Source: a virus. From it: a stretch of DNA of 41,168 bases. The position numbers and the translations under genes were made by a program. The DNA lies in the IMG/VR virus record IMGVR_UViG_3300002460_002971, positions 1 to 41,168 of that record. One strand, written 5' to 3'. The first letter of the stretch is position 1. Each line of letters opens with the position of its first letter. This document shows, piece by piece, positions 1 through 41,168 of this stretch. The notes under the pieces are model-generated. The model searched no databases and was not told where the DNA came from. It saw nothing but the letters and a program-made list of their open reading frames with translations.

Positions 1-1068
1 ATGGGAACGATCACAGCCCGCCCTCGCAAGGACGGAACAACGGGTTATACCGCCCAAATAAAGATCAAGCGAGGGGGGAGGTTTGTTTTTTCACAAGCCC
101 AGACCTTCGACCGAGAGGCAGCCGCGAAGGCTTGGATCAAGCGAAAGGAAGCGGAACTCGCCAAGCCGGGGGCGCTGGACGCGGCAATGAAGCCGAAAGG
201 CACCCTGTCTGACACGATTGACGAATACCTGCGTTTGAGCCGGAAGGACATCGGCAAGACCAAGGCGCAAGTGTTGGATACCATAAAGGGCCACGACCTT
301 GCCTCCAAGGCATTGGCCGACATCAGGTCGCAGGACGTGGTGGCATGGGCGCGGTGGCTTGGTGAGACGCGCCAGCCCCAGACAGTCCAGAACTACGTCT
401 CGCACCTGTCGGCGGTGTTCTCAGTGGCTCGGGCAGCGTGGGGCCACGACATCGACCGCAACATCATGCGGGATGCAAATGAAACGATGAAGCACTTCGG
501 CATCACGTCGAAAAGCGGAAAGCGCGACCGCAGGCCAACCGTGGATGAAATCAACCGGCTGATGGTGCATTTCGTGGACAGGGCCAAGCGCCGGAACTCC
601 ATGCCGATGCACCGCGTCATCGCCTTTGCGCTGTATTCATCCCGCCGCCAAGAGGAGATTACCCGCATCACATGGGCCGATCTTGAGGAAGGTCGCGTGA
701 TGGTGCGGGACATGAAGAACCCCGGAGAGAAGGTAGGCAATGACGTGTGGTGCGCCCTTGTGCCAGAGGCCGAGGCTATTGCGCGCGCGATGCCTAAACA
801 AGCCGCCCAGATCTTCCCGTTCAGCACCGACGCCATCAGCGCCGCGTTCACTCGCGCTTGCAAGGTGCTGGATATTGCCGATCTGCACTTTCACGATCTG
901 CGCCATGAAGGGGCATCGCGCCTCTTTGAAATGGGCTGGACGATTCCGCGCGTAGCCGAGGTGACGGGGCATCGGTCTTGGCAATCCCTGCAACGCTATT
1001 CCCACCTTCGACAGACCGGCGATAAGTGGGATGGCTGGGAATGGCTGCCTGTGGTCACCGCGCCCTGA
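1..1068 (+). CDS. int: Tyrosine-type site-specific recombinase (phage integrase), 355 aa
   Basis: This enzyme catalyses attP x attB strand exchange. The C-terminal half has the catalytic set of the lambda-integrase family: Arg216 in SSRRQEEI, His298 and Arg301 in HDLRHEG, His324 in GHRSW and the nucleophile Tyr333 in QRYSHL. Residues 65-160 look like the usual SAM-like core-binding domain, and the basic N-terminus fits an arm-binding domain. The ATG is the first base of the window, so the ribosome site and attL are outside it. The gene reads inward from the left edge, with a hairpin 10 bases past its stop. In the circular phage it would follow the PrtN-like gene at the other end. Confidence 0.95.
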   Translation: MGTITARPRKDGTTGYTAQIKIKRGGRFVFSQAQTFDREAAAKAWIKRKEAELAKPGALDAAMKPKGTLSDTIDEYLRLSRKDIGKTKAQVLDTIKGHDLASKALADIRSQDVVAWARWLGETRQPQTVQNYVSHLSAVFSVARAAWGHDIDRNIMRDANETMKHFGITSKSGKRDRRPTVDEINRLMVHFVDRAKRRNSMPMHRVIAFALYSSRRQEEITRITWADLEEGRVMVRDMKNPGEKVGNDVWCALVPEAEAIARAMPKQAAQIFPFSTDAISAAFTRACKVLDIADLHFHDLRHEGASRLFEMGWTIPRVAEVTGHRSWQSLQRYSHLRQTGDKWDGWEWLPVVTAP

Positions 1069-1078
1069 AACGACAAAA

Positions 1079-1104
1079 AGCCCCCCGCATTGCTGCGAGG
1101 GGCT
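1079..1104 (-). terminator. Hairpin with minus-strand T-run after int
   Basis: The arms AGCCCCCCGCA and TGCGAGGGGCT pair over 10 of 11 positions around a TTGC loop. On the minus strand the hairpin is followed by CTTTTTG, as in a Rho-independent terminator for leftward transcription. On the plus strand there is no T-run, so any stop for int transcripts would rest on the hairpin alone. Confidence 0.6.
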
Positions 1105-1143
1105 GAGTCCTGATCCTGCCAGACTGAAAATAATTACGCATTG

Positions 1144-1186
1144 AGTAACTTTTCCGCTTGACCGCAAGTTACTAATAACGTAACTT
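1144..1186. promoter_or_regulatory. Promoter-like element overlapped by three AGTAACTT repeats
   Basis: AGTAACTT (1144-1151) and AAGTTACT (1166-1173) form a perfect inverted repeat, and GTAACTT recurs at 1180-1186. The last two also form a 7-bp inverted pair. TTGACC at 1158-1163 followed after 17 bases by TAACTT at 1181-1186 resembles a sigma-70 promoter running into the gene at 1220. The repeats overlap both promoter boxes, as expected for an operator. The binding protein is unknown; the XRE protein at 1941 is one candidate. Confidence 0.45.
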
Positions 1187-1219
1187 ATAGGCATGGAAAC
1201 GCAGCAGGGAGTTACGCAA

Positions 1220-1546
1220 ATGACCACCTACACCTACACCGCAGCCGGAAACATCGAGACCGCTGAGAATGATCGCTTTAAGTGGTTTTTCCTCGCTGAC
1301 TCGTATGTGATGGACAAGGTTGAGGGACGTAGCCTCTATCTCCCCACCGCCGGCTACTCCAAAGCAACTGGCTTTGGCAGCGATCCCGCCGAAGCAAGCG
1401 TTGTGGCCGCAGCGCGCGCCTTTGTCGTCGACATCTACGCCGAAAATCAGCGACTGGAAAAAGCCCGCATCGACAGCGAGACGTATGACGAAAGCATCTC
1501 TGATTGGCTGACCCGCGACATGGACCGCGCCGACAGCAACAACTGA
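1220..1546 (+). CDS. Hypothetical protein, 108 aa
   Basis: I do not recognise a family. The ATG at 1220 is chosen because GGGAG stands 8 bases upstream; an upstream in-frame ATG at 1193 lacks this. The protein is acidic and probably soluble, with a helical C-terminal half (roughly residues 55-105) and no membrane segment. It is the first gene of a three-gene plus-strand group between the integrase and the end of the late operon. The preceding AGTAACTT-repeat promoter suggests regulated expression. Confidence 0.7.
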   Translation: MTTYTYTAAGNIETAENDRFKWFFLADSYVMDKVEGRSLYLPTAGYSKATGFGSDPAEASVVAAARAFVVDIYAENQRLEKARIDSETYDESISDWLTRDMDRADSNN

Positions 1547-1552
1547 TAAGAG

Positions 1553-1580
1553 TAGGCCCCGCCATTACTGACGGGGCCTA
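1553..1580. terminator. Perfect 9-bp hairpin after the 108-aa gene
   Basis: TAGGCCCCG and CGGGGCCTA are perfect complements around a 10-base loop, starting 6 bases past the stop codon. No T-run follows on either strand, so it is a terminator-like or mRNA-stabilising hairpin, not a textbook Rho-independent terminator. Confidence 0.45.
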
Positions 1581-1677
1581 TGATCTCGGCCAAAGCCAAA
1601 TCAAACACAGTGCAAGCTTAGATCCACCGGAGCGCGATGCCCGCTCCAACCACCCCCAAAGCCGCAAGGAGGCTGAC

Positions 1678-1944
1678 GTGACCAATAACACCGATCACCA
1701 GATCAAAGTCAACCGCGCCGTAAAGATGAGCGCCATCGGGTCGCACCCCCGCAGCGCGTCCGCCATGCTGGGCGCAATCCCCGATGATGTGATCGCGGCA
1801 CTGCCAGCCCGCCTCATCGCGCAGATGATCGACGCCAACTGGCAGTTGGCACAGGCCAGCAAGGCCCTTGCCGTGCGGGACGCCATCGCTGAGGGCATGA
1901 TCTGGGATGCCGCGCAGGCCAGCCATAGGGATATCGCAGCATGA
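1678..1944 (+). CDS. Hypothetical protein, 88 aa (GTG start)
   Basis: The family is not recognised. The GTG at 1678 is chosen because AAGGAGG lies 5 bases upstream; the longer open frame to 1504 has no such signal. Residues 25-80 look largely helical and Ala-rich (for example LIAQMIDANWQLAQASKALA). The stop overlaps the start of the XRE gene as ATGA, so the two are probably translated together. Confidence 0.7.
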   Translation: MTNNTDHQIKVNRAVKMSAIGSHPRSASAMLGAIPDDVIAALPARLIAQMIDANWQLAQASKALAVRDAIAEGMIWDAAQASHRDIAA

Positions 1945-2135
1945 CACCCGCAGAGTTTCGCACGGCCCGCAAGTCATTGGGCCTAACGGGCGAGGAGATC
2001 GCAGTCTACCTTGGGTATGGCTCAAAAACGCGGGTCAGCGCCGTCGAAAACGGTGAGACCGTGCCCACACAGACTGCCATCATCATGCAGTATTTGCTGA
2101 TCACGCCGCGTGACCAGTGGATAAAATGCCCCTGA
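1941..2135 (+). CDS. Small XRE/Cro-type helix-turn-helix protein, 64 aa
   Basis: The whole protein is one HTH domain: FRTARKSLGLTGEEIAVYLG followed by the recognition-helix stretch SKTRVSAVENGE, typical of XRE/Cro regulators. It has no effector or protease domain. It is coupled by ATGA to the upstream 88-aa gene. It could regulate the AGTAACTT-repeat promoter of its own group, or int; that link is inference. Transcription converges with the end of the late operon a few bases downstream. Confidence 0.75.
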   Translation: MTPAEFRTARKSLGLTGEEIAVYLGYGSKTRVSAVENGETVPTQTAIIMQYLLITPRDQWIKCP

Positions 2136-2141
2136 TCGCAG

Positions 2142-2252
2142 TCAGTCGGAGGCCAGCGCCGCCACCCGTCCCGCGCACTCACGCAAGGCTGATCGGTCAC
2201 ACCCCCACAGCACCGAGACATCCCGATCTGACAGCGCACGATGTTGCAGCAT
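2142..2252 (-). pseudogene. Rz1 C-terminus-like fragment, 36 aa from an internal ATG
   Basis: The segment RALSDRDVSVLWGCDRSALREC closely matches the C-terminal part of the Rz1-like lipoprotein at 4800 (shared RALSDRD, WG, DRSALREC). The frame is open back to 2297 but has no good start there: an ATG at 2295 is in another frame, so one indel would be needed to join it. There is no clear ribosome site at 2252. It may be the remnant of a duplicated lysis or tail gene, or a short real gene at the end of the late operon. Confidence 0.45.
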
Positions 2253-2306
2253 TTGTGGCGTAAGCCGCGCATAGAAATCGAGGCTGTGCGCGCATGTTCA
2301 CCCCGC

Positions 2307-2597
2307 TCAAATGCTGGTCTGGATGGTCAGCGCCTCATCCACGACAGTCTGCACCACGCCCGAGACTGTCACGCGCACCTGCAACTGATAGACGCCCGCC
2401 GACAGGGTGCCAGCCGCGAACAGCACCCGCACCGTGTCGGTATCCTCGATAGTCGCCACACCTTCGACCGTCGCGGCCCCAGCCTTAGCGGCATGGGCTA
2501 CGACCGTGCCGCCGGTCAGCGACGTGATCCCTGCCCCCGCCTCGAATGTCACCGGCACGGTGATGTCCAGTGTATCTGCCGCCCATGATCTGCTCAT
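2307..2597 (-). CDS. Small beta-rich tail-associated protein, 96 aa
   Basis: The family is not recognised. The sequence alternates hydrophobic and polar residues (DTLDITVPVTFEAG, YQLQVRVTVSGV) like a small immunoglobulin-like or fibre-associated beta domain. The ATG at 2597 overlaps the stop of the 474-aa repeat protein as ATGA, which decides the start and ties the two together. It is the last clear gene of the late operon. A structural or fibre accessory role is inferred from position and composition. Confidence 0.65.
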   Translation of the reverse strand: MSRSWAADTLDITVPVTFEAGAGITSLTGGTVVAHAAKAGAATVEGVATIEDTDTVRVLFAAGTLSAGVYQLQVRVTVSGVVQTVVDEALTIQTSI

Positions 2598-4018
2598 GCC
2601 GCCCTCCAAATTCCGTTGATGACATGGCCTGAGACGCGGCCCGCGATGCGGCTGGCCGCGACGATCCCAGACACGCTATGACCCCGCGCGACACCGGCCA
2701 CTGTGTTGGCCTGCACAGTGCCAGCGATGGTGACAGCCGAAACCACACCCGCGATCTGCAGGGTGGTGACGCGCGAAACGATACTTCCCACCGCCTGCCC
2801 CGTGACCTCGGCAGAGCCGTCCAGACTGCCACGCACCTGCACCGCGGCTATCGCAGATCCGCTGATGGACGCCTCGCCCTGCGCCGATGATGTGACGGCC
2901 ACCGATGCGGCAGCCTCGCCGGTGATGGTGACAGCCCCAGCCGCAGCGGCGCTGACCTGCACAGAGCCAATCGCTGACCCTGTAACGCTGACCTCACCTG
3001 ATGCGGCGCCAGTGATGCCGGAATCGCCGACCGTGCCAGTGGCCGACCCCGTGACAGTAGCCTCTCCCGACCATACCGCACTGACCTGCACGGATGCGCT
3101 GGCTGTGCCGGTGATTGAGGTTTCGCCCGCCATGACAGCAGAGACGGACACAGCCCCAGAGGCAGCGCCGCTGATCGATGCTGCGCCATCTGCCGAGGCC
3201 GAAACCGCGACAGACCCCGCCGCCGATCCGGTCAGGCCGACCGTGCCAGATCCTGCCGCCGCAACCGCGACCGAGGCGCTGGCCGATCCTGTTACGTCAG
3301 CCGTTCCGCTTGCAGTCCCAGTGACGCCAGAGGAAGCCGCAGGCCGCAGCGCCATCGTGACGGAGGCGTTGGAGTAGGTCGCGCTGTCAGATGCGCCGAA
3401 GGTCCATGCTGCCGGATCATATGCGCCAGAGGTCCACTCGACATACCCCATGCCCGAAGTGCAGTCGGTGTAGAGTGAAGTCCGCGCCACCTGCGTCCGA
3501 AAGTTCGATAGGTATGATGCCGCAAGCGTCCCGCTGGTGTCGCCCTTGTGTGCCGACATTCCGGCAACCACAATGACCGCGCCTGATGTTACAGGCGTGA
3601 TCGAAGGCGGGTTCGGAATGGCACTGTCTATTCCCGTATTTGTTGTGGACGCGACATCAAATGCCGTTGTGTCGTCCACCCCTCGAAAGACCTGAACGCA
3701 AACAATGCCAGGAACGCCAGCAGACCCTGTGCCACTTACTTGCACAGAAGCATCTGGTGATGCACCCATGCGCTTCCATGACAGCGACAGGTTTGCATCC
3801 GCATCAGTGTCATTCGAATAAAGTTCTGCAATTTCAGAATATCCGGTAGTTAATACACCGATGGACACATCAGAGGTATTAGTCAGCGCAACGGAGACTA
3901 ACACCATATCACCATCAGCAGGCGCGGAGGCCAATCCACCTGTCAATGCGAAGGTGACAGTCGTGCTGCCTGAGGCACTCAGCGCCTGCGTCTGCCCGCC
4001 GACATATTCAATCGCCAT
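2594..4018 (-). CDS. Repeat-rich fibre/appendage-like protein, 474 aa
   Basis: Residues 1-225 look like a globular beta-rich domain of the kind found in phage virion proteins. Residues 236-418 are about nine copies of a 20-residue unit with the pattern GxxxITGxAxxxVxV, rich in Ala, Ser, Gly and Val. A shorter-period tail follows (AGVV, AGTV, AGVA, SGIV, AGRV, NGI; 423-470). Such periodic beta sequences usually form beta-solenoids or triple-stranded shafts. AGGGGG stands 8 bases before the ATG. The place after the lysis genes fits a host-contact fibre or decoration, but no receptor domain is recognised. Confidence 0.7.
   Translation of the reverse strand: MAIEYVGGQTQALSASGSTTVTFALTGGLASAPADGDMVLVSVALTNTSDVSIGVLTTGYSEIAELYSNDTDADANLSLSWKRMGASPDASVQVSGTGSAGVPGIVCVQVFRGVDDTTAFDVASTTNTGIDSAIPNPPSITPVTSGAVIVVAGMSAHKGDTSGTLAASYLSNFRTQVARTSLYTDCTSGMGYVEWTSGAYDPAAWTFGASDSATYSNASVTMALRPAASSGVTGTASGTADVTGSASASVAVAAAGSGTVGLTGSAAGSVAVSASADGAASISGAASGAVSVSAVMAGETSITGTASASVQVSAVWSGEATVTGSATGTVGDSGITGAASGEVSVTGSAIGSVQVSAAAAGAVTITGEAAASVAVTSSAQGEASISGSAIAAVQVRGSLDGSAEVTGQAVGSIVSRVTTLQIAGVVSAVTIAGTVQANTVAGVARGHSVSGIVAASRIAGRVSGHVINGIWRAA
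2765..3313. repeat. About nine imperfect 60-bp repeats inside the fibre-like gene
   Basis: The DNA encodes the 20-residue units at residues 236-418 of the 474-aa protein. Copies are diverged at the nucleotide level but hold the 60-base period. The fifth copy is irregular (GDSGI replaces the V-V end), which shifts the register by three residues. Confidence 0.7.
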
Positions 4019-4030
4019 GCGTCAGACCCC

Positions 4031-4363
4031 CTAAACTGCGATCAGAGACGGTTGCTCCAACCCAGCATCACCGCTCACCACGGACCAGTCAGCACAGACC
4101 AGACCATCCTCTGCCGCCGCCACCGTCACGCGCAGCAGATACCCATCCGCATCTGGCGCCAGACTGACCACCTCGACCGAGCGGATGCAGTCGCCATATT
4201 GCGACAGGCTCTCGATACCTGCCGCCGAGACGGCATAGTCAAGCGCGCAGGCTGGCCGATCCAGCGCCAGCCTGACCACGCCCTGACCGGATGCGGCGAC
4301 GCGCACCGCTGCAATAACGGCCTGCCCCGCGATCAGATCAATGCTGCCCGACCAGTGCTGCAT
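4031..4363 (-). CDS. Hypothetical virion-associated protein, 110 aa
   Basis: The family is not recognised. The ATG at 4363 lies one base past the stop of the upstream 140-aa gene; a GTG at 4372 would add three residues. The sequence is mostly beta and ends acidic. It sits in the block of probable tail-fibre accessory genes downstream of the spanins. Confidence 0.6.
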   Translation of the reverse strand: MQHWSGSIDLIAGQAVIAAVRVAASGQGVVRLALDRPACALDYAVSAAGIESLSQYGDCIRSVEVVSLAPDADGYLLRVTVAAAEDGLVCADWSVVSGDAGLEQPSLIAV

Positions 4364-4364
4364 G

Positions 4365-4787
4365 TCAGGCACCGTTGGCGGTCAGAGTAAATGTGGAGAT
4401 CGAAATCTGAACGCCTGCGACCAGATCAGCCGTCGCCTGCGCCAGCTTCAGATCACCTGTGCCACCATCGGCAGCACTTTGCGAGACGGTCCCCTGCATG
4501 TGACAGGTCACACCATCCGAGGCGTAGATCCTGAAATGCGCCGCTGTGCCGGTCGCATCGGCAGCGGTGTCCTGCCACGTCCCAGCCAGCGCCTTGGCCC
4601 CAGCCGAGGCCGCAGCCATCCAGTCAGACGGCAGGGCCATCGTTGCCAGCACCGTGCCAGCATCCGCCGTGGCACAGGTCGCAGGCACAGCGCCGGTGCG
4701 GATTTTCAGGATGGCCGAGGCACCGATGGCCGTCTCGATAGCATCAAGCCACGCATTGCGCGCAGCCACGGAAAATTGGAACGACAT
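4365..4787 (-). CDS. Hypothetical phage structural-type protein, 140 aa
   Basis: An N-terminal helix (FSVAARNAWLDAIETAIG) precedes an Ala/Gly/Thr-rich beta section. I have the impression of a recurrent small protein found near tail-fibre genes, but cannot name the family. AGAGG lies 9 bases before the ATG at 4787. The gene follows Rz1 by 12 bases on the same strand. Confidence 0.6.
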   Translation of the reverse strand: MSFQFSVAARNAWLDAIETAIGASAILKIRTGAVPATCATADAGTVLATMALPSDWMAAASAGAKALAGTWQDTAADATGTAAHFRIYASDGVTCHMQGTVSQSAADGGTGDLKLAQATADLVAGVQISISTFTLTANGA

Positions 4788-4799
4788 AGTGGTATCCTC

Positions 4800-5003
4800 T
4801 CAAAGTTGCGATTTCAGACGCGCGCCGCATTCGCGCAGCGCGGATCGGTCCCGACCCCACATCACCTCGATGTCACGGTCAGACAGCGCGCGATCCGGCA
4901 GCACCACCGGATCAGCGCAGGGCGGAAGGGCGGGCTTACCGGAGATTGAGCCGCCGCACGCGGTCAACAGACAGGCACTGAGGCACAGCAACAGGGTCCG
5001 CAT
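4800..5003 (-). CDS. Rz1-like outer-membrane spanin lipoprotein, 67 aa
   Basis: The protein begins MRTLLLCLSACLLTACGG, a signal peptide with lipobox LTAC whose Cys16 would be lipidated. A short Pro-containing periplasmic stretch follows. Its start lies inside the Rz-like gene in another frame (68-base overlap), the hallmark of Rz/Rz1 pairs. In lysis the two subunits bridge and fuse inner and outer membranes after the endolysin has cut peptidoglycan. The C-terminal motif RALSDRD...DRSALREC recurs at 2142. Confidence 0.85.
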   Translation of the reverse strand: MRTLLLCLSACLLTACGGSISGKPALPPCADPVVLPDRALSDRDIEVMWGRDRSALRECGARLKSQL

Positions 5004-5208
5004 AGGCTCGATCCTCCAATTCGCGGGCCAGCAGCCGCGCCTCTTGTTCGGCAGCCGCCAGCTGGCGCGCAGCCTCTGCGTCGGCCTCGGCCTGCACCAA
5101 GGCTGCCGCGACATGCCGCGCCTCGTTATCCCGCTGGCCTTTGACATAGCCCGCCCCGCCCGCGCCAAGCGCCAGCAGCAGCGCGCCGATGATGATGTAG
5201 GGGTTCAT
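4936..5208 (-). CDS. Rz-like inner-membrane spanin, 90 aa
   Basis: MNPYIIIGALLLALGAGGAG is a single N-terminal membrane anchor. It is followed by an Ala/Glu/Gln-rich helix (about residues 28-70) that should form the periplasmic coiled coil of an i-spanin. The ATG at 5208 overlaps the stop of the preceding 26-aa ORF, and the Rz1-like gene is nested in its 3' part. Length and layout fit lambda Rz-type spanins, though it is shorter than lambda Rz. Confidence 0.85.
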   Translation of the reverse strand: MNPYIIIGALLLALGAGGAGYVKGQRDNEARHVAAALVQAEADAEAARQLAAAEQEARLLARELEDRAYADPVAVPQCLSVDRVRRLNLR

Positions 5209-5285
5209 CGATGCCGCCTCACACCCACCCCCAGCCGGTGCAGCAGCAGCGTCAGCCGCCAGTCCAAGATCGGGGGGAAGATCAT
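5205..5285 (-). CDS. 26-aa ORF coupled between endolysin and Rz
   Basis: The ORF starts with an ATGA overlap on the endolysin stop and ends with an ATGA overlap on the Rz start. It encodes a short, basic, partly hydrophobic peptide (MIFPPILDWRLTLLLHRLG...). It may be a real micro-protein of the lysis cassette, or only a translational bridge that carries ribosomes from endolysin to Rz. No family is recognised. Confidence 0.4.
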   Translation of the reverse strand: MIFPPILDWRLTLLLHRLGVGVRRHR

Positions 5286-5761
5286 AGCCGTGCCATCTGG
5301 AAGTGCATGGCATCCGCACCCCACAGCCTGATTGCAGGCAGCCAGCCGTGCTTTTCCATGATATCCAGAAAGTCGGCATATTCCGGCTTGCAGAACAGCG
5401 CGTCCGGGCAGCGCACCTTCAGACCGTTGGGCGCGGCGTAGAAATCGACCGCACACCCGTAGGCGTGCATCGACCAGCTGGTGCCGCCGCGCATCTGCCG
5501 GTGGGCATAGCCGCCTGCAAACCGATCAATCCCCAGCGCTTGCACCCGTGCCAGCCCATAGACTGCCTGCACCTCTGTCATGGCCGCGACAAAGGGGGCG
5601 GTGCATTTCTGGTGCAACTGCACCCGCCGCGTGGTTTTCGCCAGATCCCAGTCGAGACGAAGCGCAAACGGCAGATCGACCATCGCCAGCCGCGCTTGAA
5701 TTTCGGGGCCGGGCTTGCCGTAAAAGGTGCCGACCTCGGATTGCCTTGGCAGTTTCATCAT
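5282..5761 (-). CDS. Endolysin: M15-family D-Ala-D-Ala carboxypeptidase/L,D-endopeptidase, 159 aa
   Basis: The zinc ligands of the M15 (VanY-like) fold are visible: His99 and Asp106 in SMHAYGCAVDF and His153 in DAMHFQ. The preceding HRQMRGGTSWS matches the usual substrate-side region. The enzyme would cleave peptidoglycan stem peptides. It has no signal peptide or SAR segment, so release depends on the holin. The start MMKLPRQS overlaps the upstream 57-aa membrane gene, and the neighbours are holin upstream and spanins downstream. Confidence 0.9.
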   Translation of the reverse strand: MMKLPRQSEVGTFYGKPGPEIQARLAMVDLPFALRLDWDLAKTTRRVQLHQKCTAPFVAAMTEVQAVYGLARVQALGIDRFAGGYAHRQMRGGTSWSMHAYGCAVDFYAAPNGLKVRCPDALFCKPEYADFLDIMEKHGWLPAIRLWGADAMHFQMARL

Positions 5762-5931
5762 CTTCCCCCGATCCGTTGCGCGGCCCAGTCAATCGCCGCA
5801 TGTGTGATGTCGTGGGCGCGCGTCCGCGCCACCTCGCGCTGTGTCGGGGGCAACGCGGCATAGACCCCGCAGACCACCAGCAGCACCGCATAGACGCGCA
5901 CCCGGCGCAGGCTGGCGCGGGTCTTATCCAT
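5758..5931 (-). CDS. Small single-span membrane protein of the lysis cassette, 57 aa
   Basis: The start MDKTRAS is chosen because it overlaps the holin stop; an upstream ATG at 5943 is possible. After a basic N-terminus, residues about 13-28 (VYAVLLVVCGVYAALP) form one membrane segment, followed by a soluble tail. Between holin and endolysin it could be a second holin, a holin modulator or an accessory protein. The sequence does not decide. Confidence 0.65.
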   Translation of the reverse strand: MDKTRASLRRVRVYAVLLVVCGVYAALPPTQREVARTRAHDITHAAIDWAAQRIGGR

Positions 5932-6229
5932 TGTCGGACCCACCGCCCAACCGCGTCTTGATCAGCTCTTTGACAAACTGCCGATCCCCGATCAGCGCCG
6001 TGGTGACATCGAGGGCCAGCATCCCGAAAGCCATGATCGCCACCGTCGCTGCCGTCTCTGACCCGCGCAGGTATTGTGCCAGCGTGGGCGACAGGCCGAC
6101 CGCCAGAAAGGCCGAGGCGACGGTCTTGACCACCCGCCGCCACAGTGCCTCTTTCTCGGCATCACGGCTGGCGGCATACAGCACCATCCCGATCAGCACG
6201 GCCCAGTATTCCAGCGGTTTGTTGAGCAT
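5924..6229 (-). CDS. Putative holin, 101 aa
   Basis: Two or three hydrophobic segments (about residues 8-20, 34-50 and 59-80, the last being VAIMAFGMLALDVTTALIG) are linked by short charged loops, and the C-terminus is basic. Size and position just upstream of the endolysin fit a holin that forms the inner-membrane lesion. The ATG at 6229 has GAGG 5 bases upstream; a longer frame reaching 6292 overlaps a terminator and is less likely. Confidence 0.75.
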   Translation of the reverse strand: MLNKPLEYWAVLIGMVLYAASRDAEKEALWRRVVKTVASAFLAVGLSPTLAQYLRGSETAATVAIMAFGMLALDVTTALIGDRQFVKELIKTRLGGGSDNG

Positions 6230-6292
6230 ATCGGCCTCATGTGCTGTGGCAAAAAGCGGCGCACGCGGATCAGCGCGGCACCCTGCAGGCAT

Positions 6293-6314
6293 AAAAAAAC
6301 CGCGACGGGCGCGG
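6293..6314 (-). terminator. Rho-independent terminator before the lysis cassette
   Basis: On the minus strand CCGCG-CCCGT-CGCGG is followed by seven T residues. It stands between the 109-aa tail-region gene and the holin, inside the late operon. It would limit read-through into the lysis genes unless late transcription is antiterminated or lysis has its own promoter. Confidence 0.75.
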
Positions 6315-6340
6315 GCTGGCTTAGGAAATATCAGGCCGGA

Positions 6341-6670
6341 TCAGACCGCGATCTGCATCGCGGCTTCGAACATCGCGTCCATCTGGGCATCGGTGTAGCC
6401 GAGCAGGTAGCCCAATTCGTCAATCGTCTGGCTGGTGCGCCGCCATTCCATCGCGCTATTGATCGTCTCGCGCATGGCCCATGGGGTCGCAGGATCTGCG
6501 GCCATAGAATCCAGCGCGGCGCAGACATCAGCCCCCAGCGTCAAGCGGCCCTGCAACCGGCTGCATTTGGCAGAGGCGCGCCAACCATCCAGATCGATCA
6601 GTGGCATATCCTCCGGCGTCGCAGGGCGCAGGATCGGGGTATCCCCATCATAGACCAACACGTTCGTCAT
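6341..6670 (-). CDS. Hypothetical tail-region protein, 109 aa
   Basis: The protein is acidic and mostly helical, with no membrane segment. Its middle (DGWRASAKCSRLQGRLTLGA) and C-terminus (TIDELGYLLGYTDAQMDAMF) read like small fibre-assembly or accessory proteins near tail genes, but I cannot name a family. The start overlaps the stop of the 199-aa gene as ATGA, so it belongs to the tail block. A strong terminator follows. Confidence 0.7.
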   Translation of the reverse strand: MTNVLVYDGDTPILRPATPEDMPLIDLDGWRASAKCSRLQGRLTLGADVCAALDSMAADPATPWAMRETINSAMEWRRTSQTIDELGYLLGYTDAQMDAMFEAAMQIAV

Positions 6671-7266
6671 TGCAGAGACCTCCGATAGAGATAGAGTTTG
6701 CCAGCAGAGGTATTGGTTGTGAATGACACCCTTGCCTTTCCGATCTTTTGCGCCGCGCTATGGGCAAAGACAGTTGCTATGCCACCACCAGCAACGGGGG
6801 TAGTCGATGTCACGCCGGTAACATCTGATATGATGACATGCGCCCCCATACTGCGCCGCACCTGAGGCAGCTCGATTTTACCGTTCACCGTGCTGACGGG
6901 TGACAACAGCACAAAAGCGGACGAATAGGCCGCAGCCGTATCCCGATAAAGCTCGATCCTGAAATCAACCCCGGTGCCTGCTTTTTTCAGGTCATCAAAG
7001 ATGATCATGTATTCATAACCATCTGCGAAGGCGGGCGTTTCGATACTTGCAACCGCGCCATGCACGGCGAAGTCATAGAACTTTCCATCGCCCGTGCCGT
7101 TCAGCGTGCTGTTATAGGGATGCCACCCCGCCGCCGTGACGGGCGCTCCAATCGCCCCCTCGGCAATCGCAATAGGATCATCCCGCAGCGCGGTGATAAG
7201 TTCCTGCGTGACCGGGCTGTCCTGATCGATATCGCCGTTCGGGATGCCGGTATAAGCTGTCGTCAT
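6667..7266 (-). CDS. Probable tail fibre/tip-distal protein, 199 aa
   Basis: The sequence is beta-rich and lacks cysteine and membrane segments. The C-terminal half (for example GKARVSFTTNTSAGKLYLYRR) looks like a jelly-roll or fibre-head domain. The start overlaps the stop of the tail-tip gene (TGATG) and the end overlaps the next gene (ATGA). A fibre or attachment role is inferred from position just after the hub-like protein. Confidence 0.65.
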   Translation of the reverse strand: MTTAYTGIPNGDIDQDSPVTQELITALRDDPIAIAEGAIGAPVTAAGWHPYNSTLNGTGDGKFYDFAVHGAVASIETPAFADGYEYMIIFDDLKKAGTGVDFRIELYRDTAAAYSSAFVLLSPVSTVNGKIELPQVRRSMGAHVIISDVTGVTSTTPVAGGGIATVFAHSAAQKIGKARVSFTTNTSAGKLYLYRRSLQ

Positions 7267-9020
7267 CAGTTGATCCTCGCGCTATTGGTGCCATCGGACA
7301 GCAGGCCAGCCGCATTGCCGATATAGGCGTTTTTGAAGGGCGCAGACGGCCCCGGATAATCGGCGCTGCCATTGGCCATGACATAGTTGATGCGGCCATA
7401 AAGCGTGGCATCCTCGGCCTCGTATTCGACAATCTCGCCCGGCACGGTTTCTTCGGCGCTGATGATTTGCCAGATCCGCTGCCGCCGCGCCCCGAACTCA
7501 TCGACGTCGAGGTAGTGCGAGATTTGCACCAGGTCGCCGACCCAATGCGCGCGATCCTTGGCGTCCATCCGAAACCGGCAGATCGACGGCACATCGACAA
7601 AGCGCGTGATGATCTTGGACGCCGTGGTATTGGCCAGCGCGCTTGAACTCAGCCAGCGCGCGTTGATCTTGCGGATCGCAGGCTCGCCATACATCACGTC
7701 ACTCTCGGATTCGAGATTGGCGTCGATGAACACCTCGGCATAGGCCGACAGGTCCGTCGCGGCCTTGACGTGATCGCGGCGGTTATAGCTGATCCAGACC
7801 CGCGAGGCGCGGCCATCGGGGTTTTCCGACAGCGCGAAACTGTCGGCCAGAATGTGATCCTCTGCGGTCAGCAGCGGCGGCTCGGCATCGATGCCCCGGA
7901 TGGCGCGAAGATCGACCAGCGCCGTGCGCTCATCCCACCACAGATTGACCAGCGTTTGCTCCTGCAGCTCGTCGCCCAATTGCACCACGGGCGTCGGGAT
8001 CGAGATCAGCGCATCAAGCAGATAGGCAGAGCGATAGGTGCCAACCTCGGTCGCCCAACCTGCGAGGTTGAGATAGGCTGCCGGGATCTGCCCGTAGGTT
8101 TCCAGCAGCGCCTGGAACACGGTATCGATCGGTGCATTCACAATCCGCCAGCACCACTGCACCGTCTCATTCACGGCATGGGTGGCAGCCGTGGAATTAT
8201 CCGTGCCGCGCGCCGATATCGTCAGCGTGACCCCGTTGGCCGAGGCTGTGACCGCCGAATAGGTCATGATCTCATCGCCGATCCGCACCGTGCCGGGGGC
8301 GGGATAGTCACCCACCACGGCATTCGTCACCTCAAACGAAGTGACCGAGGCATTGATGGCGATATAGAGCTTGCCCGGTGACGCCGCTGGCGCCTGCGCC
8401 TTGCGCTCTTCCAGCCGGGTCAGAATATCTTTGCCTTGGATCGAAACCCGCCCACCCGATGGGCCGGAAATCGACTGCATGAAATAGCTGCGCTTGACCA
8501 TCGCCGACAGGGCTTGGCCCGCGTAGCCTTCATAGATGATGATCAGCACATTCTGCCGATACTTGTTCCGCGCCATCCAGCGGGTCCAGTATGATCCGCG
8601 ATCAGCCGACAGCGGATTCCACGACCGCCCGCCGACATAGGGATCGACACGCAGATCAGAATGCGGGTGATCGTTGAACACAAGGCTGCAGACCGCGCGA
8701 TTGCCAAAGCCCGAGGCATTGGAATTCGACCCCGCGACGTTGATCCGCGTCGGCGTCGTGCTGACCGACACAAGCGACGGGATGATATAGGGCGCGCCCT
8801 CGATCTCCATTTCCGCCACGCGGCCCGTCGCAAAGAACAGCGACAGCGGGGTGCCAAGCGCAAAGTTCGCCGAATCCCGGCAGGTCGCGCGGGTGTTATA
8901 GCACTTGCGGTCTGCCGGATCGGTGGCCGTGCAGGGTGCGGTGCCGAACACATGCGCGCAGAACGGCTGCCGGATTTCAACAATCTGAACCGGTTCGCGA
9001 CCCACAGTTGTTTCAGTCAT
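7266..9020 (-). CDS. Tail tip/hub protein with N-terminal Cys cluster, 584 aa
   Basis: This is the largest tail gene after the tape measure and lies where the gpL/hub genes of siphophages lie. The N-terminus has Cys21, Cys30, Cys40 and Cys47 (C-x8-C-x9-C-x6-C), reminiscent of the iron-sulphur ligand set in lambda gpL-type tail tip proteins. The central and C-terminal parts are beta-rich hub-like domains (for example VSIQGKDILTRLEERKAQAP, WVGDLVQISHYLDVDEFGA). It would form the distal hub that receives the tape measure end. The family name is not certain. Confidence 0.75.
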   Translation of the reverse strand: MTETTVGREPVQIVEIRQPFCAHVFGTAPCTATDPADRKCYNTRATCRDSANFALGTPLSLFFATGRVAEMEIEGAPYIIPSLVSVSTTPTRINVAGSNSNASGFGNRAVCSLVFNDHPHSDLRVDPYVGGRSWNPLSADRGSYWTRWMARNKYRQNVLIIIYEGYAGQALSAMVKRSYFMQSISGPSGGRVSIQGKDILTRLEERKAQAPAASPGKLYIAINASVTSFEVTNAVVGDYPAPGTVRIGDEIMTYSAVTASANGVTLTISARGTDNSTAATHAVNETVQWCWRIVNAPIDTVFQALLETYGQIPAAYLNLAGWATEVGTYRSAYLLDALISIPTPVVQLGDELQEQTLVNLWWDERTALVDLRAIRGIDAEPPLLTAEDHILADSFALSENPDGRASRVWISYNRRDHVKAATDLSAYAEVFIDANLESESDVMYGEPAIRKINARWLSSSALANTTASKIITRFVDVPSICRFRMDAKDRAHWVGDLVQISHYLDVDEFGARRQRIWQIISAEETVPGEIVEYEAEDATLYGRINYVMANGSADYPGPSAPFKNAYIGNAAGLLSDGTNSARIN

Positions 9021-9216
9021 AGGATGTAATCCAGTTTCCCAGTTGCAGCAGGCCCGTCAGCCATCTGGGGATTGGCATGTCGTAGACTGTCGCCACCCCA
9101 TCGATTTCGGTCAGCAAAGACTCGGTGATCGCATCACCGTCCTTGATGTCGCGTGACAGCGTGTAAGTATGACCATCGACATGGTGCTGGCCCTTGGCCC
9201 AAAGCGGATTAGTCAT
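9013..9216 (-). CDS. Hypothetical small tail protein, 67 aa
   Basis: The family is unknown. It overlaps both neighbours by 8 bases, so it is clearly part of the tail operon. The content is mixed alpha/beta (HTYTLSRDIKDGDAITESLL) without a signal peptide. It is likely a small tip component or linker. Confidence 0.65.
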   Translation of the reverse strand: MTNPLWAKGQHHVDGHTYTLSRDIKDGDAITESLLTEIDGVATVYDMPIPRWLTGLLQLGNWITSYD

Positions 9217-10006
9217 AGGCCAGCCCCCGCACGCTCATTTCTGCGCTCATCAGCGACCGTATGCCCATGTATTGCGGCACAGGCACCGCGTCGGTCTGGC
9301 AATAGCCCACAGACCCGCTTTCTGCAGGACGCCACGCGATCCAGAACGGCTCTGCCTCAATAGCCAGTTGCAGCGTTTTCCAGTTTGCATTGACCCAAGC
9401 CTCCGTCAGGTGCTGCCAAGAATAGCTGGTGGTCAGCACCGTGCGCTGCATGGTGCGGCCCAGATACTGCCCGGTCTCCGACTGGTTCGACCGCAGCACC
9501 GTCTGCCGGCCAAAATCAATCGGCGTATGCCCCGCGAAAAAAGGCCGCTCCATCTGCAGCGCCAGACCGAAGCGCACCACGCCTACGGTTGGGATCGGCC
9601 CGGACAGCACATTCAGCCGCCACACCTGCCCGCTGACTGGCGGGAAGATCGACAGGATCGGGCTGTTATCCGCGATCAGCGTGTCGGGCGACAACGCGGC
9701 CCATGCAGCGCCCGTCCAGCGCTCGAAGCGGATGGTGCAGCCCGCCAGCGTATGCCCCGCAATCGCCGCATAGTCCGCATCCGCCGCGCTGCCGTGGTTA
9801 TATTCCCAGGTCGCAGGCACCGCCGTGGGCTTCCACCGCTCATTGGTCATCGAGGTCAGCGGCCCGGTCTCGAAATAATCGGCATCCGTGGTCGAGGCTG
9901 CAGCCGTCCCACCATCCAGCCAGTTCAGGCTATGGCAGATCCGCGCATGCTTCAGCGGCATGTCGCCCGAGGGCAGCGCATAGCCGGTCGAAAAGATCAC
10001 CGTCAT
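9209..10006 (-). CDS. Distal-tail-type minor tail protein, 265 aa
   Basis: The gene follows the tape measure gene with an ATGA overlap, where siphophages encode the distal tail or gpM-like protein. The sequence is beta-rich with many Trp/Tyr/Phe residues, and residues 90-150 (TIRFERWTGAAWAALSPDTL) resemble a carbohydrate-binding or jelly-roll domain. It probably forms a ring at the tail end. I cannot separate a Dit-like from a gpM-like role by sequence. Confidence 0.65.
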   Translation of the reverse strand: MTVIFSTGYALPSGDMPLKHARICHSLNWLDGGTAAASTTDADYFETGPLTSMTNERWKPTAVPATWEYNHGSAADADYAAIAGHTLAGCTIRFERWTGAAWAALSPDTLIADNSPILSIFPPVSGQVWRLNVLSGPIPTVGVVRFGLALQMERPFFAGHTPIDFGRQTVLRSNQSETGQYLGRTMQRTVLTTSYSWQHLTEAWVNANWKTLQLAIEAEPFWIAWRPAESGSVGYCQTDAVPVPQYMGIRSLMSAEMSVRGLAYD

Positions 10007-11943
10007 GTGTATCGCGCCCCTTTGATCGTCGCGCCGTTTTTGACGGCCTCATTGATCGAATCCACCATGAACCGCCCCATCGCCTCTTGGCTGGCCCACC
10101 CTCCCGTGAACTGGAAGTTCATGTGGGTTCCGGCGTTTTGCTGGGCGGCGGGGGCCGCAGCGCCGCCGCCAGCGCCCGAGGAAGCAGCAGACGAGCTACC
10201 AGACGATGAACTTCCGCCCGCCCTTTTGATCGCGGTGACAAAGCCGATGCCCTTGGTAATAACCGCCGCAGCAGATGCAAAACCAAATGTGCCTTTTTCC
10301 AATTCCTTGGCGGCACCTTGGTAGGTGGACATAAATGCCGACGCCGCCGCAAAAATGGATTGGGCCTTCTGTGCCTTTTTGTTTGTGGATACCAATGCCC
10401 CGAGAATAGCGGCACCGCCGTCGAGTGCTGCCTGCACGCCCCACTGGTTGCCAGCGTCCCTGATGCCAGAGAGTCGCTCTTGGTGTTCTTGCTCAAGCCG
10501 CTCAATGGCTTCGTGCTTGCCTCCGATTGCAGCAAGCTCTGCCTCGGATGCGGCATTCAGCGCTTCCAAGCTAGAGGCATACCATTCTGCTGTGATTTCC
10601 GTTTCGGTCTTCAGGGTTTGCACCAGCGCCTCGATGCGCCCTTGCATCGGATTTGTGCCACCACCGCCAGAACTGCCGGAACTGCCAGTTTCATCTGGCG
10701 GGGTATAATTCTCCACGCCGAAGGTGTTGGATTGACCGGGGTTGGCACCGAACAACCGGGGATCTTGGCCGCGCCCCGAGTAAGTCATTGACGCGCGAGC
10801 AAATTCTGCTGCCTTGTCGATTGCGGCTTGGATGAAGCCGGGCAAAACCGCCCATGGCTGCGACAGATCCATGACGGAAATGCGGCCCATAATCGCCTGC
10901 ATCTGCGTTGCGACAGCATTGCCAGCCTGCGCTGCAGCAGTTCTCGCGCGTTCAAGGTTAAGCGACTCTAACTGTGCATCAATGCGGTCCAGTTCAGCCT
11001 GCAAAGCCTCTTTTGCGGCTTTAGCCTGATCCGCATACGCTGTTGCACGGCCACCAATTTCCACAAGGCTGTTCAGGCGCGCCTGCACTTCGGCGCGCTC
11101 TTCGGTCAGCCGCGTGATTTCATTAAGCGCCTGCTGTTCTTCTTCAAGCTGCGCCCCGCTGGATGCCATTTCGCGCTCAAGACGCAAGCGCGCCGTTGCC
11201 TCACTGAGTGCATCCATCATCAGCTTTTGGCGATCTGCCGCAGCGGCCAACTTGTCGGACTCAGCCGAGGCATTCGCAAATGCCGCAGCGAGTAGAGGAA
11301 TGCCAATCGCTGCCAGCGTGCCGACAGCCACGCCTACAGGCCCGAATGCCCCAGCCAGTTGCGGGAACTGTTGGGCAAAAGCCTGCGTGGCCGAGGTGCC
11401 AGCGCCAACCTGCACCGCAAAGTCCTGCACCTGAAACCCGACTTGCTGGATTTTGCTACGCGCGCCATCGGTCATATTGCCGAGAAAGCCGACACCACCG
11501 CCCATGGAACTTGCTGCACCATCGGCGCGCAAATACGACGCAGAGAGCATTTCGAGCATTTGCGAATGCTCGCGCGCAGAAATCGTGCCCATCTCCAACG
11601 CAGCATCTAGCTGCATCAGAGCAGCCTCGTAACGCTTGGACGCGGCGAAAAGCGGATCAATCGAGGCGCGCAGGTTATCGACTTGGGCGCGCGACCTATC
11701 GAATGCCTCGAATGCCGCTGCGCTATCACGCGCCGATTTTCCAAAGGCCGTTGTAACACCGGCCAGTTGGTTCAAATCGCGCTGAAAGGCAGCGCCAGCC
11801 TCACCGATCTTGCCGAGTTGCCGCTCAAGCGCTTTGGCGGCTTTCTCCATATCAGCAAGAGATCGTTCACCCATATTGCCCGCACTGGTCAGCCCAGTCA
11901 CGTCCGCGCCGATCATGAAGACAATATCGCCCTGCGCGCTCAT
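10003..11943 (-). CDS. Tail length tape measure protein, 646 aa
   Basis: A long, helical, Ala/Gln/Glu-rich protein with coiled-coil stretches (about residues 30-180 and 230-345). It has a central hydrophobic Gly/Ala segment (FGPVGVAVGTLAAIGIPLLA, about 200-222), a Ser/Gly-rich linker and a hydrophobic C-terminal region, as in tape measure proteins. It starts inside the stop of the T-like frameshift extension (ATGA). At about 0.15 nm per residue it suggests a tail near 95-100 nm; that figure is an estimate. Confidence 0.92.
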   Translation of the reverse strand: MSAQGDIVFMIGADVTGLTSAGNMGERSLADMEKAAKALERQLGKIGEAGAAFQRDLNQLAGVTTAFGKSARDSAAAFEAFDRSRAQVDNLRASIDPLFAASKRYEAALMQLDAALEMGTISAREHSQMLEMLSASYLRADGAASSMGGGVGFLGNMTDGARSKIQQVGFQVQDFAVQVGAGTSATQAFAQQFPQLAGAFGPVGVAVGTLAAIGIPLLAAAFANASAESDKLAAAADRQKLMMDALSEATARLRLEREMASSGAQLEEEQQALNEITRLTEERAEVQARLNSLVEIGGRATAYADQAKAAKEALQAELDRIDAQLESLNLERARTAAAQAGNAVATQMQAIMGRISVMDLSQPWAVLPGFIQAAIDKAAEFARASMTYSGRGQDPRLFGANPGQSNTFGVENYTPPDETGSSGSSGGGGTNPMQGRIEALVQTLKTETEITAEWYASSLEALNAASEAELAAIGGKHEAIERLEQEHQERLSGIRDAGNQWGVQAALDGGAAILGALVSTNKKAQKAQSIFAAASAFMSTYQGAAKELEKGTFGFASAAAVITKGIGFVTAIKRAGGSSSSGSSSAASSGAGGGAAAPAAQQNAGTHMNFQFTGGWASQEAMGRFMVDSINEAVKNGATIKGARYT

Positions 11944-12475
11944 TTCGTTGCCTTTTTCGATTGCTTTAGCAGACGCAGTAATTGCGCCCGATCATCTGCC
12001 CCGAGGCCAGTTTCCCGCTTCGTGCCATCTTCCAGCGTCTCACAGAGCCACCAGAAGTGCCGGGGAGGCATGCGCCAAAACTCGGATGGTGATATCCGAA
12101 GGCGCGTTACCGCGATTTGATATGCGGCCTTTACGAAGCGTCGGGCTTTCCCTCTTCGGCATCACCTTTGCCTTGCGGTGCGCCGTCCATCAGCACAATG
12201 AGCAGGCTGTTCAGTGCGCCAAAATAGGCTGCTGGCTTCCCGCTCTCAAAATCCGCCATCATGGCCGAATGCACTTCCTTGTCGGTTACTCGGCCACCGG
12301 CTGCTCGAAGCATTTCCCCAAAACAACGAGCCATCTTGAAGAACTTCGGTTTTCTGGCCCAGCCGATAATTTCCGGCAGGGTCGCAATATCTTCAATGCG
12401 CTCTCCAATCTCAAAGGCGCGGCTTTCCGGGATGCTGAATTCCTCACCCCGGAAGATAATTTTGATTTCCGCCAT
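11940..12475 (-). CDS. Tail assembly chaperone fusion G-T (predicted -1 frameshift product, 178 aa)
   Basis: The zero frame is the 114-aa G-like protein. At its end the heptamer GGGAAAG (minus strand, 12152-12146) lies in phase as G-GGA-AAG, the slippery site used by lambda G/GT. A -1 shift there continues for 68 residues to 11940. The extension begins ARRFVKAAYQIAVTRLRISP and carries SPSEFWRMPPRHFW, typical of small tail chaperone (TAC) domains. That domain has no usable start of its own, which supports frameshifting. The fusion would hold the tape measure protein during tail-tube assembly. Confidence 0.85.
12131..12475 (-). CDS. Tail assembly chaperone, G-like zero-frame product, 114 aa
   Basis: A small mixed protein (MAEIKIIFRGEEFSIPESRA..., with a helical middle and a charged GKGDAEEGKP tail) between tail tube and tape measure, the conserved place for gpG. 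The ATG at 12475 overlaps the tail-tube stop (TAATG), which sets the start over an upstream in-frame ATG at 12490. It is the abundant partner of the G-T fusion. Confidence 0.85.
   Translation of the reverse strand: MAEIKIIFRGEEFSIPESRAFEIGERIEDIATLPEIIGWARKPKFFKMARCFGEMLRAAGGRVTDKEVHSAMMADFESGKPAAYFGALNSLLIVLMDGAPQGKGDAEEGKPDAS
12146..12152 (-). promoter_or_regulatory. Slippery heptamer GGGAAAG for -1 frameshifting
   Basis: The heptamer is read as G-GGA-AAG in the G-like frame, five codons before its stop. Re-pairing one base back opens the T-like frame. It has the X XXY YYZ form and the same sequence as the lambda G/T site. Confidence 0.85.
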
Positions 12476-12873
12476 TATGCCAGCGTCCAAGCGCCAGAAG
12501 ACACGAACTCGGCCTTGAAGTCGGTCGCGTCATCGTGCGGGTTGCCCTCTTCATACGAGGACAGGAAGAAGTTTCCTGCAATCGTATCAGCGGTAGTAAG
12601 GGCATCGGCGAACTTGAAGGTAAGATCGGTCAGCAGGGGCGACACTCCCGGGCCGAACGCTATATCGCGCAGAACGGGATCGTCATAGACACCTTCAACC
12701 GAAATGCTGACCTGCTGGGTGGCTGCCGTCGCCAACAGCTCGATGACACCGTTGCTATCCTTATCGGTAACATCAATGCTCTCGTTGGCGATGGAAATGG
12801 TAGACACACGGACTCCACCGATTGCGGTCGAGGCTTTGGACAGGACGGCGAGCCGCCCAGCTACTTTTGCCAT
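12475..12873 (-). CDS. Major tail tube protein, 132 aa
   Basis: The protein follows the order tail terminator, tail tube, G/GT, tape measure seen in siphophages. It is a beta-rich protein (STIGGVRVSTISIANESIDV-type strands) that ends in a Gly/Ser/Ala-rich part, of the TP901-1/lambda V-type tail tube fold. It would polymerise around the tape measure. The ATG at 12873 has an AGGAG-like sequence just upstream (AAAGGAGAAC). Confidence 0.85.
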   Translation of the reverse strand: MAKVAGRLAVLSKASTAIGGVRVSTISIANESIDVTDKDSNGVIELLATAATQQVSISVEGVYDDPVLRDIAFGPGVSPLLTDLTFKFADALTTADTIAGNFFLSSYEEGNPHDDATDFKAEFVSSGAWTLA

Positions 12874-12884
12874 GATGTTCTCCT

Positions 12885-13283
12885 TTATGGCTGTTTTTCA
12901 ATCAGGCCGCGATATTCGCAGACCCCGTGAAACGATCCGTCAGACGCACGAATGATTTCGCTGCGTTCACGCTGGATCAGGACGTGGAGGTAACCGACCA
13001 AGGTAAGCGCGCCGCGATGCAGGCGATCATAGATTTGGCCCTGAATAAGCTTGGCCTCTTTCATCGACGCAGACCGGCTGCGCGTGTGGATGCGGGCAAC
13101 ATAATCAAAGCCGGTTTCGCCAGCGGTATCGAAGGCACCAATCGTGACAAATCCGACTTCAACATAGGGAAAAGCCGATGCGTCAGATCCATCACGGTTC
13201 TGCTGTGCGCTATCGACAACCGATAGGCCAACACCAGAAAGGGCGCTGAACAGTGCGCCCTGAATTACGGTCTCTGCTGACAT
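12885..13283 (-). CDS. Tail terminator/completion protein, DUF3168 family, 132 aa
   Basis: Recognisable DUF3168 features: an N-terminal helix (AETVIQGALFSALSG), PYVEVGFVTIGAFDT, and a late HVLIQRERSEIIRASDGSFH strand pair. The family caps the tail tube and joins it to the head. It abuts the gp10-like gene (start and stop adjacent). Confidence 0.85.
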   Translation of the reverse strand: MSAETVIQGALFSALSGVGLSVVDSAQQNRDGSDASAFPYVEVGFVTIGAFDTAGETGFDYVARIHTRSRSASMKEAKLIQGQIYDRLHRGALTLVGYLHVLIQRERSEIIRASDGSFHGVCEYRGLIEKQP

Positions 13284-13685
13284 TTATCGCCCCGCGACTT
13301 TGCTGATCCGGGCGACAAGGCGTTGCACAAACGCTCGCGTTGCGATGGCGTCGATGTCAGCCATCACCTTCTCCTTTGCCCGTAGGAAGAAGGCATGCTC
13401 GATCCCATCAGGGCCATCGCCATACTCTAGAAAGCGCCAATAGAACGCCCTACGGACGCGCACTGCCGCCTGCCCGACTCCATCCTTGTCACGCTCTTGC
13501 ACCGCCCGCGTGCCTGACCGAAGGGCGCCGCTATCAACATGGCCAGCCATATTCTCACGCGCCTCTTGCGCGATAGCTGCGGCAACATCCTTCGTGGTCT
13601 GGCGCGTCAATATCCGCGCCTCTTTGGGCATAACGTCCCGCAGCAGGCGACGGACATCATCAATTCCGCGAATCTCCACGCTCAC
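13284..13685 (-). CDS. HK97 gp10-like head-tail/neck protein, 133 aa
   Basis: The pattern MSVEIRGIDDVRRLLRDVMP, then a basic Ala-rich helix, a TG-type segment (VDSGALRSGTRAV) and FYWRFLEYGDGPDGIEHAFF is typical of the HK97 gp10 family. These are small neck proteins between connector and tail terminator. The start overlaps the end of the adaptor gene by 4 bases. Confidence 0.88.
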   Translation of the reverse strand: MSVEIRGIDDVRRLLRDVMPKEARILTRQTTKDVAAAIAQEARENMAGHVDSGALRSGTRAVQERDKDGVGQAAVRVRRAFYWRFLEYGDGPDGIEHAFFLRAKEKVMADIDAIATRAFVQRLVARISKVAGR

Positions 13686-14014
13686 TGAGTCACCCCGCGT
13701 TCAGCCTCGATATCCAGCATCAGCGATGCGCCGCCGCGCCGCAGGATGCCGCGGATGTTATAGGCCACGCCGTCCCACAGGATGCGGTCCAGCTCTGTCA
13801 GATCAGTGCGATTGTAGATCGTGAACACCACCACGAACGTCGCAGCCGTGCGGCCCTCGATCTGGCTCTCGCGCCCCCCCTTGGCTTTGACCGCCGCCCA
13901 AACGCTCGGATCAGTCGCAAGATTTGACCACGCCGCGACAGTGCCGCCGATCCCGTCCGCAGTCTCGGCATAGCGCTGTAGCGTGATGCGTTGGGTCAGA
14001 TCGCCGGGGTTCAT
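13682..14014 (-). CDS. Head-tail joining/stopper protein, 110 aa
   Basis: MNPGDLTQRITLQRYAETAD and VWAAVKAKGGRESQIEGR are diagnostic of the SPP1 gp16/phage head-tail joining family. It forms the stopper ring beneath the connector. The start overlaps the upstream connector gene by 4 bases. Confidence 0.9.
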   Translation of the reverse strand: MNPGDLTQRITLQRYAETADGIGGTVAAWSNLATDPSVWAAVKAKGGRESQIEGRTAATFVVVFTIYNRTDLTELDRILWDGVAYNIRGILRRGGASLMLDIEAERGVTQ

Positions 14015-14571
14015 GCTGCTGCCCAGCCCAGACGGTGCAGATCGATCAGCGCACTGGCCGATTGCGGGACTTCTGCCATCGCGCCATCGGTGACGGCGGA
14101 ACGGTTATGAAACCAATGCGCCACAAGCATCAGGATCGCCGTCCGCAACGCTGGCGGGCAGATCGCCAACCCCGCCGTGAACGTGATGGTCATGGCATCG
14201 TCGCGCACTTCGGTTGCAGGCCAGCTAAAGCCCGGCGCTGGCCGCAAGTTCGGACGCTCTGGATCTGCCAGCAGCCGGTAATTGCCGGGGGTGTCCGTCT
14301 GACTGGTTCCAGCCGCATCAAAATACGTCATGGCCGTGATCGCCGTCACAGGGGTTTTCGGCAGATCGACCGCGCCGGAGACCACGCGCGTCTTCCAGAC
14401 CCATGTTTCCGCACCCAAGACCAGCCCCGTCCGCTCGCTGACCATTTCCGTCGCGGCATCCAGCAGCGACTGGATCAGATCATCCTCATCCGATGAGGTG
14501 GCGCGCAGATGCGATTTCGCGGCAGCCAGATCGACAGGGGCTGCAGATGCGCCGCTACGGGTGGGGCGCAT
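14011..14571 (-). CDS. gp6-like head-tail connector protein, 186 aa
   Basis: The N-terminal DLAAAKSHLRATSSDEDDLI followed by ATEMVSERTGLVLG is the signature of the HK97 gp6/phiE125 gp8 connector family. The later PVTAITAMTYFDAAG section is also typical. The ATG at 14571 overlaps the preceding stop (TGATG); a GTG codon directly before it is in frame. It would form the ring under the portal. Confidence 0.9.
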   Translation of the reverse strand: MRPTRSGASAAPVDLAAAKSHLRATSSDEDDLIQSLLDAATEMVSERTGLVLGAETWVWKTRVVSGAVDLPKTPVTAITAMTYFDAAGTSQTDTPGNYRLLADPERPNLRPAPGFSWPATEVRDDAMTITFTAGLAICPPALRTAILMLVAHWFHNRSAVTDGAMAEVPQSASALIDLHRLGWAAA

Positions 14572-14885
14572 CACTTGACCGCCTTCTCCGGCTTCGCCTG
14601 CGGCACCGCCTGCTCGGGCGCAACAGCAGCCCGCGCAGCGGCGGCGTCAATATCCACCTTGGCCTGTGCATCAGCAGCAGCCTGTGCATCAGCAGCAGCC
14701 TGTGCATCAGCAGCAGCCTGTGCGTCAGCAGCAGCCTGTGCATCTGCCACAGCCTGTGCGTCAACGGCCACGGCCTGACCCGCTGCAATCATCCGCAACG
14801 CCTCGGCATCGCCAACGTCGATTTCATCACCACGATTCTGGGAAAACGTCACCCCAACCCGTGCCACCAGCAGTTTCACTTTCAT
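14571..14885 (-). CDS. Small protein with DAQAAA repeats, downstream of capsid, 104 aa
   Basis: MKVKLLVARVGVTFSQNRGD with GDEIDVGDAEALRMIAAGQA is a common small protein next to HK97-type capsid genes. The middle then consists of about six copies of a six-residue ADAQAA-type unit, probably a long helix or coiled coil, and the end is Pro/Ala/Lys-rich. The start at 14885 is preferred over 14897 because of its match to such relatives. Function unknown; perhaps a head decoration or neck accessory. Confidence 0.75.
   Translation of the reverse strand: MKVKLLVARVGVTFSQNRGDEIDVGDAEALRMIAAGQAVAVDAQAVADAQAAADAQAAADAQAAADAQAAADAQAKVDIDAAAARAAVAPEQAVPQAKPEKAVK
14662..14769. repeat. Six tandem 18-bp repeats
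   Basis: The unit GCCTGTGCATCAGCAGCA occurs three times perfectly (14662-14715), once with one change (14716-14733), then in two diverged copies to 14769. It encodes the DAQAAA units on the minus strand. Near-identity of the first copies suggests recent slippage growth. Confidence 0.9.
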
Positions 14886-14949
14886 GAGACCCTCCATCGG
14901 TTCAGAAAGAGGGGCGGCGCACCGCCCCTCCGCTCAGCCGATGTGCGCC

Positions 14950-16212
14950 TTACGACGCGGCGGTGATCAGGTGCTTGATGGCGCCCGAATGCGAAATCTC
15001 GCCGTCGAAGCGGATCAGGCCCGCGATACCCATATCCGGCCAGAACCGCTCGCGCAGAACGCCGATCACCGGCGCACCCACTTTGCGGACGTAGTATTTC
15101 GAGAAGTCGCCGTAGAGCATGACCTTCTTTGCCGCAGCAATGCTGACCATGGCTTGGTTGATCGAATACGGAGCCGACACAGAGCCGACCTTCAGACGCC
15201 CCGAACCGTCCGGCGCTTCGGTGATCAGATAATTTCCCTGACCATCCTTCAGCTTACGCAGGGCCAAAAGCGTGTTGTCATTGAACATGAAGCGGGCCTT
15301 GGGCGAGGCGCGATAGGCCGGATCGACCGAATGCACCAAGTCAATCACCTCATCTGCCGTGATCGCTGTGGCCGAGGCGGACGTCTTGCCAAGCGCCGAG
15401 GCGGTGACAATGCCGTTCGGTGCCGAAGAACCCGTGCCGATGGTCAACTGGCTGTTGGCAATGCGGCCCAGACGTTCGCCGATCAACTCGCCGAGCAGGG
15501 TCTCGAACGAGAAGATGGAATCTGCATCCAATTCCCACGACCAGCGAATGAACTCAGAGTCAAAGCCATAGGCATCCAGGCTGCCTTGGCCCAAGGTTGC
15601 ATCCTTACCGCCATCATCGGTCAGCGCGGTGCCTTCGGTATGGGTGCCTGCATCGACGGCCGTGTCATCCACGGTCGGCAGCTTCATCGAGTTGCCGCCG
15701 GACGTGGTGATGACGGTGCTGAGAGCCTCATCATACATCGGCCCCCACGCCTTCATCGCCTTGTCGATGGTGGGGATCAACTCGGTCGGCACGGTATAGC
15801 CGCCGGCGGATGCCGTGCCAGCAGTCTGAGCGCGCTGTTCAAAGTTCGACGTGCCACGGCGCAGAAGTTGACGCTCTTCAGGCGTCATATCTTCGGGAGT
15901 GAAGCCACACATCAGCTTGGCAAACGCATGGCGATAGGTGGGCTTGTCACCCTCTTCCTGACCGCGCTGTTGGCCGTCACCACCACGCGGGCGACGATCA
16001 TCGCCTTCAGCCGCACGGCCCTCGGCCTCTTCCAGCTTCTTCAGCCGCTCGATCTTGCTGCCGATCTTGTCGTGCTCGGCCATCATGCGGTCAAATTCCG
16101 CCTCGATCTCGGTGGCGCGGGCCTCCGGCGTGTCGGACTTGATTTCGTCAAACTTGGTGCGGGCATTGGTGGCAATGCGCGCCTGCTCCTCGCGGAGTTC
16201 CTTGATCTTCAT
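14950..16212 (-). CDS. Major capsid protein, HK97 gp5 family, 420 aa
   Basis: Residues 1-75 are a charged coiled-coil scaffolding (delta) domain that the prohead protease would remove. A Gly/Arg/Glu-rich linker follows, and the mature part appears to begin near TAGTASAGGYTVPTELIP. The P-domain and A-domain motifs (MKLPTVDD, PNGIVTAS, PKARFMFNDNTLLALRKL, YGDFSKYYV) are typical. The ATG at 16212 is chosen because GGAGAG lies 4 bases upstream; a TTG at 16224 would overlap that site. Confidence 0.95.
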   Translation of the reverse strand: MKIKELREEQARIATNARTKFDEIKSDTPEARATEIEAEFDRMMAEHDKIGSKIERLKKLEEAEGRAAEGDDRRPRGGDGQQRGQEEGDKPTYRHAFAKLMCGFTPEDMTPEERQLLRRGTSNFEQRAQTAGTASAGGYTVPTELIPTIDKAMKAWGPMYDEALSTVITTSGGNSMKLPTVDDTAVDAGTHTEGTALTDDGGKDATLGQGSLDAYGFDSEFIRWSWELDADSIFSFETLLGELIGERLGRIANSQLTIGTGSSAPNGIVTASALGKTSASATAITADEVIDLVHSVDPAYRASPKARFMFNDNTLLALRKLKDGQGNYLITEAPDGSGRLKVGSVSAPYSINQAMVSIAAAKKVMLYGDFSKYYVRKVGAPVIGVLRERFWPDMGIAGLIRFDGEISHSGAIKHLITAAS

Positions 16213-16272
16213 GGTTCTCTCCAATGAAAAAGCCGCCCGAAGGCGGCGGTGATAGGCGTCTGGCGCGCGCCG

Positions 16273-16863
16273 TCAGCCGTTCTCCCGAACCTTGAGTTCG
16301 AGGTCTGCCTTCATGCGGCGGCGCAGGGCTGCCGCATTGAAATTCTGGGCGCGCTTGCGCTGTTCGCGCACGGCCTCAAGGCTGCGAAGCCCGATTTCCG
16401 TCCCGTCATAGGCGGGCGTGGTGACGATAGACACGTCATACAGCGAAGCCTTCTTGATGGTTCGGACCGGCGGGTCTTGGGTTTCATCCCATTCCTGCAC
16501 CTCCGGGTAGAAGGCAAAGGACATCTTGTCCAAATCGCCCCGCTCCATCTTCGGGATGATGCGCTGAACATCGGGATCATCGGCCCGCAGCACAGTTTCC
16601 ATCCGCAGGCCCTTTTCATCCTGCGTCAGCGTCAGCGTGCCGGCGCGGGTCCGCGCCAAGGGCAGGCCTTCATGGTTGATCAGGAACACCACATCGTCAC
16701 GGCCCAAGGCATCGGTGAACGCCCCCGGTTCGATCCGCTCCTGAAACCAATCCCCGATGGCAGTGGTCTGGTTGAACACCGCCGCATAGCCGGAAACGCG
16801 GATGCCGTCCGCCTCTTTGCGAATCTCGGCAGGTGCGCCGAGGCTGCGGATTTCACGATCCAT
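16273..16863 (-). CDS. HK97-type prohead protease (S78), 196 aa
   Basis: Motifs of the herpesvirus-protease-like fold are present: VSGYAAVFN at the start, the catalytic His in FLINHEGLPLARTRAGTL and the catalytic Ser in DKMSFAFYP. The enzyme matures the capsid by removing the delta domain. The ATG at 16863 is preceded by AGGAGG at a 7-base distance and overlaps the portal stop by 11 bases; an upstream ATG at 16890 lacks that support. Confidence 0.93.
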   Translation of the reverse strand: MDREIRSLGAPAEIRKEADGIRVSGYAAVFNQTTAIGDWFQERIEPGAFTDALGRDDVVFLINHEGLPLARTRAGTLTLTQDEKGLRMETVLRADDPDVQRIIPKMERGDLDKMSFAFYPEVQEWDETQDPPVRTIKKASLYDVSIVTTPAYDGTEIGLRSLEAVREQRKRAQNFNAAALRRRMKADLELKVRENG

Positions 16864-18115
16864 TCGTATTCCCTCCTGTGGGATCGGCAAGGCCGAGTTT
16901 ATCCAGCGGCATCATCGCGCCCTGCATGTAGAGCTTGTCATCACCCGGTAGGCGCGGGCGGTTTTCCATGTCGCGGGTTTCGCCGGGTGTCATCTGGCCG
17001 GACTGGATGGCCGAGGCGTAGCCTTCCATGCGGGTCTTGAAATCACCGCGCAGCAACCCGTCGAGGTTCAGCTCGACAAAGCGGTCCCGCTTTTTCCAGC
17101 CGAACAGTTTCAGATTGCACTCCTGCTCGAACTGCTCGGCATAGCGCTTGATCGTGTGCTTGGTCAGATGCAGGTCTTGCTGCTCGTTGTTCGAGAACGT
17201 CCCGTGGGTCAGATCCTGCAGAAATACCGGAGGCAGCGAATAGCGCCGCGCAATCTCTTCGATGATGAACCGCTGCGCCTCGATCATCTGCGACTTCTGG
17301 GCATCGGTGCCGATGGGAACGATCTTCAAACCCATTGGCAACACCAGCGCCAACCGACTGTCCCGTTTCGACTTCCGCACAGCCTCTTCCAGATCATCGG
17401 ACGCGCGCTGCATCGCCGCGCCGGACTGGAAATTACCTTCGATGGCGAAGGGCGGAACCCCGCCATTATTGAAGAACCGCGACCCGTAATGCGTCATGGC
17501 GCGGGCAAGGCCAATGGTGTCGGCGGCATCCATGATCGGCGAGCGATGTTTCAGGCCGTCTGATTTCAGCATGAATGCCAGGTCGATTACCTCGGCAGCC
17601 TCATAGATGACCGTCCGCTTGTTTTCCCGATACTTGAAAAACTTCCGCGCGCCCTCACGATGGACCGAGGTTTGCGCCGGATCAAGCGGCCAGATTCCGA
17701 CCACCTTCCCCATGCCGTTGCGCTCGATAAAGCTGCAGCCACGACCACCAGTCAGCAACTGTTCGAACGTGTATTTGCGCCACTCAAACGACGACTGATC
17801 GGGGTTCGGCGCATCGTGCAGCAGCGTGGCCAACTCATCCGAGACAGATTCCCGGCTGTTGTTCTTGCCCCGCTTGTAAAGCTTCAGCGGCAGGCCTGCC
17901 ATGGTGCCAGAGATGAACCCCACGGCAGCCTGCACCGCAGGAACCTTCATGGCGGTTTCAATCGTCACCACCTCGCCCGCAGCGCTGCCACTTTCCAGCC
18001 CGAACAACTGCAAGAAATTGGCCGCCGATACCGGTATTGCAGGGTTTTCGGCATCAGCCCGCACCTCTGCCGGTGCCTGCACAGCAGCGCGGAACATGCG
18101 GGGCAACCATGCCAT
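16853..18115 (-). CDS. Portal protein, HK97 family, 420 aa
   Basis: Typical motifs: KVPAVQAAVGFISGTMAGLP near residue 55, RESVSDELATLLHDAPNPD, the Asn/Tyr-rich YGSRFFNNGGVPPFAIEG, and the RRYSLPPVFLQD section before the clip. The dodecameric portal is the DNA channel and docks the terminase. The start overlaps the terminase stop (TGATG). Confidence 0.95.
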   Translation of the reverse strand: MAWLPRMFRAAVQAPAEVRADAENPAIPVSAANFLQLFGLESGSAAGEVVTIETAMKVPAVQAAVGFISGTMAGLPLKLYKRGKNNSRESVSDELATLLHDAPNPDQSSFEWRKYTFEQLLTGGRGCSFIERNGMGKVVGIWPLDPAQTSVHREGARKFFKYRENKRTVIYEAAEVIDLAFMLKSDGLKHRSPIMDAADTIGLARAMTHYGSRFFNNGGVPPFAIEGNFQSGAAMQRASDDLEEAVRKSKRDSRLALVLPMGLKIVPIGTDAQKSQMIEAQRFIIEEIARRYSLPPVFLQDLTHGTFSNNEQQDLHLTKHTIKRYAEQFEQECNLKLFGWKKRDRFVELNLDGLLRGDFKTRMEGYASAIQSGQMTPGETRDMENRPRLPGDDKLYMQGAMMPLDKLGLADPTGGNTNGS

Positions 18116-19836
18116 CAGCCAGCCATCCTATAATTCGGGTCCAAATCCCAAGGCGTCACCATGCCCCCCTGTGCAACAGGGTTGCGGCTCATCAGCGTGA
18201 AGGCGTTGAACGCTGCAATCAGCAGGTCGATCTTGGCCTTCCCAGCGGTCTCTTTCGTGATCAGAACGGCATTGCCCTTCTGTTCGGCGCGGGCGTTGCC
18301 AACGCACCACGCCATGATCTGCTGATCGGCATGGCGATAGGTGCCATCCATCAGCTTGCGCTCCATGCCCCAGATCGCCGACGACAACCTGTAGCCCTGA
18401 CCCACTGCAACCATCTGCTCTGCGGTGACGCCAATGGCAGACAGCGAATCCACCAGCGCCGAAACGCCCGCAGGGTCGAGGCCGATGGCAGCCGCATCCG
18501 GCAACAGGCCCGCATCCAGCAACTGGCCCACGATATCGCAGACCCCCGCATGATCTTCTGCCGGGAGCTTGCAGATCGTCAGCTCACCGCGGGCTTCAAA
18601 GTCCCGCAGCGTTGCGCCGATTTCCTTCCGGCGCTCCAGGGCAATCGGATGCACAAACCCATGCGACCAGCTCAGCCAGTTCTTTGTCAGCTTGTCGCGA
18701 CCCGTGACGTTGATGCCCAGAAGGTCATCCGCGCCGCCGCCGTCGATCCCAACAACTACGACTTCACAGCGCGCAATCAGCATAGCCAGCGTGATCGGCT
18801 GCGGCTCCTTCGCTGCCAGCCAGAAATCCGCGCCGATCCAGCGGTTATTGTGCAGCGCCAACCCGATTTCGACGTTCAGATGCTGCGTTGCCCAAGCGAT
18901 CAACTCGCCCATGCCGTCCATCTTCGCCCGCGTGAAACCGTCCTGCAGCGCATCCAGCGTGATCGATCTGCCCAGATTGGGCGTCACCATGTGCCAGACC
19001 GCCGGGTCTTGCCATGCTTTCTCATCGCTGATCTGCATCGACTCCGGGAATTCATACAAGACCGGCAGCATCCGCACCCGATCCGTGATCTTGCCGTCCC
19101 GCACCCCGCGCGCATATTGCAGCTCAGTCTTAAAAACCCCTGCTGGCGGGTGATCCGATTGCGTCGTGATCATCACCAGCACCGATTCCGGGAACGGCAT
19201 CATGCCGCCCCTGATCTGCCGGATGACATCCGCCGCATAGGGCATAGTCCCCAACAGGTGGATCTCATCGATCAGCGTGAAGATCGGCTTGGCCCCTGTC
19301 AGCACGTCCATGCCAAAGGTCCGCACCATAAGCCGCGCGCCATTGGTCCGATCCTTGATCTGCTTTTTGTGGTCCTGCACCTGAAACCGCTTTTGCAGGT
19401 ATCCGTCCGGGTCCGCCTCGATCATCCCGCGCGCCTGCTCGAACGCCACATCGCTGATCTTCTGCGTTGGCCCGATGATCAGCATGTCCGCGTTGCGGCG
19501 CTTGTTCAGCAGCAGGAAGGTCAGAGCGATGGCGGCTGCCGAGGTGGTCTTCGCGTTCTTCTTCGGGACAAGGATAAACACCTCGCCCACCTGCCGCACC
19601 TCCGGCCCAACTGCCGAGGTCTGCATCGAGCCGAACACCGCACGCACGATGTCGCGCATCCATTCGCCAGCTGCCTCCCGCAACTCCGGCTGGCCGATGA
19701 CATCCGGCAGCCGCAGCTTATTGAAGATCGCCACCGCCCGCGCAGCCTCTTCGGCATTCAGCGGCAGATCCGCAATCGGCGTTTCGCCCCGCTGCAACCG
19801 GTCAGCCCAGTCGAGGCAGGCGAAATCAAACGCCAC
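18115..19836 (-). CDS. terL: Terminase large subunit, 573 aa
   Basis: ATPase motifs are visible: the atypical Walker A PKKNAKTT (residues 91-98) and Walker B IFTLIDE (185-191, Asp190-Glu191), followed by a TTQSDHP motif near 224. The nuclease domain contains VVVGIDGGGADDLLG with its metal-binding Asp. The enzyme cuts and pumps DNA into proheads and belongs to the HK97-like Terminase_1 group. It begins with GTG just after the TerS stop. Confidence 0.95.
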   Translation of the reverse strand: MAFDFACLDWADRLQRGETPIADLPLNAEEAARAVAIFNKLRLPDVIGQPELREAAGEWMRDIVRAVFGSMQTSAVGPEVRQVGEVFILVPKKNAKTTSAAAIALTFLLLNKRRNADMLIIGPTQKISDVAFEQARGMIEADPDGYLQKRFQVQDHKKQIKDRTNGARLMVRTFGMDVLTGAKPIFTLIDEIHLLGTMPYAADVIRQIRGGMMPFPESVLVMITTQSDHPPAGVFKTELQYARGVRDGKITDRVRMLPVLYEFPESMQISDEKAWQDPAVWHMVTPNLGRSITLDALQDGFTRAKMDGMGELIAWATQHLNVEIGLALHNNRWIGADFWLAAKEPQPITLAMLIARCEVVVVGIDGGGADDLLGINVTGRDKLTKNWLSWSHGFVHPIALERRKEIGATLRDFEARGELTICKLPAEDHAGVCDIVGQLLDAGLLPDAAAIGLDPAGVSALVDSLSAIGVTAEQMVAVGQGYRLSSAIWGMERKLMDGTYRHADQQIMAWCVGNARAEQKGNAVLITKETAGKAKIDLLIAAFNAFTLMSRNPVAQGGMVTPWDLDPNYRMAG

Positions 19837-19837
19837 G

Positions 19838-20287
19838 TCAGTTCACCAGGTCGCCCCAACCCTGCGAAGGACGCTGGGCGTCGATCACAAGCTGGGCCTT
19901 CTTGCCGACCGAGGCTGCCACTGCAGGCTTGACATCCGGTTTGCCCTTTGGCGCGTTCGCAGCTTGGGCAATTTCCAACACGCGCTTGGTCGCGGTGACA
20001 TTGCCTTTCAGCATTTCCTTGACCAGCACCTGCACCGCCATCCCCTCAAGGAACAACGCGCCATGATCCAGCTCACGGGAAAAATGCTTACGCAATGTCT
20101 TGGCGTCCGCCCCCATGAACGTCGCAATCTGATCTTGCGTCCAGCCCGCCGCGCGCAGGCTGATTACAAGCTGTTGATTTTCCTTATTTTTTGCAAAGGA
20201 AGGACGCCCGCGAGGATCACGAATAGGGCGAAGCGGGTCGCCCAGCAGATCAAGCTCAACCCCTTCCTTGTCCAAATTCGCTTCCAT
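19838..20287 (-). CDS. terS: Terminase small subunit, 149 aa
   Basis: Residues 26-70 hold a DNA-binding HTH (GRPSFAKNKENQQLVISLRA then GWTQDQIATFMGADAKTLRK), followed by a helical oligomerisation part and a basic, Lys/Pro-rich end. The ATG at 20287 has AGAGG upstream; the longer frame to 20644 is antisense-like and overlaps the HNH gene. It would recognise the packaging site for TerL. Confidence 0.85.
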   Translation of the reverse strand: MEANLDKEGVELDLLGDPLRPIRDPRGRPSFAKNKENQQLVISLRAAGWTQDQIATFMGADAKTLRKHFSRELDHGALFLEGMAVQVLVKEMLKGNVTATKRVLEIAQAANAPKGKPDVKPAVAASVGKKAQLVIDAQRPSQGWGDLVN

Positions 20288-20321
20288 AGGAAAAAAACCT
20301 CTAGATGGTAGGCCCACCGGT

Positions 20322-20702
20322 CTAGGGGCGCAGGGGCTTGGAGGATTGCACCCCCCCCTCCCATCGCCGCTCGGCTGCCTGCTTTGCACTGTCGTGGCAG
20401 GCCTTGCACAGGCACTGCAGGTTCGCGGCATCCCAGAACAGGGGCGCATTGCCGCGATGCGGGATGCGGTGGTCCGCAACCAGCTTGGATGTATCGGCTT
20501 CGATTTGGCCACAGAACTGGCAGGTGAACAGATCACGCACCAGAACCGACCAGCGCAACTCTTGCCACCGGGCGGTCTTATACCAAGCCCGCCATGCGTG
20601 ACGCTGATCACGGGCGCGGGATTGGCTGGCCGGCGTATCCTCAAGGAACCTGACGCGTGGGGCTAGACCAGCCACCACGGGGGGCAAGCGTGTCAGTTTC
20701 AC
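20322..20702 (-). CDS. HNH endonuclease next to terminase, 126 aa (GTG start)
   Basis: Two Cys pairs (CQFC and CKAC) frame the HNH core ADHRIPHRGN...LQCLCKACHD. Such HNH proteins next to terS/terL are common in cos-type phages and often take part in packaging cleavage. The GTG at 20702 follows a GGGGG stretch. It is the first gene of the late operon, so a late promoter is expected just upstream. Confidence 0.88.
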   Translation of the reverse strand: MKLTRLPPVVAGLAPRVRFLEDTPASQSRARDQRHAWRAWYKTARWQELRWSVLVRDLFTCQFCGQIEADTSKLVADHRIPHRGNAPLFWDAANLQCLCKACHDSAKQAAERRWEGGVQSSKPLRP

Positions 20703-20725
20703 ATGACAACCCCCAGAAATGCGAA

Positions 20726-20754
20726 ACGCCCGCAGGGTGGTTCCCTTCGGGCGT
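20726..20754 (-). terminator. Stem-loop between the 234-aa gene and the HNH gene
   Basis: ACGCCCG and CGGGCGT pair, with a second inner AGGG/CCCT pairing. On the minus strand it is followed by TTTCG, a weak T-run. It may separate early replication transcripts from the late operon. Confidence 0.45.
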
Positions 20755-20821
20755 GGCTGTAGATGATGCCAAGGACTATGCCTACGGCGGACCTAAGCGT
20801 CAATCCCCTTTCTTTAGTGTC

Positions 20822-21526
20822 TCACCCCAACAGATCGCGCATGCGGTCAAGGCTGCCACACAGGGCGGCACGGATCAGCTTGCGGTGTTCGCCCTTGGGC
20901 TGCCAGCCGTAGGCGCGCAGGACCGCGCTCAGGTCGCGCCCTGCCAGCACCACCATGTCCACCACCGCCCGATCCGAGATCGCATGGCGGGCGTTGTCGC
21001 GGTCCATGTGGCGACGGGGTGACATTGCGACACTTGCACCGATGGCGCGGTGAACCGCATCCAGCGTGGCCCCGCGATCCAGATAGCGATCAAGGAAGTC
21101 CGACCCGCCACCGGCACAGGCGCGGCCTGCCTCGATGCTGGCGCACTTGATGCCCGACCCATCGCGCCATTCGGTCAGCGCACGATAGGCTGCAGCCGTG
21201 GCCAGATGCGCGGCGGTGAAGGGCGGCACAAAGGGCCGCTCTGCATCATGGCGCTGGCGGGCCTGTTCGACCATCACCACCAGCGCACAGGCCGCGCGCC
21301 AATGCGCCGAGGCGCGGCGACGGGTGCCACCGGGGGCAAGATCAAACCCCTGCACCAACTGCATCGGCCCGCGCGCCGGAGCCACGGGCGCGGCCTGCAT
21401 GGCCTCGGGCGGCGTTGCCCTGCCCAGCATGTCAGCCACCCGCACAGCCTCAGCCGCGCGCCGATCTGCACCCGCAACCGGATCAAAGGCCGTCGAGAAG
21501 GCGGGGCGGTCAAATTCTTTTGTCAT
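20822..21526 (-). CDS. Unknown 234-aa protein between replication and late genes
   Basis: No family can be named with confidence. The N-terminal third is Ala/Pro-rich; the C-terminal half has a charged region (MSPRRHMDRDNARHAISDRA) and ends with LRAYGWQPKGEHRKLIRAAL. That ending has some flavour of small alphaproteobacterial DNA-binding domains (for example DUF6456-like endings), only a weak impression. Its place between the origin-like region and the HNH/terminase genes would suit a late-gene regulator or antiterminator; this is inference from position. Confidence 0.6.
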   Translation of the reverse strand: MTKEFDRPAFSTAFDPVAGADRRAAEAVRVADMLGRATPPEAMQAAPVAPARGPMQLVQGFDLAPGGTRRRASAHWRAACALVVMVEQARQRHDAERPFVPPFTAAHLATAAAYRALTEWRDGSGIKCASIEAGRACAGGGSDFLDRYLDRGATLDAVHRAIGASVAMSPRRHMDRDNARHAISDRAVVDMVVLAGRDLSAVLRAYGWQPKGEHRKLIRAALCGSLDRMRDLLG

Positions 21527-21599
21527 GCGCTTGGCCCTTTACCAGATTTAGTGATCGTTGCCCTTTTCTTATCTATCCCTTGCTTTCCCTCATTTTTCA

Positions 21600-21925
21600 G
21601 GGAGGGGATGGAGAGGATAGAATGAAAATGGGAGAGGATAGAGCGGGGAAGATGGAGAGGATAAACGGAAGCAATATCAAAGACTTGAAGGCAAAGCGGA
21701 GAGGATGGAGAGGATGGAGACGATAATTGCAACCCCCACGTAGAAGGCACCAAACCCCCACACCACGAAGTTACGCGCGCACATGCGAGCGGGTCACAAT
21801 TATCCCCTCCATCCTCTCCATCCCCTCCATTTGTCCCGCAACCCATTGATGCCGCATCATTTCCCCCTGACCCCTGCACGGGCTGCCATCCTCTCCCGAA
21901 GGGGTTTATCCCCTCCATCCCCTCA
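21600..21925. other. Candidate replication origin: iteron cluster arranged as a quasi-palindrome
   Basis: The 9-bp unit GATGGAGAG and close variants occur in plus orientation at 21601-21621, 21630-21645, 21651-21666 and 21698-21729, and in reverse orientation at 21797-21828, 21887-21897 and 21905-21925. Several runs end in GATAA. Segments 21698-21729 and 21797-21828 are a 32-bp inverted repeat with 3 mismatches around a 67-base centre. It lies directly downstream of the helicase gene and has no convincing coding content. Iterons next to a P4/D5-type primase-helicase are a known origin layout; origin function here is inferred. Confidence 0.6.
21698..21828. repeat. 32-bp imperfect inverted repeat (GATGGAGAG arms)
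   Basis: Arms 21698-21729 and 21797-21828 match at 29 of 32 positions in inverted orientation, including the ends GATAATTG and CAATTATC. The central 67 bases include GTTACGCGCGCACATGCGAGCG but no gene. Confidence 0.85.
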
Positions 21926-21955
21926 CATTTTGACCAGACTGGGGTGCGGGGCATG

Positions 21956-23842
21956 TCAGAAGTCCTCGCCATAGCGGTTCGGATCGGCGGCTTGGCCAAG
22001 GGTCAGGGCGCGGCCTGCGGCATCTTTCGGGGCCAGACCCCAATCGCGGGCGAATATGTCGGTCAGGCGCAACCCGTCATAGCCGTTGAACCGCCCTGTT
22101 TCCCGCGCCACAAACTGCTTGCCAGTCTTGGGGGATCGCCACCTGCGCGAGTGGTCCTTCATATTGGTCGAGATCGTGCGTTCCTTGAACGGGGTCTCGC
22201 CGCGCTGCATCTGCCAGAACATGAAACACAGCATCAGCTCGCGCGACGATATGCTGTCGGCCACATCGCCCGACACCACACAGGCCTCATCCAGAAACTT
22301 GCCATAGGGGTCGGCATCCTGCCGCAGCGTATCGGTGGCCTGACTGACCTGTGCAGGCGGGGCCAGCCCGCCCTCCAGATAGGATTTAGCTCCCTCAACC
22401 AACCAGTTCAGAATGCCTGGGCCTTCCTCCAACATGCGCTGCACGATCATCGGGTCGCGCTCTTCCTTCGGGATCTGGACATCGAAAGGCACGATCATCA
22501 GACGCCGCCAGATGCCATCATCCATGCCGCGAATATCGGGCGCATGGTTGCCGCCAATGGTCAGCTTGAAGATCGGCGTGGCCTCAAAGAAGTTCTCATT
22601 CAGGGCGCGCACCAGAATAGGCTCGCCGCCCGTCAACTGCTTGATCAGACCCTCTTGCCACTGGACGCCCTTCTCAGGCTCCGAGGCGCGCACCATGCGG
22701 GCAGCAACGATGCTGATCAGATCGGGCGTGGCATCGCCACCAGATCGGCGGTTCTGCCCGGTCAGGGATTCGATCTTGGCCGTGGCGGCATAGCTGCCCA
22801 TCAGCTTGGCCATCAGATCGGTCAGCGCTGATTTGCCATTCGCGCCCATGCCGTAGAAGAAGGCCAAGGCCTGTTCATTGGTCAGCCCCAGCATCGAATA
22901 GCCGAACCAGCGCTGCAGGAATCGCTGCATATCGTGGTCCGGCATGATCCGGTCCAGAAACTTCTGGAAGATCACCGCGTGCGCCGATGGATCATAACCT
23001 GTCGTCATGATCTTGGTCATCCTTAGCGCGCGATCATGCGGGATCAGCGCCATATCAACCTTCGGATAGGTGCCTCTGCGCGGTGTCACCGTAAACCGCA
23101 TCACGCCCGAGGTTGTGTTCACGTCCAATGGATTTGTATCCAGACCCTCGACCCGCACCGCCAAAGGCACTTCGGCCTCTGTCAGCGCGGCCTTGATCTT
23201 TGCCGTGTTGCCGGTGGACCGTGCAAAGGTGCGATGGGCGGTGCGGATCTTCGACAGTGACAGCTTCAGGCTGCCAATCGCCTCGATCTCCACGCCGATG
23301 CGCTTGATGCGCGACTGTGCCACGTCCGACAGCTTGCCCTCATCGTCGCGCTGCAACTCCAGCGTTTCACGTTCCAACTGCAGTTCACGTTCCTCTGCGA
23401 TCTGCTGCATCTTTTCATCGCTCAGGGTCAGATATGGCACCTCTGCCAGCACCAGCTCTGACAGGCGCTGCGCCTTGCGCCGGGTCGCGATCATATCGGG
23501 GTCCACCTGCCAGACCGACCCATCCCAGACATGCCAGCCGACACGCGGCACGCAGATCACGTCCGGCCCGAAATGCCGCACAAATCGCTGACCATTGCCC
23601 AGATCGTTGATCGGCAGCTTTGACGTTTCACGGAAGACATCGGCATCTGACGGTCCAGCAGCAGCCCCTGCCCCGAAATCCGGTTCCATCCCCTGATAGG
23701 GGTCGGCATCGGGGTGATCGGCATCGTCGGGGTGCGGGGCTGCCATCCCATCCGGCAGGTCGATATCTTCCGGTGCTGCCAGAATCCGGCGCACACCCTC
23801 GATGCCCCCGACTCCAACGTCCTGATCTGCATCATTGCTCAT
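21956..23842 (-). CDS. P4/D5-type replicative helicase (SF3, primase C-terminal family), 628 aa
   Basis: The SF3 helicase core is clear: Walker A GMGANGKS (331-338), a Walker B-like region ARMVRASEPEKG (381-392) and motif C KLTIGGNHAPDI (426-437). The D5_N-type domain precedes it (about 285-325). Residues 1-70 are acidic and probably disordered, and a long charged helix at 125-185 may be an oligomerisation coiled coil. The primase part is not in this protein but in the upstream TOPRIM gene, whose stop overlaps its ATG. It would unwind the phage origin. Confidence 0.93.
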   Translation of the reverse strand: MSNDADQDVGVGGIEGVRRILAAPEDIDLPDGMAAPHPDDADHPDADPYQGMEPDFGAGAAAGPSDADVFRETSKLPINDLGNGQRFVRHFGPDVICVPRVGWHVWDGSVWQVDPDMIATRRKAQRLSELVLAEVPYLTLSDEKMQQIAEERELQLERETLELQRDDEGKLSDVAQSRIKRIGVEIEAIGSLKLSLSKIRTAHRTFARSTGNTAKIKAALTEAEVPLAVRVEGLDTNPLDVNTTSGVMRFTVTPRRGTYPKVDMALIPHDRALRMTKIMTTGYDPSAHAVIFQKFLDRIMPDHDMQRFLQRWFGYSMLGLTNEQALAFFYGMGANGKSALTDLMAKLMGSYAATAKIESLTGQNRRSGGDATPDLISIVAARMVRASEPEKGVQWQEGLIKQLTGGEPILVRALNENFFEATPIFKLTIGGNHAPDIRGMDDGIWRRLMIVPFDVQIPKEERDPMIVQRMLEEGPGILNWLVEGAKSYLEGGLAPPAQVSQATDTLRQDADPYGKFLDEACVVSGDVADSISSRELMLCFMFWQMQRGETPFKERTISTNMKDHSRRWRSPKTGKQFVARETGRFNGYDGLRLTDIFARDWGLAPKDAAGRALTLGQAADPNRYGEDF

Positions 23843-24972
23843 TGTTCACCACCCAAAAGCACATCATTCAGATCGACCCCGGACGGGCAGACAGCGATCT
23901 GCCCCCGCAATCCGGGGCGCAGCGCCATCGCGCGGCGCAGACCCGCAACCAGCTTGGCGCGGGTCGATTTCGGTTCGGAATCCCCGTCCATCACGTAGAT
24001 CAGCCGATCAACACCGGCGGGCGGCACAAAGGCGTCACGGTCGCCCAGATCAGGGATGCCCTCATAGCGCAGGCCTTTGCCCATCACGCGTTGACCAGCC
24101 ATGTTGCCCAGATCGGCACCGGCCCAGAACGCTGCATCGGCATGCACCCCGGCAACCAGGGCAGACAGCGTGGTTTCGATCCCCTCGCCCATCACCAGCA
24201 CAGGCCGCACGGCATTGCCGGTCAGCCGGATTGTGCCGCCTTTTTTCGAGCCGAGCATCTTCTTCGACTGGCAAGGCTCGCCCGTAACGGGGTGCAAAAT
24301 CCGCGCCTTGCCCTTGGGCTGATCGAGGTCGATCCAAGTGCGATGCACACCTGTGAACCGACCATCCGGCCCTTGGATTGCGGCCAGCATGGCAGGCCCG
24401 CGATGAATGGACCGCCCTGCCCCGTCGATATCCACGACATAGGCCAGATCGGGGTGATAGCGCAGGCAGACAGGCAGGCGTGGAAACAGCGCGGGCGCAA
24501 TGCCGCGACAGGTCAGATAACCACGAACGGGGGTGCCTTCTGCAGGCTGCCCCTGTTCCCAGACATTGCGCGCCAGCCGGATCGCCTTTTCCCGCTCTTT
24601 GGCAGCAATGGCATCTTTCTGACGCTTGTGTTCCGCCTCTTCGCGGTCCCGCTTGGCCCGCTCTTCTGCGCTGATTTCCACACGCGGGCCGCACAGCCAT
24701 TCCAGCGCCGCGCCAAAATCCATGCCAAGAACAAACATCACCAGGGCGATCTGATCGCCTTTTCCGCCATCGGTGTCGCAGGCGCGGCAAAGGAATTGCT
24801 GCTTGCGGGTGTTGACCGAAAACCGATCCGTGCCACCACAGCGCGGGCAAGGCCCCGTGCGCTCGACACCACCGCGCTTAAGCCCCCGAATATCAAGCCG
24901 CTGGATCAGTTGATCCATGTCGTGGCGGTGCGCCTCTGCAATGCGCGGATCGTTGCCCTGTGCCATGCCCAT
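23839..24972 (-). CDS. DNA primase with zinc finger and TOPRIM domain, 377 aa
   Basis: A CHC2-like zinc-binding domain has Cys42/Cys45 (CPRC) and Cys62/Cys65 (CRAC). A charged linker helix (103-135) leads to the TOPRIM domain with MGEGIETT (Glu263) and VMDGDSEPKS (Asp329, Asp331). It would make primers and work with the SF3 helicase whose gene follows by ATGA overlap. The ATG at 24972 overlaps the upstream stop (TGATG); a second ATG at 24966 is also possible. Confidence 0.92.
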   Translation of the reverse strand: MGMAQGNDPRIAEAHRHDMDQLIQRLDIRGLKRGGVERTGPCPRCGGTDRFSVNTRKQQFLCRACDTDGGKGDQIALVMFVLGMDFGAALEWLCGPRVEISAEERAKRDREEAEHKRQKDAIAAKEREKAIRLARNVWEQGQPAEGTPVRGYLTCRGIAPALFPRLPVCLRYHPDLAYVVDIDGAGRSIHRGPAMLAAIQGPDGRFTGVHRTWIDLDQPKGKARILHPVTGEPCQSKKMLGSKKGGTIRLTGNAVRPVLVMGEGIETTLSALVAGVHADAAFWAGADLGNMAGQRVMGKGLRYEGIPDLGDRDAFVPPAGVDRLIYVMDGDSEPKSTRAKLVAGLRRAMALRPGLRGQIAVCPSGVDLNDVLLGGEQ

Positions 24973-25280
24973 CAGCCCTTTGCGGTCAGACGTTGCAGGG
25001 CGTGGCCCATGTCGCGGCGCAGGATCGGCAGAATCGCGCGGCTGGCATAGGATGTGGCGTAAGACCATTCGACGGGGGTGCGGGCGGAAAAGAATCGACC
25101 CGCCGCATCGGCCAGAAGATCAAAATCCACGTCCTGCCGCAGCCCCGGCAAAGCCTCGCGCAGCACCCCCAAAAGGGCATCAGCCTTGTCCTGAAACTGC
25201 CACTCGAAGGCCAGTTGCGACATGGCGCAGATCGCCACCCGTTCAGCGGGCGACAGCGGGTCAATCCGAGTCTCAACCAT
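24972..25280 (-). CDS. Hypothetical protein in replication operon, 102 aa
   Basis: The family is not recognised. The ATG at 25280 starts MVETRIDPLSPAERVAICAM and overlaps the previous gene by 8 bases; its end overlaps the primase start. The protein is helical and acidic in its middle. It may be a small replication accessory, inferred only from its coupling to the primase. Confidence 0.7.
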   Translation of the reverse strand: MVETRIDPLSPAERVAICAMSQLAFEWQFQDKADALLGVLREALPGLRQDVDFDLLADAAGRFFSARTPVEWSYATSYASRAILPILRRDMGHALQRLTAKG

Positions 25281-25563
25281 GGATATCGCTCCGATTCTGA
25301 TCGACGGGGGCGGGCCGCACGGCGCGCAAAACCGCGCGCTGCAGATCAGCCCCGGCATCCGCCAGCGCCGCCCGATCATGGCGCAAGCCCGCGTGGCGCG
25401 CACAGAACGACAAGGCTGCCACACGCAACGGGTGATCAGCATCCAGACGGTCGCTGATGAACGCCAACTGCGAAACCTGTGCGGCATCCAGCGCACCGAC
25501 CCGCGCCGACAGCGCCACCGCATGCGCCTGCGACATCACAGAAACTGCAAGAAAGCCCATCAT
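25273..25563 (-). CDS. Hypothetical protein in replication operon, 96 aa
   Basis: The start MMGFLAVSVM at 25563 overlaps the stop of the HTH-array gene; the longer open frame further upstream is antisense to that gene. Residues 18-80 are mostly Ala-rich helices (ALDAAQVSQLAFISDRLDAD). It belongs to the same coupled operon. Function unknown. Confidence 0.65.
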   Translation of the reverse strand: MMGFLAVSVMSQAHAVALSARVGALDAAQVSQLAFISDRLDADHPLRVAALSFCARHAGLRHDRAALADAGADLQRAVLRAVRPAPVDQNRSDIHG

Positions 25564-27092
25564 GCGGCCCTCGCTCGTTCCGGCTGCCCGGTCAGCCCCA
25601 TCGCGCGCAAATGCACCCCGACCGAGGCTTTCGACAGGCCGGTGGCCGCGACCATCTGCGGATAGGTCGCCCCTGCCGCCCGCATCTCTGCCAACAGCGC
25701 GCGCGCCCTGTCCTGCTTGGCCTTCACCGCGGGCGGAGTGCCGCCCGTGCGCCCGATCCACGGGTTCACCTTCTTGCGATGCGCCACCAGACCAAGCGCC
25801 GCCAGATGGCGGGCCACGGCATTGGTCGAAAGGCCGGTCGCCGCGCGCATTTCCGACAAGGTGTTTCCGGCGCTGTGCAGATCTGCAATCTGCGCCCGGC
25901 GCGCCTCGACCTGCGCCCGCATGCGTGGCCCCATGCAATTCGTCACCACCGCAGCCCGCCGACCGATCGCCTGCAAATCGCTGCAGATGGTCGGTTCTGT
26001 CACGCCACAGCGCGCGGCCAGTTCGGCCACGGTCAAGGTCTCAACGGGCCATGTAGCCAGCAACTCACGCCGCGCTGTTCGTGCCGCATTCAAGCGGCCA
26101 CGATGCCGCGCCGCTACAGGATTGCCCGCAGGCTTAGGCCACGGCTGCGAGATCGCCACCATGTCATCGCGCAGCGCGCGCACAGACGATCCATGCACCT
26201 TCGCAAAGCCTGCCAGATCGGCCGCACACACTGCGCGATCCAGCCCCGCAATCATCGCAGCCAGTTCAACCCGCCGCGCCGCGACCTTCGCCCGCGCTGC
26301 AGCCCGAACGCCCGTGGCCCTTGACTGCCGCCCCGCAACAGCCCGAGGGGCTTTGACACGGGCAACCGTCTGTTTACGAACATCGGCGGCGGATCGGCCA
26401 ATAGCCCGCAGATCCAGCCACACCGTGACACGCGACACACCGAACCGCGCCCCGATCTGGGCGACGGTCATTTCCTCAACCTTCAGCGCGGCCAGCTCGG
26501 ACCGCCGCAGCGCCTGTGCAGCCTGCCGCGACAGGGGTGCGGGCTTTTGCGGCTTCACAACTTCGGTGACCACAGGGCGCAGGACAATGCCCAACCGGGT
26601 GCGCGCGATCATCCGCAAATAGGCCAGCGAAAGACCGACTGTCGCTGCGATGGTCAATTCATTGGCGCCAGATTCGTGCATCGCCACGATCCGCGCCGCG
26701 CGCAGGACCGCATCGGTATTGGCAACGGGTGACGGGTTGGCCAGCAGCTTCAAGGCCCGCCGTTCGCTCTGCACATCCAGCCGATCAATCCCCAGAACCT
26801 CGGCAATCGCCCGGTCATGCAGCCCTTCGGCATGCAGCCGCGCCACGTCCTGCCTGCGCTGCGATACGACAGGCGCGAGCTTGCGCGCCCGAACCTGCGC
26901 CGCCTGATCCCGCTTTTTCTGCTCCTTCCAGTCAGGATAGACCAACTGGCTGCCATCCCACACCGGCAGCGCCCGCCCGCTCACCCCGGTATCGACGCGC
27001 TGCACGGCCTCCGGCTGCACGGCCACGCCATAGCGCGCCGCCACCTCTGCCGCGACCCGCGCCGCGTAATCCTGCTGGGACTGCGCGCTCAT
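25560..27092 (-). CDS. Tandem helix-turn-helix array protein, 510 aa
   Basis: I see seven HTH-like modules at about residues 80-117, 131-168, 197-233, 273-313, 341-378, 398-435 and 462-501. Each has a helix, then a recognisable core such as MTVAQIGARFGVSRVTVWLD, LTVAELAARCGVTEPTICSD or NTLSEMRAATGLSTNAVARH. Basic linkers rich in Arg/Ala join them. No catalytic domain is visible. It is a probable multi-site DNA-binding protein at the head of the replication genes and could bind the nearby 9-bp iterons; that link is inference. Translation is coupled to the DUF1937 gene upstream. Confidence 0.8.
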   Translation of the reverse strand: MSAQSQQDYAARVAAEVAARYGVAVQPEAVQRVDTGVSGRALPVWDGSQLVYPDWKEQKKRDQAAQVRARKLAPVVSQRRQDVARLHAEGLHDRAIAEVLGIDRLDVQSERRALKLLANPSPVANTDAVLRAARIVAMHESGANELTIAATVGLSLAYLRMIARTRLGIVLRPVVTEVVKPQKPAPLSRQAAQALRRSELAALKVEEMTVAQIGARFGVSRVTVWLDLRAIGRSAADVRKQTVARVKAPRAVAGRQSRATGVRAAARAKVAARRVELAAMIAGLDRAVCAADLAGFAKVHGSSVRALRDDMVAISQPWPKPAGNPVAARHRGRLNAARTARRELLATWPVETLTVAELAARCGVTEPTICSDLQAIGRRAAVVTNCMGPRMRAQVEARRAQIADLHSAGNTLSEMRAATGLSTNAVARHLAALGLVAHRKKVNPWIGRTGGTPPAVKAKQDRARALLAEMRAAGATYPQMVAATGLSKASVGVHLRAMGLTGQPERARAA

Positions 27093-27607
27093 GCACCACC
27101 CCCATAGACAAACACCGGCAGGTTATGCCGCACCGCAAACTGCACCTCGCCCCAGATCCCGCGCGACTGATCCCAGCCCGGCAAATCCGGCACCACCACA
27201 GCCCCGCAGGCATTCAAGAACGGCTGGCACCACGCCGCCCACAGATCAGCGGCCAGAGGGTCCAATCCATTTGACCACGCCACACAGCCCTTGGCCGATC
27301 CGCTGAAATGACCGCGCGCATGCACCATGACGCAGGACTGTGCGATGGGCGCAAAGGCCGAAACCCCCAGCGCCATCAGATCGCCAGCCGCGTGGCCCGC
27401 AGCCATCATCGCATGCACAGACCGCATGTAATCCCACTGGCCAGCCTCATCGAGAACAACGCGGCTGTAGGGGGTCGCCAGATAGACCGGTTGCCGCCCG
27501 GAAAATGCCGCCGCGACCGTGGCCGCAGTCTGGCCAACCCGCACCAGCGGCAGATCACCCGCCACGGCAGCAGACAGGATCGGCCCCCATGCCGGTTCGC
27601 GCGTCAT
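27089..27607 (-). CDS. DUF1937-family protein (deoxyribosyltransferase-like fold), 172 aa
   Basis: Residues about 41-165 show the family pattern: QPVYLATPYSRVVLD, GVSAFAPIAQSCVMVH, a Trp-containing WCQPFLNACGAVVVPDLPGW, then SRGIWGEVQFAVRHNLPVFV. The fold resembles nucleoside 2-deoxyribosyltransferases, so a role in nucleotide or base metabolism is possible but unproven. It is the first gene of the replication operon, ATGA-coupled to the HTH array. Confidence 0.82.
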   Translation of the reverse strand: MTREPAWGPILSAAVAGDLPLVRVGQTAATVAAAFSGRQPVYLATPYSRVVLDEAGQWDYMRSVHAMMAAGHAAGDLMALGVSAFAPIAQSCVMVHARGHFSGSAKGCVAWSNGLDPLAADLWAAWCQPFLNACGAVVVPDLPGWDQSRGIWGEVQFAVRHNLPVFVYGGGA

Positions 27608-27693
27608 GCCGCCACCCCGCAGCTGCGGTCAGCCGAGGCCAACCGCAGCGCCAGCAGTGAGGGTGAACGGGGGCCACTCAAACGGGCCAGCAC
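27604..27693 (-). CDS. Possible 29-aa leader ORF coupled to the DUF1937 gene
   Basis: A GTG-started frame (GTG at 27693) ends with an ATGA overlap on the DUF1937 start. The peptide is Leu/Arg/Ser-rich without a recognised family. Only the coupling supports it. Confidence 0.25.
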   Translation of the reverse strand: MLARLSGPRSPSLLALRLASADRSCGVAA

Positions 27694-28068
27694 GGCCCCC
27701 CGGTATGCTGCTCCATGGGGAAAGGACGAAAACCCATGCCCTGAGTAAAGACCCCCATCCGCACCAGCAGACAGGGGCAAGTTGGCCGCGCAACAGGGAG
27801 GAAAATCGCGGCAGGCAGACTGATTCGCAAAACGCGGAGGCACAAGACCAGCAATGTGGATAAAAGCTTTTGTCATGCAGCCATAAAGGCTTACGCCACG
27901 ACCCTCATGCGTATGGCACAAGATGTAGTTGATGAATTTTGGGTTACGGTTGCCAGACGCAAATCTGCTGTCAGAATGATGCGGGCCGGGTGCCTGAGAA
28001 ACACCCGGCCCAACCGTCAGCGCGCGGTCGCAATCCGCCGCTGACTTAACCATGAGAGAGACAGAACC
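27694..28068. promoter_or_regulatory. Divergent intergenic region with 10-bp hairpin
   Basis: This 375-base stretch separates the leftward replication operon from the rightward 77-aa HTH gene. It has a perfect 10-bp stem (GGGCCGGGTG at 27983-27992 with CACCCGGCCC at 28002-28011) and the palindrome AAAAGCTTTT near 27863. The GC content dips around 27845-27960, as in promoter regions. I see no convincing -35/-10 pair and no good gene; very short ORFs exist on both strands. Confidence 0.4.
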
Positions 28069-28302
28069 ATGGCTAGACTTATCCACCCCCTCACAGGTGT
28101 AGAACTCAATCCTATACCGATTGAGCGAACTTCCCTCAACTTCGAAGAAGCCGTTACGGCGTGGCTGATGCGCTTGCAGCGCGCTAAATACCACACTATC
28201 GCCATGCGACTTGGCACTAACACTCACCGATTGGGCGAAGTGTTTCGAGGTGAGGTCCACATTACGGCCGAGGCGGCGGCGCGCACGCGCCTTTACCGTT
28301 AG
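28069..28302 (+). CDS. Small HTH-like protein, 77 aa
   Basis: Residues 27-62 (AVTAWLMRLQRAKYHTIAMR followed by LGTNTHRLGEVFRGEVH) resemble a recurrent small HTH family of alphaproteobacterial prophages and genomes with an N-x-x-R-[VL]-x-E-V core. It is probably DNA-binding. It is transcribed away from the replication operon and converges with the leftward 82-aa gene. A purine-rich GAGAGACAG stretch precedes the ATG. Confidence 0.65.
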   Translation: MARLIHPLTGVELNPIPIERTSLNFEEAVTAWLMRLQRAKYHTIAMRLGTNTHRLGEVFRGEVHITAEAAARTRLYR

Positions 28303-28330
28303 GCCATGAATGCGAAGAACGGAGGCGCGG

Positions 28331-28579
28331 TCAGACATTCCGCGCCTCCACCTTTGCCAGCAATTCCAGCAGCACGGACGAGGGCGCGATCACGACCTCA
28401 AAATCCCCGCTGTCAGTCACCCGAGGCGTCGCAGTGAATGGGAACAGCAAGGCGTTGAACGCATCGAGGACGCGCAACGCCGTATCCTCCCCCTGATCGA
28501 CCACTGCCGCCTCAAGCCGCGCGATCACGGCCACGGCAGAAACCGTATCGGCGGAAAGGTTCAGCACCGCGTCCGCCAT
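28331..28579 (-). CDS. Hypothetical early protein, 82 aa
   Basis: The ATG at 28579 overlaps the upstream stop (TGATG). The protein has an N-terminal helix (VSAVAVIARLEAAVVDQGED) and a beta C-terminal part. Family unknown. It is the last gene of the leftward immunity-region operon. Confidence 0.65.
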   Translation of the reverse strand: MADAVLNLSADTVSAVAVIARLEAAVVDQGEDTALRVLDAFNALLFPFTATPRVTDSGDFEVVIAPSSVLLELLAKVEARNV

Positions 28580-28935
28580 CACGCCACCTCGCCCAGCATC
28601 GCGGCGAACTGATCCGGCCAATCGCGCGCGGCCTGCATCACCTTGTCGCCGGTGGGGGTCGAGAACGCATCGAACCAGTTGCAGGCGGTCTGGAAGGTGA
28701 CGCCGAACACCACCGCGCATTCCTCGCGGCTGCCGCAGATCCGCGCCACAAACCGCGACCACGCCACGCGGGCCGCACTCACATCGACAGGACCGCAGGC
28801 CCCCTGCACCCGCCGCACCGCCCGCAGACCACGGCCCCGCCCGCCCGCAGGCTGAAACCGATTGCCATGGGACATTTGACCCGATGGGCGCGCATGAGAG
28901 GCAGAGGCAATCAAAACAGGAGCTTGGCGTGACAT
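28579..28935 (-). CDS. Small HTH-containing early protein, 118 aa
   Basis: The N-terminal 45 residues are basic and Gly-rich, probably disordered. Residues 68-100 (SREECAVVFGVTFQTACNWF then DAFSTPTGDKV) read as a HTH, so a DNA-binding role is likely. The start MSRQAPVL shares its DNA with the start of the 52-aa gene at 29164: both lie in a repeated 24-base segment. Coupled at both ends by TGATG. Confidence 0.65.
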   Translation of the reverse strand: MSRQAPVLIASASHARPSGQMSHGNRFQPAGGRGRGLRAVRRVQGACGPVDVSAARVAWSRFVARICGSREECAVVFGVTFQTACNWFDAFSTPTGDKVMQAARDWPDQFAAMLGEVA

Positions 28936-28947
28936 CAGGCAGCATCC
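28924..28947. repeat. 24-bp direct repeat, copy 1 (gene start junction)
   Basis: Matches 29153-29176 at 23 of 24 positions and includes GCGTGACATCAGGC. On the minus strand each copy carries a stop-start TGATG and the codons for MSRQ. Confidence 0.85.
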
Positions 28948-29009
28948 TTCATGGCGGAAAGGTTGGACCGATGGACGGAAACGCCCGTAGGCACAGCGCA
29001 CCAGATCAT
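28935..29009 (-). CDS. 24-aa micro-ORF coupled between two early genes
   Basis: The ORF starts with an ATGA overlap on the 52-aa gene stop and ends with TGATG on the 118-aa gene start. The peptide ends SAMKDAA, similar to the DAA ending of the frame upstream of the 52-aa gene. It may be a translational bridge or the remnant of a larger gene. Confidence 0.35.
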   Translation of the reverse strand: MIWCAVPTGVSVHRSNLSAMKDAA

Positions 29010-29164
29010 CGTGAAAACTCCCAACGGACCACGCCGGTGGCGTCCACAATCTTGATCGAAAGCAGCAGGTCTAGCCACGCTTCGGACAAAGGCTTGACCT
29101 GCACCGTAGGCCCGCGCGTCAGGGCTGAAATGAGGTCGTTCGATGGCTGAGGTTGGCGTGACAT
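29006..29164 (-). CDS. Small early protein, 52 aa
   Basis: The frame begins MSRQPQPSNDLISALTRG and continues with PLSEAWLDLLLSIKIVD, ending VVRWEFSR. Its start lies in the second copy of the 24-base repeat (29153-29176) and its stop overlaps the next micro-ORF. Family unknown; strength comes from tight coupling on both sides. Confidence 0.5.
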   Translation of the reverse strand: MSRQPQPSNDLISALTRGPTVQVKPLSEAWLDLLLSIKIVDATGVVRWEFSR

Positions 29165-29176
29165 CAGGCGGCATCC
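29153..29176. repeat. 24-bp direct repeat, copy 2 (gene start junction)
   Basis: One mismatch to 28924-28947. It marks the start of the 52-aa gene on the minus strand and directly precedes the inserted exonuclease gene on the plus strand. Confidence 0.85.
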
Positions 29177-29241
29177 TCTCGGTGATGGAAAGTCGTGGAA
29201 ATGCGGTAATCTCGCCCGTGAGTTGCAGGGAGAATCACGAG

Positions 29242-30387
29242 ATGGGCCTTTTGAACTGGTTGTTTGGCAGGAAGCTGGTCGCCGCCCCTGAGCCTGAGCG
29301 GCAAGAACCTGCCCTGCTCGGTTCCGTAACGGTCACAATTCACGCGCCGCCCATCGTCGTAAAACGCGTCGAGGCACCAGAAAGCAGGCCAACCGGCTGG
29401 AAAGCCGCCGAAGAAGAAAACAGGGCCGCCCTTCGCCGATACTACGCAGAAGGGAACTATCCGGCCCCCACAAAGCCGGAGACAAAGGCTGTTCAAATTG
29501 AACAACCCTTCCCTGTCATCCCCGTCGATAAGGATTTCCGCTTCATCGCCCTTGATGTTGAGACTGCGAATTCTTGGAGCGGCAGCATTTGCCAGATCGG
29601 CTTGGCCTGCGTCAGCAGGGACGGCGAGATCACTTGCCAATCGTTTTTCGTTGACCCCGAGCAGCACTTTGACGACTTCAACGTGCGCCTCACAGGCATC
29701 AGCGCAACCACGGTCAGAGGCGCACCAACCTTTCGGCAGATATTCCCCGGCCTTCGCGAGATGCTCAAACGTCAACCCGTGATCCAGCACAGCACATTCG
29801 ACAGCCGCGCCATCGCGGCTGCTGCTGAAAATGCGCGGCAGGTCAGCGCCGGAATCCATTGGATGGACAGCGTCCAGATCGCGCGGAAAGCATGGCCCGA
29901 GTTCATCGGAAACGGCGGGCATGGCCTTTCCCATCTGAAAAGCAAATTGCAGCTCGATTTCCAGCATCACGACGCGGGCGAGGATGCTCGGGCAGCTGCT
30001 CAAGTCGTCCTTCGCGCCGAGGGTGTTCTTGGTCTTCCGTTTCGCGACATCCTGCAGAAATCCGCCCGTCGCAAACGTGCCGTCACCACAGGCACCGCCG
30101 AGGTCAATACGGCAGGCAGACTGGCAGGACATGTCGCCGTATTCACCGGCATGCTCCCGATCACACGCAACGCAGCCGAAGACTTGGCCGCAGAACTTGG
30201 CATCGTCACTGTCAAAGCTGTATCCAAAAAGGTGACGCTGCTGATTGTCGGAGATCAGGACCCGAGTGTTCTCGCCGGTCACACAAAAAGCGCATCCCAT
30301 CGAAAGGCCGAAGACCTCATCGCGCAGGGGCATGACATTCAAATCATTGATGCGCGCGCGTTCTTGGAACTGGTGGACCGAGGGTGA
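29242..30387 (+). CDS. DEDDh 3'-5' exonuclease with C-terminal BRCT domain, 381 aa
   Basis: The exonuclease motifs are complete: ExoI FIALDVETA (Asp105, Glu107), ExoII HSTFDSRA (Asp187) and ExoIII HHDAGEDARAA (His243, Asp248), as in DnaQ/epsilon-like enzymes. A BRCT domain spans about 293-378 (AGHVAVFTGMLPITRNAAED, VTLLIVGDQDPS). This pairing also occurs in bacterial exonuclease and PolC-like proteins. The N-terminal 95 residues are a charged linker after a short hydrophobic start. The ATG at 29242 follows AGGGAG. It lies opposite to the surrounding leftward early operon, which suggests a moron-like insertion. Confidence 0.92.
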   Translation: MGLLNWLFGRKLVAAPEPERQEPALLGSVTVTIHAPPIVVKRVEAPESRPTGWKAAEEENRAALRRYYAEGNYPAPTKPETKAVQIEQPFPVIPVDKDFRFIALDVETANSWSGSICQIGLACVSRDGEITCQSFFVDPEQHFDDFNVRLTGISATTVRGAPTFRQIFPGLREMLKRQPVIQHSTFDSRAIAAAAENARQVSAGIHWMDSVQIARKAWPEFIGNGGHGLSHLKSKLQLDFQHHDAGEDARAAAQVVLRAEGVLGLPFRDILQKSARRKRAVTTGTAEVNTAGRLAGHVAVFTGMLPITRNAAEDLAAELGIVTVKAVSKKVTLLIVGDQDPSVLAGHTKSASHRKAEDLIAQGHDIQIIDARAFLELVDRG

Positions 30388-30392
30388 CTGCA

Positions 30393-30623
30393 TCATGCCG
30401 CCTCACCGTCTTGATCGTCATGCAACCGCACGAGGTCTTCAGCGCTGATCGAAATTTCCCGAAGGCTTGCCGCGCGCAGTATCCGTGCATGGAACCGCGC
30501 GGGAATTGACTCGGTTTGCGCCCACTTGTGGACGCGATCCGGCGACACGCCGATGTCTGCGGCCAAATCCTTACGGTTCGGCCACCGATCAATCAGCAAC
30601 TTGATGGAGGAAATCTCTGTCAT
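30393..30623 (-). CDS. Cro-like HTH repressor, 76 aa
   Basis: Residues 12-45 (DRWPNRKDLAADIGVSPDRV then HKWAQTESIPARFH) are a typical Cro/YdaS-type HTH. The gene is divergent from the CI-like gene, with four operator-like sites in and beside the intergenic region. Site 1 overlaps its first codons. It is the first leftward early gene, and its stop overlaps an ATG of the antisense frame that covers the exonuclease gene. Confidence 0.85.
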   Translation of the reverse strand: MTEISSIKLLIDRWPNRKDLAADIGVSPDRVHKWAQTESIPARFHARILRAASLREISISAEDLVRLHDDQDGEAA

Positions 30624-30691
30624 GGGCTTAGGTAATGGAGATTTTCTCTATTCGTCAAGATGGAGATTTCTTCGATGGACGAAATTTCTAT
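30604..30691. promoter_or_regulatory. Immunity operators O1-O4 and leftward promoter
   Basis: Four 17-base sites begin with ATGGA: 30604-30620, 30635-30651, 30660-30676 and 30675-30691. The second is ATGGAGATTTTCTCTAT. On the minus strand TTGACG (30658-30653) is followed by 18 bases containing the second site and then TACCTA, giving a leftward promoter with the operator in its spacer. Sites 3 and 4 lie next to the CI-like gene and could control its own promoter. Confidence 0.7.
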
Positions 30692-30709
30692 TTTCGTGAA
30701 GGTGACCCC

Positions 30710-31021
30710 ATGAAAAAGATCGCCGAACAACTCATCGAACGAGAGAGCCGCCCAGATCGGGTTGGTCCCCGCCTGACCGCACTGCGGGAAACACTTGTCC
30801 TGTCTAAGGCGGAATTCGCCGACAGCATTAGCCTGGACAGAAGTTCCCTCACCAAGGTCGAAAAGGGTGAAATGGGCCTCGATATTGCCGTCGGAGAGCG
30901 TATCGCTGTGATGTATGGCTTCGGACTGGACTTTATCTACCGTGGCGATCTGTCAGACGTTCCGCTCAATTTGCGCGCGCAGCTGATGGCCATTCTCTTC
31001 GCGCACAAAGCTGCTCGATAG
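30710..31021 (+). CDS. CI-like XRE-type repressor, 103 aa
   Basis: The HTH at about residues 24-60 (LTALRETLVLSKAEFADSIS then LDRSSLTKVEKGEMGL) is of the XRE/phage repressor type. The C-terminal 40 residues are a short hydrophobic dimerisation-like part. There is no S24/LexA autoprotease domain, so RecA-driven self-cleavage is not expected. The ATG at 30710 follows GAAGGTG. Its position between the divergent operators marks it as the likely immunity repressor. Confidence 0.85.
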   Translation: MKKIAEQLIERESRPDRVGPRLTALRETLVLSKAEFADSISLDRSSLTKVEKGEMGLDIAVGERIAVMYGFGLDFIYRGDLSDVPLNLRAQLMAILFAHKAAR

Positions 31022-31174
31022 ATCGTCTTGACCTTTAGGCGTGTGACCCGCGCCACAATCAGAATCATCATATCCGCAAACTTATAGGGCATTTAGGGCC
31101 ACTCCCTGACCAATGCCTGCCATTCTGCATGTTCTCATTACGTTCTGTAAATTGATTTTTTCTCCACTTTTGTC
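31022..31174. other. Non-coding stretch before the rightward promoter
   Basis: I see no supported gene here on either strand. The sequence becomes AT-richer toward 31140-31170 (TAAATTGATTTTTTCTCC), as expected upstream of a promoter. No clear terminator for the repressor gene is visible. Confidence 0.5.
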
Positions 31175-31204
31175 TTGACGATGGATAAAATCTCCATTTA
31201 TGTT
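31175..31204 (+). promoter_or_regulatory. Rightward early promoter with embedded operator O5
   Basis: TTGACG (31175-31180), an 18-base spacer and TATGTT (31199-31204) form a promoter. The spacer contains ATGGATAAAATCTCCAT (31181-31197), the most symmetric of the five operators. The layout copies the leftward promoter at 30653, so the same repressor should control it. Confidence 0.7.
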
Positions 31205-31320
31205 GCACCCATCGCAACCGATGGAGGCACAGATGCCGCGCGCAAGAACTCAGATGCAGGATCGCACATGCTGCGCTATCGTCGTAGCATCGCCTTCCGT
31301 CTCTGACTGGAGCAAGCCGC

Positions 31321-31926
31321 ATGGATTACACCACCTTGGCCTTTGCAACCCTGCCCCTCTCGATCCAACTTGGGATGGGTGTAGGCTTTCTCAGCTATGT
31401 GACGGCCTATGCCGGAAGGCGGCGCGGACACAACGCGATAGATGCGGTGCTGCTGTCGATGGTCTTTGGTCTTCCCGCCCTGCTTCCCATGGCATCAGCT
31501 ACCGGCGCGACGTTGATCAATGCAGCCTGCGGGACCAGTCTTGCGTTTGGCATGGCCCTGTTGTGGCGCGGAAAGCTGCAATCCGTCTGGCATCAGGCAG
31601 CACGCGACATGGGTCTGCACGCCGAGGATGGCATGGCTCACGGCTGGGACGCGATTGCATCTTTCCCAGAATTGGCTACCGGGCAGGTATCAGTTCATAC
31701 GGCGGACGGACGTATCCTCTATCTGAACGACCGCAGGCTGTTTTCGGGATCGCCGTTCAAGGGCCTATATCTCGGATCGGATGGGTCAATCATCATGGCG
31801 GTCGAGGAAGAGCGCATGCCGGATGGAACCGAGCAGACGAGGCAGGACATCGTGGATCCGGACTGGGGAACCCGCATGACTTACATTCCGTCCGATCAAA
31901 TCAGACGGGTCAATATCCGCTTTTAG
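31321..31926 (+). CDS. Membrane protein, first gene of the rightward operon, 201 aa
   Basis: Three hydrophobic segments (about residues 8-30, 39-58 and 60-82; for example LGMGVGFLSYVTAYAG) are followed by a soluble C-terminal domain of about 110 residues. Part of that domain, VSVHTADGRILYLNDRRLFS, looks beta-rich. Similar N-terminal membrane layouts occur in hypothetical proteins of alphaproteobacterial prophages, but I know no function. GGAG lies 8 bases before the ATG. Being the first gene behind an operator-controlled promoter, it would be made early after infection or induction. Confidence 0.78.
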   Translation: MDYTTLAFATLPLSIQLGMGVGFLSYVTAYAGRRRGHNAIDAVLLSMVFGLPALLPMASATGATLINAACGTSLAFGMALLWRGKLQSVWHQAARDMGLHAEDGMAHGWDAIASFPELATGQVSVHTADGRILYLNDRRLFSGSPFKGLYLGSDGSIIMAVEEERMPDGTEQTRQDIVDPDWGTRMTYIPSDQIRRVNIRF

Positions 31927-31936
31927 CCGCTGACAG

Positions 31937-32110
31937 CTATTCCTTCCTTGGGGGCGGCGCTGGCGAAGGTTTGACCGCTGGCCTTTCTGCGGGCTGGATT
32001 CCGCTCAAAGGCTTTATTGGATTCAGAACTGGCACATTTGGCGTAGTTCCACGTTGCTCTCCGCCTGCTGGCGGTGCGCGACCCGTATCCGTGGTCGGTA
32101 TTCTGGACAT
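31937..32110 (-). CDS. Pro-rich 57-aa protein on the opposite strand
   Basis: The strong site AAAGGAGG stands 7 bases before the ATG at 32110. The product (MSRIPTTDTGRAPPAGGEQR..., ending SPAPPPRKE) is Pro/Arg-rich and probably unstructured. A possible promoter TTGATG-N17-TAGCTT lies upstream on the minus strand near 32211-32183. The gene runs against the early operon and converges on the membrane-protein gene. Function unknown. Confidence 0.5.
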   Translation of the reverse strand: MSRIPTTDTGRAPPAGGEQRGTTPNVPVLNPIKPLSGIQPAERPAVKPSPAPPPRKE

Positions 32111-32228
32111 GAACATGCCTCCTTTGACCCATGAAACAAGGGGGTATGGCGGGTCGCGCTGTGGCGCAGTGCGGCCTGCACCAAAGCTACACACACAAAC
32201 TCATATCATCAACCCGATGGAGGCCAGC

Positions 32229-32447
32229 ATGCCCGCCAACACCAACCTGCCCCCGCGCCCGTCTCCGCAGGCTGTCCGGCAGGCCCGCCACCTGATCACC
32301 AACCCGCAGGACTTCACCTACATGCAGGCGGATGTGTGGGAAAAGGTCCAGAAGGATGCGTGGCGCGTCCTGCACGATGACCACCAGCACCGCACCGCCC
32401 CCGTGGTCCTGCACTTGCACGGCCACCAGCCCGGTGACGCAGCATGA
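32229..32447 (+). CDS. Hypothetical early protein, 72 aa
   Basis: GGAGG lies 5 bases before the ATG at 32229, which excludes the very long frame that runs in from upstream. The product is helical with a His-rich end (HDDHQHRTAPVVLHLHGHQP). Family unknown. Its leader (CCGATGGAGGCCAGCATGCC) closely resembles the sequence at 31219-31238. Confidence 0.7.
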   Translation: MPANTNLPPRPSPQAVRQARHLITNPQDFTYMQADVWEKVQKDAWRVLHDDHQHRTAPVVLHLHGHQPGDAA

Positions 32448-32662
32448 TGGGTTTCCCGCTGCAACTCCCCATCGAGGCCACCAAGCCCCGCGCCATGGAA
32501 CTCACCGACTGGCTCGGCGATCTCGGCACCGCCAAATCCTATCGCGGCACCGCTCTGGTGATCGAAGTCACCTCCGAAGCCGAAGCCCGCGCCCTGACCG
32601 CATGGCTAGCCAACTGCCCCGTCGCCGTGCCGATGGGCCTGAAGGCCGGGGTGGCGGCATGA
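32444..32662 (+). CDS. Hypothetical early protein, 72 aa
   Basis: The start MMGFPLQLPIEATKPRAMEL overlaps the previous stop (ATGATGG). The small alpha/beta sequence ends with ARALTAWLANCPVAVPMGLK. Family unknown; part of the coupled early chain. Confidence 0.68.
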   Translation: MMGFPLQLPIEATKPRAMELTDWLGDLGTAKSYRGTALVIEVTSEAEARALTAWLANCPVAVPMGLKAGVAA

Positions 32663-32871
32663 GCATCCAACTGGAACTGACAGTTTACGGCCCGCAACTT
32701 GCAGGCGCGTTGATGAACGACGACGAGGAACTTGCCTATTTTTTTGATGATATGGCAAAAAATGGCGTCGCCGATGTAATTGGTGAAGGCATCGCAGAAT
32801 TGATGCCTGACGCGGCAAATGTGGTGGCGTTTCTGCGCGCGCTGGCCGCAGCGATTGAGGCCGCAGCATGA
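32659..32871 (+). CDS. Hypothetical acidic early protein, 70 aa
   Basis: The ATG at 32659 overlaps the previous stop (ATGA). MSIQLELTVYGPQLAGALMN is followed by acidic DDEELAYFFDDMAKNGVADV and a helical Ala-rich end. Family unknown. Confidence 0.68.
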   Translation: MSIQLELTVYGPQLAGALMNDDEELAYFFDDMAKNGVADVIGEGIAELMPDAANVVAFLRALAAAIEAAA

Positions 32872-33077
32872 GCGGCTGGTTCAAAGATCGGCGGCAGGAG
32901 TTCATCGCAGCCACCCTGCGCCAATTCGGTCAGATCCGCCGCGCTGACATCATGCGTGAGTTTGATGTGACTGTCGCCATCGCAAGTGCCGATATCGCGG
33001 CCTTCCTCGCCAATGATCCGCCCTATGTCCGCTACGATGTAAGCGCCAAGATCTATGTACTTGAGGCGTCCGCATGA
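32868..33077 (+). CDS. Small winged-HTH-like protein, 69 aa
   Basis: MSGWFKDRRQEFIAATLRQF, GQIRRADIMREFDVTVAIAS and YDVSAKIYVLEASA give the helix-HTH-wing pattern of a small DNA-binding domain. Starts and stops overlap its neighbours (ATGA). It may regulate within the early operon; this is inference. Confidence 0.65.
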   Translation: MSGWFKDRRQEFIAATLRQFGQIRRADIMREFDVTVAIASADIAAFLANDPPYVRYDVSAKIYVLEASA

Positions 33078-33367
33078 ACGCCCACAGCCCCACCCCCATC
33101 GATCCCCGCGCCCGCCTGATCCGCTCTGCGGTCTTCTGGGCGCGGCAGGTCTCAAATCAATTTGACGACGCCTGCGCGGCCTGCCTCGGCAATCTCGCCC
33201 TTGTCACCTCGCCCATCGCCTACCGGATCGAGGGCAAGACCGTCACCGGCGGCACGCTGATGATCCGCATCGAGGGGGCCGACATCGTGGCCCGCCGGAT
33301 CGAGCTGACCCACAGCGCCACCCTGCGCCACCCCCTCCCCGCCCGCCTGCGCCGCGATCTGCCGTAG
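33074..33367 (+). CDS. Hypothetical early protein, 97 aa
   Basis: An N-terminal helical part with Cys pairs (FDDACAACLGNLALV) is followed by beta segments (YRIEGKTVTGGTLMIRIEGA). It starts with an ATGA overlap on the previous gene. Family unknown. Confidence 0.65.
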   Translation: MNAHSPTPIDPRARLIRSAVFWARQVSNQFDDACAACLGNLALVTSPIAYRIEGKTVTGGTLMIRIEGADIVARRIELTHSATLRHPLPARLRRDLP

Positions 33368-33428
33368 GTCGGGGTTCACCCCGACACATCACCCAGCCCC
33401 GAAACCCATCCCGCCGAAAGGCCGCACA

Positions 33429-33647
33429 ATGTCACCGCCAATGTCACCGCATGACCACAACGCCTTTTTCGAAATGCACCGCCGCCGCGAAGAGCTGCGC
33501 CGCCGCTCCATGATCCTGCTGGCCCTCAACGCCGCCGCCGTGATCGTGGCCCTGCTGGTGATCGGCGCCCTGATCGGCATGGCCCTGACCACCGCCGAGG
33601 CCATGCCCGCCTTCCTCGCCGAAGCCGCCACCCGCGCGCGCGGCTGA
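33429..33647 (+). CDS. Single-span membrane protein, 72 aa
   Basis: A basic N-terminus (HRRREELRRRSM) is followed by one membrane helix (ILLALNAAAVIVALLVIGAL) and a short Ala-rich tail. GAAAGG lies upstream of the ATG at 33429; ATG at 33441 is an alternative. Function unknown. Confidence 0.65.
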   Translation: MSPPMSPHDHNAFFEMHRRREELRRRSMILLALNAAAVIVALLVIGALIGMALTTAEAMPAFLAEAATRARG

Positions 33648-33687
33648 CCCCGTTCGAAAACCATCCAACCCCCGAAAGGACCCCCTG

Positions 33688-34053
33688 ATGGCCGCTGACC
33701 CACCCTTTGAGCTGCGAACCGCAGACCAAATCCTTGCCATGCCCGACTCCGGCGAATTCCTCGCGCAGTTCATGGACGATCACAAACAGCTGATCCTCGA
33801 CATGCACCAAGCCCAGATGGATCAGGGCGGCAAGGTCAAGGGCGGCTTCACGATCACCGTCGATTACACGCTGGACCGCCAGCTTTCGATGATCGTCACC
33901 GCCGAGGCCAAGATCAAAACCCCGAAGAAGCCCAAGGCATCCGCCGCACTGTGGACCACTGCCGAGGGCATGCTCACCCCGCAAAACCCGCGCCAGCCCA
34001 GCCTGCCGGGCATCCGCGACGTAACCCCCGCCGCGCAGCCGATCCGCGCCTGA
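33688..34053 (+). CDS. Hypothetical protein upstream of DUF2303, 121 aa
   Basis: Sections such as GGFTITVDYTLDRQLSMIVT and AEAKIKTPKKPKASAALWTT look like a small protein regularly found beside DUF2303 genes. AAAGGA precedes the ATG. A shared role with the DUF2303 protein in DNA metabolism is possible but unproven. Confidence 0.72.
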   Translation: MAADPPFELRTADQILAMPDSGEFLAQFMDDHKQLILDMHQAQMDQGGKVKGGFTITVDYTLDRQLSMIVTAEAKIKTPKKPKASAALWTTAEGMLTPQNPRQPSLPGIRDVTPAAQPIRA

Positions 34054-34072
34054 CACCCCGAAAGGACAGACA

Positions 34073-35068
34073 TTGAGCCAATACGACACCCAAGATGGCG
34101 CGGAGAACATCGCGCAGACCGTCGCCAAGATCATGGAGCAGCACGGCGCTGTCGATATGCTGCTGCGCGACGCCATCCTGCCCAATCTCGGCACCCCGCT
34201 GCTGATGGCGGTCCCCGCCGGCCAACAGGTGCAGGATTTCACCGACAAGCTGCGCGCGGCCCAATCCTTCCTGAAACCCTTCCAGCGCAAAGGCACGGCC
34301 AGCATGCAGGATCTGGCCAGCCTGATCGCATGGGCCAACCGCTTCAAGGGTGGCAATTCCGCCCTCTACGCCAGCAACACCGGCGACACCCCCAAGCTGA
34401 CCTGCATTGCGGATTATCACCTCGAAGGCCCCGCCCAGATCACCGACATGGGCGATCCCACCGCGCGCCACGGCCACCACCGCGCGACCTATGCCTTCCC
34501 GCTCTCGCGCCAGTGGAAGGCATGGCAGGCACAATCTGGCAAACCCGTCAGCGGCGTCGAAATGGGCGAGTTCCTCGAAAACTTCATCCTCGACGTGATC
34601 GACCCGCCGATGTCGCTGACCTCCCCCGGCATCCGAGGGTCCGATGCCTCCGAAGCTGACCTGCGCCTGATCGACATCGCCCGCCGCTTGGATGGCAGTT
34701 TCGGCAACGCCAATCAGCTTCTGGGCATGGCGAAATCCTTCACCGTCAACGAGTCCGCCGACTACATGGTGGCCCACAATTCGACCACGGGCGAAGCGAC
34801 GATCCAGATCAAATCGGAACACATCGACGGCAATGGCCAGCCGATCAAAGTTCCGAAGCTGTTCCTGATCGCCATCCCCGTCTTCGAAAACGGCCCCGCC
34901 TATCGCCTGCCGGTGCGCTTCCAATACCGCAAGGCCGGACCCACCGTGAAATTCGTGCTGACCCTGCACGACCCCAAACACGCCATGGATCACGCCTTTA
35001 CCGAGGCGACCCAACAGGCCTCGCAAGACACCAGCCTGCCCCTGTTCATCGGCAGCCCCGAATCCTGA
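34073..35068 (+). CDS. DUF2303-family (YfdQ-like) protein, 331 aa
   Basis: The family pattern is recognisable across the length: LTCIADYHLEGPAQITDMGD, HRATYAFPLSRQWKAWQAQS, MGEFLENFILDVIDPP and LPVRFQYRKAGPTVKFVLTL. Such proteins are frequent in prophage early regions; their function is unknown. The start is TTG at 34073 with AAAGGA upstream and no better ATG nearby. Downstream spacing of 54 bases holds a new ribosome site. Confidence 0.88.
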   Translation: MSQYDTQDGAENIAQTVAKIMEQHGAVDMLLRDAILPNLGTPLLMAVPAGQQVQDFTDKLRAAQSFLKPFQRKGTASMQDLASLIAWANRFKGGNSALYASNTGDTPKLTCIADYHLEGPAQITDMGDPTARHGHHRATYAFPLSRQWKAWQAQSGKPVSGVEMGEFLENFILDVIDPPMSLTSPGIRGSDASEADLRLIDIARRLDGSFGNANQLLGMAKSFTVNESADYMVAHNSTTGEATIQIKSEHIDGNGQPIKVPKLFLIAIPVFENGPAYRLPVRFQYRKAGPTVKFVLTLHDPKHAMDHAFTEATQQASQDTSLPLFIGSPES

Positions 35069-35122
35069 CCCTTCGGTGTCCAGCCCCGCGCGGGCTGGCA
35101 TCCCAAGCGACAGGAGGCCGCA

Positions 35123-35419
35123 ATGACCAAGCCAAACCAGAATGACCTGATTGTTTTCACCGATGAAGACGGCGCGCCTTGGGCTGCGTTTGTCTGGGGT
35201 GAGGCCGATCCCACCGCCGTTGCAGACCTGATCGATCTGGACGTGATCGCGGAAGAAACCGGCTATGAACCCGAAGACATCATAGCCGAATGCTCTTGGC
35301 CCCCGCGCGTCCAGACCTATCACCTGCGGCTCAACGAAGACGAAACATACAGCTTCTGCGATGCATCTGACCCAGAGGCGCAGATCATCACCGGCCACCG
35401 CTTTTATCCGCAGGGCTGA
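35123..35419 (+). CDS. Hypothetical acidic protein, 98 aa
   Basis: AGGAGG lies 6 bases before the ATG. The protein is very acidic (PTAVADLIDLDVIAEETGYE) and probably soluble. Family unknown. Confidence 0.7.
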   Translation: MTKPNQNDLIVFTDEDGAPWAAFVWGEADPTAVADLIDLDVIAEETGYEPEDIIAECSWPPRVQTYHLRLNEDETYSFCDASDPEAQIITGHRFYPQG

Positions 35420-35423
35420 TGAC

Positions 35424-35693
35424 ATGGCAGCCCACATCGAAAGCCCCCCACACGTAGCGCGGGCGCGCATTGCCGCAATCCGTCTGGCCGCTCGCAATAT
35501 GTGCATCGAAACCGGAGGTGATCCGGCTGAGTGCGCGTTTGAACTGGTTGCAGCCGCAATCCTGATCCTTCACGAAGCGCGCCCCATGAAAAACACATCG
35601 CAGATGATCGCCATGGTCGCGCCAGACGCGGAGGCAGTCGTCGAGGAATGGTTTCCCGAAGAACTCAAGAAATTCAGGTGCAAGCATGGCTGA
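35424..35693 (+). CDS. Hypothetical protein, 89 aa
   Basis: The ATG at 35424 (MAAHIESPPHVARARIAAIR) is only 4 bases past the previous stop. The protein is mostly helical with EFWF-like acidic residues near its end (VVEEWFPEELKKF). Family unknown. Confidence 0.65.
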   Translation: MAAHIESPPHVARARIAAIRLAARNMCIETGGDPAECAFELVAAAILILHEARPMKNTSQMIAMVAPDAEAVVEEWFPEELKKFRCKHG

Positions 35694-36120
35694 GAACAGC
35701 AAAATCGAATGGACCGATGCAACAAAGTGGTGTTCTCGCTGCAAAACGATTCACCCACTATCAGATTTTGGGCGCGACAAAACGCGAGGTGATGGCATTG
35801 CGGCGTGCTGCTTGGCGTCGCGCCGTGTCATTGATCGCAAGCCGCAAATTGGCAGTCTTGGGCGCAGAAAGTGGCTTACGCCAGCGCGCGATGGCGACAA
35901 AAAGCAAGCGCGCCGCCGCGTGAATTATCTGGTGGAGCAAGGCCGTATACCGCGCCCAGATGATCTTCCGTGCCTTGATTGTGGCGATGAGGTTTTCGTG
36001 CATCGGCACCCGCATGAATACGATCACCACCTTGGATACAGCGCGGCAAACCAACTCTCAGTTGAGGCGGTTTGCCGGAAATGCCACCGCAACAGGGATG
36101 ATGCACGTCATGGCGCGTAA
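35686..36120 (+). CDS. HNH-like zinc protein with a borrowed Gp37/Gp68 N-terminus, 144 aa
   Basis: The first residues MAENSKIEWTDAT match the conserved start of Gp37/Gp68 proteins such as the next gene (MARNSKIEWCDDTW). A Cys motif CSRCKTIHPLSDFGRD follows, and the C-terminal half is an HNH-like core: CLDCGDEVFVHRHPHEYDHH, then AVCRKCHRNRD. It is therefore a probable HNH endonuclease fused to a few residues of a neighbour. It overlaps both neighbours by about 8-11 bases. Confidence 0.75.
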   Translation: MAENSKIEWTDATKWCSRCKTIHPLSDFGRDKTRGDGIAACCLASRRVIDRKPQIGSLGRRKWLTPARDGDKKQARRRVNYLVEQGRIPRPDDLPCLDCGDEVFVHRHPHEYDHHLGYSAANQLSVEAVCRKCHRNRDDARHGA

Positions 36121-37246
36121 TTCAAAGATCGAATGGTGCGACGACACTTGGAACATCATCACCGGCTGCACGCTGGTCGATGAAGGCTGCCGCCATTGCT
36201 ACGCCGCCCACCTCATCACCTCATGGCCCGCCATCGGCAACCACCCCAGCCGCAAGGGTCTGGCCCGCAAGAACGCGGCAGGCGAAAGCAAGTTCACGGG
36301 CGAGGTGCGGTTCAATGAGGATTGGCTCGACCAGCCCCTGCGCTGGAAAAAGCCGCGCAAGATCTTCGTCTGCGCCCACGGCGATCTGTTCCACGAAACC
36401 GTGCCGGATGAATGGATCGACCACGTGTTCGCCGTCATGGCACTGGCCCCGCAGCACACGTTTCAGGTGCTGACCAAACGGCCAGAGAGGGCGCGGGCGT
36501 ATCTGAACGGCGACGGGCTGGAAATGGGCGATGCGTCCCGAGGTGCAAACATCGCCTGCATTGCCCAAGATGATTTTCACCAACACCTGCACGGATCGAC
36601 CTTTTTCACACCAATAGGCAATGAAGAAGAACCGCAAGCCGTTCTCACCACATGGCCCCTGCCCAACATCTGTCTTGGCACCTCGATCAGCGATCAGGCC
36701 AGCGCCGATCAGCGCATCCCGCACCTGCTCGCAGCCCCCGCCGCCGTGCGCTTCATCAGCGCAGAGCCGTTGCTGGGCGAGGTCGATTTGAAAGCTACCC
36801 GATATGGGCATATGACTGCCATATCCAGATTGGACTGGGTGATCGTCGGCGGCGAGAGCGGCCCCCACGCCCGCCCGATGCACCCTGAATGGGCGCGGTC
36901 CCTGCGCGATCAATGCGCGGCGGCTGGCGTGCCGTTCCTGTTCAAACAGTGGGGCGAGTGGTTGCCCCTCAACCAAACCGCGCTGGGGGCCGACGACGCC
37001 TATTACCACCCCGCGCCCGAGGAAGACCCAGAGTTATCCAGTCGCTGCAAATATGACAGTTTGTGCATTGCGCCGGATGGCACGTCCTATTCGACAGGGA
37101 CTGCACACCAATACCACCGCATTGCCGAGGGGGCATTTGCAGGCGCGGGCCATATGCAATGCTTCAAGATCGGCAAGTCCCGCGCTGGTCGCTTGCTGGA
37201 TGGCATCGAACACAACGGCTTCCCCCAGATCGGGGGTGCAGCATGA
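36110..37246 (+). CDS. Phage Gp37/Gp68 family protein (DUF5131), 378 aa
   Basis: The typical start MARNSKIEWCDDTWNIITGC leads into a Cys cluster (CTLVDEGCRHCYAAHL) resembling radical-SAM-like ligands. Later family sections are LTKRPERARAYLNGDGLEMG, VRFISAEPLLGEVDL and DWVIVGGESGPHARPMHPEW with LFKQWGEW. The biochemical role of the family is not established. The start at 36110 overlaps the end of the HNH gene by 11 bases. Confidence 0.9.
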   Translation: MARNSKIEWCDDTWNIITGCTLVDEGCRHCYAAHLITSWPAIGNHPSRKGLARKNAAGESKFTGEVRFNEDWLDQPLRWKKPRKIFVCAHGDLFHETVPDEWIDHVFAVMALAPQHTFQVLTKRPERARAYLNGDGLEMGDASRGANIACIAQDDFHQHLHGSTFFTPIGNEEEPQAVLTTWPLPNICLGTSISDQASADQRIPHLLAAPAAVRFISAEPLLGEVDLKATRYGHMTAISRLDWVIVGGESGPHARPMHPEWARSLRDQCAAAGVPFLFKQWGEWLPLNQTALGADDAYYHPAPEEDPELSSRCKYDSLCIAPDGTSYSTGTAHQYHRIAEGAFAGAGHMQCFKIGKSRAGRLLDGIEHNGFPQIGGAA

Positions 37247-38055
37247 CCGCAAAACCATTTTGTGACGGGCCGTTCAGCATCCTGAAAGGAACGAATTGGA
37301 TCGTCGGGAAAGATCATCACGGCGACATTTGCCATGTCCTAGATCAGCGGGGCTGGGGCTATCTGACAGGAAAAGGTCACTCTGCCCTCGGACTGGACAA
37401 CGTTACAGCCTCGCAGATGCAGGCGGACATGCAGCAATGGGTTGTTGATGCTCTGAATGCAGCGTGGAACCGCCGCGCCGACCTTGCCGCCGTCCCCGCG
37501 CAGGCTAAAGGGGCGAAGCCACTAGACCTGTCCGACGATCTGCGGGGCCAACTCTGGCAGATCGTCCTGAAAATGACCGCCTGCGATGATGAGGGCTGCG
37601 GCCAGAATAACTGCTCCTGCATGGCCCGTTATGCCCGCATCCTCGCCGCCATCGACCCCGCCGCGATCCGTGAGGCGGCGCTGAGAGACGCAGGATATGA
37701 CACGCCAGCCCCCCGCGACGAGGTGACAGACGCCGCGCGTGACGTGCTGGCAGAGCGCCAACGGCAGATCAACGCCGAGGGCTGGACGCAGGGGCATGAC
37801 GACCGACACGCGGTCGGTGAATTGGCCGGTGCTGCCGCCTGCTACGCCATGCAGGCGGCTCTTGATAGCATCGGAGACAGACGCCTCTCTCGTACCGTCA
37901 AAGCCACTATTGGCGAACTCTGGCCGTGGTCGGCTCAATGGTGGAAGCCGACGACGAACCGCCGTGACCTGATCAAAGCTGCCGCGCTGATCATTGCCGA
38001 AATCGAGCGCCTTGACCGCGCCGCCCTCGCAGCTGCCAAGTCGGTGCAGAAATGA
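37243..38055 (+). CDS. Early phage protein with Ead/MazG-like C-terminal region, 270 aa
   Basis: The C-terminal 100 residues (LAERQRQINAEGWTQGHDDR, VGELAGAAACYAMQAALDSI, PTTNRRDLIKAAALIIAEIE) form a frequent phage early-protein domain. The middle has a Cys-rich turn (CDDEGCGQNNCSCMARYAR). The start at 37243 is ATGA-coupled to Gp37/Gp68. The role is unknown; nucleotide-related functions have been suggested for similar helical proteins. Confidence 0.78.
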   Translation: MTAKPFCDGPFSILKGTNWIVGKDHHGDICHVLDQRGWGYLTGKGHSALGLDNVTASQMQADMQQWVVDALNAAWNRRADLAAVPAQAKGAKPLDLSDDLRGQLWQIVLKMTACDDEGCGQNNCSCMARYARILAAIDPAAIREAALRDAGYDTPAPRDEVTDAARDVLAERQRQINAEGWTQGHDDRHAVGELAGAAACYAMQAALDSIGDRRLSRTVKATIGELWPWSAQWWKPTTNRRDLIKAAALIIAEIERLDRAALAAAKSVQK

Positions 38056-38246
38056 AATCTAACATCATTGATATTGATGTTGAAGTGACGGCCAGAACGT
38101 CAAGAGCGGTTCTGGCCCACACTGGCAACAAAGAAGACGCCGTGTGGCTTCCGCTTTCTCAAATCGAGATTGAGCCATCAGGGGTGTCTGGGATTGAAAC
38201 TGTGACGCTGCCGGAATGGCTTGCGATAGACAAGGGATTGATCTGA
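38052..38246 (+). CDS. Hypothetical protein, 64 aa
   Basis: A short beta-rich protein (IDIDVEVTARTSRAVLAHTG, then EDAVWLPLSQIEIEP), perhaps a small beta-barrel domain. ATGA overlap upstream and TGATG downstream place it in the coupled chain. Family unknown. Confidence 0.7.
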   Translation: MKSNIIDIDVEVTARTSRAVLAHTGNKEDAVWLPLSQIEIEPSGVSGIETVTLPEWLAIDKGLI

Positions 38247-38452
38247 TGAAAGTCAAAGTCGGAGCGTATTCGAGCGTTGTTGGCGGGTCTGTCCACATTC
38301 ACGAAGATGACGGCAGATTTGCAGGGCAGATCGCTATCATGTGCAATACCGACACATTGCGCGATCCTGCACTACAAAAAGCCATGTGCGAAGTTATGGC
38401 CAAGGCTCTGTCGCAGTTTTTTGCAGCGGCCAAGGCGGTGCAGCATGGGTGA
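38246..38452 (+). CDS. Hypothetical protein, 68 aa
   Basis: The ATG at 38246 overlaps the previous stop (TGATG). MKVKVGAYSSVVGGSVHIHE begins a beta section and the second half is a helix with MCEVMAKALSQFFAAAKAV. Family unknown. Confidence 0.68.
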   Translation: MKVKVGAYSSVVGGSVHIHEDDGRFAGQIAIMCNTDTLRDPALQKAMCEVMAKALSQFFAAAKAVQHG

Positions 38453-38846
38453 CCGCATCACCCTGTCCCGTGCAAAGGGCTGGCGCAAACCCGAGGGCGC
38501 GATCATCGTGGCCCGCCCGTCCCTATGGGGCAACCCGTGGGCCGTTGGCACTCCGGGCCAACTCTCGGCCTACATCATCGGCAGATATAACCTACCCGTC
38601 GATATGACGCAGGCCGAGGCCGTGGAGGCCTATCGTGCATGGCTGCGCGGTGATCACCTTGCCCACGACCATCTGCCTGACTGCCTCACCCCGTTTGGCC
38701 GTGTGGCAATCAAAGACCACCTCCACGCCCGCCGCCAGCTGATCCACGCCAACCTGCACACCCTGCGCGGCCACGATCTGGCCTGCTGGTGCAAACAGGG
38801 CAAGCCCTGCCACGCCGATGTGCTGCTGGAGATTGCGAACCAATGA
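38445..38846 (+). CDS. DUF4326-family protein, 133 aa
   Basis: The family pattern is clear: VARPSLWGNPWAVGTPGQLS near the start and LHTLRGHDLACWCKQGKPCH with ADVLLEIAN at the end. The WC/CH cluster may bind a metal. Function unknown; common in phage early regions. It overlaps the upstream gene by 8 bases. Confidence 0.88.
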   Translation: MGDRITLSRAKGWRKPEGAIIVARPSLWGNPWAVGTPGQLSAYIIGRYNLPVDMTQAEAVEAYRAWLRGDHLAHDHLPDCLTPFGRVAIKDHLHARRQLIHANLHTLRGHDLACWCKQGKPCHADVLLEIANQ

Positions 38847-39508
38847 ACCAGAACCGCTCATCCGCCGTCATGCAGCAGCGCACCGAACCGCACCAGAGCC
38901 TTGATGATTTCCCGACACCGCCTTGGGCTACCCGCGCATTGTGCGAGGATCTGCAAAACCCATGCGATGAACTGTGTGGCGGCAAGGCCCCCGCATGGAC
39001 CACCGGAACCATGACCTGCCGTGAACCAGCTGCAAATCGCGGCCATATGGTCAATCCTCTGCGCGAATATTTCCGCGATGTCGAAGCCAGCGACATCTTC
39101 GATTACGGCGCAGGCTATCCAGTCCGAGACTACCTGTTTGGACCCCTGCCAGATATGGTGGACTGGACCATCACAAACCCGCCCTTCCGGCTGGCTGAAC
39201 AGTTCATCGACCGCGCGCTGCAAACAAGCCGCATCGGCGTGGCGGTGATCGTCCGCACCGCCTTCCTCGAAGGCGTGGGCCGTCACAAGACCCTGTTCAC
39301 CAAACACCGCCCCGCTGCCGTGATGCAGTTCACCGAGCGGGTGGTGATGCACAAAGGCAAGCTGTCCGCCAAGGGCAGCACCGCCACAGCCTATTGCTGG
39401 ATCGTCTGGGAGCATGCCCACAGCGGGCCAACAGAATTCTGCTGGATCGCCCCCTGCCGCAAGCGCCTCGAACGCACCAGCGATTACCCGAAAGAGCCGC
39501 AGCCATGA
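38843..39508 (+). CDS. Probable SAM-dependent DNA methyltransferase, 221 aa
   Basis: Motif IV is TNPPF (about residue 114), the catalytic motif of adenine-N6 or related methyltransferases. The region CREPAANRGHMVNPLREYFR is a motif-I-like SAM site and EASDIFDYGAGYPV is motif II-like. Motif I lacks the usual Gly after Pro-Ala (AAN instead of ACG), so activity should be tested. It may protect phage DNA from host nucleases. Coupled by ATGA. Confidence 0.82.
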   Translation: MNQNRSSAVMQQRTEPHQSLDDFPTPPWATRALCEDLQNPCDELCGGKAPAWTTGTMTCREPAANRGHMVNPLREYFRDVEASDIFDYGAGYPVRDYLFGPLPDMVDWTITNPPFRLAEQFIDRALQTSRIGVAVIVRTAFLEGVGRHKTLFTKHRPAAVMQFTERVVMHKGKLSAKGSTATAYCWIVWEHAHSGPTEFCWIAPCRKRLERTSDYPKEPQP

Positions 39509-39720
39509 CAGACGCCATAGACGCCCGCATTGCCGCACTGGAAACCCTGCTGGCCCGCAATCTGGTGTTCGACCACGGCTCGGCAGAGGATGGGCTGGAC
39601 GCACTCGGCGGCTGGAACCGCATGTGCGATCTGGTGACGGCATACCGAGAGGCAAACCCGCTGCCGGAAAGCGATATCGAAATCCCGATGTCGGGCGAAG
39701 ATGGGGGGATTCCGTTTTGA
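39505..39720 (+). CDS. Hypothetical protein, 71 aa
   Basis: The ATG at 39505 overlaps the methyltransferase stop by 4 bases. The small acidic protein begins MTDAIDARIAALETLLARNL and ends EIPMSGEDGGIPF. Family unknown. Confidence 0.68.
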   Translation: MTDAIDARIAALETLLARNLVFDHGSAEDGLDALGGWNRMCDLVTAYREANPLPESDIEIPMSGEDGGIPF

Positions 39721-40172
39721 GCGAACTTCCCTATGCAACCTCAAAAGCCGGTCAGGGCCGAGAGAAGGAAATCCGCCAACTGTTGCGCGATGTAGGCGCA
39801 ACAGCCGTGGGCTTCATGGTGGACGATGACGCGGACATGGTGATTTGCCAATTCCGCCTGCATGGTCGCCAGATCACGGTGCCGGTGTCAGTCGGAGCCT
39901 ACGCCGCCGCATGGGTCAAAGCCTATCCATGTGGCCCACGGACAACGCGGGCGGATCACGCCAAGAAGTCCCGCGCTCAAGCTGAAATCGCCGTGTGGGC
40001 TGTTCTGGCCGACTGGATCAAAGCCCAAACCGCGATGATGATCTGCGGGCTGATGGATGCCGACACGGCTTTCCTGCCTCATATCCACGCGCAAGATGGT
40101 CGCCGGATTGCAGAAGTGATCGCAGGACCATCAGGCAAAAACTTGCTGCCGCCGCCGAAGGTGCAGCCATGA
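39717..40172 (+). CDS. Hypothetical protein, 151 aa (TTG start)
   Basis: The TTG at 39717 overlaps the previous stop (TTGA) and follows a GGGGGG stretch. The protein begins LSELPYATSKAGQGREKEIR and includes a helical DWIKAQTAMMICGLMDADTA section. I recall similar small early proteins in prophages but no function. Confidence 0.7.
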   Translation: MSELPYATSKAGQGREKEIRQLLRDVGATAVGFMVDDDADMVICQFRLHGRQITVPVSVGAYAAAWVKAYPCGPRTTRADHAKKSRAQAEIAVWAVLADWIKAQTAMMICGLMDADTAFLPHIHAQDGRRIAEVIAGPSGKNLLPPPKVQP

Positions 40173-40213
40173 CCGATTGGAACGATGAAACAGCGAGAGG
40201 AGCAACAGAATGA
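40169..40213 (+). CDS. 14-aa ORF bridging two early genes
   Basis: It starts with ATGA on the previous gene's stop and ends with ATGA on the PrtN-like start. AGAGGAG near 40196 also serves as ribosome site for the next gene. It may only be a translational bridge. Confidence 0.3.
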   Translation: MTDWNDETARGATE

Positions 40214-40470
40214 AAACCGTGTTCCTGTTGGCCGCTCGATATGACGGCCTGCCAGTGATCCCCGCTGATCAGGTCTGCCGCGACTTCTTCGCGCCAATGA
40301 CGCTGCCGAAGTTCATCGACAAGATCAACCGTGGCGAAATCACTCTGCCTCTTGTGCGGATGACAGACAGCCAAAAGGGCGCGCGCGGAGTGAACCTGAA
40401 TGACCTTGCGGCCTATATCGACGCACGATCTGATGCCGCTAGGCGCGAAGCAAAGGCAATGCAGGCCTGA
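40210..40470 (+). CDS. PrtN-family (pyocin activator-like) regulator, 86 aa
   Basis: MKTVFLLAARYDGLPVIPAD followed by VCRDFFAPMTLPKFIDKINR, LPLVRMTDSQKGARGVNLND and LAAYIDARSDAARREA is the PrtN family from end to end. Family members are small DNA-binding proteins with an excisionase-like HTH; in Pseudomonas PrtN activates pyocin genes. In temperate alphaproteobacterial phages this gene often stands next to the integrase. Here it is the last phage gene, next to the presumed attR, so a role as excisionase or int/late activator is plausible but inferred. Confidence 0.88.
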   Translation: MKTVFLLAARYDGLPVIPADQVCRDFFAPMTLPKFIDKINRGEITLPLVRMTDSQKGARGVNLNDLAAYIDARSDAARREAKAMQA

Positions 40471-40492
40471 TCCACAATTTTCCTACAGACAG

Positions 40493-40529
40493 AACGCCGT
40501 CAGATAACCAATTGGCGGCGTTTGTTTTT
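40493..40529 (+). terminator. Rho-independent terminator after the rightward operon
   Basis: AACGCCG (40493-40499) pairs with CGGCGTT (40516-40522), followed by TGTTTTTA. It ends the rightward early operon 22 bases past the PrtN stop. Confidence 0.75.
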
Positions 40530-40530
40530 A

Positions 40531-40772
40531 TAAAATATCAGGTGCAATCCATCATCGGAGCGACGGACAGGCGCGCGGCAGAGCGGACCACGGAATGATC
40601 ATGGGTCATGGCGGGTTCCGTCTTGGTCATAGCGGGCCTTTTTGCCTGCGATACAACAGAGGTGTCGCAGCATTCCGGCGGCTTCTAGCAAGCTTTGCCT
40701 GCGGTTTCCACCACCAAGCCACAATCAGACCGAAACGCGCAGACAGCACGGCGACACCCCGTTCCGGCCCGG
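40531..40772. other. Right junction: presumed attR region without genes
   Basis: This stretch separates the last phage gene from a probable host gene. I see only weak structure, such as GCGATAC...GTGTCGC near 40649-40669. No tRNA or long ORF is supported. attR should lie here or at the end of the neighbouring gene, but the core cannot be defined because attL is outside the window. Confidence 0.45.
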
Positions 40773-41168
40773 TCAATCCGCAACCAAAACGGCCCCTGAA
40801 CTGATCGCACCACCATTGACGGCCCCGATCACCGTCGAGGTGATCTGCGCCACCCGTGCGGTCGATGCGGTGACACGGTTCATAACCCGACCATCAATGG
40901 CCATCGCGTTGGCTGCGATGTTATAGGTAATATTTGCCGTCTCAGGGGCCGCGCCCATCTGGCCCAACCCCGCGCTGACCGCCAGAGCGGCCTCGGTTTT
41001 CGCAAGCCCCGCCAGACCATTCGCCCCGATCGAGATCTTTGCACGCCCCAGACCCTCGCCCAGACTAGGCAGCCCGCCAACCAGAACCTGAACATTGCTG
41101 ACCACGGCACCGGTATTGACCGCCCCCAGCACGGTCGAGTTGATCTGCGCGGTTGTCGAGGCAAGATG
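40773..41168 (-). CDS. C-terminal part of a repeat-rich protein, probably host (partial)
   Basis: The frame is open to the window edge, so the true start is outside. The visible 131 residues contain an internal repeat: TAQINSTVLGAVNTGAVV near the edge and VAQITSTVIGAVNGGAISS near the C-terminus, separated by a Gly/Ala-rich part (GANGLAGLAKTEAALAVS). This looks like a secreted or surface beta-repeat or adhesin-like protein. It lies beyond the phage operons and in opposite orientation, so it is probably chromosomal. Truncation by the integration event cannot be excluded. Confidence 0.65.
   Translation of the reverse strand, partial: HLASTTAQINSTVLGAVNTGAVVSNVQVLVGGLPSLGEGLGRAKISIGANGLAGLAKTEAALAVSAGLGQMGAAPETANITYNIAANAMAIDGRVMNRVTASTARVAQITSTVIGAVNGGAISSGAVLVAD

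Follow-up and report, generated by a model that had tools for sequence, protein, structure and literature searches.

A mirrored array of 9-bp iterons downstream of an SF3/D5 helicase gene as a predicted replication origin in Rhodobacterales phages and phage-plasmids

Introduction

A non-coding interval in a 41,168-nucleotide stretch of viral DNA (hereafter the window) carries about a dozen copies of a 9-bp unit, arranged in two sets that face each other. What is this array for, and which protein reads it? A sequence-only reading of the window had taken it for a phage replication origin served by the adjacent SF3 helicase. Here we compare the array and its neighbouring genes across related phages and phage-plasmids. 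In a literature search that mostly covered sources other than subscription journals, no paper on such an origin type in Rhodobacterales phages was found.

Results and discussion

Genomic setting of the repeat array

The window belongs to a prophage carried on a contig (G000:C47) from a genome of the Rhodobacteraceae. The genes around the array lie on the minus strand and follow one another in the order HTH-array protein, p183, primase, SF3/D5 helicase, non-coding interval, p234, HNH, TerS, TerL and portal. The features that bear on the function of the interval are the following.

21527–21955, no strand: non-coding interval with the predicted origin, between the helicase stop (21956) and the next gene start (21526), from the ORF map; relatives have an equivalent gap of ~400–500 nt at the same place
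21956–23842, minus strand: SF3/D5-type helicase, 628 aa, proposed iteron-binding initiator (Pfam D5_N, 1e-16; DUF5906, 1.5e-6; PHROG DNA primase, 8.8e-116)
22034–22309, minus strand: helicase residues 512–603, C-terminal winged helix, proposed iteron reader (AF2 secondary structure; iteron covariation)
23839–25068, minus strand: zinc-ribbon/TOPRIM-type primase, 409 aa, proposed priming partner (DUF7146, 1.2e-26; weak Zn_ribbon_DnaG; PHROG DNA primase, 2.9e-77)
25560–27092, minus strand: HTH-array protein, 510 aa, with about seven HTH motifs in a row (domain search)

The AF2 model of the helicase has a pLDDT of 89.7 and, taken as a whole, resembles hexameric D5-type helicases. For the winged helix, the top PDB hit was the RFX DNA-binding domain, with a probability of 0.99 and a weak E-value of 0.018.

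Composition of the array in the window

A search of the 41-kb window for exact copies of the motif GGAGRGGAT gave 11 matches (six on the plus strand and five on the minus strand), every one of them at 21601–21916, whereas dinucleotide shuffles of the window gave a mean of 0.69 and a maximum of 4. The 18-bp double unit, with up to three mismatches allowed, matched seven times in the window, always inside the repeat segment (0.22 expected). When weaker copies are counted, the segment contains 12–13 units, in keeping with the dozen or so copies noted in the sequence-only reading, and the four plus-strand and three minus-strand clusters that it placed around 21763 were also recovered, this position being the midpoint between the two inner triples. 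The 32-bp inverted repeat it described is present as an inner dyad but is larger, with arms of 65 nt (21676–21740 and 21786–21850) that are 75% complementary. The window unit is TGGAGRGGA, and the array comprises the full set of units plus one or two extras in the distal arm. The elements are listed below.

21601–21618, plus strand: outer iteron pair of the distal half, mirroring 21908–21925 (motif scan, layout)
21631–21639, plus strand: single iteron of the distal half, on the outer side of the inner triple at a distance of 67 bp, mirroring 21888–21896 (motif scan, layout)
21654–21662, plus strand: extra single iteron of the distal half, preceded by a weak copy at 21645–21653; its position is not conserved family-wide
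21698–21724, plus strand: inner triple iteron array of the distal half (motif scan, dyad search)
21725–21801, no strand: core between the inner triples, with AATTG/CAATT edges and an alternating CpG run at 21774–21787
21802–21828, minus strand: inner triple iteron array of the helicase-proximal half, three 9-bp units head to tail
21861–21874, minus strand: GGGGTCAGGGGGAA box between the single iteron and the inner triple, conserved in relatives
21888–21896, minus strand: single iteron of the helicase-proximal half, on the outer side of the inner triple at a distance of 68 bp
21908–21925, minus strand: outer iteron pair of the helicase-proximal half, GGAGGGGAT plus the weaker TGAGGGGAT
21941–21951, plus strand: GGGGTGCGGGG box just past the helicase stop, recurring in relatives whatever the iteron sequence

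A switch in GC skew, which had been suggested as a check on the origin, was not seen at the segment; the skew is weakly negative over almost the whole window.

Conserved layout and changing unit in relatives

Relatives of the helicase were gathered from genome and viral collections, giving 144 non-redundant loci for a comparison of the region past the helicase stop. Tandem repeats of 9 bases stood out in these regions, with 1071 windows at lag 9 compared to at most 97 at any other lag, and in 124 of 145 loci the inverted pairs of triple 9-mers scored higher than 99% of shuffles. At a stricter cut, 89 of 111 non-redundant loci passed (helicase at least 40% identical to that of the window), and most of those that failed have a weaker copy or a displaced one, in some cases with a gene inserted in front of it. 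A rescan with a lower score bar covered the loci that had given no match at first, and its matches were trusted only when they had the canonical position or a high score. The sequence-only reading had named relatives with the same helicase and no repeats as evidence that would refute an origin; nearly all of the relatives compared carry the repeats.

Each half of the array consists of a pair, a single unit and an inner triple (2-1-3), mirrored around a core of ~77 bp. Units occur in both arms at positions −97, −88, −67, 0, 9 and 18, far more often than the background of about 0.6 per position, the most common number of units is six in either arm, and the gap between the inner triples is 72–90 bp in most loci. 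The outer units vary more than the inner triples: only 18 of 78 loci have a full 2-1 set that could be made out in both arms.

The family consensus of the unit is NRGGSMNGA (96 loci), in which positions 3, 4 and 8 are nearly fixed and the others are variable. Other iteron units among the relatives include TAGGGAAGG, ACGGCCCGA, AGGGCCTGA, CAGGGACGA and CGGGGCNCN, and the origin iteron of locus L050 is GGGAAGGTA. The layout is kept across relatives while the unit changes in step with the putative DNA-reading end of the helicase. Core motifs are common to loci of different terminase types. In many relatives, the core also contains a dyad (TAACGCATG / CATGCGTTA) and GGGGTNNGGGGG boxes that are invariant when the iteron changes.

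Covariation of the iteron with the helicase C-terminus

Helicase C-termini fall into matching groups when sorted by iteron. The mean iteron distance between nearest neighbours was 0.18 when the neighbours were chosen by the helicase C-terminus, 0.31 by p234, 0.35 by TerL and 0.39 by primase, compared to about 0.40 for random pairs. On common subsets, nearest neighbours by TerS and by HNH had iterons much less similar than those of nearest neighbours by the helicase C-terminus. The NTPase domain was only somewhat worse than the C-terminus (0.22 versus 0.18), as expected for parts of one protein. In an all-pairs Mantel comparison with iteron distance, the values were 0.20 for the C-terminus, 0.18 for TerS, 0.17 for p234 and 0.00 for the NTPase domain; these are weak, probably because iteron distances saturate, and nearest-neighbour and close-pair tests were used instead.

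Among 1728 close pairs, corrected for NTPase distance, the stretch 531–592 contains 15 of the 20 residues that covary best with the iteron (2.6 expected), a result that we take as strong pointing evidence and not as a probability since locus pairs are non-independent. The top residues are G583, K553, M537, D589, P551, E549 and N586, and in the AF2 model the covarying residues are mostly found in the last helix (554–567) and the wing (578–589) of the winged helix. Based on this strong covariation, we propose that the iterons are recognised by the C-terminal winged helix of the adjacent helicase. The suggestion that the origin is served by this helicase has thus been strengthened, as the repeats follow the helicase across more than 80 phages and covary with its C-terminal winged helix, but do not covary with packaging genes, the primase or the downstream gene.

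Two prophages on two contigs of one Rhodovulum kholense genome (L083 and L087) have the same winged-helix sequence in the aligned stretch and carry different iterons (AGGGCCTGA and ACGGCCTGA) and different terminase types. The match between helicase and iteron is therefore not strictly one to one, and the two prophages represent a natural test of origin cross-talk.

Alternative functions and alternative readers

The repeats might instead be a cos or pac packaging site bound by the small terminase. In the P1 pac site, similar-looking repeats lie on both sides of the cut, and the interval in the window is upstream of HNH, TerS and TerL, which follow within 3.5 kb. Moreover, the record of the Rhodobacter phage RcapNL (end of L224 and start of L225) has a 26-nt 3' cohesive overhang, an unusual length, and this places the genome ends inside the equivalent interval, just outside the right inner triple. 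RcapNL is listed as circularly permuted in a later table (PMC8601537), and the records of "Microcystis" and related phages start at genes and are thus uninformative on DNA ends. However, the iteron is independent of the terminase type, and one and the same unit is found beside unrelated terminases. Three terminase types were found with the same iteron classes: L090 (HK97-type TerL) and L172 (gpA type) both have CAGGGACGA, L200/L207 and L055/L095 likewise share iterons across terminase types, and nearest neighbours with different terminase types still have similar iterons (0.18 versus 0.40 for random pairs). Locus L006 keeps the packaging genes (TerL 94%, TerS 89% and HNH 87% identical) with a different upstream gene and no SF3 helicase, and no repeats were found in the 629 nt present upstream of its p234. 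With the iteron covarying with helicase residues as well, we consider a packaging site very unlikely, and it was rejected as the function of the repeats because the same iterons occur with different terminase types and L006, which has the same packaging genes, lacks them. A cos site may still share the interval with the origin, and it may lie beside the iterons without using them.

An origin read by another protein was also considered, the candidates being the HTH-array protein, which has its HTH motifs and a place in the same operon to recommend it, and the downstream p234, which starts beside the repeats and whose distances correlate weakly with iteron distances (rho 0.17). However, relatives of the HTH-array protein, named as a possible binder in the sequence-only reading, were found in only 6 of the 96 array-bearing loci, and an unrelated p219-type gene takes the place of p234 in many loci whose iteron class is unchanged, among them L045 and L062, which have the class of the window. 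Both proteins were rejected as readers on distribution and gene swaps. On a shared subset, nearest neighbours also had closer iterons when chosen by the helicase C-terminus (0.19) than by p234 (0.31), and we regard a different reader as extremely improbable. The interval immediately precedes the late genes, on their strand, a position that would also suit an operator or late-promoter region with regulator-bound repeats controlling the packaging and head genes. That explanation is hardly credible given the mirrored 2-1-3 arrays and the conserved core, and given that the link is to the helicase and not to any regulator or downstream gene.

Comparison with known replication origins

The sequence-only reading had likened the segment to P4. 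The closest published layout is the origin of staphylococcal SaPI elements rather than that of P4. P4 has GGTGAACA-type iterons and needs a second site, crr; neither feature was found, as the unit here is TGGAGRGGA and a motif scan detected no second array of it elsewhere in the window. P4 alpha resembles the present system in its origin repeats bound by a winged helix and its TOPRIM-type primase (PMC4234260), and differs in that primase and helicase are fused in P4 and are separate genes here (23839–25068 and 21956–23842). The crenarchaeal plasmid pRN1 likewise depends on an origin sequence that lies immediately past its helicase gene, and it has a C-terminal winged helix (PMC4234260). It differs in having a large stem-loop without iterons.

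SaPI-type origins have an AT-rich region between the repeat sets. Such a core was not found here: AT content averages 46% in the cores of the family versus 37% in the helicase genes, and only the core edges are AT-rich. Two other SaPI features are present, namely short iterons in two sets of opposite orientation and an origin within about 500 nt of the helicase stop in the window and most relatives, with a few displaced. SaPI Rep and Cch2 use the C-terminal domain to bind repeats that lie immediately past the end of the gene encoding them (PMC7581432), and the SaPI repeats, which face opposite ways, are proposed to load two head-to-head hexamers (PMC9894130). As in SaPI, the predicted origin follows its helicase gene directly and the short iterons are oppositely oriented; recognition by a C-terminal domain (here proposed from covariation) and two proposed hexamers are further points of likeness (PMC7581432, PMC9894130). 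In contrast to SaPI, the units here are 9 bp long in a 2-1-3/3-1-2 layout, the TOPRIM-type primase is separate, the core is not clearly AT-rich, and the element is a full temperate phage and not a satellite. SCCmec Cch2 is also a D5_N helicase, and its C-terminal domain on its own binds direct repeats located past the end of the gene; however, it has three 5-nt iterons, and no mirrored arrays of six are described in the available part of the report (PMC7581432).

Phage-plasmids and other carriers

The helicase and repeat arrangement is shared by phage-plasmids. Among them is Tritonibacter A3R06, which encodes a P4-type helicase and has been described as an extrachromosomal phage-plasmid with a backbone found in combination with varying structural genes (PMC10090143). 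Partition-type and other genes are also present on A3R06, and phage-plasmids carry other maintenance genes, so that their sharing of the arrangement is no proof that this origin type is the one used.

The 41-kb phage-plasmid pP88_h of Phaeobacter inhibens (L233), which has this origin type, encodes an acyl-homoserine-lactone synthase and an autoinducer-binding gene at 35384–36617, and this pair adjoins a repressor-like gene. Phages named for cyanobacterial hosts (PP395635, PP395636, ON968455, OP858991 and PP438413) have this Rhodobacterales-type helicase (47–51% identity); they may represent prophages of other bacteria present in the cultures.

Proposed model and implications

Taken from comparative sequence evidence, the segment is very probably the replication origin of an HK97-type temperate phage, read by the adjacent SF3/D5 helicase via its C-terminal winged helix. 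Counting against this model are the lack of a GC-skew switch, a core that is not clearly AT-rich, the differing iterons of L083 and L087, the other maintenance genes of the phage-plasmids, and the RcapNL ends in the interval. The SF3/D5 helicase would recognise the 9-bp iterons with its winged helix, and each mirrored set of about six iterons would assemble one helicase hexamer. The pair of opposed hexamers would open the ~77-bp core, and the adjacent TOPRIM-type primase would then prime synthesis. With six units per half, there may be one unit per helicase subunit.

A more far-reaching picture is possible, and we would put its chances somewhat below even. Here, two mirrored six-iteron sets would provide one iteron per subunit of two opposed hexamers, with a 9-bp step that corresponds to a helix turn of about −51 degrees, close to the 60 degrees between ring subunits; a decodable residue-to-base code would have diversified in the RFX-like winged helix, and many mutually blind replication groups would exist, with the origin module swapped freely between packaging backbones.

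The predicted origin provides a clear origin-finding rule for the phages and phage-plasmids of Rhodobacterales in which this system occurs, a large group: the SF3 helicase is located and the region just downstream is searched. Some 80 matched initiator–origin pairs with differing specificities would be enough to decode origin choice by a helicase winged helix. Should each subunit be served by one iteron, the self-loading of two opposed hexamers would become directly testable in a simple bacterial system.
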